The notes below the pieces were generated by a model that did no database searches, had not been told where the DNA came from, and saw only the letters and a program-made list of their open reading frames with translations. From Acidobacteriota bacterium (lineage in GTDB: Bacteria; Acidobacteriota; Blastocatellia; UBA7656): DNA of 64,000 nucleotides. The stretch covers positions 1 through 64,000 of the forward strand of contig JACQDB010000118.1 in the NCBI GenBank assembly GCA_016201275.1, in the 5' to 3' direction. Position numbers and translations under genes: made by a program. Below are positions 1-64,000 of the stretch, one piece after another; within the stretch, counting starts at the first letter, position 1, and each line of letters starts with the position of its first letter.

Positions 1-81
1 CTGGGCTATATGCTATCGCCCGCTTCGCGGACTAACGGATCAATTGTTAATCACAAGCGCACAAGATATGGGTAAAAGTAA

Positions 82-129
82 GACCGTGAGGGAGGGCTTT
101 GATTCGCAAGCAAGCCCTCCCTCACGGTC
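82..129. repeat. Perfect 18-bp inverted repeat GACCGTGAGGGAGGGCTT...AAGCCCTCCCTCACGGTC (hairpin; terminator-like or repeat element)
   Basis: Read directly: arms 82-99 and 112-129 with a 12-nt loop. Confidence 0.8.
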
Positions 130-160
130 GGGCTACTGACATGCACGCAATTGCAAATCG

Positions 161-1294
161 CTATAAGCCTTTGGCGATGCGGCGTATGCCTGCTTCGATG
201 AGCGCGGCTTCGATGCAAAACGATAAGCGCAAATAGCCACGCCCTTGTGCGCCAAAGGCATCGCCGGGAACCGTGATGACGCGCTCTTCAAGCAGTCGCA
301 TCGCTACCTCTTCACTTTCGCCATAGCGCGATACATCGAGCATGATATAAAAGCCGCCTTCGCCTGAAACATAAGGCAAGCCCAATTCGCGTTCAATCGC
401 CTGCGTCATCACGTCGCGGCGCTCGCGCAAGATTTCGCGCATCCTTCGCGTTGCCTCGCGGCCTGCATCTGTGAAAGCGGCAAGCGCGGCTTTCTGCGAC
501 ACCGACGAGGCACACGCCGAAATGTATTGATGCATCACCGTGACAGATTGAATGACTTCCGGCGCAGCGACCGCCCAGCCTAAACGCCAGCCCGTCATGC
601 TCATCATCTTCGACATTCCCGAAACGACAATCGTCTGGTCGTAAAATTCGGCAAGCGAGGCCGGGCGCTCCTCGGTGAAATACAAATCGCGATAAATTTC
701 ATCGGCGATGACATAGACCTTCGAGCCGTGCAGGCAGTCGGCGATGAATTGTAAATCGTCCCGCGCCATCACCCGACTGGTAGGATTGGACGGCGAGACG
801 ATCAACGCGAGTTTGGTTTTATCGGTGATTGCCTTGGCGAAATTGTCGCGGTCAAATTGAAACCCATTCGCGGCGGGCATGGCAAAGGGAACGACTTTTG
901 CGCCAGCGATTTCGGCAATCGTCGCGTAGGCGCTGAAACCCGGATTCGGCAACACCGCTTCATCGCCAGGGTTGAGTATTGCCATCATCACCGCAAACAG
1001 AGCCTCTTCCGCGCCATTGGTCACGCACACGAAATCGGCTCCTGTAGCCTGTTTCAAGCCGACGCTTGTGTAGTCAGCAATCTTTTCCCGCAGCGCCAGC
1101 AGCCCTGCATTCGGCGTGTAGCCCAAGCGTTCTTCACGAATGACTCGCGTTGCTTCATTGCGAATTACGGTGGGCGTTAAAAAATCCGGCTCGCCTAAAC
1201 CGAGATTGATAGAGCCTTGCGGCGCAGCGTCATAGAGCCTGCGGGTCGCGCTCTTTTGCACCTTTTTGATTCGGTCTGCGGGGTTGAAGGTCAT
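161..1294 (-). CDS. Class I/II PLP-dependent aminotransferase (possibly the DapC role in the adjacent DAP pathway)
   Basis: LGLGEPDFLTP, SNPTSRVM, VSGMSKMMSMTGWRLGW motifs; adjacent to dapD/dapA. Confidence 0.85.
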   Translation of the reverse strand: MTFNPADRIKKVQKSATRRLYDAAPQGSINLGLGEPDFLTPTVIRNEATRVIREERLGYTPNAGLLALREKIADYTSVGLKQATGADFVCVTNGAEEALFAVMMAILNPGDEAVLPNPGFSAYATIAEIAGAKVVPFAMPAANGFQFDRDNFAKAITDKTKLALIVSPSNPTSRVMARDDLQFIADCLHGSKVYVIADEIYRDLYFTEERPASLAEFYDQTIVVSGMSKMMSMTGWRLGWAVAAPEVIQSVTVMHQYISACASSVSQKAALAAFTDAGREATRRMREILRERRDVMTQAIERELGLPYVSGEGGFYIMLDVSRYGESEEVAMRLLEERVITVPGDAFGAQGRGYLRLSFCIEAALIEAGIRRIAKGL

Positions 1295-1308
1295 ATTGAT
1301 AATTACCG

Positions 1309-1539
1309 TTAGTGGACGGATGATTTTTTACGTATATCTTCCCTATCTTGCAATTGCTTGCCGCAGAAAGGACAGAAGATTACAGCTTGATCGAACCAAC
1401 CTGTTCCTTCAGCAGTTTGAGCATAGCCCACCGTAAGGTATAGGACGTTGTTATCTTCAATTCTAAAAAAAGAATTTGGCGGGGTATTCATTGCATCGGT
1501 GAGATCAGTACAGCACAATGGGTTCAGGTCTGTGTTCAT
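1309..1539 (-). CDS. Small hypothetical protein with CPFCGKQL zinc-ribbon-like motif
   Basis: ORF fits between the aminotransferase gene and dapD; C-x2-C motif near C-terminus. Confidence 0.55.
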   Translation of the reverse strand: MNTDLNPLCCTDLTDAMNTPPNSFFRIEDNNVLYLTVGYAQTAEGTGWFDQAVIFCPFCGKQLQDREDIRKKSSVH

Positions 1540-1548
1540 ATTTATTCT

Positions 1549-2403
1549 TTACCTCAAAAAATCTTCAAGCTGCACCGAAGCATCGGTCTTCTCATCGCGG
1601 TACTTGATGATAATCGGCGTGTAAATCGCCAGCCCTAACTCTGCGCCTTTGCCTTTGGTGAGGGCGCGTGAACCTGCGACGACCACCGCACCGGCGGGGA
1701 TTTCAAGCGGCGCGTCTGCGGTCTTGCGATGAAACGTATCGTTGACCAAATCGTAAACCGGAGTGCCGCCCGTGATGATCGTTCCTGCCGCCAGCACGGC
1801 GCGTTCGCGGATAATCGCGCCTTCGTAAACGCCGCAATTGCCGCCTACTAAAACATCGTCTTCGATGATGACGGGCAACTGCCCTATGGGTTCCAGCACG
1901 CCGCCGATTTGCGCCGCTGCGGATAGATGTACGCGCTTGCCAATCTGCGCGCAAGAGCCTACGAGGGCGTGTGAATCAATCATCGTGCCTTCGTCCACAT
2001 AAGCTCCGACGTTGATATACATCGGCGGCATACAGGTGACTCCTTTAGCCAGATAACAGCCGTCGCGTATCGAAGAGCCGCCCGGCACAACGCGCACGCC
2101 GCTGTCGGCGGCAAGCTGTTTGAGCGGGTACGTATGTTTGTCGTAGAAACGAAAATTATCGTTGATGGAAAAATTTTCCAGACGACCGAGCCGAAAACCT
2201 AGCAAAATGCCTTGTTTTACCCACAAATTGACGCGCCACTTGCCGTCAACTTTTTCGGCAGCACGGGCGCTTCCGGTGTTGAGTTGAGCTTTGAATTCGG
2301 CGAACCATTCATAATGCTCGGCGGTGAATTCGGCGGACGACGAAGCAAAAAGCTGCTGGATTTTTTGCGCTAGTTCCATATCTGTTTTCTTGCTGTTATT
2401 CAA
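1549..2403 (-). CDS. dapD: 2,3,4,5-tetrahydropyridine-2,6-dicarboxylate N-succinyltransferase
   Basis: Left-handed beta-helix hexapeptide pattern; [48 protein letters not shown] is characteristic. Confidence 0.95.
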
Positions 2404-2423
2404 TCGTTCACAAATTCTATTTT

Positions 2424-2494
2424 GTTGAGAAGCGGTCTCTGACCGCCAAGCTGTTCAATGACCAACTGCACGCGGTCAAAGACCGCTTCTCAAC
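2424..2494. repeat. GCGGTC-family hairpin GTTGAGAAGCGGTCTCTGACCGC...GCGGTCAAAGACCGCTTCTCAAC
   Basis: 23-bp arms 2424-2446 and 2472-2494 with one mismatch. Confidence 0.85.
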
Positions 2495-2520
2495 TTGTGC
2501 AATGGGAGACCTCTTTTTTA

Positions 2521-3408
2521 TTAAAGCAATTCCAACGCGCTGAGAATGGTATGCAGTTTTTCTTTCGTCGCCGAGGTGACCGGAACCATCGGCAGGCGAT
2601 AAACCTCTTCGATCTTGCCCATCATCGCCAGCGCCGCCTTGACCGGGCCGGGACTGGTTTCCACGAAGTTGGCTTTCAACAGCGGCATCAAGCGACGATT
2701 CAAAGTGCGCGCCTCGTCCCAGTTATTTTCTAGGCAAGCCCACGTCATGGCGGTCATCAAACGCGGTACTTCGTTGGACGCTACGGCAATCAAACCGACA
2801 CCGCCGACCGCTATAATCGGCAAGGTCATGGCGTCATCGCCAGATAGAATTTTGAAGTCGGGCTTCATACGCGTAGCGATTTCCGCGACTTGAGCAATAT
2901 CACCTGACGCTTCTTTGACGCCGATGATGTTGGGCAATGCCGCCAGCCGCACGAGCGTATCGGGCAGCAGGTTGACATTGGTGCGCGGCGGCACGTTATA
3001 AACAATAATCGGCAGGGAGGTGCTTTCGGCGATGGCGCGAAAATGTTGATAGAGTCCTTCCTGCGTAGGCTTGTTGTAATAAGGCGTCACCGACAACAGG
3101 CCGTCCACGCCGAGCGTTTCGTAGGCTTTCGCCTTGTCCACAATCGCTGCGGTGTTATTGCCGCCCGCTCCGGCAATCACCGGCACGCGCTGCGCCGCAG
3201 TTTCGAGAACGATCTCGACGACGCGATATTGTTCATTGCTGGTCAGCGTGACGCTTTCGCCGGTGGTTCCGCAAGGCACCAGAAAATTGATGCCCTCGGC
3301 AATCTGCCATTCGACCAATTGGCGTAATGCCGCTTCGTCAACCGCTAAATCTTTTTTGAACGGCGTGACCAGAGCCGTCCCGCAACCTCTTAAATTTGTT
3401 GTGTCCAT
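2521..3408 (-). CDS. dapA: 4-hydroxy-tetrahydrodipicolinate synthase
   Basis: PCGTTGES, YNVPPRTNVNL, GVKEASGD motifs. Confidence 0.95.
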   Translation of the reverse strand: MDTTNLRGCGTALVTPFKKDLAVDEAALRQLVEWQIAEGINFLVPCGTTGESVTLTSNEQYRVVEIVLETAAQRVPVIAGAGGNNTAAIVDKAKAYETLGVDGLLSVTPYYNKPTQEGLYQHFRAIAESTSLPIIVYNVPPRTNVNLLPDTLVRLAALPNIIGVKEASGDIAQVAEIATRMKPDFKILSGDDAMTLPIIAVGGVGLIAVASNEVPRLMTAMTWACLENNWDEARTLNRRLMPLLKANFVETSPGPVKAALAMMGKIEEVYRLPMVPVTSATKEKLHTILSALELL

Positions 3409-3428
3409 TTTTCTATCACCATTTTCTT

Positions 3429-4166
3429 TTATATCAAAGAGACTCTTCGATTGTACTCATAAAACTTTTTGCTGGCAGCAAAGCTTGAAGCTTCCCACCA
3501 ACGTGCCTGGTAGTCGCCAAATTTATGAAGGCGATGGATAAGCTTCTCTTTTCTCTCGTTCGATTTATCATTTTCATGATAGAGAATCTGCCACCATCTG
3601 ACGTGATAACCTATATTTATCCACCAACAATTGGCGACCAGGCTTTTGTTGTCGAGACTATCTACCCAATTGAAAAGAATTTCCTCATATTCTGAATATC
3701 GGATCAATACATCAATAAGATCATGAACTGAACTACTATGCTTTGCCATTTCTCTATATCTCGGATCAATGCTGTGTGCATCTAGCTCTTCTTCACTCAA
3801 TCTTATCAATTCAAAATCCTGAGTGTAGCAATGACTCAACACCCGAATCATTTGCATACAATCTCTATAATAATAGTCTGCCTCCAACTCCTTTTTGAAA
3901 TGTGTAAGGTACCAAAAAATACCTTGGCAGATATTCGAGTTAATGGGGTCTTCCTTTTTCATCATCTGCTCAAAGCATAAAGGAATGTAGTAAACCCCTT
4001 CTTGATAATCGGCAGCCGGGAGAGCTATAGAAAAGATGTAAGAGAAATCCTCTAATGTCAGCCTCCTGTCTTCTTTATCAAGGATTTTTTTTAATTCTTC
4101 CTGGCATTCGCCATGCTCTTTATAAGGATCACTGAACTGTTTCGGCTTACCGTACTTGCTTTTCAT
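3429..4166 (-). CDS. Hypothetical protein, AT-rich gene inserted between dapA and dapB (possibly immunity-like)
   Basis: 245-aa ORF in visibly AT-rich sequence; acidic, aromatic-rich protein with no recognised family. Confidence 0.6.
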   Translation of the reverse strand: MKSKYGKPKQFSDPYKEHGECQEELKKILDKEDRRLTLEDFSYIFSIALPAADYQEGVYYIPLCFEQMMKKEDPINSNICQGIFWYLTHFKKELEADYYYRDCMQMIRVLSHCYTQDFELIRLSEEELDAHSIDPRYREMAKHSSSVHDLIDVLIRYSEYEEILFNWVDSLDNKSLVANCWWINIGYHVRWWQILYHENDKSNERKEKLIHRLHKFGDYQARWWEASSFAASKKFYEYNRRVSLI

Positions 4167-4196
4167 TTGCTAATCGTTTGTTGTGAGTACCCCGGT

Positions 4197-4868
4197 TTAT
4201 ACAATTTGCGAAAATTCAAAAAAACCTTTTTTATCTAAAATCCACTTGGCGGCGACGAGTGCGCCGTCGGCGAAACCGGCGCGGCTGCGTGCCGTGTGCG
4301 TGATCGTCAAGGTATCTACTTCCGAATCGAAGCCGACCGTGTGTATGCCCGGTATGAAACCGGCGCGCGTGCTGCTGGTTGGCACCGCTTGATGGTATTG
4401 GCTGTCCAGGCGTTGCTGCAAAGCGAGAGCGGTTCCCGATGGCGCATCTTTTTTGAATTTGTGATGCGCCTCTTCGAGGAACGGCTCATAGGAGGAAAAA
4501 TTCTTGAACAGGCTGGCGGCGTACTCTACCACCTTGAACATCAGGTTGACGCCGATGCTGAAATTCGTGCCATAGACGAAGCCGATATGAGTCGCTTCGA
4601 CCAAGGTGCGAACCTCATCAAGATGTTCATACCAGCCAGTAGTGCCGACGACGATGGGTTTGCCAGCGCTGGCGGCGAGTTTGATATTGTCCAACACGGC
4701 GTCGGGTTGGGTGAATTCTATGCACACATCGGCCTCTGCCAGTTGTCCGCGATTGCCTGCCAACGGGTCAAGGACGCAGACGACTTCGACTTGATGGCGC
4801 GTTGCCGCCGCTTCGATCATGCGCCCCATTTTGCCATAACCAATGATTGCGATTTTCATGGGCTTCAC
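4197..4868 (-). CDS. dapB: 4-hydroxy-tetrahydrodipicolinate reductase
   Basis: MKIAIIGYGKMGRMIE N-terminus; EAHHKFKKDAPSGTA motif. Confidence 0.95.
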   Translation of the reverse strand: MKPMKIAIIGYGKMGRMIEAAATRHQVEVVCVLDPLAGNRGQLAEADVCIEFTQPDAVLDNIKLAASAGKPIVVGTTGWYEHLDEVRTLVEATHIGFVYGTNFSIGVNLMFKVVEYAASLFKNFSSYEPFLEEAHHKFKKDAPSGTALALQQRLDSQYHQAVPTSSTRAGFIPGIHTVGFDSEVDTLTITHTARSRAGFADGALVAAKWILDKKGFFEFSQIV

Positions 4869-5500
4869 AAATCTTTCACTTGCGTTACCAGTTCGTTGAT
4901 TTTGAATTTGAGAAAGACCTCTTTGCCTTGCAGAGAAAACATGGCATTGGGTTCTTCGTTCAAATCGTTGATGACGGGTTTGCCGCTGGCATTTTTGCGC
5001 GGCACCAGCGCCACATATTGTCGGCCTTTTTTCACCTCGAACTCCAAATCCAAAGCTTCCTTGACGCCGGTCTTGAAGGCCGCCTCGCGCACTTCGCCGC
5101 TGGACAAGCGATTGGTCGGATCGCTCGCTTTATACAGGGAAAACGCCTGTTGATCGAGCGGCCCCCAAAGCGTTTTCTTGTCCACCTTGATGAACAGATA
5201 AAAGAGAAAGTGACTGAAAGGGCGGAGGTCAAAATATTCTGAATCGGCGTCTGTCGCGCTGACATACTTTTTGTCCAGCATATCCGAGACGATGGCACGC
5301 GCCACTTCGTCCGTCACCCAGAGAACGCGAGCGTTGACTTTGCTGATGAACTTGGCGCTCAGGCCAGTGTTGACCGTCGCTTTTTTGTAAACCTCTTTGC
5401 GCTGCGCTTCTGGAATGTAGCGCTTCCACTGCTGCGCCGCTGCATTGGACGCCAACAGCACTACGAGGGCGACCGCTGCGATGATGAATCTTTTGCTCAT
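4865..5500 (-). CDS. Hypothetical exported protein
   Basis: Signal-peptide-like N-terminus; start of dapB overlaps its stop. Confidence 0.6.
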   Translation of the reverse strand: MSKRFIIAAVALVVLLASNAAAQQWKRYIPEAQRKEVYKKATVNTGLSAKFISKVNARVLWVTDEVARAIVSDMLDKKYVSATDADSEYFDLRPFSHFLFYLFIKVDKKTLWGPLDQQAFSLYKASDPTNRLSSGEVREAAFKTGVKEALDLEFEVKKGRQYVALVPRKNASGKPVINDLNEEPNAMFSLQGKEVFLKFKINELVTQVKDL

Positions 5501-5516
5501 AATTTCTCCTGCCAGA

Positions 5517-6062
5517 TTAATAGACGCATTCCGTATTCACCGCCAAGCGGCGAACTTCAAGGCGCGACGGTTGATAGATAATCGTTTCCACGGTTTCGGT
5601 GCTGCGTTTGATTTGATAGGCGACACCGGCTTCGCTGACCAGATAGTAATAGCCTTTGATGCCTTCTTCCGTACAGGGTTTGAAACTGCGGTCGAGTTTC
5701 AAATCGGTGCGATACAGGTTGGAAGCGGGCTTCACATAAATGGTGAAGACTTTGTTGGTCAGGGAAGCCGGAGCGCGATAAATTTTTGCCAGACTCGGCG
5801 TCAAATAAGAGAACGTCACTTCGCCGTCTTCGACTTTGAAGGGGCCAAGGAGCGAGCCTTCCGAAGCGTCGTTTTCCAGTCCCATCATACGCGCCACATC
5901 GGCGGTCGTAGAATGCAGCGGCGTGATGCCTTGCCAGGAATTTTTCAAGGTCGGAATGGCCCCGACCGACTTGGTGCGGGGGCGTGCCGTTTGCGCCTGC
6001 GCCCAAGTGCAGAGCAGGAAAACGCAAAAGAATAAGCGATACAAATTGATTGATCTCTTCAT
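5517..6062 (-). CDS. Hypothetical exported protein
   Basis: Signal-peptide-like N-terminus ending in AQA; co-directional with 4865..5500. Confidence 0.6.
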   Translation of the reverse strand: MKRSINLYRLFFCVFLLCTWAQAQTARPRTKSVGAIPTLKNSWQGITPLHSTTADVARMMGLENDASEGSLLGPFKVEDGEVTFSYLTPSLAKIYRAPASLTNKVFTIYVKPASNLYRTDLKLDRSFKPCTEEGIKGYYYLVSEAGVAYQIKRSTETVETIIYQPSRLEVRRLAVNTECVY

Positions 6063-6319
6063 GGATTTGCATGACTCACTTTGAGAAAAGATAGTCGCGG
6101 CGCACCCGGTGAGCCGCTAGAACGACAGCGTTAGCAACCCCTTCAACAAAGGGGCAAGGGCGAATAGGACTCTGCACTCTGCTGCAATTTAATTAAAGCT
6201 TTTTGAGTCTTCATAATGTGTTGCGAATTGTCAATCGCAGATCGCCGCATTTCGCTGTTATCTTGACCCGTGGTTTTCATTGGCCGAACGCCTCAGGAAC
6301 GCACGCTTGATGTTTTCGG

Positions 6320-7717
6320 CTATTCAAAAACTTCACGGTCAAAATCCGCGAAGAACGCTTCGTGCAAACGTGCGATCACCGCTTCAACATCTTGGGCGGC
6401 TATCACCACATTCATCATGATAGGCGATGAACCATGCAACACGGCGTTGACTTCTACCGCTTCCAGCGCGTTGAAGACTCGTCCGCTAATCCTCGCGTTT
6501 TGTGCAAGACCCGCACCGACCAGAGTAATGATGGCGCGGTCGCGCTCGACGCTTGCCGAAGTGAATTTGGCAATGTCGTTCAGCAAATCGCGTTCGGTGG
6601 TTTCATCTAGTGCTTTCGCGTCCATCACAAATGCCGTATTCAAACCCGACACCGCCGTCAGCAAAGGTGTCACCCGGCGTTTGATCATGGTGTTGATGAT
6701 GGTCTTCAATGAATCTTCGGGCAGAAAAATTTGCTCCTCTTCGCTGATGGTTTCAATGGTCGCTTTCAGAATCGTCACCGGACGCAAAAAGGCTATGGAT
6801 TTGATGGCATTTTTGCATAGCGGAGCGGTTGCGGAAATCGCTGTGCCGGTCGCCTGCGGTAATTTGGAATTGTATATATGTACAGGGATATTTTTTCGCG
6901 CCGCCGGATAAATCGCTTTCGGGTGCAGAACTTTTGCGCCGAAATAGGTCAACGCCGCCGCCTCTGCAAACGAGCAAGCTTTGACGGTGCGCGCCGCTTT
7001 ATAGAGGCGCGGGTCTGTGGTCATCAATCCTGAAACATCTTTCCAGATTTGTATGTCGTCGGCGTCCATCGCCGCGCCGATAATGGCCGCCGTGTAATCC
7101 GAGCCTTCAAAACCGAGCGTCGTGGTTGCGCCTTCGCGGGTCGCACCGATGAAGCCTTGCAATACCGGCACGCGATTTTCGGCGATGAGCGGCGCAAGCG
7201 TGGCGACGATTTTCGCATTGGCGATGTCAAAAAGAGGTGACGCGCCGCCGAAGCGATCATCGGTGATCAACAGCTTGCGCGCATCAACCAATTGCGACGC
7301 GATGCCGCGTTCATCTAGCGCGTCGCTGACGATTGCCGACGACAGCAATTCGCCGTAAGCGAGAATTTTATCCAAGCCACGCGGCGGCACTTCGCCGAGT
7401 ATGGCCAAGCCTTCGAGCAGTTTTTTCAACTCGGCGAAATACTGCTCGATGAAATCGAAGGCGCTCCAATTACTTTTAATTAATTGGCGCGCTTCGCTGG
7501 CGTGGCGAGCTTTCAAATCGGCAACGATGCCAAGCGTGGTGCGCGCATCACCCGCCGCCGAAGCCTGCGCCGCCTGCAACAAACGGCTCGTCGTCTTGCC
7601 CATCGCCGAGACGACAATGCACGGCCTGAGCGCCACCCGCGCTTTGATAATCTCCGTTACTCGTTCGATGGAAGCGGCATCTTCAACCGAAGTGCCGCCG
7701 AATTTCATTACGATCAT
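6320..7717 (-). CDS. lysC: Aspartate kinase
   Basis: MIVMKFGGTSVED N-terminus, GFIGATREGATTTLGFEGSDYTAAIIGAAM, C-terminal ACT-like region. Confidence 0.95.
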   Translation of the reverse strand: MIVMKFGGTSVEDAASIERVTEIIKARVALRPCIVVSAMGKTTSRLLQAAQASAAGDARTTLGIVADLKARHASEARQLIKSNWSAFDFIEQYFAELKKLLEGLAILGEVPPRGLDKILAYGELLSSAIVSDALDERGIASQLVDARKLLITDDRFGGASPLFDIANAKIVATLAPLIAENRVPVLQGFIGATREGATTTLGFEGSDYTAAIIGAAMDADDIQIWKDVSGLMTTDPRLYKAARTVKACSFAEAAALTYFGAKVLHPKAIYPAARKNIPVHIYNSKLPQATGTAISATAPLCKNAIKSIAFLRPVTILKATIETISEEEQIFLPEDSLKTIINTMIKRRVTPLLTAVSGLNTAFVMDAKALDETTERDLLNDIAKFTSASVERDRAIITLVGAGLAQNARISGRVFNALEAVEVNAVLHGSSPIMMNVVIAAQDVEAVIARLHEAFFADFDREVFE

Positions 7718-7724
7718 AATTCAA

Positions 7725-7847
7725 AGTCCGTTGTCTGATGTCCGGTGTCCGGCGTCCGCTTTTTTATTGTTGACGGTTATCGAGCCTGCCTTTTTCTAAC
7801 CGCTTTGAAAGATGGACACCGGACATCGGACGCCCGACATAAAGACT
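7725..7847. repeat. Heptad-register array, inverted arms (AGTCCGT TGTCTGA TGTCCGG TGTCCGG CGTCCGC / ATGGACA CCGGACA TCGGACG CCCGACA)
   Basis: GTCC/GGAC words spaced exactly 7 nt in both arms; fills the lysC-asd spacer. Confidence 0.8.
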
Positions 7848-8898
7848 AATCCAGATAGCCTTGCGCCTTCATGATTTCGGCATTCAAAATAGCCGCGCCC
7901 GCCGCGCCGCGAATCGTGTTATGTGACAGCACCACTAGCCGTATGTCGAAGACAGGGCAAGGGCGTATGCGACCGACGACGGCGCTCATGCCTTTGCCGG
8001 CATCGCGGTCAAAGCGCGGTTGTGGGCGGTCGCGCTCCGCCGTCACGATGATGGGTGGAATCGGCGCGGTCGGTAATTTCAACTCCTGCGGCAGCGCTGA
8101 AAAGTTGGCTAAAACGTCGGCGACTTCTTCGGGTGTCGCCTTCTTTTCCAACTCAAGCGAAACGGTTTCCAGGTGGCCGTCTTCGACAAAGACGCGATTG
8201 GTGTGAGCGCTGATTTTGCAATCGGCAAATTGTATGGCGTCGTGTTGCCATGCGCCCATGATTTTCAGCGGCTCGGTTTCAACTTTATCTTCTTCGCCGC
8301 CGATGTAAGGAATGACGTTGCCGAGCATATCAATGGCCGAAAGACCGGGATAGCCTGCGCCCGATAGCGCTTGCATAGTGGAGACGATGACGCGCTTGAC
8401 GCCAAAGGCGCGATGAAGCGGAGCCAGCGCCATCACCAAGCCAATGGTCGAGCAATTCGGATTGGTGACAATCGCGCCCGCCCAGTTGCGGCGCTGGCGT
8501 TGGGTTTTGAGTAAGCCCAGATGTTCGGGATTGATTTCCGGTACGAGCAAAGGCACGTCTTCATCCATGCGATGATTTTTGGAATTGCTCAAGACGATGT
8601 AGCCCGCTTGTGCGAAGGCTTCTTCGACTTCACCGGCGACCGATGAATCAAGTCCCGAAAAAACAATTTTGCAATCGAGATTCGGCTCGCAGGGTTTGAC
8701 CACTTGCGTCTGTAAAGAGTCGGGAATCGGCGTGTATTGTCGCCAGTTGGTGGCGTCTTGATAAGCTTTGCCCGCTGAACGGTCGGAAGCCGCCAGTTCC
8801 GTGGTCTCGAACCACGGGTGATGTTCCAGCAATTGCACGAATCTCTGGCCGACCGCACCGGTCGCGCCCAATATGCCTACAGGTATTTTGTTAGCCAT
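7846..8898 (-). CDS. asd: Aspartate-semialdehyde dehydrogenase (archaeal/fungal type)
   Basis: MANKIPVGILGATGAVGQRF start; NPNCSTIGLVMALAPL catalytic Cys region; start refined to ATG at 8898. Confidence 0.92.
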   Translation of the reverse strand: MANKIPVGILGATGAVGQRFVQLLEHHPWFETTELAASDRSAGKAYQDATNWRQYTPIPDSLQTQVVKPCEPNLDCKIVFSGLDSSVAGEVEEAFAQAGYIVLSNSKNHRMDEDVPLLVPEINPEHLGLLKTQRQRRNWAGAIVTNPNCSTIGLVMALAPLHRAFGVKRVIVSTMQALSGAGYPGLSAIDMLGNVIPYIGGEEDKVETEPLKIMGAWQHDAIQFADCKISAHTNRVFVEDGHLETVSLELEKKATPEEVADVLANFSALPQELKLPTAPIPPIIVTAERDRPQPRFDRDAGKGMSAVVGRIRPCPVFDIRLVVLSHNTIRGAAGAAILNAEIMKAQGYLD

Positions 8899-9447
8899 GA
8901 TGGTTCTCTCTAATGAAAATGGTTGCGATGCCAAGCCACCTTGGATGCAGCTATCGAACCAAAAGTTATCGGTTTTTCAGGGCATAAGAGTAACGGTGAA
9001 TTGTGCGCTCTGACAACTGGAATCGCAGTCAGAGCTATCGCTTGCAGGTCTTGGTGAAAGAGTTCCGAAAAGCCTTGGCGGCTTCTTGTCGAAAGTCTGC
9101 ATCAAGAAACCGCGGAGTGAAACTCCATCTTGTGAAGTCGTGGGACGAAATCATACCGTTCTCCAAATCAACAGCAAAAAGTCTGCGCGATTATAGCGCA
9201 AACTTTTCGGATAAAGAAAGTGCTTTTCTCAATTTTCCTGACGCGCTGTCGCATCTGGCCAAGCGTGTTCGGACACTGCTACGATGAGCCTTTCAAGATT
9301 GGCAACGACGCTTGAAGAAGTTTACTGGTCATTGGTTGCAAGGTTCTGTAAAACGATTTCAACCTGGATATTATTTTCAGGCGTGTGGAAAAATTTGCGC
9401 CAAGGCTTCTGAGCAAGCAGAGCGTTGATGAAAGCAGGGTAAATATC

Positions 9448-10146
9448 ATGAGCGCAAAAGAGAAGGTCGAATCGCTGCACGATTTGATACGGCTGTTATT
9501 CAAACCGCACCCCTGGCACGGCGTCTCTAGCGGTGAAGACGCGCCCAACAGCGTCAATGTTTATATCGAAATCGTGCCGACCGACACCATCAAATACGAG
9601 TTGGACAAAGAGACCGGGCTGTTAAAGATTGACCGTCCGCAACTCTATTCCAATATCTGCCCGGCGTTGTACGGCTTCATTCCGAAAACTTATTGCGGCG
9701 ATAGCGTGGGCGAATTCAGCGCGCAAAAAGCCGGACGCGAACGGATTCGTGGCGATGGCGACCCTATGGATATTTGTGTGCTGTCGGAAAAAACGGTGAC
9801 GCATGGCGACATCCTTTTGCAGGCGATTCCGGTGGGCGGTATTCGTATGATTGACGGCGAAGAGGCTGACGACAAAATCATTGCAGTGATGAAAGGTGAT
9901 GCGGCCTATGGCGAGTTGAGAGAGATCAATGAATGTCCGCAATCGTTGATTGATCGCCTGCGCCATTATTTTTTGACTTACAAAGATGTGCCGGGCGGCA
10001 AAAACCCGACCGTCGAATTGACCCACCTGTACGGGCGTGATGAAGCCCACGAAGTTATACGCCGCAGCCGCGAAGATTATTTGGCGAAATTCGGCGACGT
10101 AGAAGGAATGCTTGTCGAAGCGATGCGGAATTATGTGAAGCGATGA
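9448..10146 (+). CDS. ppa: Inorganic pyrophosphatase
   Basis: VYIEIVPTDTIKYELDKETGLLKIDRPQ, DGDPMDICVL, PVGGIRMIDGEEADDKIIAV motifs; start refined to ATG at 9448. Confidence 0.93.
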   Translation: MSAKEKVESLHDLIRLLFKPHPWHGVSSGEDAPNSVNVYIEIVPTDTIKYELDKETGLLKIDRPQLYSNICPALYGFIPKTYCGDSVGEFSAQKAGRERIRGDGDPMDICVLSEKTVTHGDILLQAIPVGGIRMIDGEEADDKIIAVMKGDAAYGELREINECPQSLIDRLRHYFLTYKDVPGGKNPTVELTHLYGRDEAHEVIRRSREDYLAKFGDVEGMLVEAMRNYVKR

Positions 10147-11132
10147 GGTGGGGTTTGAAAAATAAAAGTCATTGGTGTTCGTTTGAAAGCGCTCTCAGTC
10201 TTGCCGCAGAAGATATAGAGATTGAGTTGCGAGGGCAAGAAAAACTTGCTTGGTCGGATTTCTTGTTGAATCCGCGCAGACTGCGTGGCAGTGATTTTTT
10301 AATGCGCTGGTCTCAAGGGGTGTGGAGCGAAGAGCGGCTGGTGCAGGCGATCAATGAAACAGGGCAATATTTTGCTTTGCCTTACGGCCCCAGCGGCACT
10401 GCGCCGGATGATGATGTGCGAGCGTTTGAATTATATTTTGAGCGCCTAGAGAAAGCCGGATTAGGCAAACTCAAACGCCCTGACCTGCTGATTTTCAAAG
10501 CTTCGAATGCACAGATGATTCAAGAAACAGTGGCAAACCTTGGCGGCGTTGGGGAATTGCCTTTCACTTCGGAAGAGGATGAGCGTATCAGAGCGATTCT
10601 CGCCAAGGCTATTATTGCTGTTGAATGTGAGAATAGCTTGTGGCGAGCAAAACAGATGCCTGATTATGGTGCAACATTAACTGCCCAACGCAGGTTGGAT
10701 GGGAAACTGGGACTGAAGAAAGCCGCAGTTTTGCCGACTGTTATCTTGAAAGAAGAAGATCGCAAGCCACTGTTTGGCTGGCAGTCTCAAAACGCCGTGA
10801 AGATTCATATCTGGCACGTCTTTTTTGATATGGCCTTTGGTCTTTCACTAGATACCGCGCAAGGCTTAATTACCAACGGAAATATTCAGCCAACAGAACA
10901 AATCTTCCAAGCCCCCGGTGGAGCGACAACAAAAAAAGCAATTTATAAATTTTATTATCACTATGCCTATCCGCTTGGTGAAACGCTGGAAGAGCCACAA
11001 TTAATTGCCGAGTGTATCACCGATAAAAATGGTCACATCCTGCCTTATGTAAAATTTGCAGGTGGCCGGTTGGCGATGAAATCGGAAGCGTTGGAAATTC
11101 TGAGTGAACTTTCGGAAAGTTTGAACAGGTAA
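10143..11132 (+). CDS. Type II restriction endonuclease, AccI-like
   Basis: LKRPDLLIFK...IAVECENSLWRAKQMPDYGATL; adjacent to DNA methyltransferase; ATGA overlap with ppa stop. Confidence 0.65.
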   Translation: MRWGLKNKSHWCSFESALSLAAEDIEIELRGQEKLAWSDFLLNPRRLRGSDFLMRWSQGVWSEERLVQAINETGQYFALPYGPSGTAPDDDVRAFELYFERLEKAGLGKLKRPDLLIFKASNAQMIQETVANLGGVGELPFTSEEDERIRAILAKAIIAVECENSLWRAKQMPDYGATLTAQRRLDGKLGLKKAAVLPTVILKEEDRKPLFGWQSQNAVKIHIWHVFFDMAFGLSLDTAQGLITNGNIQPTEQIFQAPGGATTKKAIYKFYYHYAYPLGETLEEPQLIAECITDKNGHILPYVKFAGGRLAMKSEALEILSELSESLNR

Positions 11133-11134
11133 AA

Positions 11135-12655
11135 ATGCAAAAGCAGAAACTACCGAGTTCGGGAGTCGCAAGAGAATTGCTCAGAGTCAAAGGGCAATTC
11201 TGGACTCCCGATTGGGTCGCCGAAGCGATGGCCGCTTATGTCTTGAAGGGTGAGGTCAAAGAAGTCTTTGACCCGGCGGTTGGGGCTGGGGCGTTCTTTC
11301 GCGCTGCAAAAAAAATTGCCGCAGAATCTGGCAAACCTATTGCACTTTCAGGCACAGAACTAAACCTTGAGGTGTTGCAACAGGCTCGACAAAGCGGTTT
11401 GACGGAAAGCGATCTTGCCAATGTCCAGAGGCGCGACTTTGTCTTGCAGCCGCCGCAACAAAGATTCAAAGCCATTCTCGCCAACCCGCCTTACATACGG
11501 CATCACCGTCTGTCTGGCGAAGTCAAAGCGCAGTTGAAAAAATATGGTGCGCTCTTGATTGGCGAACCCTTGGATGGGCGCGCCGGACTGCACATCTACT
11601 TTCTGCTGCGCGCTCTGGAATTGCTGGATGATGACGGGCGTCTAGCCTTTCTCATGCCTGCCGATACCTGTGAAGGGATTTTTGCCAATCGCTTGTGGCG
11701 TTGGATTACGCAACACTACAGGCTTGATGCAGTCATCACTTTTTCTCCTGCGGCATCGCCGTTTCCGCAGGTCGACACCAACCCGATCATTTTTTTACTT
11801 CGCAAGTCCGCCCCAACACCAAGCTTCTTTTGGGCGAAATGTAACCAAGCGGAATCGTCTCACCTGAAAGAATGGATGAGTTCAGAATTTCACCGGGCGG
11901 CATCAACTGAACTGTCGGTTGCTGCGCGCAGTCTTGAAGAAGGTTTAACCACAGGCTTGTCGCGCACACCTGGGGCTGGCAAAAACCTCAGCCCCGTGCT
12001 GGCGGATTTCGCAACCGTGATGCGCGGCATCGCCACCGGAGCCAATGAATTTTTCTTCCTTACCGCAGCGCAAGCAAAAGCTCTTGATTTACCGCATGAA
12101 TTTTTGCTTCCTGCGATAGGACGCACCCGCGATGTAAGCGAGGAATGGGTGACGCAGGAAACTATCAAACAGCTTGAAACCGTAGGTCGTCCAACTTTGC
12201 TTTTTTCTCCTGATGGCCGACCGTTGAACGCATTCCCGTTGCCGGTGGCGACTTATTTACGACAAGGTGAAGCGCTGAACCTTCATCAAAAGCCGCTCAT
12301 TTCAACTCGTCGTCCGTGGTATAAAATGGAGACCCGCAATGTGCCGCCTATACTGTTTGCCTATCTGGGCAGACGCCACACCCGATTCATTCGTAATCTC
12401 GCAGGGGTGCTGCCGCTCACCGGTTTTCTCTGTGTCTATCCGCATCAAAAAGAGGCTGACTACATAGAAAAATTGTGGCAGGTGTTACGGCATCCGCAAA
12501 CCGTTGCCAATTTATCGCGGATAGGCAAATCCTACGGCGCAGGCGCTATCAAAGTGGAACCTCGCGCTCTGGAGCAATTGCCTTTGTCGGATGCGGTGCT
12601 GGCAAAAATCGGCTTCCAGCCCGTCGCCAAACCGGCGCAGTTATCGCTTTATTAA
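11135..12655 (+). CDS. N6-adenine DNA methyltransferase (type II RM, Eco57I/TaqI-like gamma class)
   Basis: VFDPAVGAGAFF (motif I) and LANPPYIRHH (motif IV); C-terminal target-recognition-like region. Confidence 0.85.
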   Translation: MQKQKLPSSGVARELLRVKGQFWTPDWVAEAMAAYVLKGEVKEVFDPAVGAGAFFRAAKKIAAESGKPIALSGTELNLEVLQQARQSGLTESDLANVQRRDFVLQPPQQRFKAILANPPYIRHHRLSGEVKAQLKKYGALLIGEPLDGRAGLHIYFLLRALELLDDDGRLAFLMPADTCEGIFANRLWRWITQHYRLDAVITFSPAASPFPQVDTNPIIFLLRKSAPTPSFFWAKCNQAESSHLKEWMSSEFHRAASTELSVAARSLEEGLTTGLSRTPGAGKNLSPVLADFATVMRGIATGANEFFFLTAAQAKALDLPHEFLLPAIGRTRDVSEEWVTQETIKQLETVGRPTLLFSPDGRPLNAFPLPVATYLRQGEALNLHQKPLISTRRPWYKMETRNVPPILFAYLGRRHTRFIRNLAGVLPLTGFLCVYPHQKEADYIEKLWQVLRHPQTVANLSRIGKSYGAGAIKVEPRALEQLPLSDAVLAKIGFQPVAKPAQLSLY

Positions 12656-12708
12656 ATTCCTCCTATGCTTGAAAAATTAATTCTTCGTCGTCATTCTGTA
12701 TCCTGAAC

Positions 12709-13887
12709 ATGGACAATTTTTCTACAACCGAGCGGGCGGCGATTGTTAAACAGGCGCGGCGCGTCGTCATCAAACTCGGCACTGCCGTGTTGATGCGCGA
12801 AGACAAGGGCATCGCCTTGAGTCGCTTCTATGCGTTCGTTGAAGCTATCGCCGATAGTAAACAGGCGGGGCGCGAGGTGTTGTTGGTGTCGTCTGGCGCA
12901 GTCGGCCTCGGCGCAGAACGCTTGGGGCTTTTCCGCAGCGGACAATTGTTGCCGCTCAAACAGGCGTGCGCCGCCATCGGGCAAGGGCGTTTGATGGCGC
13001 TCTATGCCGATGCCTTTGACCGCCTCGGCATCATCTCGGCGCAGGTGCTGTTGACCGAAGAAGATTTTTCCAACCGCAAACGCTATTTGAATCTGCGCGG
13101 CACCATCGCCAAACTTCTGGAACTGGGGGCGCTGCCCATCATCAATGAAAATGATACGGTCTCAACGGCGGAGCTTGAAGCGCTTGATGCGCCTGCCTAT
13201 ATCAAAATAAATTTTGGCGACAACGATAAATTGTCGGCGTTGATGGCGAGCAAAATCGAAGCCGACTTGTTGTTGATTCTCACCGATGTCGAAGGGCTTT
13301 TCACGGCAAACCCTAACCGTTCCAGCGAAGCGAAATTGATTCCACTGGTCGCAGAGATTACCGCCGAAGTCGAAGACCTTGCGCGCAGCGGCGACAAAAG
13401 CGCAGTCGGGCGCGGCGGCATGAGGGCGAAACTCGAAGCCGCCAGAATCGCCGTGCAATCAGGCTGTGCAGTCATCATCGCCAGCGGTAAAATCCCCAAT
13501 GTTATCGGGCGAATTTTTAATGGCGAAGACCTAGGCACACTGTTTTTGCCCCAGGCGGAATTGACCAGCAAGCGGCGCTGGATTGCGTATGCGACGAGCG
13601 TCAAAGCGGCGTTGGTTGTCAATCAGGGAGCGCGCACGGCGCTGGTTGAACGCAAGGCGAGTTTGCTGGCGGCAGGTGTTGTCGAAGTGCGCGGCACGTT
13701 CGAGCGCGGCGATGTGGTGAGCCTTCTCGATGAACAGCAACACGAATTCGCGCGCGGCATCGTTAATTATTCCAGCGACGAAGCGCGCAAAATCTCCGGG
13801 CTTGATTCATCAAAGATTGATGAATTGATTGAGAACCGAAATTACGACGCGCTCATCACCCGCGACAACATAGCGTTTCTCGTATAG
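12709..13887 (+). CDS. proB: Glutamate 5-kinase (with C-terminal PUA domain)
   Basis: RVVIKLGTAVL, LPIINENDTVSTAEL, FGDNDKLSALMAS motifs. Confidence 0.95.
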   Translation: MDNFSTTERAAIVKQARRVVIKLGTAVLMREDKGIALSRFYAFVEAIADSKQAGREVLLVSSGAVGLGAERLGLFRSGQLLPLKQACAAIGQGRLMALYADAFDRLGIISAQVLLTEEDFSNRKRYLNLRGTIAKLLELGALPIINENDTVSTAELEALDAPAYIKINFGDNDKLSALMASKIEADLLLILTDVEGLFTANPNRSSEAKLIPLVAEITAEVEDLARSGDKSAVGRGGMRAKLEAARIAVQSGCAVIIASGKIPNVIGRIFNGEDLGTLFLPQAELTSKRRWIAYATSVKAALVVNQGARTALVERKASLLAAGVVEVRGTFERGDVVSLLDEQQHEFARGIVNYSSDEARKISGLDSSKIDELIENRNYDALITRDNIAFLV

Positions 13888-13958
13888 GCGAAGGATGCTG
13901 AGAGAGAAATTTCTGGAAGAATAGAATTGTTGTAGGAGCTTTGTCAGAAAGCTTTTAA

Positions 13959-15299
13959 TTGGAGTTGGGAATGATGAAAACTGCTATGCAAAATCAAACG
14001 GTCACGGCAGCGGCGCGACAAGCCAAAGCCGCATCGGGCGTGTTGGCGCGACTGACTACAGACGAAAAAAATCACGCGCTGCGCCGCATCGCGCAAGGCT
14101 TGCGCGAACACGCTGAAGAAATTCTGGCGGCAAATAAAAAAGATGTTGAGGCGGCGCAACCCCTGGTTGAAGCGGGTGAATTAGCAGAGCCGTTGCTGCG
14201 TCGCTTGAAACTCGATGAAGCAAAGTTTGCCGACATCTTGGCGGGCCTCGAACAGGTTGCCGCGCTCGAAGACCCGGTTGGTAAAATCACTCTGGCGACC
14301 GAACTCGATGACGGCTTGCAACTCTTCCGCGTCAATTGTCCGTTGGGCGTGGTCGGCGTGATTTTTGAATCGCGCCCCGAAGCGCTCGTGCAAATCGCCA
14401 CGCTATGTTTGAAAAGCGGCAACAGCGTGTTGTTGAAAGGCGGGCGCGAAGCCGAGCATTCCAATCGCGCCCTCTTCAATGTTATTCAAACGGCTGCCGT
14501 CGAAGCCGGTGTGCCTGCCGCAGCCTTCGCACTGCTAGAGAGCCGCGAAGATGTGAACGCCTTGCTGACCGCCGAAGGTTTGGTGGATTTGATTATTCCG
14601 CGTGGCTCGAATGCGCTGGTGCGCTTCGTGCAACAGAACACCAACATCCCCGTGCTGGGTCATGCGGAAGGCCTCTGTCACATCTACGTTGACCGCGCCG
14701 CCGATTTGCACAAGGCATTAGCGATCACCGTTGACGCCAAGATTAGCTACCCCGCCGCTTGTAACGCGGTCGAAACTTTGTTGGTGAGCAGGGAAGTGGC
14801 GCAGGAGTTTTTGCCTATGGTTCTTGACGCTTTGCGCGAGGCGAATGTTGAAGTGCGCTGCGACGAATCATCAATCAAAGAGTTGCAACTTGAAGGCGTG
14901 AAGACGGCGACCGAAGAAGATTGGCGCACGGAATATAGCGATTTGATTTTGTCTATCAAGGTGGTCGCTTCGTTGGACGAAGCTATCGCGCACATCAATG
15001 AATACGGCTCGCATCACACCGAAGCGATGATAACGGAAGACCGAGCAGCGTTTGATAAATTTTTTGCCGAAGTGAATTCGGCAGGCGTTTATTTGAATGC
15101 GTCGCCGCGTTTTGCCGATGGCTTCCGTTACGGCTTCGGCGCAGAGGTCGGCATCAGCACCGGCACGCTTCATCCTCGCGGCCCGGTCGGACTCGAAGGT
15201 CTGGTGACTTATAAATACAAACTCGTAGGCGAAGGCCAAACGGTGGCGCGTTACACCGGCAAAGCCGCCAAGCCGTTCACCCACAAAACCCTTCTATAA
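13959..15299 (+). CDS. proA: Glutamate-5-semialdehyde dehydrogenase (true start may be ATG 13971/13974)
   Basis: NCPLGVVGVIFESRPEALVQIA, SYPAACNAVETLLV, RFADGFRYGFGAEVGISTG motifs. Confidence 0.95.
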   Translation: MELGMMKTAMQNQTVTAAARQAKAASGVLARLTTDEKNHALRRIAQGLREHAEEILAANKKDVEAAQPLVEAGELAEPLLRRLKLDEAKFADILAGLEQVAALEDPVGKITLATELDDGLQLFRVNCPLGVVGVIFESRPEALVQIATLCLKSGNSVLLKGGREAEHSNRALFNVIQTAAVEAGVPAAAFALLESREDVNALLTAEGLVDLIIPRGSNALVRFVQQNTNIPVLGHAEGLCHIYVDRAADLHKALAITVDAKISYPAACNAVETLLVSREVAQEFLPMVLDALREANVEVRCDESSIKELQLEGVKTATEEDWRTEYSDLILSIKVVASLDEAIAHINEYGSHHTEAMITEDRAAFDKFFAEVNSAGVYLNASPRFADGFRYGFGAEVGISTGTLHPRGPVGLEGLVTYKYKLVGEGQTVARYTGKAAKPFTHKTLL

Positions 15300-15359
15300 G
15301 GGTGGTTCGGTTGCTTGCCCTTACTTGACGGCAAACCCGCTTGTAATTACATTGTAGCT

Positions 15360-15614
15360 ATGAAGACTCGGATCATAAGAATCGGCAACTCGCAAGGCAT
15401 ACGCATTCCAAAACTCTATTTACAGCAGACCGGGCTTGCTGAAGAAGTGGAGCTTGAAGTGCAAGACCGTGCAATCGTAATTCGTTCGGCAGAGCAGCCT
15501 CGACAGCGTTGGGCCGAAGCCTTCCGAGGTATGGCAGAACATGAGGATGACCAGCTTCTTGATGAGGAGTCAACGAATCTATCCAGTTGGGACAAGGCGG
15601 AGTGGCAATGGTAG
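15360..15614 (+). CDS. AbrB/MazE-type antitoxin
   Basis: MKTRIIRIGNSQGIRIPKLYLQQTGL SpoVT/AbrB signature; overlaps downstream toxin. Confidence 0.88.
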   Translation: MKTRIIRIGNSQGIRIPKLYLQQTGLAEEVELEVQDRAIVIRSAEQPRQRWAEAFRGMAEHEDDQLLDEESTNLSSWDKAEWQW

Positions 15615-15931
15615 TCAAGCGTTTCGATGTCTATCTGATCAACCTAGACCCCACCATTGGTAGCGAGATTAAGAAAACCCGTCCGTGTCTGATCATTTCA
15701 CCGGACGAAATGAACCGCTACATCAATACCGTTATCGTCGCGCCAATGACTACGAAAGGGCGGACATATCCGACAAGAGTGGACTGTAGGTTTCAGGGTA
15801 AATCGGGGCAGATTGTCCTTGACCAGATTCGTACCGTTGACAAAGCGCGCCTGGTACAGCGGCTGGGCAAAGTGGATGCTCAGACCCAAACCAAAGTATC
15901 GTCAGTTTTAGGCGAGATGTTCGCACCCTGA
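15608..15931 (+). CDS. MazF/PemK-type endoribonuclease toxin
   Basis: VVKRFDVYLINLDPTIGSEIKKTRPCLIISPDEMN signature; 7-nt overlap with antitoxin. Confidence 0.92.
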   Translation: MVVKRFDVYLINLDPTIGSEIKKTRPCLIISPDEMNRYINTVIVAPMTTKGRTYPTRVDCRFQGKSGQIVLDQIRTVDKARLVQRLGKVDAQTQTKVSSVLGEMFAP

Positions 15932-16158
15932 GCAGGCAACCCGATTCTAGCGTTGGTTGTCGAATGTGACGAAATGAATAACGAAGAGGTAATCGAAACT
16001 ATACGCCACGTACTCGAAGAAAACGTACGCTCCTTCTCTAAGGCAGCAAACCCGGAGCGAGAGCGTTGGATGGTTCAAGAATCCTAAAGGCTCGATGCAC
16101 CAGGTTTTGGGTAGCTCATCGTTTGTTTTTGATTCACGTCTGGTGTTTAGCGAGCGGC

Positions 16159-16743
16159 TCACAGTTTTGTATAGTAGGCATCGCCTGCACAGGCGCGACA
16201 CAACAGGCGCTGGTCTTTGATCACTTCGCGTTGGTCGTTGATGCCTTCGCCACACCCTTCGCAGATGACTCTGGAAACGGGGCGACCGGGCTGGTCTTGC
16301 GCCGGGACGTTTACTTTGACGCGCTCGATCTTAAATAATTTTTCATCAGGCAAAACTTTGTAGGCTTGAAGCTGGCGCTGATACTTGTTCTCGATTTCCG
16401 AGAAGGCAATATCTGCCGCCTCTCTCGATGAATCCAGAGCGACGACGCGCACCGCTGCATCGGTCTGCAAATTCAAAAAGGTCGCCGCGAGTTTGCCATA
16501 ATCGTGATACTTCAAGGTGCGTTTGCCCAAGCGACAACCGGTGACGGTGTTGATGGCATCGGCGGCGCAACGGTCTATTTCGACAAACACCAAAATGTTT
16601 TTGCGTTCGCTGTGGCGCGGGTCTGTGATGCCGATTTGCTGGCAACCGAGCATCGCCATACGCACGCCGAGGACTTGCCCTGCACACATATGACCGTGCG
16701 CTTGTTCGGCGCGTTCGAGATATTCTTCCAGCGTTTCCATCAT
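16159..16743 (-). CDS. FmdE-family protein with C-terminal zinc finger
   Basis: [15 protein letters not shown]...[27 protein letters not shown]...CRAC zinc motif. Confidence 0.85.
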
Positions 16744-16972
16744 CGTTTTTCCCGGCGCTGATTATAGCTTTCCAACGCAGGGTTTGAAAGAATGCGGCGC
16801 GCAAACGTATAGAAAAGGCTGGCAATAATATATTTCACCCACTCACCCACTTACCTGAATCAGGATAATCTCGACACTTATCATTGACCATAGTATGATT
16901 GCGACGGCTTCTTAAGTTATTTAAGTTCAAACCCGGTTAGATGGAATAATTTTTGTGTAAAGGAAGATTGAC

Positions 16973-17293
16973 GTGCCAACTGTTTCGGGGTTCGAGTCTC
17001 CTGTCGAATTGGCTGAACACTATAAAAAACACGTCATTAAAAGAAAGGAATTTGGCATAATATCAAAGGCTGAATACGATGCGATGGCAAAGGCTTTTCT
17101 TAGTGCGCCGTTGTCTGCTGACTTTGAAGAATGTATAAGAAGCAGGGAAGGAGACTTGATTCGGTACAATAAAGCGACAAACGAGTTTGGTGTCCTTCGT
17201 TCTGATGGTGTTATAAGAACATATTTTAAGCCAAACCCTAGCAGGCATGGCTTACCCACTAACCTTGATTACTTTTATTCGGAGTGTGTATGA
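16973..17293 (+). CDS. Small toxin-domain-like protein (resembles C-terminal nuclease modules of RHS/CdiA polymorphic toxins)
   Basis: LAEHYKKHVIKRKEFG...RYNKATNEFGVLRSDGVIRTYFKPNP...HGLPTNLDYF; no secretion domain; ATGA overlap with next gene. Confidence 0.5.
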   Translation: MPTVSGFESPVELAEHYKKHVIKRKEFGIISKAEYDAMAKAFLSAPLSADFEECIRSREGDLIRYNKATNEFGVLRSDGVIRTYFKPNPSRHGLPTNLDYFYSECV

Positions 17294-17649
17294 ACGGAAA
17301 TTATAATTGCCCAGTGTGTGGATTTGATAAGTTAGTGCATCCTCCTGAAAGGTTTTATATATGTCCCTGCTGTGGAACAGAATTTGGGTACGACGATGCT
17401 ACTTTGAGCCATCCAGATTTGCGTAGAGAATGGATTAATAATGGGTTGGAATGGTTTAGTGATGCTATAAATCCCCCTGTGGGATGGAATCCTATTGTGC
17501 AATTAATACGTGCTGGATATGGCCGAGATTTACCGGCGTTATACAGTCCATCTGCCCAAGAAACGCGAGGTTTTGTGGATGAGCGGACACTTGTAAGAGA
17601 TGCTTTTTCGCGACCAGGTTCTCCAATTGCCTCAGTAGCAGCCGCGTAG
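17290..17649 (+). CDS. Cysteine-rich CPCCG zinc-ribbon protein, candidate immunity partner
   Basis: NCPVCGFDKL...CPCCGTEFGYDD...WNPIVQL; ATG 17290 overlaps TGA of upstream gene. Confidence 0.55.
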   Translation: MNGNYNCPVCGFDKLVHPPERFYICPCCGTEFGYDDATLSHPDLRREWINNGLEWFSDAINPPVGWNPIVQLIRAGYGRDLPALYSPSAQETRGFVDERTLVRDAFSRPGSPIASVAAA

Positions 17650-17662
17650 CGAGGATTTCAAA

Positions 17663-18142
17663 ATGTTAAAACTTCTTGTATTTGCGCCATGTGAAAAAGT
17701 TATTATCGCAGAAGATAAAACATCGTCTGTGATAACTTTCCTTGAGGTTGTTAACATTTCAATAAGCCCAGAGCAAGTGGCCGAATTAGAGCCAGATACA
17801 GGGGTACCTTTTGCTTGGTATGTGTTTTCCTTATGGCACAAGGAAACCGACGAAGATATTGGGAATTATATGCAACGAATCAGGCTCATATTGCCTGATA
17901 ATAAGATTGCGGTAGATGTAGATAGCCCTTTTGAAATCACCTCTCAATTTCGTAATGCACGCCTCCATGTTCGAATAAACGGATTCCCAATCCCGAAAAT
18001 TTCTGGTGATTGCAAGTTAAAAGTGTTTTTACGCAAGGCTGATAGCCAAGATGACTGGCAAGAGGTTGGAGAGTACCCAATTATCGTTCAGTTTACAGGT
18101 CAAAGCCTACCGCAATCAGAAGAGGCTACTCCTTCCGAGTGA
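17663..18142 (+). CDS. Hypothetical protein (possibly a DUF6941-like family)
   Basis: 159-aa ORF starting MLKLLVFAPCEKVIIAEDKTSSVITFLEVV; AT-rich context. Confidence 0.5.
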   Translation: MLKLLVFAPCEKVIIAEDKTSSVITFLEVVNISISPEQVAELEPDTGVPFAWYVFSLWHKETDEDIGNYMQRIRLILPDNKIAVDVDSPFEITSQFRNARLHVRINGFPIPKISGDCKLKVFLRKADSQDDWQEVGEYPIIVQFTGQSLPQSEEATPSE

Positions 18143-18283
18143 CTTTATTCTTTTGTGGGTTTTTCGCTCGTATTGAGCCTGTCTTTCCGCAATCTCTTTT
18201 TTAGAAATAGCGATAACCTTTTGAGTTAACTCTTTGAACTTCTCAAAAGGCGTTCGCCTGTCATGATCAGTTAGTGCTTTCAT
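18116..18283 (-). CDS. 55-aa small protein MKALTDHDRRTPFEKFKELTQKVIAISKKEIAERQAQYERKTHKRIKSLGRSSLF
   Basis: Hand-translated minus-strand ORF below the 60-aa ORF cutoff; pattern resembles small antitoxin-associated hypotheticals. Confidence 0.4.
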   Translation of the reverse strand: MKALTDHDRRTPFEKFKELTQKVIAISKKEIAERQAQYERKTHKRIKSLGRSSLF

Positions 18284-18312
18284 ACATTCCTTTATAGCGA
18301 GAAATTACTACG

Positions 18313-18765
18313 GTGATGTTCGGGCAGCCGTTTACCGTGCGACTCGGTTTCAATCGTTCGGGCAATCTCAACACCACGAGTTTTGCGGCCAACGAGCGCC
18401 CGAACCTGAAAGCCGGATTTTCCAACAATCCGATTTTAGGCGGCCCCGACCGTTATTGGGACATCAACGCCTTCGAGTTGCCGCCGGTAAACGAGCGCGG
18501 CAATCTGGGGCGCAACACTTTGATCGGACCGCGACTGGTGGCGATTGATGTGTCGCTCGGCAAGAGTTTCAAATTCAACGAACATCAGGCGCTGCAATTT
18601 CGCGCCGAAGTTTTCAACGCCCCCAATCATCCGAACTTCGCCGTGCCATCGGGGCGCATAGCGTTTACCAACGCGGCAGGCGCGATTGCACCAAACTGGG
18701 GGCGCATCACCTCGACGGTGACGACTTCGCGGCAAATTCAATTCGGCTTGAAATATACCTTTTGA
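18313..18765 (+). pseudogene. C-terminal remnant of an Oar-like TonB-dependent receptor
   Basis: FRAEVFNAPNHPNFAVPSGRIAF...TSRQIQFGLKYTF matches the C-terminus of the intact receptor at 45667..48780; only about 150 aa remain. Confidence 0.85.
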
Positions 18766-19274
18766 GCAGCCTAGGGATGGCGATAGAGGTTCAGAAAAAG
18801 AAGTTTAAAGTTCCAGTCAATCAGGTGGCAGGTTGGCATCAAGAAGCCTGTCGCTTTGCTGCGCGGAACTTCAAACCTGCTTCTCCTTGTTTCAGAAAAC
18901 CTTTCATCAAAGGGCTTGAGGTTATCCCGAAGACGGCTTTGAATGCCATATTTATTAGGTTTTTTGAGGTTTCAGCACGAGGTTGAATCGTTCCAGAGGT
19001 TTCCACCTTTGGCTTTTATTTAAGATTGGCGGCGGTGTTTTTGCGGCAATGCCGCGCTGAAAAAAATGGTGGGCAGTGCGAAAAAAATACCGAAGCGCCT
19101 TGCCCATAAAGGTACGGATGACTTTGCGGTGGTTGCTGTTTGATGGCGGCGGGATCGCCACAGAATCGCACGTACCTGCAAACGTGCATTCTTCAGTCTG
19201 ACTTTTTTCGCACCCCCAAAAAATGTATTGAGGAGAAGTACGTCCTGTGCCATGCTTGGCACGTCTTCTCTTAT

Positions 19275-19382
19275 GATTGTGGCGTAAATCAAGTGCAACC
19301 TGGTACGGGCGACCACCGCAGGGTCGCCCGTACCAGGCATAGGAAAATCACTCAAGTCTTGCAGCTTATTTACGCCACAATC
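19275..19382. mobile_element. Palindromic element, copy A (TIR GATTGTGGCGTAAAT)
   Basis: Perfect 15-bp terminal inverted repeat; core GGTACGGGCGACCACCGCAGGGTCGCCCGTACC. Confidence 0.75.
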
Positions 19383-19439
19383 TTTACGAAGATCGAACCG
19401 CAACACTGCCTCTGCCGATAATACTCCAAACTAATAAAG

Positions 19440-20126
19440 GTGCTTATGACAAAACCACCGTATCATAGCCAGAGTGTTTGCCACGCGGCGCTCGTAAATC
19501 TGGGGATAGTCTGCCTCGTGGTCTTCTGTGGCTTTGGGCTTACCGCCTGTCAATCCGCGGACAGCAAAGCGGACGCCACCCGAAGCCGCAAGCCGTTACC
19601 TTCACTTGCGACCGCGCCAACTTTTACGCTGAGTCTTTCCGTAGAGGAAGCTTATGCGGCGATTCCGCATCGTCGGACACAGGCGGATCTGGAGCGCTCC
19701 ACGCTGGCCAGTGTGGACAAAGATTACTTGAAACTCGCTTTTCATGAGATTGATCAAGCCATATTGTTGCGCGTAACTGCGCTGCGACAATTCTCCAGAG
19801 GCGATACGGATGACGTGCGCCTGCTGGCAAAAATGGAGCAAGTGATCGAGTTCTTACGGGGCATTGAGCCGCCCGCAAACTTAGTCGAATATCATAAACG
19901 TCTGCTACAAACGCTGGTTGATCAACGGGCGTTTTTTCAAGACTGGCAAGCTCAAGGTCGGCAATTTGCTTATGCAGGGGCGAACCTCAGCGCTCATGCG
20001 AAAGTGCAAAGCTCCTCCGGCGCAGCGCGAGCGGCGTATCAAATTCTGATGCAAAATTATTCTGGCGAGAGTCAATCCAACAAAGACGCCTTTTTCGATT
20101 ATCACTGCGCTTTGGACTTCATTTGA
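19440..20126 (+). CDS. Hypothetical lipoprotein-like exported protein
   Basis: Hydrophobic N-terminus followed by LTACQS lipobox-like sequence. Confidence 0.6.
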   Translation: MLMTKPPYHSQSVCHAALVNLGIVCLVVFCGFGLTACQSADSKADATRSRKPLPSLATAPTFTLSLSVEEAYAAIPHRRTQADLERSTLASVDKDYLKLAFHEIDQAILLRVTALRQFSRGDTDDVRLLAKMEQVIEFLRGIEPPANLVEYHKRLLQTLVDQRAFFQDWQAQGRQFAYAGANLSAHAKVQSSSGAARAAYQILMQNYSGESQSNKDAFFDYHCALDFI

Positions 20127-20177
20127 TTCGGGCTGCGCGTTTCTTGCGTCAACCCGAATCTAACCGGTAAAAAAGGC

Positions 20178-20461
20178 GGTAGTGGGTCAAGGAGGAGAGA
20201 AAAGAAAAGTTTGGAGTTCCGCCTTCAGGCGGTTGTTTCAGCCGCTAACAAGACCGCCTTCAGACCAATGGCGTTAAGTTGTAGCGCCGACGGTCTAGTC
20301 TGCGGCTGACAGCAGCAAGCTAAGACTTGGATTTCGCGCGCTTCTACAACCAAGTCCGCCGCAGGCTAGACAGCCTGCGGTACATCTATGCCGCTTCACT
20401 TCATGCCATTAGCCTGAAGGCGGAACTCCAAACCTCTTTCTCTCCCGATTGATCCACTACC
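20178..20461. mobile_element. MITE-like non-autonomous element, 284 bp, about 50-nt imperfect TIRs, 8-bp TSD AAAAAGGC
   Basis: GGTAGTGGGTCAA...TTGATCCACTACC ends, inner GTTTGGAGTTCCGCCTTCAGGC/GCCTGAAGGCGGAACTCCAAAC; AAAAAGGC at 20170-20177 and 20462-20469; no coding capacity. Confidence 0.78.
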
Positions 20462-20477
20462 AAAAAGGCCACGACAA

Positions 20478-20513
20478 CTGCAATAGGCAACCTTCTGTGG
20501 TTGCCTATTGCAG
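20478..20513. terminator. 15-bp perfect stem hairpin CTGCAATAGGCAACC-TTCTGT-GGTTGCCTATTGCAG between convergent genes
   Basis: Perfect inverted repeat with 6-nt loop; no clear U-tract. Confidence 0.5.
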
Positions 20514-20536
20514 TGACGAGGCGTTTATCCACAGGC

Positions 20537-21016
20537 TTAAAACGAGACCCCGGCGCGACTGTCCACACGCAGCACGGACTCTTGTTGAAAGGCGTTTTTA
20601 TAGGCTTGCCGTATCGCTTCGATGCGATTGCTGGCGTCGGTGTCGGTCAAAGGATAGAGCAGAATTAAGACCTTCGATTTTTCTTGAATGATGAGGCCGT
20701 TGGAGTTTTTGAATTGCCCTTGCCCGGTCAGCAAGGTCAAGCCATCGGGAAAACGCGGCGTCACTTCCTGATCGAGAAAGCGTCTGAATTTCTCATCGCC
20801 TACCGCTGTGCCATCAGGCCTTGAAGTGCCAAAGAACAATTCGCTGCGCGCCCAAATGTCGCCGAAAATCGGCGGCTCGGCGGCAGCGCTTGCGCTGTTT
20901 TGATCACGCCCGGCATTCAAGTAAACGGTGATGGGCAAACTCAACGCAAAGATAAGCGCGAGCAGGAACAGATGCGTCTTTGAAATTTTGAGAGAGTGGG
21001 TTTGTCTGTTCATCAT
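20537..21016 (-). CDS. DUF3574-like exported protein
   Basis: WARSELFFGTSRPDGTAVGDEKFRRFLDQEVTPRFPDGLTLLTGQGQFKN...IQEKSKVLILLYP; start refined to MMNRQ. Confidence 0.7.
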   Translation of the reverse strand: MMNRQTHSLKISKTHLFLLALIFALSLPITVYLNAGRDQNSASAAAEPPIFGDIWARSELFFGTSRPDGTAVGDEKFRRFLDQEVTPRFPDGLTLLTGQGQFKNSNGLIIQEKSKVLILLYPLTDTDASNRIEAIRQAYKNAFQQESVLRVDSRAGVSF

Positions 21017-21154
21017 AATTTTCCTTTTTCGCAATAAGCAGTAGGAACCACCAATGAACCCAGATAAAAAATCAGGGAAAGCTTTTCCTGCACTGGTATC
21101 AGCGCTCATCTGTGTCTATCTGTGATTCCAGTTTTCGGCAACTATTCAGGTCAA

Positions 21155-23158
21155 TTAATTTCCCGGTGCGGTGGTCGAGCCTTTGTATTTGGGTTTAGCC
21201 AATTTCGTAATCCACAAACCGGTGTTCACATCGTTGAAAAAAATTAGGTCTTTGTGTGGCTGCGCGCCCCAGCAAAACGCTTGATTCGAGCGGAAGCCTT
21301 CCAACGCTCCTGTCCACACGCGAGCGATTTCGCGCCCTTGTTTATAGAGGTCGCCGCGCAATTCTCCCGATACATCCACGACGCGACCACCGGCGCTGTA
21401 ATAGCCCATGTACATCATATCGTCCTTCACCCAAATGTTGTGCGAGCCGCCTTCCGGCACTGCGTATTCGGCAACCTTGCGCGGATGTTGAAGGTCTGAA
21501 ACGTCTATCACATGAGCGATGCCACGCACAGGAAAACGCTCTTTGCCCATGAGATTAAATTCCGTAGGGAAAACTTCATCGCCGACGAAGACATAATTTT
21601 TATAACGGAAAACCGCGTGCGCGCCCGCCAACCAGCCATCGCCGTACAACTCGTGATGATTGAAACGATATTGACTGACCCGCACGGGCTTTTCGGGGCT
21701 GCCGCCTTTGATGCCGTTGCCTACGTCGAGAATGATCAAACCATCGCGCCAGTATGCCAGATAGGCCAAGCCGTCCAGCACCTGCACATCATGCAGATAA
21801 CGACCGGCGAAACCGTTGGGCGAAGAGACCGGTGTGGCGACTACGGTTTCCGCTTGCCAGCGCGCCACTTCTTTCGGATTTTTCACGTCTTGAAAATCAA
21901 TCACCCGCAGCGAGCCGGTCGCGTCATCGGTCAAATAAACATAGTGCGAATCCACAAACGCCGAATGCACGCCGCCGGTCACGGTCGCGGTGTATTCGCT
22001 GAGTTTTTTCGGGTGCGCCGGATCGGAGGTGTCCAAAAAGACGATGCCGTTTTTACGGTTCGATGCGCCTTCGCGGGACAACACAGCGATTTTGCCGTCG
22101 GGCGTGGTGCTGATATCGTTCAAGATGTGGGCGTCAAATTCAATCGAGTCGGTCTTTTTCGGATGCGCCGGGTCCGAGATGTCATAAACCAAAAGCTTGT
22201 TCGAGATCGTTGAATAGTAAGCATAATCGCCAATGATCCATTGCTCTGCGCCCATGAAATCTTTGATCGGCGCACGACCTACGACTTCGATAGCGCGTTC
22301 GATATTGCGCGGCGCGACGACTACGGAAGCGGTGTCAATCTTTTTGCCGCTGATGGCGGTGATGATATAGGTGCCGGGGTTTTCGGCAACGAAGCCGCCA
22401 TCCGTATAGATGAGCGCGCCCGTGCCGCTCACCGACCAACGCACCGCAGGGTGCTTGATTTGCGCGCCGTTCAAGCCCGTCGCGTGAACTTTGAAACGCA
22501 CCACATCGCCGGTTCTGGCCGTGCTGGATTTCGGTTCGATGGCGAGTTGGTTGACGGGATTGGTGATGACTTCGACTGCGATTTTTCCGGTGGCGGCATC
22601 CGCGCTGGCCTGCAAAGTGGCCTTGCCGGGTTTGATGCCGGTGACCACTCCGGCGGCGTCAACCACGGCAACGGCGGGATTGCTGGATGACCATTGCATC
22701 ATCACTTCGCTGCGCGGGTCGCCGTTCAAAGTGCGCGCTGTGGCGTTGAGTTGAGTTGCGCCGCCGACCACTATGGGCGCAAGGGGCGCGTCAATCTCTA
22801 TGCGTTTGACGCTGGCCGGTTTGACATTGACCACCGCATAGCCGACTTTGCCGCCGACCACTGCGCCGATTTTCACCGTGCCGGGATCGAACATCGTGAC
22901 GTTGCCGTTTTCATCGGCTCCGGCGATGTCAAAGGGACCGGCAAACCACGCCATGACTTTCAATTCCAGAACCTTGCCGTTCTCGTCTTTAGCAACAGCG
23001 GTGAATTTGATTTGTTGGCCGACTTCGGCGGTGAAGTTATTCGGAGTGACTTCGACGGTTTTGACTTTTCCTTGTTGGGCGTTTGCCGCTGGCGTGAAGT
23101 TGGCAAGCAGGATGGCAACGACCGACAGCGCAGCAAAAAATTTTCTTCGCATACACAT
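21155..23158 (-). CDS. Exported protein with bacterial Ig-like (Big_2) and LVIVD beta-propeller repeats
   Basis: MCMRRKFFAALSVVAILLANFTPAANA signal; Big_2-like repeats; LLVYDISDPAHPKKT, IVFLDTSDPAHPKKL, LRVIDFQDVKNPKEV repeats. Confidence 0.8.
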   Translation of the reverse strand: MCMRRKFFAALSVVAILLANFTPAANAQQGKVKTVEVTPNNFTAEVGQQIKFTAVAKDENGKVLELKVMAWFAGPFDIAGADENGNVTMFDPGTVKIGAVVGGKVGYAVVNVKPASVKRIEIDAPLAPIVVGGATQLNATARTLNGDPRSEVMMQWSSSNPAVAVVDAAGVVTGIKPGKATLQASADAATGKIAVEVITNPVNQLAIEPKSSTARTGDVVRFKVHATGLNGAQIKHPAVRWSVSGTGALIYTDGGFVAENPGTYIITAISGKKIDTASVVVAPRNIERAIEVVGRAPIKDFMGAEQWIIGDYAYYSTISNKLLVYDISDPAHPKKTDSIEFDAHILNDISTTPDGKIAVLSREGASNRKNGIVFLDTSDPAHPKKLSEYTATVTGGVHSAFVDSHYVYLTDDATGSLRVIDFQDVKNPKEVARWQAETVVATPVSSPNGFAGRYLHDVQVLDGLAYLAYWRDGLIILDVGNGIKGGSPEKPVRVSQYRFNHHELYGDGWLAGAHAVFRYKNYVFVGDEVFPTEFNLMGKERFPVRGIAHVIDVSDLQHPRKVAEYAVPEGGSHNIWVKDDMMYMGYYSAGGRVVDVSGELRGDLYKQGREIARVWTGALEGFRSNQAFCWGAQPHKDLIFFNDVNTGLWITKLAKPKYKGSTTAPGN

Positions 23159-23501
23159 TCTCCTGAACAACGCGATAGATTTTGTAGGTTGACTGAGCCT
23201 GGCAATTGTATGAGCCACAGTGCGAGTGGCGCAAACCGATTGCGAAGCCTACGATTGATTCTGACCGACCAAGCACACCATAGGCGCAAAGACGCTCGAT
23301 GGTTTACCGGATCGTGATCCTTCCCCGCTTTATCGCTTTTAAGAAAATATTGTTGGATGAATGCGTTGCGTAGCGCTGCCTTCCTACCATTGGCCACTTT
23401 GCCGCATTTCTGACTTGCCGTTTGCTCCAGCTATTTCACCAATCCGGCACGCGCTTCCGCTGCGTTTCCAGATTTAGGGAAGCGGCAAGAAATAGCATAC
23501 G

Positions 23502-23554
23502 GTTGCGAAGCGGTCTCTGACCGCCAATCCAGCGGTCAAAGGCCGCTTCGCAAC
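23502..23554. repeat. GCGGTC-family hairpin GTTGCGAAGCGGTCTCTGACCGC...GCGGTCAAAGGCCGCTTCGCAAC
   Basis: Near-perfect inverted arms; right arm plus tail resembles 27838-27960 repeats. Confidence 0.85.
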
Positions 23555-23935
23555 GGCAATGATGGGATGATATTTTCTTCTCCTTCCTCTACCTTCCCAC
23601 CTGTACTTCGCAAGGCTCGCCTCGCGCCTACGGGTGTTCCGTTATGGCATAGCCAAAATGGAATGGCAATGTGAATGATTCGGTCGCCTTATGGGCGCTT
23701 GAATGACCGATGGGGAAGTGCATCCGTGAATTTGTAAAACCGCAGACGCACGGCTTGCCAAAAAAGAACATGAATCGCGCCCTTTTTTCAAGGCACAGGG
23801 TTTGCCTATTCCAAAACTGTCCGACAGAAAAATAAGCGGTACAAATTGTCTTACACTTCTCAGCTTCACTGCCGAAATCATTCGCCGATTTACAGTGAAT
23901 ATCGGTGTGAGCGCGTTTGATACGGCGGCAAGGAA

Positions 23936-26900
23936 ATGGAAATGTGCGAAATGAAAAATCAACAGCTATCGAAAAAGGCGGTAGCCTCGGTGGTCAAAAC
24001 CGTGGTCTTGATAGGGCTGTTTTATGCCCTTTCCAGCGGCCTCGCTCTGGCCGCTTATCCGGCAACCTGGCCGAGCGATGCGGCGTGGACTGCCTACACG
24101 CGCTTTGGCAGTTCCATACTGGACTTGTCCACCGCGTCCGGCGATGCGTCCAATGGTGGCACTGGCGTCAGCCCGGATTATGTTGATGTGTTCAGCGGCA
24201 CTGCCGGTACTTTGCCCTCCGCCTACTATTTTTATGACGCCACCAATCAAGTATTTTTCTATCGTATGCGCCTGTTAGGCGATCCCAGAAAAGGTAGTGG
24301 TCTCAGTCAAGGTACATGGAATGTGCTGATTGATACCGATGGCGATGGCTATAAAGAATATTTTGTAGAGGTCAATGGCAATGATAATTTGATCAACCTG
24401 TATTATGGCGATGCCGACCGCCAAGACCTTCCCAATGGCTATACCTGCGCGGCGAATAATCAAGGAAAAGTTTGGAGTCAGGCCATCACGCTCGGCACTC
24501 AGGTGCGAGTGGTGGATGCCAGCGCCAGCGGCGGCGGGTATTTATTAGATTATCAGGTGCCGCTTTCCGCTTATAAAAACTGTAGTGGAACCCTAGGACT
24601 GACCTCCACTACGCCCTTTACGATGGCCTTCACGACTTCAACGACTTCGCAAGACCCAACCAAAAAAGATTTCGTAGGTGCCGGGAGTTTCACCATGAAT
24701 GTAGCTTCGCGCTTTCCGGGAGGCGATGTGATTGCGTTAAGCGGCAGCCCCACGCAAGCGCCGCAAATCACCAGCTACAGTCAGGTGTGCGGCAGCGGCG
24801 CAAATGCCAATCCCGTCGCCTTATCCATCAACACTCTGGACACCTTGAATGTAGTGGGCAGCGCGGTCAGCGACTCGATTGCCAACGTGACTTTTTCTTA
24901 TCAACTCCTCGGCGCTTCTACCTGGACGCGCATCGGCAATTCGCTCACTGCGCCGGTGACGGGAACCGTAAATCAATGGACGACTTCGTGGAACACCAGC
25001 GCCATCCCCACCGGAACCTATCGCATACGCATAGATGTTGTGGACGATCAGGCGCATACCACAACCGATGCCAGCAATACTTTGAATCTGGCGAATTGCA
25101 GCGGCGTGACTTATGTGGATTTGGCAGCGTTCAACGCCATGCTGATCGCGCCGCAGCAAGCCTTGTTGCAATGGCAGACCGGTTTTGAAGCCGATAATCT
25201 GGGCTTCAATCTTTATCGTGAAATTAATGGCAAACGCGAATTGGTCAATCCCCAAGTCATCGCCGGTTCGGCCTTGGTCGCCGGTGCGGGAACCGTGCTG
25301 GCCGCCGGTCAGGCGTATGAAGTGCTAGACCTGAGCGCTGAGGCGAACGCCGCTTACTGGCTCGAAGACCTCGACCTGAAAGGTCAATCCACCTGGCACG
25401 GCCCCTTTTACCTCACCCTCGAATCAACCTTCGTGCAAGCGCCATCGTCATCCGCTTATTTGAGCCAACTGGGCACCGAGCATGGCGAATCAAGGGTTGC
25501 CGGTGATGGCTCGACAGTAGTCGAAGCCGTACACCAACCCTTACGAAAAAAAGCGCGGCAAGCCTTGTCCGCAACCCTCGCAACCGAAGCGCTGTGGCTG
25601 GCTGCATCGCCCAACTATTTGAAGATCGGCGTCAAACGCGAAGGCTGGTACAGGCTCACATCCGCAGAGTTGACGGCCTCTGGCTTTTCCATCAACGGCG
25701 ACTGGCGAAAACTGCAACTGTTTACCGACGGCCAGGAAGTCCCTTGCGTGGTGGTTGCCGATGGCAAAAACGGATTTCAAGCGCTGGAATTTTACGGGCT
25801 GGGTTTGGACACGGCGGCTGCGGATGTACACAACTATTGGCTGGTGCAAGGCAATCAGGATGGCAAGCGCATTGGCGAAAGCAAAACCGTAGGCACGCCA
25901 ACCGCGAAGCAGAGTTTTGTACAGACCGTCGAACGCAAAGATCGCAGCATCTATTTTTCGGCGTTACGCAATGGCGAAACCGAAAATTTCTTTGGCGCGG
26001 TGATTACCTCGGCAGCCTCGGTCAAGCAATCTCTGACCTTGCCCCACATCAGTTTTACCACCGACAGAGAAGCGATATTGGAAGTGGCTTTGCAGGGCGT
26101 CACCCTGGTCGCGCATCGCGTGCGGGTGCAGATCAACGGACAGCACGCCGGAGAAGTTGTCTTTAACGGACAGGAACGCGGCGTCAACCAATTCGCCATT
26201 CCCATCAACGTCTTGCAGGAAGGCGCGAATACCATCAGCCTGCTTGCTGAAAATTCCGGCAGCGATGTCAGCTTGGTTGATACGCTGCGCCTGCAATATC
26301 CGCACACTTTTCAAGCCGATAATGATGCGCTCAAGTTGCAGGCAAGAGGCGGCGAACAGCTTACCGTCAGCGGCTTCACGGTAGAGACGCTGCGCGTTTT
26401 TGATGTGAGCAATCCGGTCGCGGTGCAGGAAATCATTGGTCAAATCACCAAGTCCGCAGATGGATATGCATTTACATTTGCGCCCACAGGCGTGGGCAAT
26501 CGCCAACTTCTGGTGTTGAGAAGCGATCAAGCCAAAACACCGGAGGCGTTGAAAATCAAAACCAGATCGAACCTGACGCACGGCGAAAAACTTGCCGATT
26601 TCATCGTCATCACCAGTAATGATTTATTGCAAAGCGTCGAACCGCTCCGCCTTGCGCGCCGCCGTGAAGGCTACAAAACCCTGGTCGTTGACATTGATGA
26701 TATTTACGACGAATTCAACAACGGCAACAAAGCACCACAAGCCATCAAGGATTTTCTGCGCTATGCGAAGACCACTTGGAAACAAGCGCCACGTTTTGTC
26801 TTGCTGGTTGGCGATGCTTCTTACGACGCGAAAAATTATTCCGGCAAAGGCAATTTCGATGTTATACCGACCAAGTTGCTCGACACCAAGGCGATGGAAA

Positions 26901-27607
26901 CTGCCAGCGATGATTGGTTGGGGGATTTTAATGATGACGGTTTGGCGGACCTCGCTATTGGGCGTTTGCCCGCGCGTTCTGTCGCCGAAGCAAGCGTGAT
27001 GATCAATAAAATTCTCGGCTACGGTTTGGCCACCTCCAACGCTGCGGCTTTGTTCATCAGTGACGCCAGCGAGGGCTACAACTTTGAAGCGAGCAGCACG
27101 CAAGCTCGCCAACAACTTCCGGTCAATTTTCAGGTGCAAGAAATCAAGCGTGGCGCGGTGGATGCGGCGACCGCAAAAGCCGAGTTAGTGGAAGCGCTGG
27201 CCAGCGGTCAGCAGTTCGTCAATTATGCCGGACACGGCTCAGTGAATTTATGGCGCGGCAATTTGTTGACCGCAGAAGCAGCGCGCAATTTAACCAATCA
27301 GCAATTGCCGCTCTTTGCCTTGATGACCTGTTTGAATGGTTATTTTCACGACCCCGCTTTGGATTCGCTGGCCGAAGCATTGATGAAAGCCGAGCGCGGC
27401 GGCGCGGTTGCCGTATGGGCATCATCGGCGATTACCAAAGCCGACATCCAAGCCAACTTGAATCGTGAGGCCCTGCGCCTATTGATGCAGGGCGGCCAAA
27501 CCATCACCATAGGCGAAGCCGTCAGACGCGCTAAACAAGCCATCAGCGACCGTGATGTGCAGTTGTCCTGGATATTTTTCGGCGACCCGACAATGAAACT
27601 CCGATAA
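23936..27607 (+). CDS. Gingipain-type C25 family peptidase, large exported
   Basis: FVLLVGDASYD, IPTKLLDTKAMETASDDWLGDFNDDGLADLAIGRLP, NYAGHGSVNLW (catalytic His), LMTCLNGYFHDP (catalytic Cys). Confidence 0.9.
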   Translation: MEMCEMKNQQLSKKAVASVVKTVVLIGLFYALSSGLALAAYPATWPSDAAWTAYTRFGSSILDLSTASGDASNGGTGVSPDYVDVFSGTAGTLPSAYYFYDATNQVFFYRMRLLGDPRKGSGLSQGTWNVLIDTDGDGYKEYFVEVNGNDNLINLYYGDADRQDLPNGYTCAANNQGKVWSQAITLGTQVRVVDASASGGGYLLDYQVPLSAYKNCSGTLGLTSTTPFTMAFTTSTTSQDPTKKDFVGAGSFTMNVASRFPGGDVIALSGSPTQAPQITSYSQVCGSGANANPVALSINTLDTLNVVGSAVSDSIANVTFSYQLLGASTWTRIGNSLTAPVTGTVNQWTTSWNTSAIPTGTYRIRIDVVDDQAHTTTDASNTLNLANCSGVTYVDLAAFNAMLIAPQQALLQWQTGFEADNLGFNLYREINGKRELVNPQVIAGSALVAGAGTVLAAGQAYEVLDLSAEANAAYWLEDLDLKGQSTWHGPFYLTLESTFVQAPSSSAYLSQLGTEHGESRVAGDGSTVVEAVHQPLRKKARQALSATLATEALWLAASPNYLKIGVKREGWYRLTSAELTASGFSINGDWRKLQLFTDGQEVPCVVVADGKNGFQALEFYGLGLDTAAADVHNYWLVQGNQDGKRIGESKTVGTPTAKQSFVQTVERKDRSIYFSALRNGETENFFGAVITSAASVKQSLTLPHISFTTDREAILEVALQGVTLVAHRVRVQINGQHAGEVVFNGQERGVNQFAIPINVLQEGANTISLLAENSGSDVSLVDTLRLQYPHTFQADNDALKLQARGGEQLTVSGFTVETLRVFDVSNPVAVQEIIGQITKSADGYAFTFAPTGVGNRQLLVLRSDQAKTPEALKIKTRSNLTHGEKLADFIVITSNDLLQSVEPLRLARRREGYKTLVVDIDDIYDEFNNGNKAPQAIKDFLRYAKTTWKQAPRFVLLVGDASYDAKNYSGKGNFDVIPTKLLDTKAMETASDDWLGDFNDDGLADLAIGRLPARSVAEASVMINKILGYGLATSNAAALFISDASEGYNFEASSTQARQQLPVNFQVQEIKRGAVDAATAKAELVEALASGQQFVNYAGHGSVNLWRGNLLTAEAARNLTNQQLPLFALMTCLNGYFHDPALDSLAEALMKAERGGAVAVWASSAITKADIQANLNREALRLLMQGGQTITIGEAVRRAKQAISDRDVQLSWIFFGDPTMKLR

Positions 27608-27637
27608 GGCAAAAGTAAAAAGGCAAAAGTAAAAAGA
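27605..27637. repeat. Heptad-register array AAGGCAA AAGTAAA AAGGCAA AAGTAAA AAG
   Basis: AAG at 27605, 27612, 27619, 27626, 27633; overlaps the C25 peptidase stop codon. Confidence 0.7.
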
Positions 27638-27837
27638 GCCGGATTGACAGGCGAGGCGACGGTCTTTCTGGTGACGCCAAAAATTTTCGTGTGTGCTCAA
27701 GTGACTCTTTTCATTCTTCCATTTCCACTCGACGGATTGAAAGCAATTTCAGTCCGTCTTTTTTTGTGACTCCCCAGCCAGTTTGAAAATTGCCGGTCGC
27801 TTCATTGTTGCACCGTCGGCGCACCGTAGAGCCAAGC

Positions 27838-27960
27838 CAGCGGTCAGAGAGCGCCGCTCAATGGGAATGATGGGATTATATTTTTTCCCCCTCCCTTGGC
27901 CAGCGGTCACAGACCGCTGCTCAACGGGAATCAGGGGGGTATATTTTTTCCCCTTCCCTT
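27838..27960. repeat. Two tandem about 61-nt copies CCAGCGGTCA(G/C)AGA...CTCAAYGGGAAT...TATATTTTTTCCCC.TCCCTT
   Basis: Units from about 27838 and about 27900; same family as the 23530 region. Confidence 0.8.
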
Positions 27961-28068
27961 AGTTTTTGCGCCGTAGGCGCACAGGAGATTAGCCCGTGGT
28001 AGCGCCACGGGAATTAGTTTTTGCGCCAGAGGCGCAGCCGAGATTAGCCCGTGGTGAAGCCACGGGAA
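27959..28068. repeat. Two tandem 55-nt copies TTAGTTTTTGCGCC..AGGCGCA...GAGATTAGCCCGTGGT....CCACGGGAA, each with two hairpins
   Basis: Direct alignment of 27959-28013 with 28014-28068. Confidence 0.8.
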
Positions 28069-28239
28069 GGCGCAGGCTTGACGGTCGCGCTCTGAAGGAG
28101 CGCCGGAGGCTTGCAGCGTCGCCTCTCCTGCACCCTTTCAGGGCGCGAAGAATTTGTCCAAACTTGGTTCCAGTGCCTACAGCACTGGCTAATTTCCTAC
28201 GCCCTTGCGAGGCAAAGGCGGCTGGATCGTTACCTTTTT

Positions 28240-29661
28240 TTATGGGCGGCGATAGAGAAATACCGGCGAGCGTTTGCCGGTCGAAGGAGTGAAGACCGTA
28301 ACCTCTACGTCAACGCCTATGGGCAGGAGGGCGCTCAAATTGCCTTTCGCCAGTATGTAGGTCGTCAAGCCGCCGGGCAGGATGTAATCTTCCGGGTATT
28401 TCATTCTTGCCAACGCGGTGCCATTGATTTCAATAACGGAATCGAAGGCGCGGAAATTTTCGCCCTCGACGATGAATTTTCCCGCCCCCGCTTTGTATTT
28501 CGCGGCGGTGATTTTCATCTCCTGGGCGTTGGTCTCAAGCCCTGCGATAGCGGCGCGCAGATCGGGTCTGGGGCCTATGGGTTTGTTGTTGTTGCCGGTT
28601 TGCGGTGTTCCCGTTGAGGCCAGCAAGCGGCGCATCTGTGCGGCAGTCAAAGGCGCAAGGCCACGTTGTTTGACGATGCTTTGCAGCACGGCGGCGACGC
28701 CTGCAAGCATGGCGCTTGCGCCTGAGGTGCCGCCGAATTTCGCTGTGTAAAAATTGTTCTCGCCCGATCCAAGTCGGATGTCGCCATAACCGCAAGTGGC
28801 AATGCCGCGTCCCCAACCCTGCACGTCAACCCGGACGCCGTAATTGCTTTCATCGGTGCGCGAGCGGTCTGCGCCATCATTGGAAAAATTGGCCGGAACA
28901 TAGCCCGCGCCAACGATGATCGCGCCGGAATCGTGAGCGCGACTGAAGCGCCCTTGATAAATTTCGTCGTCAAGATTTTCGCTGCCGTTGCCTGCCGGTT
29001 CGATGACGATGAGGCCGGCATTGGTCGCACGTTTGATGGCCTCGAAAATATCCTGCTCGTATTCGATAGGCAACAAGCCGCGCCCGGTCGCAGGGTCTAA
29101 GTGCGGGCCTTTTGCCGATTGGTCTTCGATTACAATGATGTCGCCGGGGCGGAGTTGGCGAATCGCCAGATCAAGCGCTTCGGCAATTTTCGGCAGCGTG
29201 TTGGCGGTGGTCAACGGATTGATTAAACCGAGGGGCGCGCCGTAAGCGATACCGGTGATGCCTCTGCCGTCATTGGCGGCGACCATTTCGCCCAAGACCG
29301 CCGCGCCGTGGTCGCGGTTGAATTGCGGCTGCGGGTCTATGCCTTCGACGAAGACAAACGGATTGGCAGTTGCCGTAAGCAGATCGCTATGCGACAAATT
29401 CCAGCCTACCTCTATGTCTATGATGCGGACATTTTCGCCGTGGCCGCCGTCCAAGGTCCAGGCATAACGCACATCCATGCCGGTGGGCGCGGCCTCCAGA
29501 TAGCCCTGCAACGGCGTGAGGTCTTGCGACGCTTGCATGGCGGCCACGGTTCGTGCAGAGAATGGCTTGATAAAAGAAGCAGAGAACGCCAGTAATAAAA
29601 GTAGAATGATTGAAAAGCGTCGCAACGGAAACCTCGAATGTTTGATTGAATCATCGCGCAT
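28240..29661 (-). CDS. Subtilisin-like S8 serine peptidase with C-terminal IPT/Ig-like region
   Basis: VRIIDIEVGW (Asp), RDHGAAVLGEMVAA (His), FGGTSGASAMLAGVAAVLQS (Ser). Confidence 0.88.
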   Translation of the reverse strand: MRDDSIKHSRFPLRRFSIILLLLLAFSASFIKPFSARTVAAMQASQDLTPLQGYLEAAPTGMDVRYAWTLDGGHGENVRIIDIEVGWNLSHSDLLTATANPFVFVEGIDPQPQFNRDHGAAVLGEMVAANDGRGITGIAYGAPLGLINPLTTANTLPKIAEALDLAIRQLRPGDIIVIEDQSAKGPHLDPATGRGLLPIEYEQDIFEAIKRATNAGLIVIEPAGNGSENLDDEIYQGRFSRAHDSGAIIVGAGYVPANFSNDGADRSRTDESNYGVRVDVQGWGRGIATCGYGDIRLGSGENNFYTAKFGGTSGASAMLAGVAAVLQSIVKQRGLAPLTAAQMRRLLASTGTPQTGNNNKPIGPRPDLRAAIAGLETNAQEMKITAAKYKAGAGKFIVEGENFRAFDSVIEINGTALARMKYPEDYILPGGLTTYILAKGNLSALLPIGVDVEVTVFTPSTGKRSPVFLYRRP

Positions 29662-29942
29662 TAATTATGGGAGACTTGCGAAAACGATTGTAGGCTGGCC
29701 TTCGTTTGTCGGTCAAGAATGCAGGCGGCGGCGCGACACGGCGAAAATGCTAAAGATGTGACGTGCCGTTAAATATTCTACTCGGCGGCGTAATAAATCC
29801 CCATCAAGGCTAGGAATAGAATTCGCAACCTTGATTTCATCGCGCTCTATTTCTGCCTGATCAACTATTTTGCCTGCATTGCACGGTTGAGCCGTTATGC
29901 GATATACAACACTCATAAAATTGCATAAAAGGAAAAGGCGCA

Positions 29943-30799
29943 ATGCATCTTCAACAGACCAAGAAAGGCAGCCGGGGCACGGGCGGCCCGCAATATTATT
30001 TTCATGATTTGACCGATTCGGTAAAGACCTATCTACGGCAGAAGGGAGCGGTCAGGGTAGCTTTGGTTACGCCTTATGGAGCGACCAAATCCGATTACAC
30101 TGCCGTCAGCCTTGACCGCAAGATTGATCGAAAACTCACAAGCTGATTCCGGGTAATGTTGGTCATGATAGAATCCAGCAGGGACAGGCAGGCGAAAGCA
30201 TAGGTGAATCTATCAGGAGTTGGTACAACCTCGAAAACAGCGACTTTGACCGCATTGATATTGATGTCGAAGTCATCGAAGACATTTTCTATATCACGCC
30301 GTTGAGCTACAAATTCAGTTACGCAAAGAAAGAACATGAAATTGCCAGAGTCCATAATCCGTTAACCTCCACGAAAGATTATGTAAGCCCGTTTTGGCGC
30401 GAACAGATCGGCAGTTTGGATAGCGAGTTGGTGGTTTGGTCGTTGGCGGAAATTTGTCGGGTTGTCGAAGACCATAAGACGAAGGTGCCGCATATACAGG
30501 AAACCGATATTCTGCGCGCCGCCGGGCCTCTCAAACATCTGGGAATGGCTTTGGGGGCTTATGTTGGCAAAGGCTATGATTGTGTGACGGCCTTTAACTT
30601 TCTCGATTTTCCCACCTACACGGTGCCGGTTGAGATCAAACGCCAGAGCCGAGATTTTCGTTATCAGGAAAAGAAGTATGGCAAAGAGGAACTGTCTCGT
30701 GCTGTAATCCTGTGCGCGATTCACGATAAGAAAAATGTGCCGAGGAATATAGATGTAGTGGAGCTTGATGCCCTCTGCAAGCATTTGCAAACGCTATGA
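29943..30799 (+). pseudogene. Putative type II restriction endonuclease disrupted by a single frameshift near 30128-30143
   Basis: MHLQQTKKGSRGTGG...KIDRKLTS* in frame 0, continuing as KTHKLIPGNVGHDRIQQGQAGESIGESIRSWYNLENSDFDRIDIDVEVIEDIFYITPLSYKF...PVEIKRQSRDF in frame 2; ATGA overlap with methylase. Confidence 0.75.
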
Positions 30800-32319
30800 A
30801 CTACTCAAAAATACGTCCTATCGAAACGCCGATTCCGGCTGAACGGCAGAGCGCCAAAAGGCATTATGGCGTGCATCCTTACTTTACCCGGAGACCGTAC
30901 AACGTCGTTGCCGATTACATACGGCATTATTCCAAAGAAGGAGATCGGGTACTGGACCCTTTTGGCGGTTCCGGGGTTACGGCGATTGAAGCCTATCTGC
31001 AAAACCGCATTGGCATACATAATGATATTAATCCTCTGGCGAATTTTATCGCCCAGGGCATCGCCGATTTGGCAAACGGCGATGAAGCGGAACTGTACGA
31101 CGCACTGCGTGATTTGGAAGAAAAATGCAAAAGCAAGATCATTGAAATCTATCAGGCCAATGAAAACGAATTAAATGACCTGCAAAAGGAAGTGCGTTTG
31201 CCGGAGAATGTCGCGCTTCCCAAAACCTCGGATGTGTCCTCTTATTATGAGTTGTTTACGCAACGGCAACTGTTGTCGCTTGGCGTTTTGAAGAATGCCA
31301 TAGACGCGATTGCCGACGAAAACATTAGCAAGAGTATGCTTCTGGCCTGGTCTGCGACCTTGGCCAAGCTCAATAAAACTTTTCTGTCTGCTGCGGGCAG
31401 AGCCGAATCACGGGGCGGCTCAAGCATCTTCAGCATCTACCGGTATAAGGTTGCGAAAGAACCTGTTGAATTGCCGCCCTGGGAAACCTTTCGGGAGCGT
31501 GCGATGAATGTCATTCAGGCGAAAACGGAAATCATCAAGGTTTTGGAGGTGGAAAAACGCTTGGGAAAATGGGAGGGGAAATTCGAGGTTTATTCTGAAG
31601 ATGTCGAAAATTTAAGCCAGCGGCTTGCCAACTCGATTGATTATATTTTTACAGACCCGCCGTATGGCGGCCATATCTCCTATCTGGACTTATCCACTCT
31701 GTGGAATTCCTGGCTCGGTTTCCTGCCGGATATCGCAGTCAGAAAGCAGGAACTGATCGTTGGCGGAGAATTGGAATTCAAGGAAAACCACTACGTCGAA
31801 AGGCTGGCCAGAAGCATGGAAGCCTGTGTAAGAATGCTCAAACCGGGGCGGTGGTTTTCCGTGGTCTTTCAACATTGGAACATTAAATACTTTGAGGCCA
31901 TTCTGTCGTCTGCGGCGCAGGCGGGCGCTGAATTGCGCGCCGCAGTATCGCAAATCGGCGACCCCATCTGGTCTATGCATAAGAAGAAAAATAAAGACTC
32001 TGTGCTGGCTGGCGAAATGATCCTGACCTTTCACAAAACCGGGAAGCGTGAGCGGATTGAAGCACCTGAAAGGTTCGATCTGGTACAAGCGATAGATGAA
32101 ATACTGAATGAACTTCCTGAGAGCAAAGTCTTCGGGGAGTATTTATTTAATCGGCTGATTATTGAAGCCTGGAAAAAGTCCGCGATTGATTCCCTCAATC
32201 TATCCAAAAACGATTTCAGCAGTATCTTGGAAGAACGCGGCTGGCACTATGATGAAGCGAATCACTACTGGGTGAAAAAACAATATCGGCCTGATCTGCT
32301 GTTTGAAATCTCTCGATAA
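30796..32319 (+). CDS. DNA methyltransferase (N4-cytosine/N6-adenine) of a type II-like RM pair
   Basis: VLDPFGGSGVTAIEA (motif I) and IFTDPPYGGHISYLDLS (motif IV). Confidence 0.88.
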   Translation: MNYSKIRPIETPIPAERQSAKRHYGVHPYFTRRPYNVVADYIRHYSKEGDRVLDPFGGSGVTAIEAYLQNRIGIHNDINPLANFIAQGIADLANGDEAELYDALRDLEEKCKSKIIEIYQANENELNDLQKEVRLPENVALPKTSDVSSYYELFTQRQLLSLGVLKNAIDAIADENISKSMLLAWSATLAKLNKTFLSAAGRAESRGGSSIFSIYRYKVAKEPVELPPWETFRERAMNVIQAKTEIIKVLEVEKRLGKWEGKFEVYSEDVENLSQRLANSIDYIFTDPPYGGHISYLDLSTLWNSWLGFLPDIAVRKQELIVGGELEFKENHYVERLARSMEACVRMLKPGRWFSVVFQHWNIKYFEAILSSAAQAGAELRAAVSQIGDPIWSMHKKKNKDSVLAGEMILTFHKTGKRERIEAPERFDLVQAIDEILNELPESKVFGEYLFNRLIIEAWKKSAIDSLNLSKNDFSSILEERGWHYDEANHYWVKKQYRPDLLFEISR

Positions 32320-32547
32320 AATCGAGAGTATGAATTTCCGAGTTACGGTTTCGCCAATTTTCGCAGGCGCTCCATACCGTTTGAGAAGATGTGAAAAAAC
32401 GTAAAATGGTGAGCTTGAAAATCTGCCGATGAACTTTCACAATAGCTGCGTCGTAAACTCCTGCGAAGTGGAATTTGAAACTCGTTTCAATCGGTTTTTC
32501 GTAGGCTTGAAGCACGGTTGCATTGCAAAAAGAAAGGAGCCTCAATC

Positions 32548-32718
32548 ATGTTCAGTTTTTTACTTTCGGTCATCGTCATCGTCCTAGACATCATCGCCAT
32601 CAGCACGGTGTTGAAATCGCGTCACGACAATTTCACCAAAGCGGTGTTGATTATCTTAATCCTCATGTTTCCCCTCATCGGCTCCGGCGTCTATTTATTG
32701 ATCTTCCGCGACCGTTGA
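32548..32718 (+). CDS. Small membrane protein, PLD-nuclease N-terminal-like
   Basis: MFSFLLSVIVIVLDIIAISTVLKSRHDNFTKAVLIILILMFPLIGSGVYLLIFRDR. Confidence 0.7.
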   Translation: MFSFLLSVIVIVLDIIAISTVLKSRHDNFTKAVLIILILMFPLIGSGVYLLIFRDR

Positions 32719-33651
32719 TGATGACGAAGCCAGCAGGTCATGCAACTGCGCTAGGGTTGGCAGCGCCGTTCTAGCGCCCACCGCCAGGCACTTCAAGGCC
32801 GCGACCGCATTGGCCACCCGCAACGTCTCTTCGACAGAAAGCCCTTGCAATAATCCATAAATAAATCCCGCGTGAAAGGCATCGCCCGCGCCCGTCGTAT
32901 CTACCGCCTGCACCGCAAAGGCGGGCGAATGAATATACTCGTCCTGAAAATACGCCAGCACACCGTCAACGCCCTGCGTAGCGGCAACGAAATACGCGCC
33001 GGTCATCGCTTGCAATTTTTTCAAGGCCAGGCGCAAATCTTTTTCGCCGGTCAGACGTTCGGGAAAGGTCGCCGATGAAATTAAAAAATCAATCAGCGGC
33101 AACAGCCTCTCCGCGCCTTCATAAATATTGTCTATATCTAAAACCGTAGGCACGCCCGCTTGTCGCGCGTAGGTCGCCGCCTGAATCGAAGCCGCGACGT
33201 TATGGCCGTCCAATAACAAAGCGCGCCCTGCCGTCACCGCCTCGCGGTCAACTTCTTCTTCACCAAGCAAAAGTTTGTCGTCGCGGTTCCAGATCACCGT
33301 GCGTTCGCCGTTACGCGCATCCACGAGGATAAACGCAATCTGGCTTTCCGCGCCTTTTTCGATCATCAACCCGGAAGTTTCTACGCCTTCCGACACCAGC
33401 GAGTGCGTTTGAAAGCGCCCGGTTTCGTCGTCACCGATTTTGCCTATGTAACGAGTTCGCAAGCCCAGACGCGCCAGCGCCACCATCGCCGTAGCGCATT
33501 GTCCGCCAGCCGCCAGGTGATGCGAGTTGAATTTTATTTTGCTATTGAATTCGGGGAAATGTGGCACCACGATGACGTGGTCAACGGCGTTCAGCCCCAA
33601 CGCCACAGCATCGAAAGGCTGGTTTTCAGGAAGGCGAATCGCAAAATTCAT
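32695..33651 (-). CDS. PfkB/ribokinase-family sugar kinase
   Basis: AGGQCATAMVALARLG, DTTGAGDAFHAGFIYGLLQG motifs. Confidence 0.92.
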   Translation of the reverse strand: MNFAIRLPENQPFDAVALGLNAVDHVIVVPHFPEFNSKIKFNSHHLAAGGQCATAMVALARLGLRTRYIGKIGDDETGRFQTHSLVSEGVETSGLMIEKGAESQIAFILVDARNGERTVIWNRDDKLLLGEEEVDREAVTAGRALLLDGHNVAASIQAATYARQAGVPTVLDIDNIYEGAERLLPLIDFLISSATFPERLTGEKDLRLALKKLQAMTGAYFVAATQGVDGVLAYFQDEYIHSPAFAVQAVDTTGAGDAFHAGFIYGLLQGLSVEETLRVANAVAALKCLAVGARTALPTLAQLHDLLASSSSTVAEDQ

Positions 33652-33656
33652 ATAAA

Positions 33657-33733
33657 TGTCCGTAGCCCGTTGTCCGCAGTCCGTGGTTGGCAGCGCTGCT
33701 TACATCAACGGACAATGGACAACGGACAACGGG
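33657..33733. repeat. Heptad-register array, inverted arms (TGTCCGT AGCCCGT TGTCCGC AGTCCGT / CAACGGA CAATGGA CAACGGA CAACGGG)
   Basis: 7-nt spacing in both arms; fills the spacer between the pfkB-family and ompA-like genes. Confidence 0.8.
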
Positions 33734-33740
33734 CAGATCA

Positions 33741-34433
33741 CTATTGCCCGACTGCGTTGTTGGTATAGAGTCGGACTTCGACGCGGCGATTTTGCATACG
33801 CCCTTCTTTGGAACTATTGTCGGCGACCGGGCGAGTGACGCCCAGGCCGATGATCGAGATGCGGAACAGCGGCACGTTGTGACGTTCGGCCAGATAGCGT
33901 TTGACCGCTTCGGAACGCGCATAGCTCAACTGCTCGTTCAACTCCGGTTTGCCTTCGGCGGAAGCGAAGCCCTGCAACTCCAGCAAGAAGCCGTTGCGCC
34001 CTTTGATCTGGGTTGCCAGTTCATCAAGCGCCGCCATGGCTTCGGGCAGCAACTCGGATTTGCCCGCATTGAACAGCACGGTGACGGTCTTTTGCAGAGA
34101 GTATTTGTCGAGGTTGGCGCGCAAATCTTCCACCGATTTTTCGACGCCGCCCACGCGAGTATTGGCTTGTTCGGCGGAAGTCGCAGCGCGGTCGGCCTGT
34201 TGTTGGGCGCGGTCGGCGCGTTGTTTCGCATCTTCCACATCGCGGGAGATGCGGCTGATGTCTTGAGTGTTGCGTCTGGAAGTCTCTTCCAGTTCGCCGG
34301 TGCGGTTTTCAAGCGGTGTGACGCGCTCGCCGACGCGGTTGCGAACATATTTTTTCGTGGCACAGGCGCTGCCAAAGGAAACGGCCAGGAAGACCACAAA
34401 AAGCGCGGTAAATCGTAACTTCATCGTTTTCAT
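33741..34433 (-). CDS. OmpA-family outer-membrane (lipo)protein
   Basis: Lipobox-like GSACATKK; C-terminal LLELQGFASAEGKPELNEQLSYARSEAVKRYLAERHNVP. Confidence 0.88.
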   Translation of the reverse strand: MKTMKLRFTALFVVFLAVSFGSACATKKYVRNRVGERVTPLENRTGELEETSRRNTQDISRISRDVEDAKQRADRAQQQADRAATSAEQANTRVGGVEKSVEDLRANLDKYSLQKTVTVLFNAGKSELLPEAMAALDELATQIKGRNGFLLELQGFASAEGKPELNEQLSYARSEAVKRYLAERHNVPLFRISIIGLGVTRPVADNSSKEGRMQNRRVEVRLYTNNAVGQ

Positions 34434-34587
34434 CTCTCTCCGTTGGTTATTGAATTGTGATGCTCATGAGGATGTTATGTCCGACTCTGTGAAAGCTCAA
34501 ACATTTGCTGTGTCGTCGCGTACTCAACTATACTTTGACACGCAAGCATGAAGTTATAACACGGAAATCATTACAGGAGTCAAGAAG

Positions 34588-35367
34588 TTGACAAGATATG
34601 TTTTTGCCCTCGTTTTGCTCACCCTTTTCGGGGTCGCAGCGTTCCCCCCGGCGATTTCGGCGCAAACGCCTTGCGCTGCGCCGGAATTGATTTGCAAAGC
34701 TGCCGTCAATCAAGACCGCTCGCTTTATGTGCGCGACCATTGCCGCTACGAACAGAAGATTTATGTCGAGCGTTTCAAACTCACCAACGGCGCGGAAAAG
34801 ATGGAAGAGGTGCGCGAAACCGGCGTGCTGGTGCAACCGGCCAACGCGCCCGATAAAACCGGCAACACGCCTGTGGATGTGCGCGTCATGTCCGACACCG
34901 ATAAAAAAGGCAACCCCAAAGGCAAAGTCAATGCTGATGATAAAACCCTGTTGTCGTTTGGCGCGGTATGGGATTTGGCCTTCTTTCCCTTGTTGCCGGA
35001 AAAATTGAAGAACTACAATTTTCAGGAAGTCGTTGCGGAACGCAAAACCGAAAAGTGGTATCGCTTTGCGCCCAAACCCGAAGTCACAGACCAGCCGCTG
35101 GCCTCCGGCGTGGTGATGCTCGACCCGCAAACCGGCGAAGTTATGACCATCAAAATCGAAGGCTTGCACAACCTCGACGTACTGGATAAAAACGCCGGTA
35201 AATTGAAATCGTTTTACGCCACCATTGACTATTCGCAATTTCAAGGCGCGCTGCGAAGTCCTACGCTGGCCTCGGGTGGCGGCGTATCCGACATTCCCAG
35301 ATTCGGCGGCTCCTTCCGCTTCAAATTTCAGGAAGGCAAATACGTCATCGTCAGCAAGATTGATTAA
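34588..35367 (+). CDS. Hypothetical exported protein
   Basis: Signal-peptide-like N-terminus ending SAQTPCAAPE. Confidence 0.65.
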   Translation: MTRYVFALVLLTLFGVAAFPPAISAQTPCAAPELICKAAVNQDRSLYVRDHCRYEQKIYVERFKLTNGAEKMEEVRETGVLVQPANAPDKTGNTPVDVRVMSDTDKKGNPKGKVNADDKTLLSFGAVWDLAFFPLLPEKLKNYNFQEVVAERKTEKWYRFAPKPEVTDQPLASGVVMLDPQTGEVMTIKIEGLHNLDVLDKNAGKLKSFYATIDYSQFQGALRSPTLASGGGVSDIPRFGGSFRFKFQEGKYVIVSKID

Positions 35368-35368
35368 T

Positions 35369-35487
35369 AGTCATTAGTCCTTAGTCCCTCGTCCTTAGTT
35401 GATTGCCAAGTCTTGAAAGCGGCTCCTGTAGCCGGTTTCAGGTCAATGCTAAGGACAAGGGATTAAGGACTAATGACTAAGGACTAA
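35369..35487. repeat. Heptad-register array, inverted arms (TTAGTCC-like / AAGGACT-like)
   Basis: AGTC-type words at 35369/76/83/90/97; GGAC-type words at 35453/60/67/74/81; fills the spacer before uvrC. Confidence 0.85.
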
Positions 35488-35492
35488 GCGCA

Positions 35493-37454
35493 ATGACACT
35501 ATCCGAAAAACTCAATAACTTGCCGGTGCAGCCGGGTTGCTACGTCTATCGTGATGAGCGCGATAAAATTCTCTACGTTGGCAAGGCCAAGAATCTACGC
35601 AATCGTGTGCGCCAGTATTTTCAATCGTCGCGCTCGCACGACGCCAAGACCAACGAACTGGTCTCGCGCATTCATGACGTAGAGTTGTTTGTCACCGATA
35701 ATGAAATCGAAGCTCTGGCGTTGGAATGCAATCTCATTAAACGCCACAAGCCGCCTTTCAATATTCTGTTGAAAGACGACAAGCAGTACCCGCATATCAA
35801 AATCACCAAAGAAAAAGCGCCTCGCGCTATCATCGCCCGCAAAATTACCAAAGACGGGTCGCGCTATTACGGCCCGTTTTTGCCACCGTCGCTGGCGTAT
35901 CAAACGCTCGATTTAATCAATCGCAATTTTCAACTCCGCACCTGCACGATGGAGATTGACGGCAAGGCTGACCGCCCTTGTTTGGAATATCACATCAAGC
36001 GTTGTCTGGGGCCTTGCGTTAAAGATTTATGCACGCTGCCGCAATATGATGAAGCGGTGCGCGACGTGGAATTATTGTTGCAGGGCAAGACCGCCGATCT
36101 GGAAGAGACTTTGAAGGAACGTATGTTGAAGGCTTCGGAGGAACTCCGGTTTGAAGCGGCGGCGCGTTACCGCGACCAACTCAAAACCATCAGCAAACTC
36201 GGCCAGCAGCAGAAAATGATGACCGTGTCGGGCGACGACATAGACATCTTCGGATATTACCGCGAGGCGCATCAACTGGCGCTTTCCTTGTTCACCATGC
36301 GCGAAGGCAAAGTCGTAGGCAAACGCGAATTTTTCTGGGAAGACATAGCCGAGCCGTTCAATCCCGCGCCGTTCATCGAACAGGCATTGAAGCAATATTA
36401 CGCGGCGGGGCATTACGCGCCGGGTGAAGTTTACGTGCCTGTGGATTTTGAAGACCGCGAACTGCTGGAAGAATATTTGAGCGAACAACGCGGGCGGCGC
36501 GTGCATATCGTGTCACCGCAACGCGGCGTCAAACGCGATTTGATTGACCTGGTGGAAAAGAATGCGCGCTTGAATTTCGATCAACGCTTCCGCGTGCAGC
36601 GCCCCGATATGACCAAAGTTTTGCAGGAACTGCGCGAGGCTCTGGAATTGCCTGAACTGCCTGTGCGTATTGAATGCTTCGACATCTCGAATATACAGGG
36701 CGACGAGAACGTGGCTTCGATGGTGGTCTGTGAAAACGGCGTGATGAAAAAGAGCGACTATCGCAAATTCAAAGTGCGAACGGTTGAAGGCGAAGCTAAC
36801 GATTTCCAATCCATGTACGAAGTCGTGGGGCGGCGCTACGGTCGTTTGTTGAAAGAAGAAAAACCGTTGCCGAATCTGGTGTTGATTGATGGCGGCAAAG
36901 GGCAACTGGCGGCGGCTGCAAGAGCCTTGCACGAGATTGGCTTGGAGGCTTTGCCTACGGCATCGCTGGCGAAAAAAGAGGAGTTGTTATTTGTCAAAGG
37001 TCGGGCGGAACCTTATCGCATAGACCATCATTCGCCGGTCTTGCACCTGATGCAGATGATCCGCGACGAAGCGCACCGTTTCGCCGTGACCTATCACCGC
37101 AAGCGTCGGGCGATGCGCGATTTTCAAAGTGAACTGACTTCCATCCCTGGCGTCGGCGAAAAATTGAAAGCGCGCTTGCTGCGAAACTTCGGCAGTTTGA
37201 AACGGGTATCGGAAGCGAGCTTTGCGGAATTAAAACCCTTCGTTGGCGAAACTCAGGCGCAACGCATCGTTGACCACTTCGCCGATTTGACAAAGCTGGT
37301 GAGCGAAGAAGCAAAACTAGAAGAAGACTGGCAACGGCAAGATGAGATGGAATTGGTAGAACTGGTAAAGCCTTCACGAGAAGCCCTCGAACAAGGCCAG
37401 ACAATTTCGCACGAAGAAGTGAAAAAACGCCTGATGAAACAAAAGCAGAAATAG
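35493..37454 (+). CDS. uvrC: Excinuclease ABC subunit C
   Basis: PVQPGCYVYRDERDKILYVGKAKNLRNRVRQYF GIY-YIG domain; ECFDISNIQGDENVASMVV; C-terminal HhH. Confidence 0.97.
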   Translation: MTLSEKLNNLPVQPGCYVYRDERDKILYVGKAKNLRNRVRQYFQSSRSHDAKTNELVSRIHDVELFVTDNEIEALALECNLIKRHKPPFNILLKDDKQYPHIKITKEKAPRAIIARKITKDGSRYYGPFLPPSLAYQTLDLINRNFQLRTCTMEIDGKADRPCLEYHIKRCLGPCVKDLCTLPQYDEAVRDVELLLQGKTADLEETLKERMLKASEELRFEAAARYRDQLKTISKLGQQQKMMTVSGDDIDIFGYYREAHQLALSLFTMREGKVVGKREFFWEDIAEPFNPAPFIEQALKQYYAAGHYAPGEVYVPVDFEDRELLEEYLSEQRGRRVHIVSPQRGVKRDLIDLVEKNARLNFDQRFRVQRPDMTKVLQELREALELPELPVRIECFDISNIQGDENVASMVVCENGVMKKSDYRKFKVRTVEGEANDFQSMYEVVGRRYGRLLKEEKPLPNLVLIDGGKGQLAAAARALHEIGLEALPTASLAKKEELLFVKGRAEPYRIDHHSPVLHLMQMIRDEAHRFAVTYHRKRRAMRDFQSELTSIPGVGEKLKARLLRNFGSLKRVSEASFAELKPFVGETQAQRIVDHFADLTKLVSEEAKLEEDWQRQDEMELVELVKPSREALEQGQTISHEEVKKRLMKQKQK

Positions 37455-37828
37455 AACTTTATCAGTTTTGCAGAAAGCATCCCACTGACTATGAAAGCCG
37501 CGTACCTTGAACGATAGGGCAATATTGATAAAATTTTTTGGCTCGACCAAACCGCAAATACTCTTGCTTATAACGAAACCGGGCGCACCCTTGGCAAGGT
37601 GGTCATAGCGATTTGGCCATAGTGTTTGTTTTTGCCTTTAGATCAGTTTGCGATTGTTGGTACAGGCGACCACAGAGGGTCTCCCATACCTTCATTGCTA
37701 CGATGTTGAATTTCTTTGCGGCGCTGAAAAAGAAATAGCCGTTGGCTTTGCTTGAACCTCGGCTCATCTCTCCGCTAAAATTGCTTGTTTCCGTTGTGAA
37801 GAAAATCCGTCTCCAGCAAAAGGGATTC

Positions 37829-40654
37829 ATGGCAATTAACAAAATCACCGTTCGCGGAGCCAGGCAGCACAATCTCAAAAACATCAGTCTGGAAATCCCC
37901 CGCAACCGTCTCACCGTTATCACAGGGCTTTCCGGTTCCGGCAAATCCAGCCTCGCTTTCGATACCATCTATGCCGAAGGCCAACGCCGCTATGTCGAAT
38001 CGCTGTCGGCGTATGCGCGCCAATTTCTCGATCAACTCGAAAAACCCGATGTGGATTCGATAGACGGCTTGTCACCGGCCATCTCCATCGAGCAGAAAAC
38101 CACTTCGCGCAGTCCGCGTTCAACCGTAGGCACAGTCACCGAAATTTATGATTACCTGCGCTTGCTGTTTTCTTCTATAGGCCAGCCGCATTGCCATCTG
38201 TGCGGACGACCGATTTCGCGGCAATCCATTGATCAAATTGTCCAACACCTCAGCCATCTGCCCGAAGGCGAGCGCGTCATGGTGCTTGCGCCAATTGTGC
38301 GTGGGCGCAAAGGCGAGTTCAAAAAAGAATTGGAAAAACTGGCGCGCTCCGGTTTTACACGCGCACGCATAGATGGCGAATTGCGCCAACTCGATGAAGA
38401 CATACGACTCGACAAACGCCGCAATCACACCATAGAAGTGGTTGTTGATCGTTTGTTAATCAAAGCCGGGGTGCAGAAACGGCTGGAAGATTCGGTGCAG
38501 ATAGCCGCCAAACTCACCGACGGGCAGGTGTTGATTTCGGTGGTGGACGGCGAAGAGCATCTCTATTCGGAAAAGATGGCCTGTCCGAATTGCAATGTTT
38601 CGATACCGACGCTGGAGCCGCGTTCGTTCTCTTTCAACAGCGCTTACGGGGCTTGCAAAGTCTGTCACGGTTTAGGCGTCAAAGCCGAAATCAATCCCGC
38701 GAAGTTGATCGGCAATCCCGCAACGCCCATCAATGAACAGGAGATGTTTCCCGCCGATCTGGGCATCAATAATCATCTGCGAAATGTCTTGAAGGCGCTG
38801 GCAAAACTCGTCGGGCTACCAGAAGAAACGCCGTTTGCCGACTTGCCGCAGAAGATGCAGGACGCCTTTTTTTACGGCTTGAAAGAACGCCTGACCTTGC
38901 ATTATGGCAACTACGAATATCGCGCCGAATGGAAAGGCGCAATCGCTTATTTGAACAAGTGCGCCTTTGAAGCCAAGAGCGAAACTGCCATCGCCGCTTT
39001 CGATGCGCTGATTTCGCAAGGCGTCTGTCCGCAGTGCAACGGCAAACGTCTGCAACCGGAATCGCTGGCGGTGAAGGTCGCCGGTCACACCATCGCCGCT
39101 TACACGGAGTTGCCGATTAAAGAAGCGGTGCGGGTTTTTCACGACATCAAACTCACGGACAGGGAAGAGAAGATTGCCGGTTTGATTTTGCGCGAAGTGC
39201 GCGAGCGTTTGAATTTTCTGGAAAAAGTCGGCCTCGGTTATTTGACTCTCGACAGAGGAGCGGCGACGCTGTCGGGCGGCGAAGGGCAACGCATACGGCT
39301 GGCTACGCAAATCGGCTCGCAACTGCGCGGCGTGTTGTATGTATTGGACGAGCCTTCGATTGGTCTGCACCCGCGCGACAATTTGAAATTGCTCGACACC
39401 CTCGAAAGACTCAGAGATTTGGGCAACACCGTGCTGGTCGTCGAACACGATGACGAGACCATACGCCGCGCCGATCACGTCATAGATTTAGGCCCCGGAG
39501 CGGGCGCACACGGCGGTCACATCGTCGCCGAAGGCACACCGCAACAGATTCTGGCGGCGACCGATTCTTTGACGGCGCGCTATATTTCCGGCGAGTTGAA
39601 AATCGCCGTGCCGGACCAACGCCGCCCCTCGAATGGCAAAGCGATTCGCGTTTTGGGCGCACGCGCTAACAATTTGAAGAACCTCGATGTGACCTTTCCT
39701 CTGGGTTTGTTCATCACCATCACGGGAGTTTCCGGCTCCGGCAAATCCACTCTGGTGGACGATATTTTGTATCGCTCGCTGGCAAAAAATCTGTACAACA
39801 GTTATGCCGAACCCGGCGAACATAAGGCGATTGAGGGACTGGAACACATAGACAAAGTGATAGAGATAGATCAATCGCCCATCGGACGCACGCCGCGCTC
39901 GAACCCTGCGACTTATACCGGCGTGTTCACGCACATACGCGAATTGTACGCGATGTTGCCGGAGTCGAAAGAGCGCGGTTACAAACCCGGACGCTTTTCC
40001 TTCAACGTCAAAGGCGGTCGTTGCGAAACCTGCGAAGGCGACGGCTTGAAACGCATAGAGATGAATTTTCTGCCAGACGTTTATGTGCTGTGCGATGTGT
40101 GTCGAGGGGGGCGCTATAACCGCGAAACGCTTTCGGTGCGTTTCAAAGGCAAATCCATAGCCGATTTATTGGACACCACGATTGAAGAGGCGTTGCCGCT
40201 ATTGGAAAACATTCCGCAGATCAAAGTGAAATTGCAGACCTTGCTGGATGTCGGTTTGGGTTATATCAAACTCGGACAATCGGCGACTACGTTATCGGGC
40301 GGCGAAGCGCAACGCATCAAGCTGTCGAAAGAGTTGTCGAAGCGCGCCACTGGACGCACGCTTTATATATTGGACGAGCCGACCACCGGATTGCATTTTG
40401 AAGACGTGCGAAAATTGCTCGACGTATTGCATCAACTGGTTTCGTTAGGCAACACGGTTTTAGTTGTCGAGCATAATCTGGATGTGATGAAGAGCGCCGA
40501 CTGGATTATAGATTTAGGCCCCGAAGGCGGCGAAGAAGGCGGGCGCATTGTCGCCGAAGGGACGCCTGAAGAGGTGGCGCGCAATCGCCGCTCGTTCACC
40601 GGGCAAGCCTTGAAGTCTCTGCTTAACGGGCATCTGAAACGCAAACTGGTGTAA
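37829..40654 (+). CDS. uvrA: Excinuclease ABC subunit A
   Basis: [53 protein letters not shown]; start refined to ATG 37829. Confidence 0.97.
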
Positions 40655-40788
40655 CTGCGATTTGGCAGTCGCATCAGTAAACCTTTTTCATTGTTCCTTT
40701 TTTTTGGTATGTTTTTTCTGCTCGCCGGATTATCATTGCGCCAGACAACATAGTTGGGAATTCACGCAAATTAAAAGGAGAGAAATAA

Positions 40789-41328
40789 ATGATGAAAAAA
40801 TCTTGCCTGACGGCATTGCTGTTGCTGTTTTGCTCAGTGGGTTTTGCTATCCATACCCCGAACCACAACACGGTTTATGCCGCACCTGCACCCGTAGCCG
40901 GAACTGCGGTGGTCGGGGCGACCGATATTTTGTTGCTGACCTGCATGGATTATCGTTTGACCGACGACATCACCCGCTACATGGATCACGAAGGGTTGAG
41001 TAAAAAATACGATCATATCGTGTTGGCAGGCGCATCGCTGGGCGCAAGCACTGCGAAATTTCCGAGTTGGGGAAAGACCTTCTGGGAACATCTGCAAGTG
41101 GCCATAGACCTGCATCACATACACAAGGTGATGATTTTAGATCACAAGGATTGCGGCGCGTACAAAGTGATTCTCGGCGAAGATGCCGTGAAAACTCCCG
41201 AACTGGAATTGAAAGCTCATACGGCGCAATTGAACAATTTGAAGAAACAGATCAGCGCGCAGTATCCGAAACTGGAAGTCGAGATGCTGTTGATGAGCCT
41301 GAATGGCGATGTAGCCGAAATTCACTGA
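40789..41328 (+). CDS. Beta-carbonic-anhydrase-like protein with signal peptide
   Basis: CMDYR (C-x-D-x-R) and DHKDCGAY (H-x2-C) zinc/catalytic motifs; hydrophobic N-terminus. Confidence 0.75.
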   Translation: MMKKSCLTALLLLFCSVGFAIHTPNHNTVYAAPAPVAGTAVVGATDILLLTCMDYRLTDDITRYMDHEGLSKKYDHIVLAGASLGASTAKFPSWGKTFWEHLQVAIDLHHIHKVMILDHKDCGAYKVILGEDAVKTPELELKAHTAQLNNLKKQISAQYPKLEVEMLLMSLNGDVAEIH

Positions 41329-41615
41329 AGCCGGAAAAACGGCGCGCCTTTTGCCACGACTTCTTTATCATCACGCGAAGTTGTGCATAGCTGCACGCTG
41401 GCGATTAATTTATAACCGCAAAAAGCATTCGCCCGGTTCGGCTCTTTAGAATTGGACGGATGCTTTCTTTCCTTGCCATAATGGATGCCGAATCATAAAC
41501 TAGCCCGACAAAAATGCGGCACAATGCGGTATTGCTCCTTACCTAGGAACAACGATTTTTGTGCAACGATGGCTTGGGAATTTCTGTAGAGTTTGGCAGT
41601 CATTCAGGACGGGGA

Positions 41616-42194
41616 ATGGAAGAACGGATTAAACGCTACGCGCAAGCGAGCATCGCAATCAAACAACATTTTTTTCAGCACCACGCCAGCGCCATCGCGC
41701 AGGCGGTGAATGTGTTGGTCGCAGCAATTCAAGCGGGCGGCAAAGTGCTGCTCTTTGGCAATGGCGGCTCGGCTGCCGACGCCCAACACATCGCTGCTGA
41801 ACTGGTGAACCGTTTGACTTATGACCGTCCGCCGATAGCCGCTATTGCCTTGACCACCGATACTTCGATTCTCACTTCGATAGGTAATGACTCTTCTTTT
41901 GAAGAAGTGTTTGAACGCCAACTGTGCGCCTTGGGTCGAGCCGGTGACGTAGCCATAGCGATTTCCACTAGCGGCAATTCGCCCAACGTGATTCGCGCCG
42001 TCGAAGCAGCGCGCCGTTTGAATATGAAAGTGGTGGGCTTGAGCGGACGCGACGGCGGCAAACTCGCGGCGTTGTGCGATGTCGCCTTGATTGTTGAAGC
42101 TCACAACACTCAGCACATACAGGAGACCCACATCACCTTGGCGCACCTGTTGTGCGAGTTGATTCAGGAGGCGGTGTTTCCGCAAGAGCGATAA
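41616..42194 (+). CDS. gmhA: D-sedoheptulose-7-phosphate isomerase (SIS domain)
   Basis: LLFGNGGSAADAQHIAAELVNR, TTDTSILTSIGNDSSFEEVFERQL, STSGNSPNVIRA. Confidence 0.92.
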   Translation: MEERIKRYAQASIAIKQHFFQHHASAIAQAVNVLVAAIQAGGKVLLFGNGGSAADAQHIAAELVNRLTYDRPPIAAIALTTDTSILTSIGNDSSFEEVFERQLCALGRAGDVAIAISTSGNSPNVIRAVEAARRLNMKVVGLSGRDGGKLAALCDVALIVEAHNTQHIQETHITLAHLLCELIQEAVFPQER

Positions 42195-42319
42195 AGCGAA
42201 GCGGGCTTGATGATTTGAAACTGTTTTATTGCGTTGCTGTCGCAGAAGAATTGTCAATCAAGGGAAATTCGATCAACGCTTGCCCGACCAATTGGGAAAC
42301 GCGAACAAGGGAGACGATA

Positions 42320-42667
42320 ATGCGTAGATTTGATGTGAAGCGCCGAGCGACGATTGAAGAGGCGATGATTCAATTGCCTGGGCCGCAAGGCGAATTGTAC
42401 GTTTCGGTTTTTGAACACGGCAGCCTGACCGTCGAAGTCTATGTGCCGCACCAAACCGATTTGCAAACACCGCACAGCCGCGACGAAGCTTATGTCGTGG
42501 TGCAAGGCTCCGGCGAATTCGTCAATGAAGATCAACGCATGGGGTTCGAGCCGGGGGATTTTTTATTTGCCGCCGCCGGAGAAACCCATCGCTTCGAAAA
42601 TTTCAGCGACGACCTGGTTGTTTGGGTTTTATTTTACGGCCCCGAAGGTGGCGAAAACAGACAGTGA
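42320..42667 (+). CDS. Cupin-domain protein
   Basis: PHSRDEAYVVVQGSGEFVNEDQRMGFEPGDFLFAAAGETHRFENFSDD. Confidence 0.88.
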   Translation: MRRFDVKRRATIEEAMIQLPGPQGELYVSVFEHGSLTVEVYVPHQTDLQTPHSRDEAYVVVQGSGEFVNEDQRMGFEPGDFLFAAAGETHRFENFSDDLVVWVLFYGPEGGENRQ

Positions 42668-42750
42668 AGCGTGAAGCGGTTCAGGCATCTTCATCATCGC
42701 CATGTACCAATCGCCAATCACGCATCACTTCTCATTCATCGCCGGTCGCC
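42664..42750. repeat. Heptad-register array, inverted arms (GTGAAGC GTGAAGC / AATCGCC AATCACG CATCACT TCTCATT CATCGCC GGTCGCC)
   Basis: TC words at 42711/18/25/32/39/46; starts at the cupin stop codon. Confidence 0.7.
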
Positions 42751-42829
42751 GTTGGCTGTCAGCCATGACAATTCATGGCGCGTAGTTCAGGCTGCACTAT
42801 TCATAGTTCTTGCTTCACCATGCATTGAT

Positions 42830-43780
42830 ATGTCCTGTTATTCAGTCCAGCCTCTCGATATAACCAAGCTTGCGACCTATCCGTTAGCGGCGCGGCAGAG
42901 TAAAGTTACGACCGCAGATTTCGCCCAGCCCTTAACCGATGGTGCATCCGTGAACGAGTTTTTCAACGCCTTGCCCAATATTCTGGCGGCTAAAGATTTG
43001 CGCGAACTGGCCAGCTTGATTCGCGCAGCAAAGCGCCAACAACGCCCTGTCATTGTTGGCTTGGGCGGTCACGTCATTAAAACCGGAGTGGCTCCTGTGC
43101 TGATAGATTTATTGCAGCGCGGCTTGGTTTCCGCGCTGGTGATGAACGGCGCGGCGATGATACACGATTTCGAGATCGCTCTGGTTGGGCAAACCTCCGA
43201 AGACGTGGATGCCACGCTGGGCAGCGGCGCATTCGGCATGGCCGAAGAGACCGGAACCTTCATCAACGCGGCGATCAATCAAGGCGCGACGGACGGTTTG
43301 GGCATGGGCGAAAGCGTGGCGCGCCATCTGCACTCCCTGAACCCGCCGCACGCCGAGCAATCGTTGCTGTGCGCTTCGTATGAAGCCCGCGTACCGCTGA
43401 CCGTTCACGTCGCTCTCGGTACAGACATTATTCATATACACCGCAACGCCGACGGCGCAAGTCTGGGCAAAACTTCGCTACAGGATTTTCGCCTGCTCTG
43501 TGCCCTGGTGCGCGAGTTGCACGAAGGCGGCGTCTATTTGAATATAGGCTCGGCGGTCATTCTGCCGGAGGTCTTTTTGAAGACCGTGACGGTGGTTCGC
43601 AATCTCGGTTACGCATTAAACGATTTCACCACCGCGAACTTCGATTTCCTTCAACACTATCGCCCCTTGACCAACGTAGTGAAGCGTCCAGTGGCTGGCG
43701 TCGGGCGCGGCTACTCGTTCACTGGTCATCACGAAATCATGATTCCGCTGCTGGCGGCGGCGATTCTCGAAGCCTCGTAA
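42830..43780 (+). CDS. Deoxyhypusine-synthase-like protein
   Basis: RPVIVGLGGHVIKTGVAPVLIDLLQRGLVSALVMNGAAMIHDFEIALVGQTSEDVDATLGSGAFGMAEETGTFINAA; start placed after the heptad array. Confidence 0.6.
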   Translation: MSCYSVQPLDITKLATYPLAARQSKVTTADFAQPLTDGASVNEFFNALPNILAAKDLRELASLIRAAKRQQRPVIVGLGGHVIKTGVAPVLIDLLQRGLVSALVMNGAAMIHDFEIALVGQTSEDVDATLGSGAFGMAEETGTFINAAINQGATDGLGMGESVARHLHSLNPPHAEQSLLCASYEARVPLTVHVALGTDIIHIHRNADGASLGKTSLQDFRLLCALVRELHEGGVYLNIGSAVILPEVFLKTVTVVRNLGYALNDFTTANFDFLQHYRPLTNVVKRPVAGVGRGYSFTGHHEIMIPLLAAAILEAS

Positions 43781-43788
43781 AACCTGAC

Positions 43789-44796
43789 TTGCAGGCGTCC
43801 AAGGAGTTTGGCGTAGTGCAGTTTTCCCTTGATAAAACTCAAAAGAGCGGCTTGTTTGAACAGGCGCGGGAACAATTAATCACAGCGCTGCACATGGGGC
43901 GTCTGCGTTCCGGCGACCGCTTGCCGAGCGTGCGTCAGATGGCGCTTCGCAACAACCTGAATAGCAAAACCGCGTTTGCCATTTATCAAAAACTAAAAGA
44001 CGAAGGCTACATCGAAATCCGCACCGGCTCCGGCGCGTATGTCTCGGACGTGGACAAACTGGATTTGAATCAAACCTACTGCCTGTCCATGTTTCAATTG
44101 ATTCAAGCGAATCTGGCGCAGGCCAGTCAATTGAAAATCGCCCCGCGCCAATATCTGGAACTGGTGAAAAACTTCATCGAAAAATCGCAACTCCAAGAGA
44201 TTCAAGTGGCGGTCTTTGAATGCAATCAGGAGCAAGTCAATCTCTTTTCCAGCGAAATCTCGAAGCACTTGAAAGTTCAAGTCTTCCCGGTGATGCTCGA
44301 CAAACTGGCACGCCCCGACGCTAGATTGACACGGCTGCTGGGGCGCATGGATTATTTCATCACCACCGATTATCACCTCGCACAGGTACGAGAACTGGGC
44401 GACCACTATCGCAAAAAGACCATACATATTCGCCTGAATCCAAACTTTGTGCCGGCCTTGATTGCCGCCGCACGGCGTGGCAAATTGCTGATGATTGTTT
44501 CGGACGCCAATTTCTTTCCGGCCTTCCGCCGCAACATGATCAGCATAGGCATTGCGCCGCATCTGCTTGACCACATCATCGCCACCGACGATCAGAACCT
44601 TTCGCGGGTGCGACAATTGGCGGCACGCGCCCGTTCTTTTTATCTGTCGCCGATCTGCAACCCGGCAGTCCGTCAACACATCCCCGAAGGCGTCAAAGAG
44701 ATCAAGCTCGACACCATGCTTGCGGAAGAATCGCTGGAAATACTCGAAGCCGTCATGCTCTTTCATCCTCAGAACCCCGCTCTCCCAACGCTGTAA
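43789..44796 (+). CDS. GntR-family transcriptional regulator
   Basis: LFEQAREQLITALHMGRLRSGDRLPSVRQMALRNNLNSKTAFAIYQKLKDEGYIEIRTGSGAYV winged-HTH signature. Confidence 0.85.
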   Translation: MQASKEFGVVQFSLDKTQKSGLFEQAREQLITALHMGRLRSGDRLPSVRQMALRNNLNSKTAFAIYQKLKDEGYIEIRTGSGAYVSDVDKLDLNQTYCLSMFQLIQANLAQASQLKIAPRQYLELVKNFIEKSQLQEIQVAVFECNQEQVNLFSSEISKHLKVQVFPVMLDKLARPDARLTRLLGRMDYFITTDYHLAQVRELGDHYRKKTIHIRLNPNFVPALIAAARRGKLLMIVSDANFFPAFRRNMISIGIAPHLLDHIIATDDQNLSRVRQLAARARSFYLSPICNPAVRQHIPEGVKEIKLDTMLAEESLEILEAVMLFHPQNPALPTL

Positions 44797-45039
44797 TCTC
44801 CTGTATGGAAAAGAGAGCAATGAGGAAAGTGCTTTGTCGTTGCGTCTGTGGGCGGAAACTTTTGATGGCGATCTTTGCCGCTTGAAGACCGGGCTACAAA
44901 ATCTGGTAGTGCTAAAAAGTAATGCTGAAGGAGGAAGGATTGAACTCATAAGTAATTGAACTTATGAATAGCGCCTACGGAGCTAAACCATATAGCGAAT
45001 TTCATTTGCCCACGACCATGACACTGGGTTGAGAGGCTG

Positions 45040-45070
45040 GTTGAGAGGCGGTCACAGACCGTTTCTCAAC
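45040..45070. repeat. GCGGTC-family hairpin (short copy)
   Basis: GTTGAGAGGCGGTCACAGACCGTTTCTCAAC. Confidence 0.75.
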
Positions 45071-45096
45071 CCATCGCACATCTCTGCAAGCCGCTA

Positions 45097-45262
45097 TAAG
45101 GATTGTGGATGAAATAACCTGCAAAACTTGAGAGATTTTCCAATGCCCTGTACGGGCGACCCTGCGGTGGTCGCTTCTCCTTGAAATCCATTAGCTTTCG
45201 AGGAGGCGCGACCGCAGAGGGTCGCCCGTACAAGGTTGCACCTTATTTCATCCACACTCCTA
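45097..45262. mobile_element. Palindromic element, copy B (TAAGGATTGTGGATGAAATAA...TTATTTCATCCACACTCCTA)
   Basis: Terminal inverted repeats and GTACGGGCGACC core shared with copies A and D. Confidence 0.8.
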
Positions 45263-45666
45263 AGTCGCTGCTACAGAGCGAAACCGGCGCAGTGGGTTGC
45301 TGGTCGAGCCTTACTTTTTTCGCGCTACCCAAAATCTTTTCCTTGCTCACCCAGATAACCCATTGCCCACGTATGAAACTGGAACGGTTTCGCCAATCGC
45401 GTAAATTGTTCCATTTATCTGGAACAATTTACGTGCTACACTTCCTGAGCAATCAGCAGGAAATATTTACAAAAGAATTCGGGCGGCAGGTCTTTGGTGG
45501 CGGCAGACAAGGCGTCTCTTCATACCTGAGTTTGGCCCTGCAATCCTGAATATTGATGGCTATCGGAGCAGGCATAAACTCGGCGTTCACACCTGCGCTT
45601 TTCCGCCCAGCCCACCGCCGATGTTGTCGCTGCCCGGTCTTTAGCGTGTCGCATTAGGAGGCAGAT

Positions 45667-48600
45667 ATGAATACTCGATCAAACGGCGTCAGGTTGTTGA
45701 CCTGCGCCATGATCATGGCGTTCTTTTTTACTACGATTGCGCCTGTGCTGGCGCAGTCAACGGCGACTCTGCAAGGCGCAGTTACCGACCCTTCCGGGGC
45801 TGTCGTCGCCAATGTCAAAATCATCATTCGCAATCAGGCCACTGGCTTTGAGCGCACCGTGCAAAGCGACAGCAGCGGCAATTATCAAGCGGCGGCGCTG
45901 CCCATAGGCGTCTATCGCATAGAAGTTCGCGCCGACGGCTTTCAAGCGCAAGTGATTAATGAACTGACGCTGCAAGTCAGTCAAACCGTGGTGCAGAATT
46001 TTCAACTCACCATCGGCGGCGTTACTCAGGAAGTCAATGTCACCGCCGAGGCTCCGGTCGTAGATACTTCCACTATCACCGTCGGCCAGGTTATCAATCA
46101 AAAGACGGTGCAGGAGATTCCGCTCAACGGGCGGCACTTCGTGGATTTGGGCTTGCTCATCGCCGGTTCGGTGACGCCGCCGCAGAGTGGCTTTTTAACC
46201 GCGCCGCTCAGAGGGCAAGGCTCTTTTGCTTTCAACACGGCGGGCAATCGCGAAGACACCGTGAACTTCATGGTCAACGGCATTAACCTTAACGACATGG
46301 TGCAAAATCAGATTACTTTTCAACCGTCCATCAACACGGTGCAGGAATTCAAGGTTGATAATTCGACCTTCAGCGCCGAATATGGACGCAACTCCGGCGC
46401 TATCGTCAACATTGCGACGCGCTCAGGCACCAATGCCTATCACGGCGAAGCCTTCGAGTTCATACGCAACGAGGCGTTGGATGCGCGCAACTTTTTTGAC
46501 CGCACCAAACCGCCGTTCAAGCGCAATCAATTCGGCGGCGCTTTCGGTGGCCCGATTCGCAAAGATCAATCGTTCTTCTTTTTCAGCTATGAAGGCTTGC
46601 GCCAGCGTCAGGGCTTGACCTTAAACAGCGGCGTCTTGAGCGAAGCCCAAAGAGCGCTGGTCACCGACCCTGTGGCAAAAAAATTGCTTGACTTCATCCC
46701 CCACGCCAATGCTCCATTGGATCGCTTTCTTGGCGCTGACACCGCGCCGGTCAATATAGACCAGTGGACTGGCGATGTCAGCCACATACTCGGCAAAAAC
46801 GACCGCATACACGGCTACTATGCCTTTCAACGTGACCGGCGCGGCGAGCCGAATTTGCAAGGCAACACGATTCCCGGATTCGGCGACACCCGGCAATCAC
46901 GCCGCCAGATTTTCACCCTCAATGAAACCCATACCTTCGGGCCGAAGTTGGTGAACGAAGCGCGCTTCGGCTTCAATCGCATACACATCACCTTTACGCC
47001 GAACGCGCTGCTCAACCCCGCCGATTTCGGCATCAACAACGGCATACGCGAAGCCATAGGCTTGCCGCAAATTTCCATAGGCGGCATTGGTTTGAACTTC
47101 GGCGGCCCGGCGGGCTTTCCACAAGGGCGCGGCGATATGACTTTCGTTGCTGCCGATACGGCGAGCCTTTTGCAAGGCAATCACTCGCTCAAATTCGGCG
47201 GCGAATTTCGTCGTTTCCTGAATAACAATTTTAATAAGAACAACGGCGCGTTCAATTTTGCCAGCGCCACCGATTTTCTCAGAGGCACGGCCAATGGCTT
47301 TAACGTCACCATAGGCGATGTGTCGAGCAGCATTGCCACCGGCGCGCTCGGTTTCTTCGCGCAAGACAATTGGAAGATCAAGCCGAACCTGACCTTGGAA
47401 CTGGGCTTGCGTTATGACTGGTTCATGTCGCCCACCGAACGCTTCAATCGCTTCGTATCGTTTGACCCTAAGCAGAGGGCTTTGGTGCGCGTCGGCAACG
47501 GGCTGGAGCAGATTTACCAAACCAATCACAATCTGCAACCGCGAGTCGGTTTCGCCTGGGACCCGTTCAATGACGGCAAGACCAGCGTGCGCGGCGGCTA
47601 TGCGATACTCGCCGATCAACCGGTGACCAACCTGGTAACCGGCACGGCTTCGAATCCGCCGCTGGCGACGCCGCTTACCTTTAACGGCACGATTCGTTTC
47701 GATAACGCTTTGACGACAGCGGGTGCTGCAGGGCTGGCTCCTGCGGCGGTCAACAGCGAATTCAACAATGCCTATATACAATCGTGGAATTTGAATGTCC
47801 AACGCGAAATCACCAAAAGTCTGGGACTACAAGTTGGCTACATCGGCTCGAAAGGCACGCATTTGCGAATCTCGCGCAATCTGAATCAACTCCGCAACGG
47901 GGTGCGTCCGTTCCCGACGATTGCCACCAGCAGCGCCATTCTCCCCGGCGCTGCGGTGGGCAATATCATACAGGTTGATAGCGGCGGCAACTCCGACTAC
48001 AACGCCTTGTGGGTGACGGCCAAGCAAAGGCTGGCGCGTGGATTGCAGTTCAATGCCTCTTATACGTGGTCGAAATCGCTCGATTACAATTCGCTGAACT
48101 CGCAAGGCGTGGTGGTGCAGGACAGCAACAATATACGCGGCGACCGTGGGCTTTCGGACTATGATGCGCGCCATCGCTTCGTCATCAGCGGGTTGTACGA
48201 GTTGCCTTTCAAAGGCAATCGTCTGGTTGAAGGCTGGCAGTTGTCCACCATCGTGCAACTGCAAAGCGGCAATCCGGTAAATATACTGGCAGGCAATCCG
48301 TTGGCGATTCCCGGCACCACCATCGGTGGCGCAAACATCGCCGCCCTGACCGGCATCGCTACTTTGCGGCCTGATGTGGTGGGCAATATTCAAACTCTCG
48401 GTCGCGTGACGCAGTGGTTCACCAACAAAGTTTGCGACCCGCGTGCGCCCGGTGGTTGTCCGGCGGGGTCGGTCTTTGCGCTGCCTGTAGCCAGCGGCAA
48501 TGTCTTTCACTTTGGCAATCTCGGTCGCAATGTCATCATCGGGCCGGGGTTCACCAATACCGATTTTTCGGTGTTGAAAAATACCAAGATTGCCGAAAGC

Positions 48601-48780
48601 CTGCGCGTGCAATTTCGCGCCGAGGTCTTCGACATTTTCAATCACGCCAATTTCGGTCAGCCGGGTCGAGTGGCGCAGGTCGGCAGCACGACCTTTGGCG
48701 TCATCACCAACACGCGCTTTGCGACCGGTGATTCCGGCTCCTCCAGGCAAATCCAGTTCGCTCTGAAGTTCATTTTCTAG
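45667..48780 (+). CDS. TonB-dependent receptor, Oar-like, with N-terminal carboxypeptidase regulatory-like domain
   Basis: LQGAVTDPSGAVVANVKIIIRNQATGFERTVQSDSSGNYQ; plug and barrel motifs; C-terminal SSRQIQFALKFIF. Confidence 0.93.
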   Translation: MNTRSNGVRLLTCAMIMAFFFTTIAPVLAQSTATLQGAVTDPSGAVVANVKIIIRNQATGFERTVQSDSSGNYQAAALPIGVYRIEVRADGFQAQVINELTLQVSQTVVQNFQLTIGGVTQEVNVTAEAPVVDTSTITVGQVINQKTVQEIPLNGRHFVDLGLLIAGSVTPPQSGFLTAPLRGQGSFAFNTAGNREDTVNFMVNGINLNDMVQNQITFQPSINTVQEFKVDNSTFSAEYGRNSGAIVNIATRSGTNAYHGEAFEFIRNEALDARNFFDRTKPPFKRNQFGGAFGGPIRKDQSFFFFSYEGLRQRQGLTLNSGVLSEAQRALVTDPVAKKLLDFIPHANAPLDRFLGADTAPVNIDQWTGDVSHILGKNDRIHGYYAFQRDRRGEPNLQGNTIPGFGDTRQSRRQIFTLNETHTFGPKLVNEARFGFNRIHITFTPNALLNPADFGINNGIREAIGLPQISIGGIGLNFGGPAGFPQGRGDMTFVAADTASLLQGNHSLKFGGEFRRFLNNNFNKNNGAFNFASATDFLRGTANGFNVTIGDVSSSIATGALGFFAQDNWKIKPNLTLELGLRYDWFMSPTERFNRFVSFDPKQRALVRVGNGLEQIYQTNHNLQPRVGFAWDPFNDGKTSVRGGYAILADQPVTNLVTGTASNPPLATPLTFNGTIRFDNALTTAGAAGLAPAAVNSEFNNAYIQSWNLNVQREITKSLGLQVGYIGSKGTHLRISRNLNQLRNGVRPFPTIATSSAILPGAAVGNIIQVDSGGNSDYNALWVTAKQRLARGLQFNASYTWSKSLDYNSLNSQGVVVQDSNNIRGDRGLSDYDARHRFVISGLYELPFKGNRLVEGWQLSTIVQLQSGNPVNILAGNPLAIPGTTIGGANIAALTGIATLRPDVVGNIQTLGRVTQWFTNKVCDPRAPGGCPAGSVFALPVASGNVFHFGNLGRNVIIGPGFTNTDFSVLKNTKIAESLRVQFRAEVFDIFNHANFGQPGRVAQVGSTTFGVITNTRFATGDSGSSRQIQFALKFIF

Positions 48781-48858
48781 CTCTCTCGTATCCTCCTGTA
48801 ATCTCGCGCATCGGTACTGCAACCGATGCGCCTTTTTTTATGGAGAGAGGTCGAGGCG

Positions 48859-49383
48859 TTAGAAAGACCTTTTCACGCTTTTGAAAAACGAGCCTAAAAC
48901 ATCCGATGCCGTGTGACTGGCTGCGCCCAGCCACAAACCGGCGAAGGCGGCAATCAGGTAATTGCGTTTGATGGGCTTGAGGATTTCCCATATGTAGGTG
49001 AAGGCATCTTGAACTTCGCTGACGCCGTTGACGCGATGATGCAGATATTTTTCTCGCGCAAACAACACGATGGCGAGCAGCAGCGACACCACAATTAAAA
49101 AATAGGCGATGCGAATCAAGGTGCCGAAGACGATGCCGTGCGAAAAGCGTGAGCGATGCGAGAGCGCCACTTTATACGGCCACCAGATAAAACGCAGCGG
49201 CCCCCAACGTGTGTATTGCTTGCTCTGTATGTCGAGATCAGGGCCGAACATCAAGCCGCCGAACAGCATGGCAACCGTAGTGATTAACGTCAGCGTCCAG
49301 TTGCCGGTGAAATAATAGCTGACCAATGCGGTCGGCACGGCCAGAGCGAAGGTGATGAAATCATGAGTTTTTGCAGATGGCAT
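48859..49383 (-). CDS. DUF2227-like putative metal-binding membrane protein
   Basis: MPSAKTHDFITFA...LMFGPDLDIQSKQYTRWGPLRFIWWPYKVALSHRSRFSHG. Confidence 0.85.
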   Translation of the reverse strand: MPSAKTHDFITFALAVPTALVSYYFTGNWTLTLITTVAMLFGGLMFGPDLDIQSKQYTRWGPLRFIWWPYKVALSHRSRFSHGIVFGTLIRIAYFLIVVSLLLAIVLFAREKYLHHRVNGVSEVQDAFTYIWEILKPIKRNYLIAAFAGLWLGAASHTASDVLGSFFKSVKRSF

Positions 49384-49395
49384 AAATTAAAAAAT

Positions 49396-49419
49396 GAATA
49401 GTGAATAGTGAAAAGTGAA
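49396..49419. repeat. Heptad-register array GAATAGT GAATAGT GAAAAGT GAA
   Basis: GAA at 49396, 49403, 49410, 49417; 13 nt upstream of the minus-strand gene start. Confidence 0.65.
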
Positions 49420-49467
49420 ACAAGAGAACAGCAATTACCGTGATGAGAAATCAATTCCATCACCTTT

Positions 49468-49538
49468 AAGAATTGTGAAAGAAATCAAGTGCAAGACTTG
49501 AGTAATTTTCCCATGCCCTGTACGGGCGACCCTCTGTG
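49468..49538. mobile_element. Palindromic element, copy C (left half only, truncated)
   Basis: TAAGAATTGTGAAAGAAATCAAGTGCAAGACTTGAGTAATTTTCCCATGCCCTGTACGGGCGACCCTCTGTGG aligns to the left half of copy B. Confidence 0.7.
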
Positions 49539-49637
49539 GCATGGGTGTCAAGTTAAGCCGTTCCAGATCATCTGATTTTGTGCTTCCCGTTCTCGATGTC
49601 GCTTGCGCTTGGCTTTCACCACGCCCAATAGTTTCGC

Positions 49638-49943
49638 GTGTTGAACCAAGAACGCGATCAACTGCGGCAGAAAGAATGTCAGATCATCGAAGGGCACTTG
49701 ATGGCAGATTACGTCCATATGTGCATAGAGATTCCGCCCAAGCACGCGGTGTCGTCGGTGAGCGGTTTCTTGAAGGGCAAAAGCGCCATAGCCATCGCCC
49801 GTTTACAAGGCAAAGAGCGCAACTTTAATGGCGAAAGTTTCTGGGCGCGAGGCGATGCCGTGTCAACCGTAGGCTGCAACGAAGAGCAAATCCGGCGTTA
49901 CATTCGCAATCAAGAAGGTAGCGATGGAAGCGGACTATTTTGA
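49638..49943 (+). pseudogene. IS200/IS605-family Y1 (TnpA) transposase remnant, 5'-truncated
   Basis: EILEGHLM-type IIEGHLMADYVHMCIEIPPKHAVSSVSGFLKGKSAIAIARLQGKERNFNGESFWARGDAVSTVG...YIRNQEGSD; HUH motif is YVH instead of HVH. Confidence 0.85.
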
Positions 49944-50027
49944 AGCGATTCACGGCATCACACGGTTGTGATGTCAAAGAGCTAATTGGCAAGGGGGATC
50001 GCCTTTGAGACGACCCCACTCATCAAG

Positions 50028-50046
50028 CCACCGGCACTGTCGGTGG
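50028..50046. repeat. Hairpin CCACCGGCACTGTCGGTGG, candidate IS200-type right-end hairpin
   Basis: 6-bp perfect stem downstream of the tnpA remnant. Confidence 0.5.
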
Positions 50047-50150
50047 TGTCTGACTTAATACGTCTGCGCTGTGAGCGACAGCAAGGAAGCGCGGCTGCCG
50101 TTAAGCTTTATCTTACCAGCAGCCGGAAAAGCAACTTTAAGAAAGATCAA

Positions 50151-51758
50151 TCAAGGCGCAATAAAAATCAATTCGACGCGGCGATTCTGGGCTTTGGCGG
50201 CGAGAGTTTTGGCCGTCGAAATCGGCATGGATGCGCCGCGTGATTCAACCTTGAAATTGGTGCGCGAAACCCCTGAAGCGGCCACGTACTCGGCCACCGC
50301 TTGAGCGCGGCCCGAAGCCAATAGTTCGGCGTTGGGCCGATTGTCCGAATGCCCTTCGATGCTGAAGACCACATCGGGATGCGCTGCGAGGGTTTGCGCC
50401 AAGGCATCAATTTTGGCTTTTGCCTTCAACGCCAGAGACGATTGATTGGTGACGAAAAAATGATCCGGCAAGATCGCTATAAAGCCGTTGCCGTTCGGCT
50501 TCACCGTGACAATGGAGGACAAGGCCGCTTGCAGCGCGACAAAATCTCTGCGCCGAGCTTCGGCCTTCTCTCTTTCGCGCTCGGCTCGTTCGAGGGCTTC
50601 GGTGCGCGAAGCGGCTTCGTTGATTTTAAGGTTCTGTGCCGCGACCTGCGATTGCAGCGTGGACAACTGCATTTTGGTATCGTTCAACTCTCTGACCAGA
50701 CGGGCGTTCTCTTCGTGCAAACGATCATTCTCGTTTTGCAGCCCACGGTTCTCCACTTTGGCTTCGGCGGTCTCGCGCATTGCGCGTCCCAACTGCTCAT
50801 CCGAATTGGCGCGAGCGATTTCCGAACCTTTCAAACGCGCCGTCAAATCGCTGACCTGTTCCTGTAAATCGGAAGCGTTTTCCGTGGCGCGACGCAACTC
50901 ATTATCGCGTCTGGCAATTTCGGCGCGCCGTGCGGCGGCGAGGGCTTTCTCTTCGCTGATGTCGCGGGCGCGCACCGCAAAGGTGATGGACTCGCGGGCG
51001 ATGCGTCCGACATCGTGAACCGAAGCGCCGCGTTTGAAGGCGGCTTCGGCCTGGCTCAACGAATTGAATGAAGAGATGTAATCGTCCGGGTCGAAGCGTT
51101 CGGCGTCTGCGAGTTTGGCAATCTGCACAGCGCGGCGCGCCTGCAACAACTCCATAGGGGTTTTATCATAATCGCGTTCGGCCAACGCCGGTGCGGCGTC
51201 GTTGCTGTAGTATTTGCCGGAATCGCCGGTGAAATAAACATCGGAAACCTGCACGTTGACGTTTTTGGAGTTGGGCGTGAGATTTTCCAAGACCACCATG
51301 CGCGAAGGCAGACGCACCAGATAATGCGGCTCGGCGGTGACAATCATGGCAAAGGTCTGATGCGGCGTAGCGGTTTTCAAACGCCCGGTGCCGCCCGATA
51401 AACGGAACTCGCCCAAATTGTCCACCTGTCCGGCTGGAGTAATCGCCCATAAAACGTAGGTCGTGAAATCGCTGCCGAAGTTGTAGGCGGGAATCAGGTT
51501 TTCAATCGTAATATCAATTTCGCTTTCGTTGCGTTTGCGCCAGCGCTCCACCGTCGCCTCGCCCCGTGCGGTCGGTCTGAGCGTAGTGCCGGCAAGGATG
51601 ACCTTAACGGGGTCTTTCAAATAAGTGACCGCAACGGTGCGCCGCCGAGTGTCGCCGCCGCCTTGCGCGAAGCCATAAGTTTGAAAGGTTGTGAGTACGT
51701 AGAAGAGAGTTAGGCTGAGAAAAAATATCCTTCTGTTCATCAATACATCCTTGTTCAA
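50151..51758 (-). CDS. Exported coiled-coil protein with C-terminal OmpA domain
   Basis: DVVFSIEGHSDNRPNAELLASGRAQAVAEYVAASGV OmpA-like; long central coiled-coil. Confidence 0.85.
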   Translation of the reverse strand: MNKDVLMNRRIFFLSLTLFYVLTTFQTYGFAQGGGDTRRRTVAVTYLKDPVKVILAGTTLRPTARGEATVERWRKRNESEIDITIENLIPAYNFGSDFTTYVLWAITPAGQVDNLGEFRLSGGTGRLKTATPHQTFAMIVTAEPHYLVRLPSRMVVLENLTPNSKNVNVQVSDVYFTGDSGKYYSNDAAPALAERDYDKTPMELLQARRAVQIAKLADAERFDPDDYISSFNSLSQAEAAFKRGASVHDVGRIARESITFAVRARDISEEKALAAARRAEIARRDNELRRATENASDLQEQVSDLTARLKGSEIARANSDEQLGRAMRETAEAKVENRGLQNENDRLHEENARLVRELNDTKMQLSTLQSQVAAQNLKINEAASRTEALERAEREREKAEARRRDFVALQAALSSIVTVKPNGNGFIAILPDHFFVTNQSSLALKAKAKIDALAQTLAAHPDVVFSIEGHSDNRPNAELLASGRAQAVAEYVAASGVSRTNFKVESRGASMPISTAKTLAAKAQNRRVELIFIAP

Positions 51759-51975
51759 AGTGAAGTTGTGCAGATGGTTGCAAAGGGCTGCTCATCCTGC
51801 CAAGCTGCTGACCTCCTGAAGTTCTAACGCCGATAGCGAAGCGCGGTTTCAACCAGTGAATTTTAGCAAGCGACGGTTGACAGCGACAAGGAGAGCGCGA
51901 ATGCAAAACCGACAAGCGTAACTTGGCGGACGCGGATGATGATGATGACGAGGGGCTGGCACGAGCGCGCCGACG

Positions 51976-54900
51976 CTAGTCTTTGGTAATCAACTGATTG
52001 ATCTTGAGACTCAATTCTTCGAGGCGCACCGGCTTGGAAATAATATCGTGCAGCAAGCCCATATTATCTCTGAAGCGTTGATCGGTTGAGCGATAGCCGG
52101 TAATCATGACGACTTTGATTTGTGGCCAGCGCCGACGGACTTCCGCCGCCACCGCCCAGCCATCCATTCCCGGCATAGATAAATCGGTCAACACCAGTTC
52201 AAAACTTTCGCGCTCCATGCGTGCTAGGGCTTGCGCCCCGCCTTCGGCCTCTTCGGCGCGATACCCTAAACTGTTCAACATTCCCACCATCGCGCTACGC
52301 ACATGATGATCATCGTCTATGACCAGTATGCTCATCGAAGCGGTGTGGAAATCCTGTTGCTGTTCGGGGGGCGGCGCGATGGCGTTTTTGGTATCGGCCA
52401 CCGGCAAAGTGATGGTAAACGTAGTGCCTTGTCCCAATATGCTTTCGACTTCGATATTGCCGCCGTGGCGTTCGATGGCGCTATAACTGACGGCCAGCCC
52501 CAGCCCTGTGCCGGAAGGGCCTTTGGTGGTGAAGAAGGGTTCAAAGATGCGTCTTCTCACGTCATCGTTCATGCCCACGCCGCTGTCCATGAACTGTACG
52601 GCGACGAACTCTTTAGTGGCCGAAGTGGAGATATGCAATAACCCGCCGCCCGCCATAGCGTCGAGCGAATTCAACATCATGTTGACGAAGACCTCGCGGA
52701 TTTCCGAAGACGAGCCGCGCACAATCGGCAACGGTTTCAAGTCGGACGCGACTTCATAAAAAATGCCGCGTGCCTGGGCTTCATCCTGCCAGCGTACTTT
52801 GGTCAGGTTGATGGAGTCCTGCACCAGTTGATTGATGTCCACGAATTCATAGCCGGTGTCTTTTTGTTGATTGCCGAAAGATTGTATGCGTTTGACCATC
52901 TCGGCCCCGTCCAGCGCGGCGCGTTCGATGATTCCGGCCTGGGCGGCCAGGCGTTCGTCTTTAGCATTGCGTTTCAGCAACTGCGCGTGACCGAGAATGG
53001 CGGCGAGAATGTTGTTGAAATTATGCGCCACGCCAGCGGTGATCTGTCCCAGCGCACGCATTTTTTCGGCTTGCGCGGCGCGCTCGCTGGCCAATTTTTC
53101 TTCGGTAATATCGCGGGCGATTAATAGCAGGCTGGTGATACGGCCTTCGTCGAAGATCGGCGTGAAGGTCACCAACAACAGGCGTTCATCTCCGGCGCGG
53201 TTGACCGTCTTCATCTCAACGGTTTGCGGTTCTCCCGACACCGCCTGCTGAAAATGTTGGTGCATCAGCGTGCGATTATGCGGCGCGACGAATTGCAGAT
53301 AGCCGAATTCAAATAAATCTTTGCGCGCCACGCCGGTGCTTCTTACGAATTGCTCGTTGCACCAGATTAACTTGCCTTCGGTTGATAACGCGAAGATGAC
53401 ATCGTTGGCGTGTTCAATCAGTTTGACCAGGAAGTTGCGTTGAGCGCGAGCCGAAGCTTCGGCGGCGCGCAGTTCCGACAGGTCGCGGATGATGCACACC
53501 GCGCCCGATACTTCCGTTTCCGGTTTGACGGTAAGCTGACCGTGACCGTTCTGCGCGAGCGTCGAAAAATTTTTTCGTATAGGCGAAATCGTGATCAGCA
53601 CCGGACGCGATAATTTTTCCGGGGTGAGATCAAAAGTGACCGGTATGCCGGTGTCAATCACCTGCATCACTTTGCAGGATTCGGATTCAATCGGCTGCAT
53701 CAGAGTGCAGCACTGGCGACCGATGAGGTCAACGATAGCCGCGCCTTCCAAAGCTGCCGCCGCTTCATTGGCGCGACTCAACAAACCGTTTTTGTCGAAG
53801 ATCATCAAGCCGTCGTTGAGCGCATCAAAAGTGGATTCCCACTGGTCTTTGCCGCGTGATACCTGCTCGAATAATTCGGCGCGCTGCACGGCGTTGATCA
53901 TCTGTATGACTGCCGCCCGCATGATGATTTTTTCCTGCTCCGTCCAGCGTCGCGGTTGCCTTTTAGAAAGCGCGCTGATGGTGATGGTGGGCGATTCGGG
54001 ATACTGTAGATGCACGGTTAAGAAAGCACGTATCTGGCCTGGGCGCAGGAGATTTTCGAGATACGGTTTGACGGCGCTGTCCTGTTCGACATCGTTGCAG
54101 ACCGCAAAGCCGTCTTTGACCATATCGGTCAAGCCCTGTATTTCAGCGGTCGAGTAAGAGGAGGTAGAGGGCGTATAAACCAGCCCCTGACGATAGGCGC
54201 ACTCCAGATTCCAGCGTTGTTGTTTGGTGTCCAGGCGGCTGATGATGAGCGCATCCACCGCCAGACAATTGCCCAACTCAAGCGCCACGGTGCGATAAAT
54301 ATCCTGTAGTCGGCTGGTCTGGTTGATGCTCTGCGTAATCTGGCGAATCAAGCCCTCGACCTTCATTGCTTGTTGCGCTTCTTCAAAGAGCTGGCAATGT
54401 TTGATGGCGATTTCCACTTGCGCTTTGACTGCTTCGACCAATTCGATTTCGTACTTCGACCACTTGCGAGGGTGATCGGTTTGACTGATGACGATAAGGC
54501 CCCAGAGTTTATCATCCACGAAGATCGGGCAATCCATCACCGCTTTGGTCTGTAGATTATGTTGCCACGCCTCTACCCGCGCCAGAATTTCGGGATGGTC
54601 ATGGAGGAACTGTTGCAGGTTATCTATGACCAGAGTTTGGCGCGTCGTCGTCAGATACTCGACGATGTAATTATTCGGTTCAACCCGTAGCGAGCGCAGG
54701 TGCAACGCCGGATCGGTAACATATTGCGCGACGATGTTGGCTTCGTCGGGTGACAGGGCGCAAAAGTAAGCGCGATTTGCGCCCAGCGCCCGCCCCAGTT
54801 CATAGGAGGCGGTCTGTAAAATCACGTCCAAATTTAACGAGCCATGAATGGAGGCGACGATTTGATTCACCAGCTTGGCGCGGGTCGCCGCTTCGGTTGC

Positions 54901-55476
54901 TTCCTTGTATAACTGCGCTTGGCGAATCGCCACGGCGGCTTGTTCGGTGACCGCCTGCACGACTTCGACTTCCCACGGCTGCCAGGCGTACTCTTCGCAT
55001 TTGTGCAGCGAGAAGATGCCTATGGGTTTGCCATCGAGACGAATGGCGTGCGACAGCAGAGAGTGAATTTTAGAGGCGGTATATTTGCCCGTCAGGTGTC
55101 CGAGTTTGGGATCGCGAAAAGTATTGGTGACCGCGAAGGGCGCTTCCGAAGACAGCACCCAATCAAAGGCCGGGTTGTTTTTGGTGAAGATGGTTTTGGG
55201 TAGCGGCGTGCGATGGGCGCAGCAAGCGGCGATGTATTCGTGAGTGATGGGCAGTTCATCGGGCAGCGGCGTTTCAGTGAATAACGCCATGCGGCAACGG
55301 CACACGCCGATGGCCGTCCCCAATTCCGTGACGATGGTTTGCAAAACCATGTCGGAATCCAGCGAGCTATGAATCGCCGTGCTGATTTTACGAATGAGAC
55401 GTTCTCTATCGTCTAAAGCGGCATTCATTCTTTTTGCCGAGGATGAGGAGTGAGAATCCGTAGTCGGTTTTTCCAT
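51976..55476 (-). CDS. Multi-GAF/PAS hybrid sensor histidine kinase with C-terminal receiver
   Basis: GAF repeats, [21 protein letters not shown] (H box), [21 protein letters not shown] (G2 box), [17 protein letters not shown] (REC). Confidence 0.93.
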
Positions 55477-55483
55477 TGTACAA

Positions 55484-56683
55484 TTATTCTTTAGTCAAGC
55501 TGTTGATGAGTTTTTCTCCTGCCATTGATAACAACGAATTTTTTACCTCCGCGCCGGAGTTGGGGTCGCGGATCATGCCGCCGGGTTCAAGCGCCATCTG
55601 CCGCAACTCGCGCCACGAATCCATCGGCACTTCGGTGAAGGCTTTGACCACTTCGGAGTCGAAGTGTTTGTCGGCGCATTTAATTAATTCATCGGCGGCG
55701 GCTTCAAACGGTTTGCCTTTGCGATAGGGGCGGTCTGAGGTTATCGCATCCACGGCATCGGCTACGGCAAAGATGCGCGCCCCTTGACAGATTTGATTGC
55801 CGCCCAAGCCGTTCGGATAGCCGCTGCCATCGAAGCGTTCGTGATGCTGTTGCACAATCTCTCTAGCGCCGTTGAGGAAATCTATGCCGTGCAGAATGTT
55901 GGCACCGAATTCAACGTGGCGGCGCATATGGTCCCACTCTTCATCGGTCAACGACCCGCGCTTTAACAAGATGCCATCGGGGACGCCGATTTTGCCGATG
56001 TCGTGCAGCAACGCGCCGTGTTCCAAGGTAATCAAATCGCGTCCGCCAATGCCAATCTTTTTGCCCAGCGCGATGCAGAAAGCGACGACGCGCTCCGAAT
56101 GGCCTTTGGTTTCGGCGTCGCGGGCTTCCAAGGCTTTGGCCAAGGCTTGCAGGGTGGCGCGATACGAGAGGTACAATTTTTCCAGCGTCGAGTTGAGATT
56201 GTTGTTGGTCAGGCGCAGTTCATAGGTGCGAAGGCTGACCAGTTCTTCCAGATGTCTTTCGTATTGCTGATTCGATTTGATGAGCGCCTGATGACGCAGC
56301 CCCTTGTCCACTGCGACTTCGACATCGGCCAGATTAAACGGCTTGGTGACATAATCGAAAGCGCCGCGCCGCATGGCATCAATAGCGCTTTGAATATTCA
56401 GGTTGCCCGATATAAAGATGACGACTGGACAATCTTCACTCTGTTTGATGACCTCCAACAATTCCAGGCCGCTCATGCCCGGCATCAAAATGTCGGAGAG
56501 AATCAGATCGAATTTATCTTCGCGAAATAGTTCCAGCGCCTCGGTAGCACAAGAGGCCGTTTTACAGTCGTGGCGGTCGGAGAGCAGCGAATACAGAACG
56601 GACAGCACATTCGGCTCGTCATCAATGATCAAGATTTTTGCTTGCCCATTGTATATCGCCTCGGGAAGAAAAATTTTCGACAT
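55484..56683 (-). CDS. Response regulator with HD-GYP domain (predicted c-di-GMP phosphodiesterase)
   Basis: ILIIDDEPNVLSVLYSLL REC; ALLHDIGKIGVPDGIL, HHERFDGSGYPNGLGG, HD-GYP signatures. Confidence 0.93.
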   Translation of the reverse strand: MSKIFLPEAIYNGQAKILIIDDEPNVLSVLYSLLSDRHDCKTASCATEALELFREDKFDLILSDILMPGMSGLELLEVIKQSEDCPVVIFISGNLNIQSAIDAMRRGAFDYVTKPFNLADVEVAVDKGLRHQALIKSNQQYERHLEELVSLRTYELRLTNNNLNSTLEKLYLSYRATLQALAKALEARDAETKGHSERVVAFCIALGKKIGIGGRDLITLEHGALLHDIGKIGVPDGILLKRGSLTDEEWDHMRRHVEFGANILHGIDFLNGAREIVQQHHERFDGSGYPNGLGGNQICQGARIFAVADAVDAITSDRPYRKGKPFEAAADELIKCADKHFDSEVVKAFTEVPMDSWRELRQMALEPGGMIRDPNSGAEVKNSLLSMAGEKLINSLTKE

Positions 56684-57017
56684 AAAACTTCCTAGCTCAA
56701 ATTTGATTCAGAAAAACCGGGGGACAGGGCTTTTTGCCTGCGAAAGAAATTACCAACGCATCATGTAGAGGTCACTCGAACTTTTTTATCAGTGCTGAAA
56801 TGGTTATGAATATTAAAAGCCCATCATAGTGCATCAAGTTGGTTTTTGCAAAAGTAAAAAAAATCGGCGGGAAGCGCACACTCAGGGAAGATAAAAAAGC
56901 GTTTTGCTCTCTTTATCAATGACCAACTGAGCCAATAATTGGGTCACGCTGGTAGGGGTTCCACGAGGGGCGAAAGGAGAAATTTTTCGGCGTCTGACCT
57001 TCAAACCCAGAGCCTTG

Positions 57018-57189
57018 GGATGGTGGATGAAATCAAGTGCAACCTTGTATGGGCAACCCTGCGGTGGTCGCCCGTACAGGGCAGGGGAAAATCGTCACGA
57101 AAGAGTTTTGGGACGAGTGCGAATTAGGGTCGCCCGTACAAGGCAGGGGAAAAGCACTCAAGTCTGGTAGGTTATTTCATCCACCATCC
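57018..57189. mobile_element. Palindromic element, copy D (GGATGGTGGATGAAAT...ATTTCATCCACCATCC)
   Basis: Perfect 16-bp terminal inverted repeats; two GTACGGGCGACC-type cores. Confidence 0.85.
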
Positions 57190-57234
57190 TTAGCTCGACT
57201 TTGTACATTTTTTCATAGGCGAACCAGCCTTGCT

Positions 57235-57613
57235 AATCCCACCGACGGCAGTCGGGGGAGGCTTAAAATCCAACCTACAAAACGCCGTGCAACCTCAACC
57301 AATCCCCCCGACGGCAGTCGGGGGATGGTTAAAGCCCAACCTACGAAACGCCGTGCAACCTCAACCAATCCCCCCGACGGCAGTCGGGGGATGCTTAAAG
57401 TCCAACCTACGAAACGCTGCCAACGAGAAACCAATCCCCCCGATTGCCATCGGGGGGATTGGTTAAAGTCCAACCTTGCCCGAGGCTCAAGGTTGGACTT
57501 TAAGTATCCCCCAACGGCAGTTGGGGGGATTGCAAAAAAACTTTGCTTGCTGGGTGTGTAGGCTGGACTTTAAGCATCCCCCAACTTAAGCATCCCCCAA
57601 CTGCCGTTGGGGG
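57235..57613. repeat. 66-bp tandem hairpin array followed by inverted-orientation hairpins
   Basis: Units 57235-57300, 57301-57366, 57367-57432; partial unit from 57433; inverted copies near 57508-57527 and 57594-57613. Confidence 0.9.
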
Positions 57614-57894
57614 GATTCAGACGAATTGCCAAACTGCCTCGGCTCCCGTTGGGGGATTCAGACGAATTGCCTAACGGCCTCGGCTCGCAGTTGCTAGGTT
57701 TTTCAGCAGCGCAGCAGCCTGATTTCATTGGCTTTTTCAGCACTTGGAATTATTGAACCTCCCCTCAACAAGGTGAAGTTCAATCATTCCAGGCGCGAAC
57801 CGCAACGTCAGCGCTTGATTGGTGTGTTTCAATTTGAAATTGTACAAAGTCGAGCTTAGACAGGAGGTTGGCGCTTCGTTTCTGGCACTTCATT

Positions 57895-60585
57895 TTATGG
57901 GCCTTCCTGTAGATCAATTTTCAGAAAGCTTGAGGCATCACCGGTGATAAGGATGAAATCGCGTCCGCCAATCTTGACTCGGGCGACGCCTTCGGGCTTC
58001 ATCTTGGCTTCGAGTTTCGATAACTCCTGCGGCAGGGCATCGGGTTTGCTGCTATCGGTTTCGCCCGTCCATTCATAGAGGGCGAAATCTTTTACTTCGC
58101 CTTGCGCCTCGGCTCCGGCGATAATCAAAAAGGCTCCGGCGCGGCTGTCGTATTGAATGTCACGAATCCCCAAGCCGCCCAGCGGAATCAGCATGGCCGG
58201 TTCGCTGATTAAATTTTGCGTCGTAAACGCGCCACGCGGGTCGCGCAGTTTGATCGGCACCAGCAAAGCATTGCCGTTTACCACCGGCGAACGGAAGCCT
58301 AAAATCAACCGGTCATGCACGGCGTCCCAAGCCATCCCTTCGATGTTGATGCCGCCTTCATTGTAGGGCAAAGCTGCCACCGCTTTTAACTCCTGCACGT
58401 TGGCGACGAGAAAATCTCGTATCCCCGTCATGACTTCCGGTTGCCCCTGCACCGCCTGCGTCAAAGGGTCCAAGGTGAAGCGCAGCAAACAATTCTCGTC
58501 GCCGGCCTCTGGATGCGATAACGAACTCATGAGGTAGAAGAACGAGCCGCCGTAGGCGATGCTTTCCGGGTCATCCACCTTGGCACCAAAGACTATCGGT
58601 TTAATGGGACCGGCCTGATTGCCATTGGCATTGATCGGCATCCAGTAAATCTCTGCCGATTTTCCGTTGTCCACGAAATAGACGCCTTCCGCATTGGGAA
58701 CTTGCACCGCCCCGGAGGCTTCAAATTTGCCGCCTTCAAAAGCGCTGCCAGGAGTAGCCGCCGCCAACTTCAATTTCGGATGCCCTTTTTTGCTTAACTC
58801 AATCTTGCCGTTGTTGGCATTTGAGCCGCTGTTGGAGCCGCCGGAGCGCATGACCATAATGGTTAAAACTACGGTCAGTACCGCGCTCATCACGGTTGCC
58901 AGTATGCCGCCGATGGCGCGTATATAGGCCGCTTTAATGCGCTCTTTCTCTTTGTCTTTTTCTTTCTCTTTTTTCTTTTTCTTTTTGCCTTTGTCGTCCA
59001 CTTCATCCGCTGGCTCTGTCTCGATGGCACCGCCAGGCGATGCCTGTGGCGGCGGTTCTTGCAGCGGCGGCGCGTGTGGAGGCGTTACCGGCAAGGCGAT
59101 GGGAGCCGCCAACTCTTGATCGAAAGTTGACTGCGCTTGATCGGCGGGGATGGAACGCCGACGTACTTCTTCCAGCGCTGCGGGCGATAAAATCGCCGTA
59201 ACATTTTCGGGCGTCTCTGCGGTATTGCGGAACGTCCATACGGTTTGCCCCATCTGTATGCTGTCGCCGTGCTTCAAGGTGCGTGCGTGCGTCGTCAAGC
59301 GTTCGCCATTGACAAAAGTGCCGTTGCGACTGCCCAAATCCACTATGCTGTAACCGCCATCGCGAAACAAAATAATCGCATGGGTGTTGCTCACTGTCGG
59401 GTCGGTCAAAATAATGTGATTGTGCGCCGCCTTGCCGATTTCGGTTTCGTGTTGGTTGATTGGGTATTCAATCTGGTCGCCGCTGGGCAAGACGCCAACC
59501 AGTTTGGGGCCATAATGGCGTTCCAATCGCTCGACCATTTCACCGGCAGTCACCAGGCGTATGAGGACTTTCGGATGCACTCGCTGTTTGACTTCATCGA
59601 GAGCTTGAACATCGGTGGGGTCGGCAACCGCCAGCGTCAGTTGTTGCGCCGTTTGACTGACGGGAAAAACCCAGGCAGCCAGCGCCAGCTTGATCGGAAA
59701 TTTGGCGATCAAGCTTTCCTCTATTTCCGCCTCCTGCAAATTAACGATGGGAATTTGAAAAGCGCGGCTCATCAAATCGCGCAGCTTGTCAGCGCTGATC
59801 ACTTTTTCTTCAATCAAGGTGCGATACAATCTACGCCCTCTTGCGGCAGCACCGCGAAGGTTGTCCACATCGCTTTGCGTCAATAATTTTTCCGTCACCA
59901 ACGCATATGCCAGCGCGTCTTCGGTCACCGGCAGCGGCGCGACCTGCCCGACAGCGGTGGTATCGGGCATTTGAATCATGCCGGTTTCGCTGTAATCGGC
60001 GAAGCGAAAAGTCAACCGCGTGACGCCCATGCCAATCACGTCGCCGTGATTCAACTGTTGCGCTGCGACGAGGCGTTTGCCGTTGACTGAAGTGCCGTTG
60101 CGACTGCCGATGTCGCGTATCGTATAGCCGCCGTTTTCCACGCGAATCACCGCATGAGCCGTTGATACGGCGGGGTCGGCAATCACTATGTCATTGCGCG
60201 GCCCTTTGCCGATTTGGGTTTCGAGCTTGGCGAGTTCGCGGTCAAAGACATCGCTGGTCGGCAAGACGATTCGCAATACGGCTTTGTGTGGCACGGTTGA
60301 ATCCGGCGGCGGGGTCGGCTGGGTGGTCTCCAGCATATCTATCACTACGGTTTGATTATTGGGTGGAATCTCCTGATTGACGACAGCAATCGCCGAATTG
60401 ATCTCCAGCGTCTGCACCTCTTCCGCTGGCGCACTCAAAGCCGCTTGGGCAACTTCCGCCGAGGGATTGCCAATTACGATTCCTTGAGCGGCATAGTAGG
60501 AATGCAAATCCTGTCCGCAACGATTACAGAATCGCTGGCCTTCGGGCGCAACCGGAGCATGGCACTGCGGGCATTCAAAATTCAT
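57895..60585 (-). CDS. Zinc ribbon - FHA - MshEN/T2SSE_N - FHA - TM - DUF3616-like propeller protein
   Basis: CPQCHAP...CNRCGQD; two IGKGPRND/IGKAAHNH...DIGSRNGTSVNG/DLGSRNGTFVNG FHA domains; LYRTLIEEKVISADKLRDLMSRAFQIPIVNL MshEN; KKKKKKEKEKDKEKE linker plus TM. Confidence 0.85.
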   Translation of the reverse strand: MNFECPQCHAPVAPEGQRFCNRCGQDLHSYYAAQGIVIGNPSAEVAQAALSAPAEEVQTLEINSAIAVVNQEIPPNNQTVVIDMLETTQPTPPPDSTVPHKAVLRIVLPTSDVFDRELAKLETQIGKGPRNDIVIADPAVSTAHAVIRVENGGYTIRDIGSRNGTSVNGKRLVAAQQLNHGDVIGMGVTRLTFRFADYSETGMIQMPDTTAVGQVAPLPVTEDALAYALVTEKLLTQSDVDNLRGAAARGRRLYRTLIEEKVISADKLRDLMSRAFQIPIVNLQEAEIEESLIAKFPIKLALAAWVFPVSQTAQQLTLAVADPTDVQALDEVKQRVHPKVLIRLVTAGEMVERLERHYGPKLVGVLPSGDQIEYPINQHETEIGKAAHNHIILTDPTVSNTHAIILFRDGGYSIVDLGSRNGTFVNGERLTTHARTLKHGDSIQMGQTVWTFRNTAETPENVTAILSPAALEEVRRRSIPADQAQSTFDQELAAPIALPVTPPHAPPLQEPPPQASPGGAIETEPADEVDDKGKKKKKKEKEKDKEKERIKAAYIRAIGGILATVMSAVLTVVLTIMVMRSGGSNSGSNANNGKIELSKKGHPKLKLAAATPGSAFEGGKFEASGAVQVPNAEGVYFVDNGKSAEIYWMPINANGNQAGPIKPIVFGAKVDDPESIAYGGSFFYLMSSLSHPEAGDENCLLRFTLDPLTQAVQGQPEVMTGIRDFLVANVQELKAVAALPYNEGGINIEGMAWDAVHDRLILGFRSPVVNGNALLVPIKLRDPRGAFTTQNLISEPAMLIPLGGLGIRDIQYDSRAGAFLIIAGAEAQGEVKDFALYEWTGETDSSKPDALPQELSKLEAKMKPEGVARVKIGGRDFILITGDASSFLKIDLQEGP

Positions 60586-60867
60586 AATGTTTGGCTTCCG
60601 CCTACCTCAAATTATTTCGTCAAGCTCGATGAAATAGCTCTGGCCTGATAATGCCTTCTTCTCAATCCCTTTCGCAAGTACGCCAAGATAAAGAATGGAT
60701 GACCGGCGACTTGAAGGCCGTGATAGCGCGCAGTATAGCGGCTCGATTGGTCAAAATCAAGAATCGTAAATTCATGAATTTCGGCTCCGTGCCAGCCGCT
60801 TAATCAGCGTTATCAAGTTTGACGCGCTTCCAATCGGTCATGTATCTTGAGGCGAACAACTATCATG

Positions 60868-62886
60868 ATGAAAAATATTATCGTCGGCACAGCAGGCCAT
60901 ATTGACCACGGAAAAACCGCTCTGGTGAAAGCCTTGACGGGGGTGGATGCAGACCGCCTCAAGGAAGAGAAGCAACGCGGCATCACCATAGATATAGGCT
61001 TTGCCGATTTGACCATAGGCGAGTTGCAATTCGGTTTTGTAGATGTGCCAGGGCACGAGCGCTTCGTCAAAAATATGCTGGCCGGAGCGCACGGCCTCGA
61101 TTTGGTGATGCTCATCGTCGCGGCGGATGAATCCATCATGCCGCAGACCCGCGAGCATTTTGATATTTGTCGTTTGTTGCAGGTACAAAGCGGATTGGTC
61201 GCTTTGACCAAAGCTGATTTGGTGGATGAAGAACTGCTCGAATTGGCCAGAGCCGAAGTCGAAGATTTCGTGCAAGGTTCATTCCTCGCAGACGCGCCGA
61301 TTATTGCCGTCAGTTCCCGCACCGGCGCGGGACTTGATGAATTAAAAACCGCGCTGGTCAAATTGGCGGCTGACCTGCAGCCCAAAAACCTTACGGCAAC
61401 GCCACGTCTGCCGGTTGACCGCAGCTTTTCTATCAAAGGATTCGGCACTGTGGTGACCGGAACCTTGATTGCCGGAGAGTTGAAAAACGGCGATGAAATC
61501 GAAGTCTTGCCCGAAGGCGCACGCACTCGTGTACGCAATCTGCAAACTCACGGGCGCAACACCGAAGTTGCTCATGCCGGTCAACGCACTGCCGTGAATC
61601 TGCAAGGCATCAGCAAAGAGCAGGCTGAACGCGGCAGCGTATTGACGCTGGTGGGACGCTTGCAAACCACTTCTATGCTTGATGTGCGCCTTGATTTACT
61701 GGCCGGTGCGCCGCGTCCTTTGACGCATCGCGCCCGCGTCCGTTTGCATCATCAAACCCGCGAGGTGATGGCCAGAGTCTCCTTGATGGCGGATAGCGAA
61801 TTGCGGAGAGCGGATTCCCAAGAGCAACCGGGGATTCATCGGCCAACTCCGCAACCGTACAAAAATCATGAAGGTCAAGCCACCATCCGTCATTCGCTAT
61901 CCGCCATAGAGGGGATTGCGCCGGGCGCTAGTGATTACGTGCAACTGCGGCTTGAAGAACCGATAGCCGCTTTGCCCGGCGACCGCTTCATCATTCGCAG
62001 TTATTCGCCGCAAATCACTATCGGCGGCGGCGTCATTCTGGATGCGCTGCCGCACAAGCATCGGCTGCGCGAGGCTACGGCGCGAGACTGGTTGGCGCGT
62101 TTAGAAAAGGCCGATAGTTTGCGCGAGCGCGTAGCGATTTTTATAGAGATGGCGGGCGAACAGGCGATGAACGCCAACACGATTGCCGCACGGTCTGGGG
62201 CTACCGATTCGCAGATAGACGAAATTGCCGCCGCCCTGAAAAGCGAAAAGCGCGTTGTCGAAATTTCCAAAGCGCCGCTGCTGTTGATTGCTACGCAAGC
62301 CTATCATCACTTGCTTTCGCAGGTGCAGGCGTTATTGGCCGCGCATCATAAACGCGAGCCTTTATCGTTAGGTGTCGGGCGTGAAGAAGTGCGCGAACGT
62401 CTGTTTGGCGCGCTCCAAGCGGAAATTTTTCGCTCGGTCATCACTCGCCTTGCCGATGAAAAAAAACTGATTGCCGAACGCGATATGCTGCGTCTGACTT
62501 CGCATACGCCCGCCGTCAGCGGCGCGGATGCCGACACCAAACAGGCTCTGGAAGCCGCTTTCAAGGCGGCAGGCTTGCAGGCAGGGACGCTCGAAGAGAT
62601 TGCCGCAGGGTTGAAGTTGCCGGTCACTTTGGCGCGAAAGTTTTATAATCTGTTGTTAGCCGAACGCCGCATCACGCGCATCGGCGATTTTGTTTTCCAT
62701 CAGCAAGTGATCGAAGAATTGAAACAGCGGGTTCGTTCGCAGAAAACCGTCAACCCGAAAATGGATGTTGCCGTGTTCAAGGATTTGACCGGCGGACTGT
62801 CGCGCAAGCACGCAATTCCGTTGTTGGAATTTCTCGACCGCGAACGCATCACGCGGCGCGTCGGCAACGAAAGAGAAATTCTGTAA
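60868..62886 (+). CDS. selB: Selenocysteine-specific translation elongation factor
   Basis: [49 protein letters not shown]-terminal winged-helix region; start refined. Confidence 0.95.
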
Positions 62887-63012
62887 GGATGGTGGATGAA
62901 ATAAGACGCAATTCTTGAGGTTCAGAGTTACGCCTAAAGGCGTGAGTTGACGCAGACGCTTCACGCCTAAAGGCGTAACTCTAAACTTGCACTTTATTTC
63001 ATCCACCATCCT
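62886..63012. mobile_element. Palindromic element, copy E, different core (AGGATGGTGGATGAAATAA...TTATTTCATCCACCATCCT)
   Basis: Perfect 19-bp TIRs, with inner AGAGTTACGCCTAAAGGCGTGA and ACGCCTAAAGGCGTAACTCT; left end overlaps the selB stop codon. Confidence 0.85.
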
Positions 63013-63068
63013 AAGCGCCAAGCGACGGTCTTCGCCGCAAGAACCAATAAAATTTTTCAAAGGGATTT

Positions 63069-64000
63069 ATGAAACGAAAGCAATTGAAAATCAGCCTTGC
63101 CGTGGTCTTGCTATTAACGCTTGGCGTAATGGCAGCCATTGGCGCGCAAACCAAAACCAGAAGCCAGAGCGCCAAGACCGGCGCGACGACGACTGCCGTT
63201 GCCGATGATAGATTTGCTGCCGCAGAGTTTTTGCAGAAGTGCGCTATGTGTCACAAGGCTGACGGCAAAGGCGGCAACGGGGTTCCCAATTTTACCGATC
63301 CGGCCTTTCACAAGCTTCGCAGCGAGGCGCGTTTGTTGCGCTCCATCACCAACGGGCGCGGCGGTATGCCGTCTTTCAAACAGACCCTCAAGCCGACGCA
63401 GATGAAACAATTGATACATTACATACGCGGGTTTCCGGCGCGTGCGGCGCAGCCTGAAAAGCCTGCGGCTGCGCTTGACGCCAAACCCGCCGCCGCCAAT
63501 GGCGAAGGCTTATTGGAACGCGCTTTGAAAGGGCAGGCGCAGATTATTGACCTGACTCATATCATCAATGACAAGACGCCGACCTTTGGCGGCGAACGCG
63601 ATGCCTTTCGCTACGAAAAACTTTCCGACATAAAAAAAGACGGCTATGCCAGCGGCGCGTTTCGTATGCCGGAACATTTCGGCACGCACATAGATGCGCC
63701 GGGACATTTCATCGTCTGGAAAGAGACCATCGAGCGCGTCAAGGTCAAACGCCTGATTGCTCCGGCGGTGGTTTTAGACATACGCAAACAAGTCGAAGTC
63801 AATGCCGATTATCAATTGAGCGCCGCCGACATCGCCGCGTTTGAAAAGGGCGGCGCGATTCCCGAAGGCGCTGCCGTGTTGTTATTGACGGGCTGGGATA
63901 AACGCTATGCGGAGGCGGAAAAATATCGCAACGCCGATGCCAACGGGGTTCTGCATTTTCCGGGCTTTTCCGAAGAGGCGATTCAATACCTGTTACGCAA
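63069..64000 (+). CDS. Cytochrome c domain fused to cyclase/kynurenine-formamidase-like hydrolase (runs off the window end)
   Basis: Hand-translated: signal peptide, CAMCH heme motif, GGMPSF; then IIDLTHIINDKTPTFGGERDAF...EHFGTHIDAPGHF; absent from ORF track because no stop in window. Confidence 0.85.
   Translation, partial: MKRKQLKISLAVVLLLTLGVMAAIGAQTKTRSQSAKTGATTTAVADDRFAAAEFLQKCAMCHKADGKGGNGVPNFTDPAFHKLRSEARLLRSITNGRGGMPSFKQTLKPTQMKQLIHYIRGFPARAAQPEKPAAALDAKPAAANGEGLLERALKGQAQIIDLTHIINDKTPTFGGERDAFRYEKLSDIKKDGYASGAFRMPEHFGTHIDAPGHFIVWKETIERVKVKRLIAPAVVLDIRKQVEVNADYQLSAADIAAFEKGGAIPEGAAVLLLTGWDKRYAEAEKYRNADANGVLHFPGFSEEAIQYLLR

What the first reader, a model, noticed from the sequence alone, without database searches (positions are those of the whole stretch)
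35369..35487. Third heptad-register inverted array upstream of uvrC with a different word (TTAGTCC / AAGGACT)
AGTC-type words at 35369, 35376, 35383, 35390, 35397 and GGAC-type words at 35453, 35460, 35467, 35474, 35481: perfect 7-nt spacing over two arms. The array ends 6 nt before the uvrC start. A different heptamer with the same periodicity and inverted layout argues that the period and fold, not the sequence, are what is maintained or generated.
Basis: partly seen in the sequence, partly recalled or inferred. Interest (0 to 1): 0.72.

Follow-up and report, generated by a model that had tools for sequence, protein, structure and literature searches.

The report
Intercistronic hairpins of changeable seven-base words
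Between neighbouring genes, this soil bacterium and its relatives carry DNA hairpins built from a seven-base word repeated about four times on each side; the same gene gaps tend to carry such hairpins in related genera, but almost always with a different word, so site, seven-base step and hairpin layout outlast the sequence.

Summary
Two heptad arrays lie in inverted layout at 35368-35487, filling the gap between an upstream stop codon and the uvrC start (RNA fold -68.2 kcal/mol, z -10). The host is a Blastocatellia bacterium (Acidobacteriota), by its nearest UvrC relatives. About 26% of same-direction gaps of 50-250 nt in the fetched host DNA hold a period-7 array, against 0.4% of coding windows. 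At the uvrC gap, sister genera carry inverted heptad arrays with other words: TTAGTCC here, TTTGTAC, AGTCTGG and GGGGGTT elsewhere. Across 34 curated cross-genus comparisons no two genera shared a word at one gap, and same-gap words were no closer than shuffled ones; a later check found one shared word (ATTGCGG, nuoJ|nuoK, G002 and G006). Arrays still co-occur at orthologous gaps (odds ratio about 6-9). But within one word family TAGTC is 86-99% conserved, copy number is not preserved, and nothing shows RNA folding is what is selected. Best reading: a new, word-swapping variant of known intergenic heptanucleotide repeats.

The parts
34588..35367 (+). Upstream gene (259 aa, no Pfam family); its stop codon TAA directly precedes the left arm
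35368..35398 (+). Left heptad arm (TAGTCAT TAGTCCT TAGTCCC TCGTCCT TAG)
35399..35448 (.). Loop of 50 nt, partly paired in the predicted fold
35412..35442 (.). Copy of a separate dispersed REP-like palindrome (CTTGAAAGCGGCTCCTGTAGCCGGTTTCAGG) sitting in the loop
35449..35487 (+). Right heptad arm and its outer unit (CTAAGGACAAGGGATTAAGGACTAATGACTAAGGACTAA); contains AAGGA at Shine-Dalgarno distance from the ATG
35493..37454 (+). uvrC (GIY-YIG, UvrC RNase H and HhH domains)
33656..33740 (-). Inverted heptad array of word GTTGTCC between the ompA-like gene (stop) and the pfkB-type kinase gene (start); relatives carry arrays AGTAGGC, AGAAAGC and an octamer array at this gap
7726..7836 (.). Inverted heptad array of GGTGTCC type in a same-strand gap

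Best explanation
These are dispersed hairpin repeats made of two inverted arrays of a heptanucleotide, which fill the space between the stop codon of one gene and the start codon of the next on the same strand. Shown: period 7 regardless of word, about 3-5 units per arm, arms that match each other better than the arms of other elements, location in intercistronic gaps, co-occurrence at orthologous gaps, and words that differ between genera at the same gap. Inferred: units are gained and lost by 7-nt replication slippage, and the arms are kept matched by template switching on the DNA hairpin (known for quasipalindromes). Some copying process spreads a word and its unit variants through one genome, and at a tolerated gap the array is repeatedly replaced, so the site outlives the word. 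No gene-specific function is needed; the gap tolerates a hairpin spacer and the host may use it secondarily, for instance as an mRNA hairpin or, for this word, as a Shine-Dalgarno source.
For: Period: 54 of 57 periodic inverted repeats in fetched host DNA; 60 of 72 in word-unselected loci of relatives. Site: 45 of 56 period-7 inverted arrays lie in same-direction gaps and 5 in convergent gaps by the gene calls; stop-to-arm median 3 nt, arm-to-start median 11 nt. Arrays in 77/296 same-direction gaps against 4/61 divergent gaps. Word turnover with site retention. Turnover within one genus: nuoJ|nuoK spacer is 4 nt in G004 but holds an array in G006. Arm matching: 0.903 within against 0.805 permuted for all words, 0.921 against 0.898 within one word family, both p about 2e-4; shared unit variants 28/136 against a null of 0.149, p 0.016; a perfect 41-nt arm pair that mirrors an off-register interruption, L128 3357-3528. 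Template switching can create and perfect hairpins (PMC8794818, PMC7202029, PMC8604942). 7-nt slippage was proposed for heptanucleotide repeats (Mrazek 2007 as cited in PMC4679880 and PMC4692102).
Against: Slippage and template switching do not explain how one word reaches dozens of loci with unrelated loops; no mobilising enzyme was identified. Within the TTAGTCC family only two of seven positions vary freely, which suggests sequence recognition or recent common descent. Co-occurrence at orthologous gaps beyond what gap length explains is compatible with selection for an intercistronic hairpin.
Confidence: 0.5

Rival explanations
1. Functional intercistronic RNA hairpin: selection keeps a stem-loop between genes (mRNA stability, processing or translational uncoupling), so any word that pairs will do and words drift freely.
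For: Arrays sit in same-direction gaps, rarely in divergent ones; strong folds at the uvrC gap in all four genera with arrays; retention at orthologous gaps despite word change.
Against: G-U-compatible mismatches on the transcript strand (30) are not clearly above the A-C mismatches that would be G-U on the other strand (22). Genus g2 and many smaller genomes have few or none, and presence varies within a genus. An RNA stem does not need a 7-nt period.
Confidence: 0.25
2. Non-autonomous mobile element (MITE or REPIN-like) whose terminal inverted repeats are the heptad arms, moved whole by a transposase such as a Y1/RAYT enzyme.
For: High copy number of one word in one genome; a separate REP-like palindrome is strongly associated with array loops (14 of 34 copies); Y1_Tnp genes in most of these genomes.
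Against: Loops of copies are mostly unrelated; no target-site duplication is visible at the nuoJ|nuoK filled and empty sites; Y1_Tnp counts do not separate genomes with and without arrays (genus g11 has 9-13 matches and no period-7 arrays in the sampled loci), and the weak rank correlation (0.48) goes with genome size.
Confidence: 0.12
3. Dedicated array-writing system that synthesises heptad repeats from a template, with lineage-specific templates.
For: Fixed period with changing word, genome-wide sharing of a word, fixed strand polarity of the main family (54 elements with GTC on the 5' arm, none opposite by that scan; one opposite case).
Against: No candidate gene was found or systematically sought; periods 8-11 also occur at lower frequency.
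Confidence: 0.06
4. All arrays descend from one ancestral array family at each gap and simply diverged base by base.
For: Many host words share GTCC; the L200 gap keeps the loop palindrome in host and G002 with words one base apart (TTAGTCC, GTAGTCC); G004 and G006 share recognisable arrays at obgE|nadD and rplY|pth.
Against: Same-gap words across genera are no closer than shuffled ones (mean distance 2.97 against 3.02 +/- 0.12, P 0.385), e.g. TTTGTAC, AGTCTGG and GGGGGTT at one gap.
Confidence: 0.07

Closest known systems
GGGAATC heptad repeats of Xanthomonas and GGGGA(C/T)T of Nostoc (Rehm et al. 2015, PMC4692102)
   Same: Intergenic 7-nt repeats, commonest length four units, 70-75 inverted pairs per Xanthomonas genome, under-represented between divergent genes, mostly between the same genes in two species, some unit positions conserved and others variable.
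   Different: There one word per lineage was studied, with a G-quadruplex focus. Here many words coexist, they do not need to be G-rich, they fill the gap from stop to start, and the word at a given gap differs between genera.
TAACTGA repeats of marine Beggiatoaceae (MacGregor 2015, PMC4679880)
   Same: Intergenic heptamer arrays a few nt upstream of start codons; indels in 7-nt steps between close Cyanothece strains.
   Different: Direct repeats almost only (one inverted set of 170), one word.
Long simple sequence repeats / STRR heptanucleotides (Mrazek 2007 and the Calothrix repeats, both known here only as cited in PMC4692102 and PMC4679880)
   Same: Heptanucleotides are the most abundant longer class in many genomes; a 7-nt polymerase contact was proposed.
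   Different: No site-retained word replacement or arm pairing is described in the citing text read here.
REP/REPIN elements (PMC3116915, PMC3733652)
   Same: Dispersed extragenic palindromes able to form hairpins.
   Different: Not 20-40 nt tagged palindromes; arms are tandem heptads with unrelated loops; no tie to a RAYT found.

Membership tests
Intergenic heptanucleotide tandem repeats (LSSR/STRR class) | Tandem unit of 7 nt beyond chance | tested here: met
Intergenic heptanucleotide tandem repeats (LSSR/STRR class) | Many dispersed, mainly non-coding copies | tested here: met
Intergenic heptanucleotide tandem repeats (LSSR/STRR class) | Copy-number change in 7-nt steps between strains | tested here: inconclusive
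   Only genus-level pairs available; G004/G006 obgE|nadD arrays differ in unit number and sequence
REP/REPIN-RAYT | Short tagged palindrome (GTAG or CGTC) | tested here: not met
   Arms are tandem heptads of many words; the loop palindrome is a separate element
REP/REPIN-RAYT | Link to a RAYT (Y1) transposase | tested here: inconclusive
   Y1_Tnp counts do not separate genomes with and without arrays
MITE | Target-site duplication at filled versus empty site | tested here: inconclusive
   None visible at nuoJ|nuoK, G006 filled and G004 empty; one site, different species
Known RNA family (Rfam) | Match above gathering score | tested here: not met
   Only sub-threshold MIR2630 hits, 31.8 against 144 bits
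Intrinsic terminator | G+C-rich stem followed by a T run | tested here: not met
   Direct reading: the right arm is followed by GCGCAATG, no T run

The most novel reading that the evidence does not exclude
Intercistronic sites carry a heritable 'array state': a genome-wide process keeps building a 7-nt-step inverted array at the same gene junctions over genus-level time while replacing the word, so period and geometry are transmitted or regenerated without the sequence.
Probability: 0.2. Interest if true: 0.85.

Novelty: new variant of a known kind. Interest (0 to 1): 0.58.

Why it matters
Heptanucleotide repeats have been catalogued for decades without an explanation of why seven. Gaps where sister genera carry different words on the same layout separate sequence from period and make the question testable: compare strains for unit gain, arm-to-arm copying and word replacement. 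They also warn that a well-paired, apparently compensated intergenic stem need not be a selected RNA, because a mutational process at DNA level could keep the arms matched.

Tried and rejected
Known RNA family: no. Phage-borne origin: only 2 of 2.9 million viral contigs hold the 21-nt perfect array. RNA-level selection by G-U excess: not supported. Arm copy-number symmetry: none. Loop homology between host and G002 at the same gap: none on average (5.6 against 5.3 for shuffled pairs) except the L200 gap, which shares the palindrome. Shine-Dalgarno as the general reason: fits AAGGAC here, but start-proximal arms elsewhere are CAGACTC or CCCCCAA. G+T-rich 5' arm as a universal rule: 64/66 in host but not in the other genera. 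Nested arrays: automated scan found none; two hand-seen cases only (host L173 mosaic; G002 at the L201 gap).

Full report
Observation. The sequence at 35368-35487 holds two heptad arrays in inverted layout, with cores exactly 7 nt apart at the coordinates given; four of the ten words are one-base variants. The left arm starts directly after the TAA of the upstream gene and the array ends 5 nt before the uvrC ATG. The folded strand is far more stable than shuffles (-68.2 against -31.75 kcal/mol). In the loop sits a copy of a second, separately dispersed palindrome.

Host and context. UvrC relatives place the window in Blastocatellia, near Chloracidobacterium sp. UBA7656 and Blastocatellia bacterium AA13. 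The host genome has 6.84 Mb in 162 contigs.

Genome-wide anatomy. In 1.2 Mb of host DNA, 54 of 57 strongly periodic inverted repeats have period 7. With equal numbers of comparisons per period, same-direction gaps of 50-250 nt hold period-7 arrays in 77 of 296 cases, against 10 for period 8 and 0-2 for each other period; coding windows 3 of 733; divergent gaps 4 of 61; convergent 7 of 85. The fetched contigs were partly chosen because they carry the TTAGTCC word, so the host density is biased upwards; in the unselected window contig it is 2 of 14, in G002 21/110, G003 6/25, G004 4/21, and in G001 0/9. Elements in same-direction gaps lie a median 3 nt from the stop and 11 nt from the next start, so they fill the gap. 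These gene calls are mechanical ORFs. Arms are mostly 3-5 units long; left and right counts are uncorrelated.

Words. The host's commonest word is AGTCCTT (28 of 66 elements), alongside related GTCC words and unrelated ones such as ATTGGTT, ATTGCGG and AGTGATG. In the TTAGTCC family the unit is not free: TAGTC is 86-99% conserved, while the first and last positions vary. Arms within an element match better than arms of different elements, for all words and inside one word family, and share unit variants modestly (p 0.016). One relative has a perfect 41-nt arm pair that mirrors an out-of-register interruption (L128), which points to copying of one arm from the other or to inverted duplication.

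Orthologous gaps. At the gap before uvrC the host and three sister genera carry inverted heptad arrays with four different words; at pfkB|ompA there are three heptad words and one octamer array; the divergent promoter region between ompA and the next gene has none in any of the four. Similar pictures hold at nuoJ|nuoK, ybaB|recR, rplY|pth and rpmA|obgE, and in host-G002 pairs. With hand-curated words from 15 gaps, none of 34 cross-genus comparisons was identical, and same-gap distance equalled the shuffled expectation (2.97 against 3.02). G006 was not in that table; adding it would include one identical word, ATTGCGG at nuoJ|nuoK in G002 and G006, and G004 and G006, which are one genus, share words at some gaps.

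Co-occurrence. Host-G002 gaps: neither 22, one only 4 and 4, both 12, odds ratio 16.5, p 2e-4; a few of these loci were found because they carry arrays and one pair is not orthologous. All pairs among five genomes: odds ratio 8.9; 6.2 when the query gap is at least 30 nt; 6.3 (p 0.015) when the host is also excluded. These pairs are not independent, so the p-values are optimistic; the direction is consistent.

Distribution. In five gene neighbourhoods of about 29 relatives plus partial ones, 60 of 72 periodic inverted repeats have period 7, in five families with dozens of words. Array count rises with genome size (rho 0.76) and many genomes under about 4.3 Mb have none. Y1 transposase counts do not separate genomes with and without arrays.

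Mechanism. Shown: the period, layout, arm matching, site and word turnover. Inferred: slippage in 7-nt steps and hairpin template switching, a mechanism documented for quasipalindromes and hairpin evolution (PMC7202029, PMC8794818, PMC8604942). Unknown: how a word spreads between loci. RNA pairing as the selected trait is possible but not supported by the wobble test.

Known versus new. Inverted heptad pairs between genes were reported in Xanthomonas, with four units as the commonest length (PMC4692102), and heptamer arrays next to start codons in Beggiatoaceae and Cyanobacteria (PMC4679880). New here, as far as the searched open-access literature shows, are the many coexisting words and the replacement of the word at a retained site. 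Subscription literature was not searchable.

Noticed in passing
window 35412-35442; 34 copies in 1.2 Mb of host DNA: A dispersed REP-like palindrome (TTGAAACCGGCTCCTGTAGCCGGTTTCAAG and variants) lies inside array loops in 14 of 34 copies although arrays make up under 1% of the DNA; some other copies appear to lie in coding sequence.
   Followed up: partly
window 49638-49943: Fragment of a Y1/IS200-like transposase (Pfam Y1_Tnp, profile positions 35-121 only) with a single, unpaired heptad run (TGAATAG) about 220 nt upstream at 49382-49427.
   Followed up: partly
L163 5235-5316, L190 7321-7421; L170 10120-10432; L278 2213: Inverted arrays of other periods (10-11 nt ACACAGATGA type, 8 nt GGGGAGAC type, 8-9 nt CTCTGCGT type) share the same layout at lower frequency.
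   Followed up: no
L200 8560|9307 gap in host and its counterpart in G002 C2: Host and G002 keep the same loop palindrome while the arm words differ by one base, a possible case of in-place word change.
   Followed up: partly
window 57235-57686: Tandem 66-nt, 41-nt and 16-nt repeats containing CCCCCGACGG-type palindromes.
   Followed up: no
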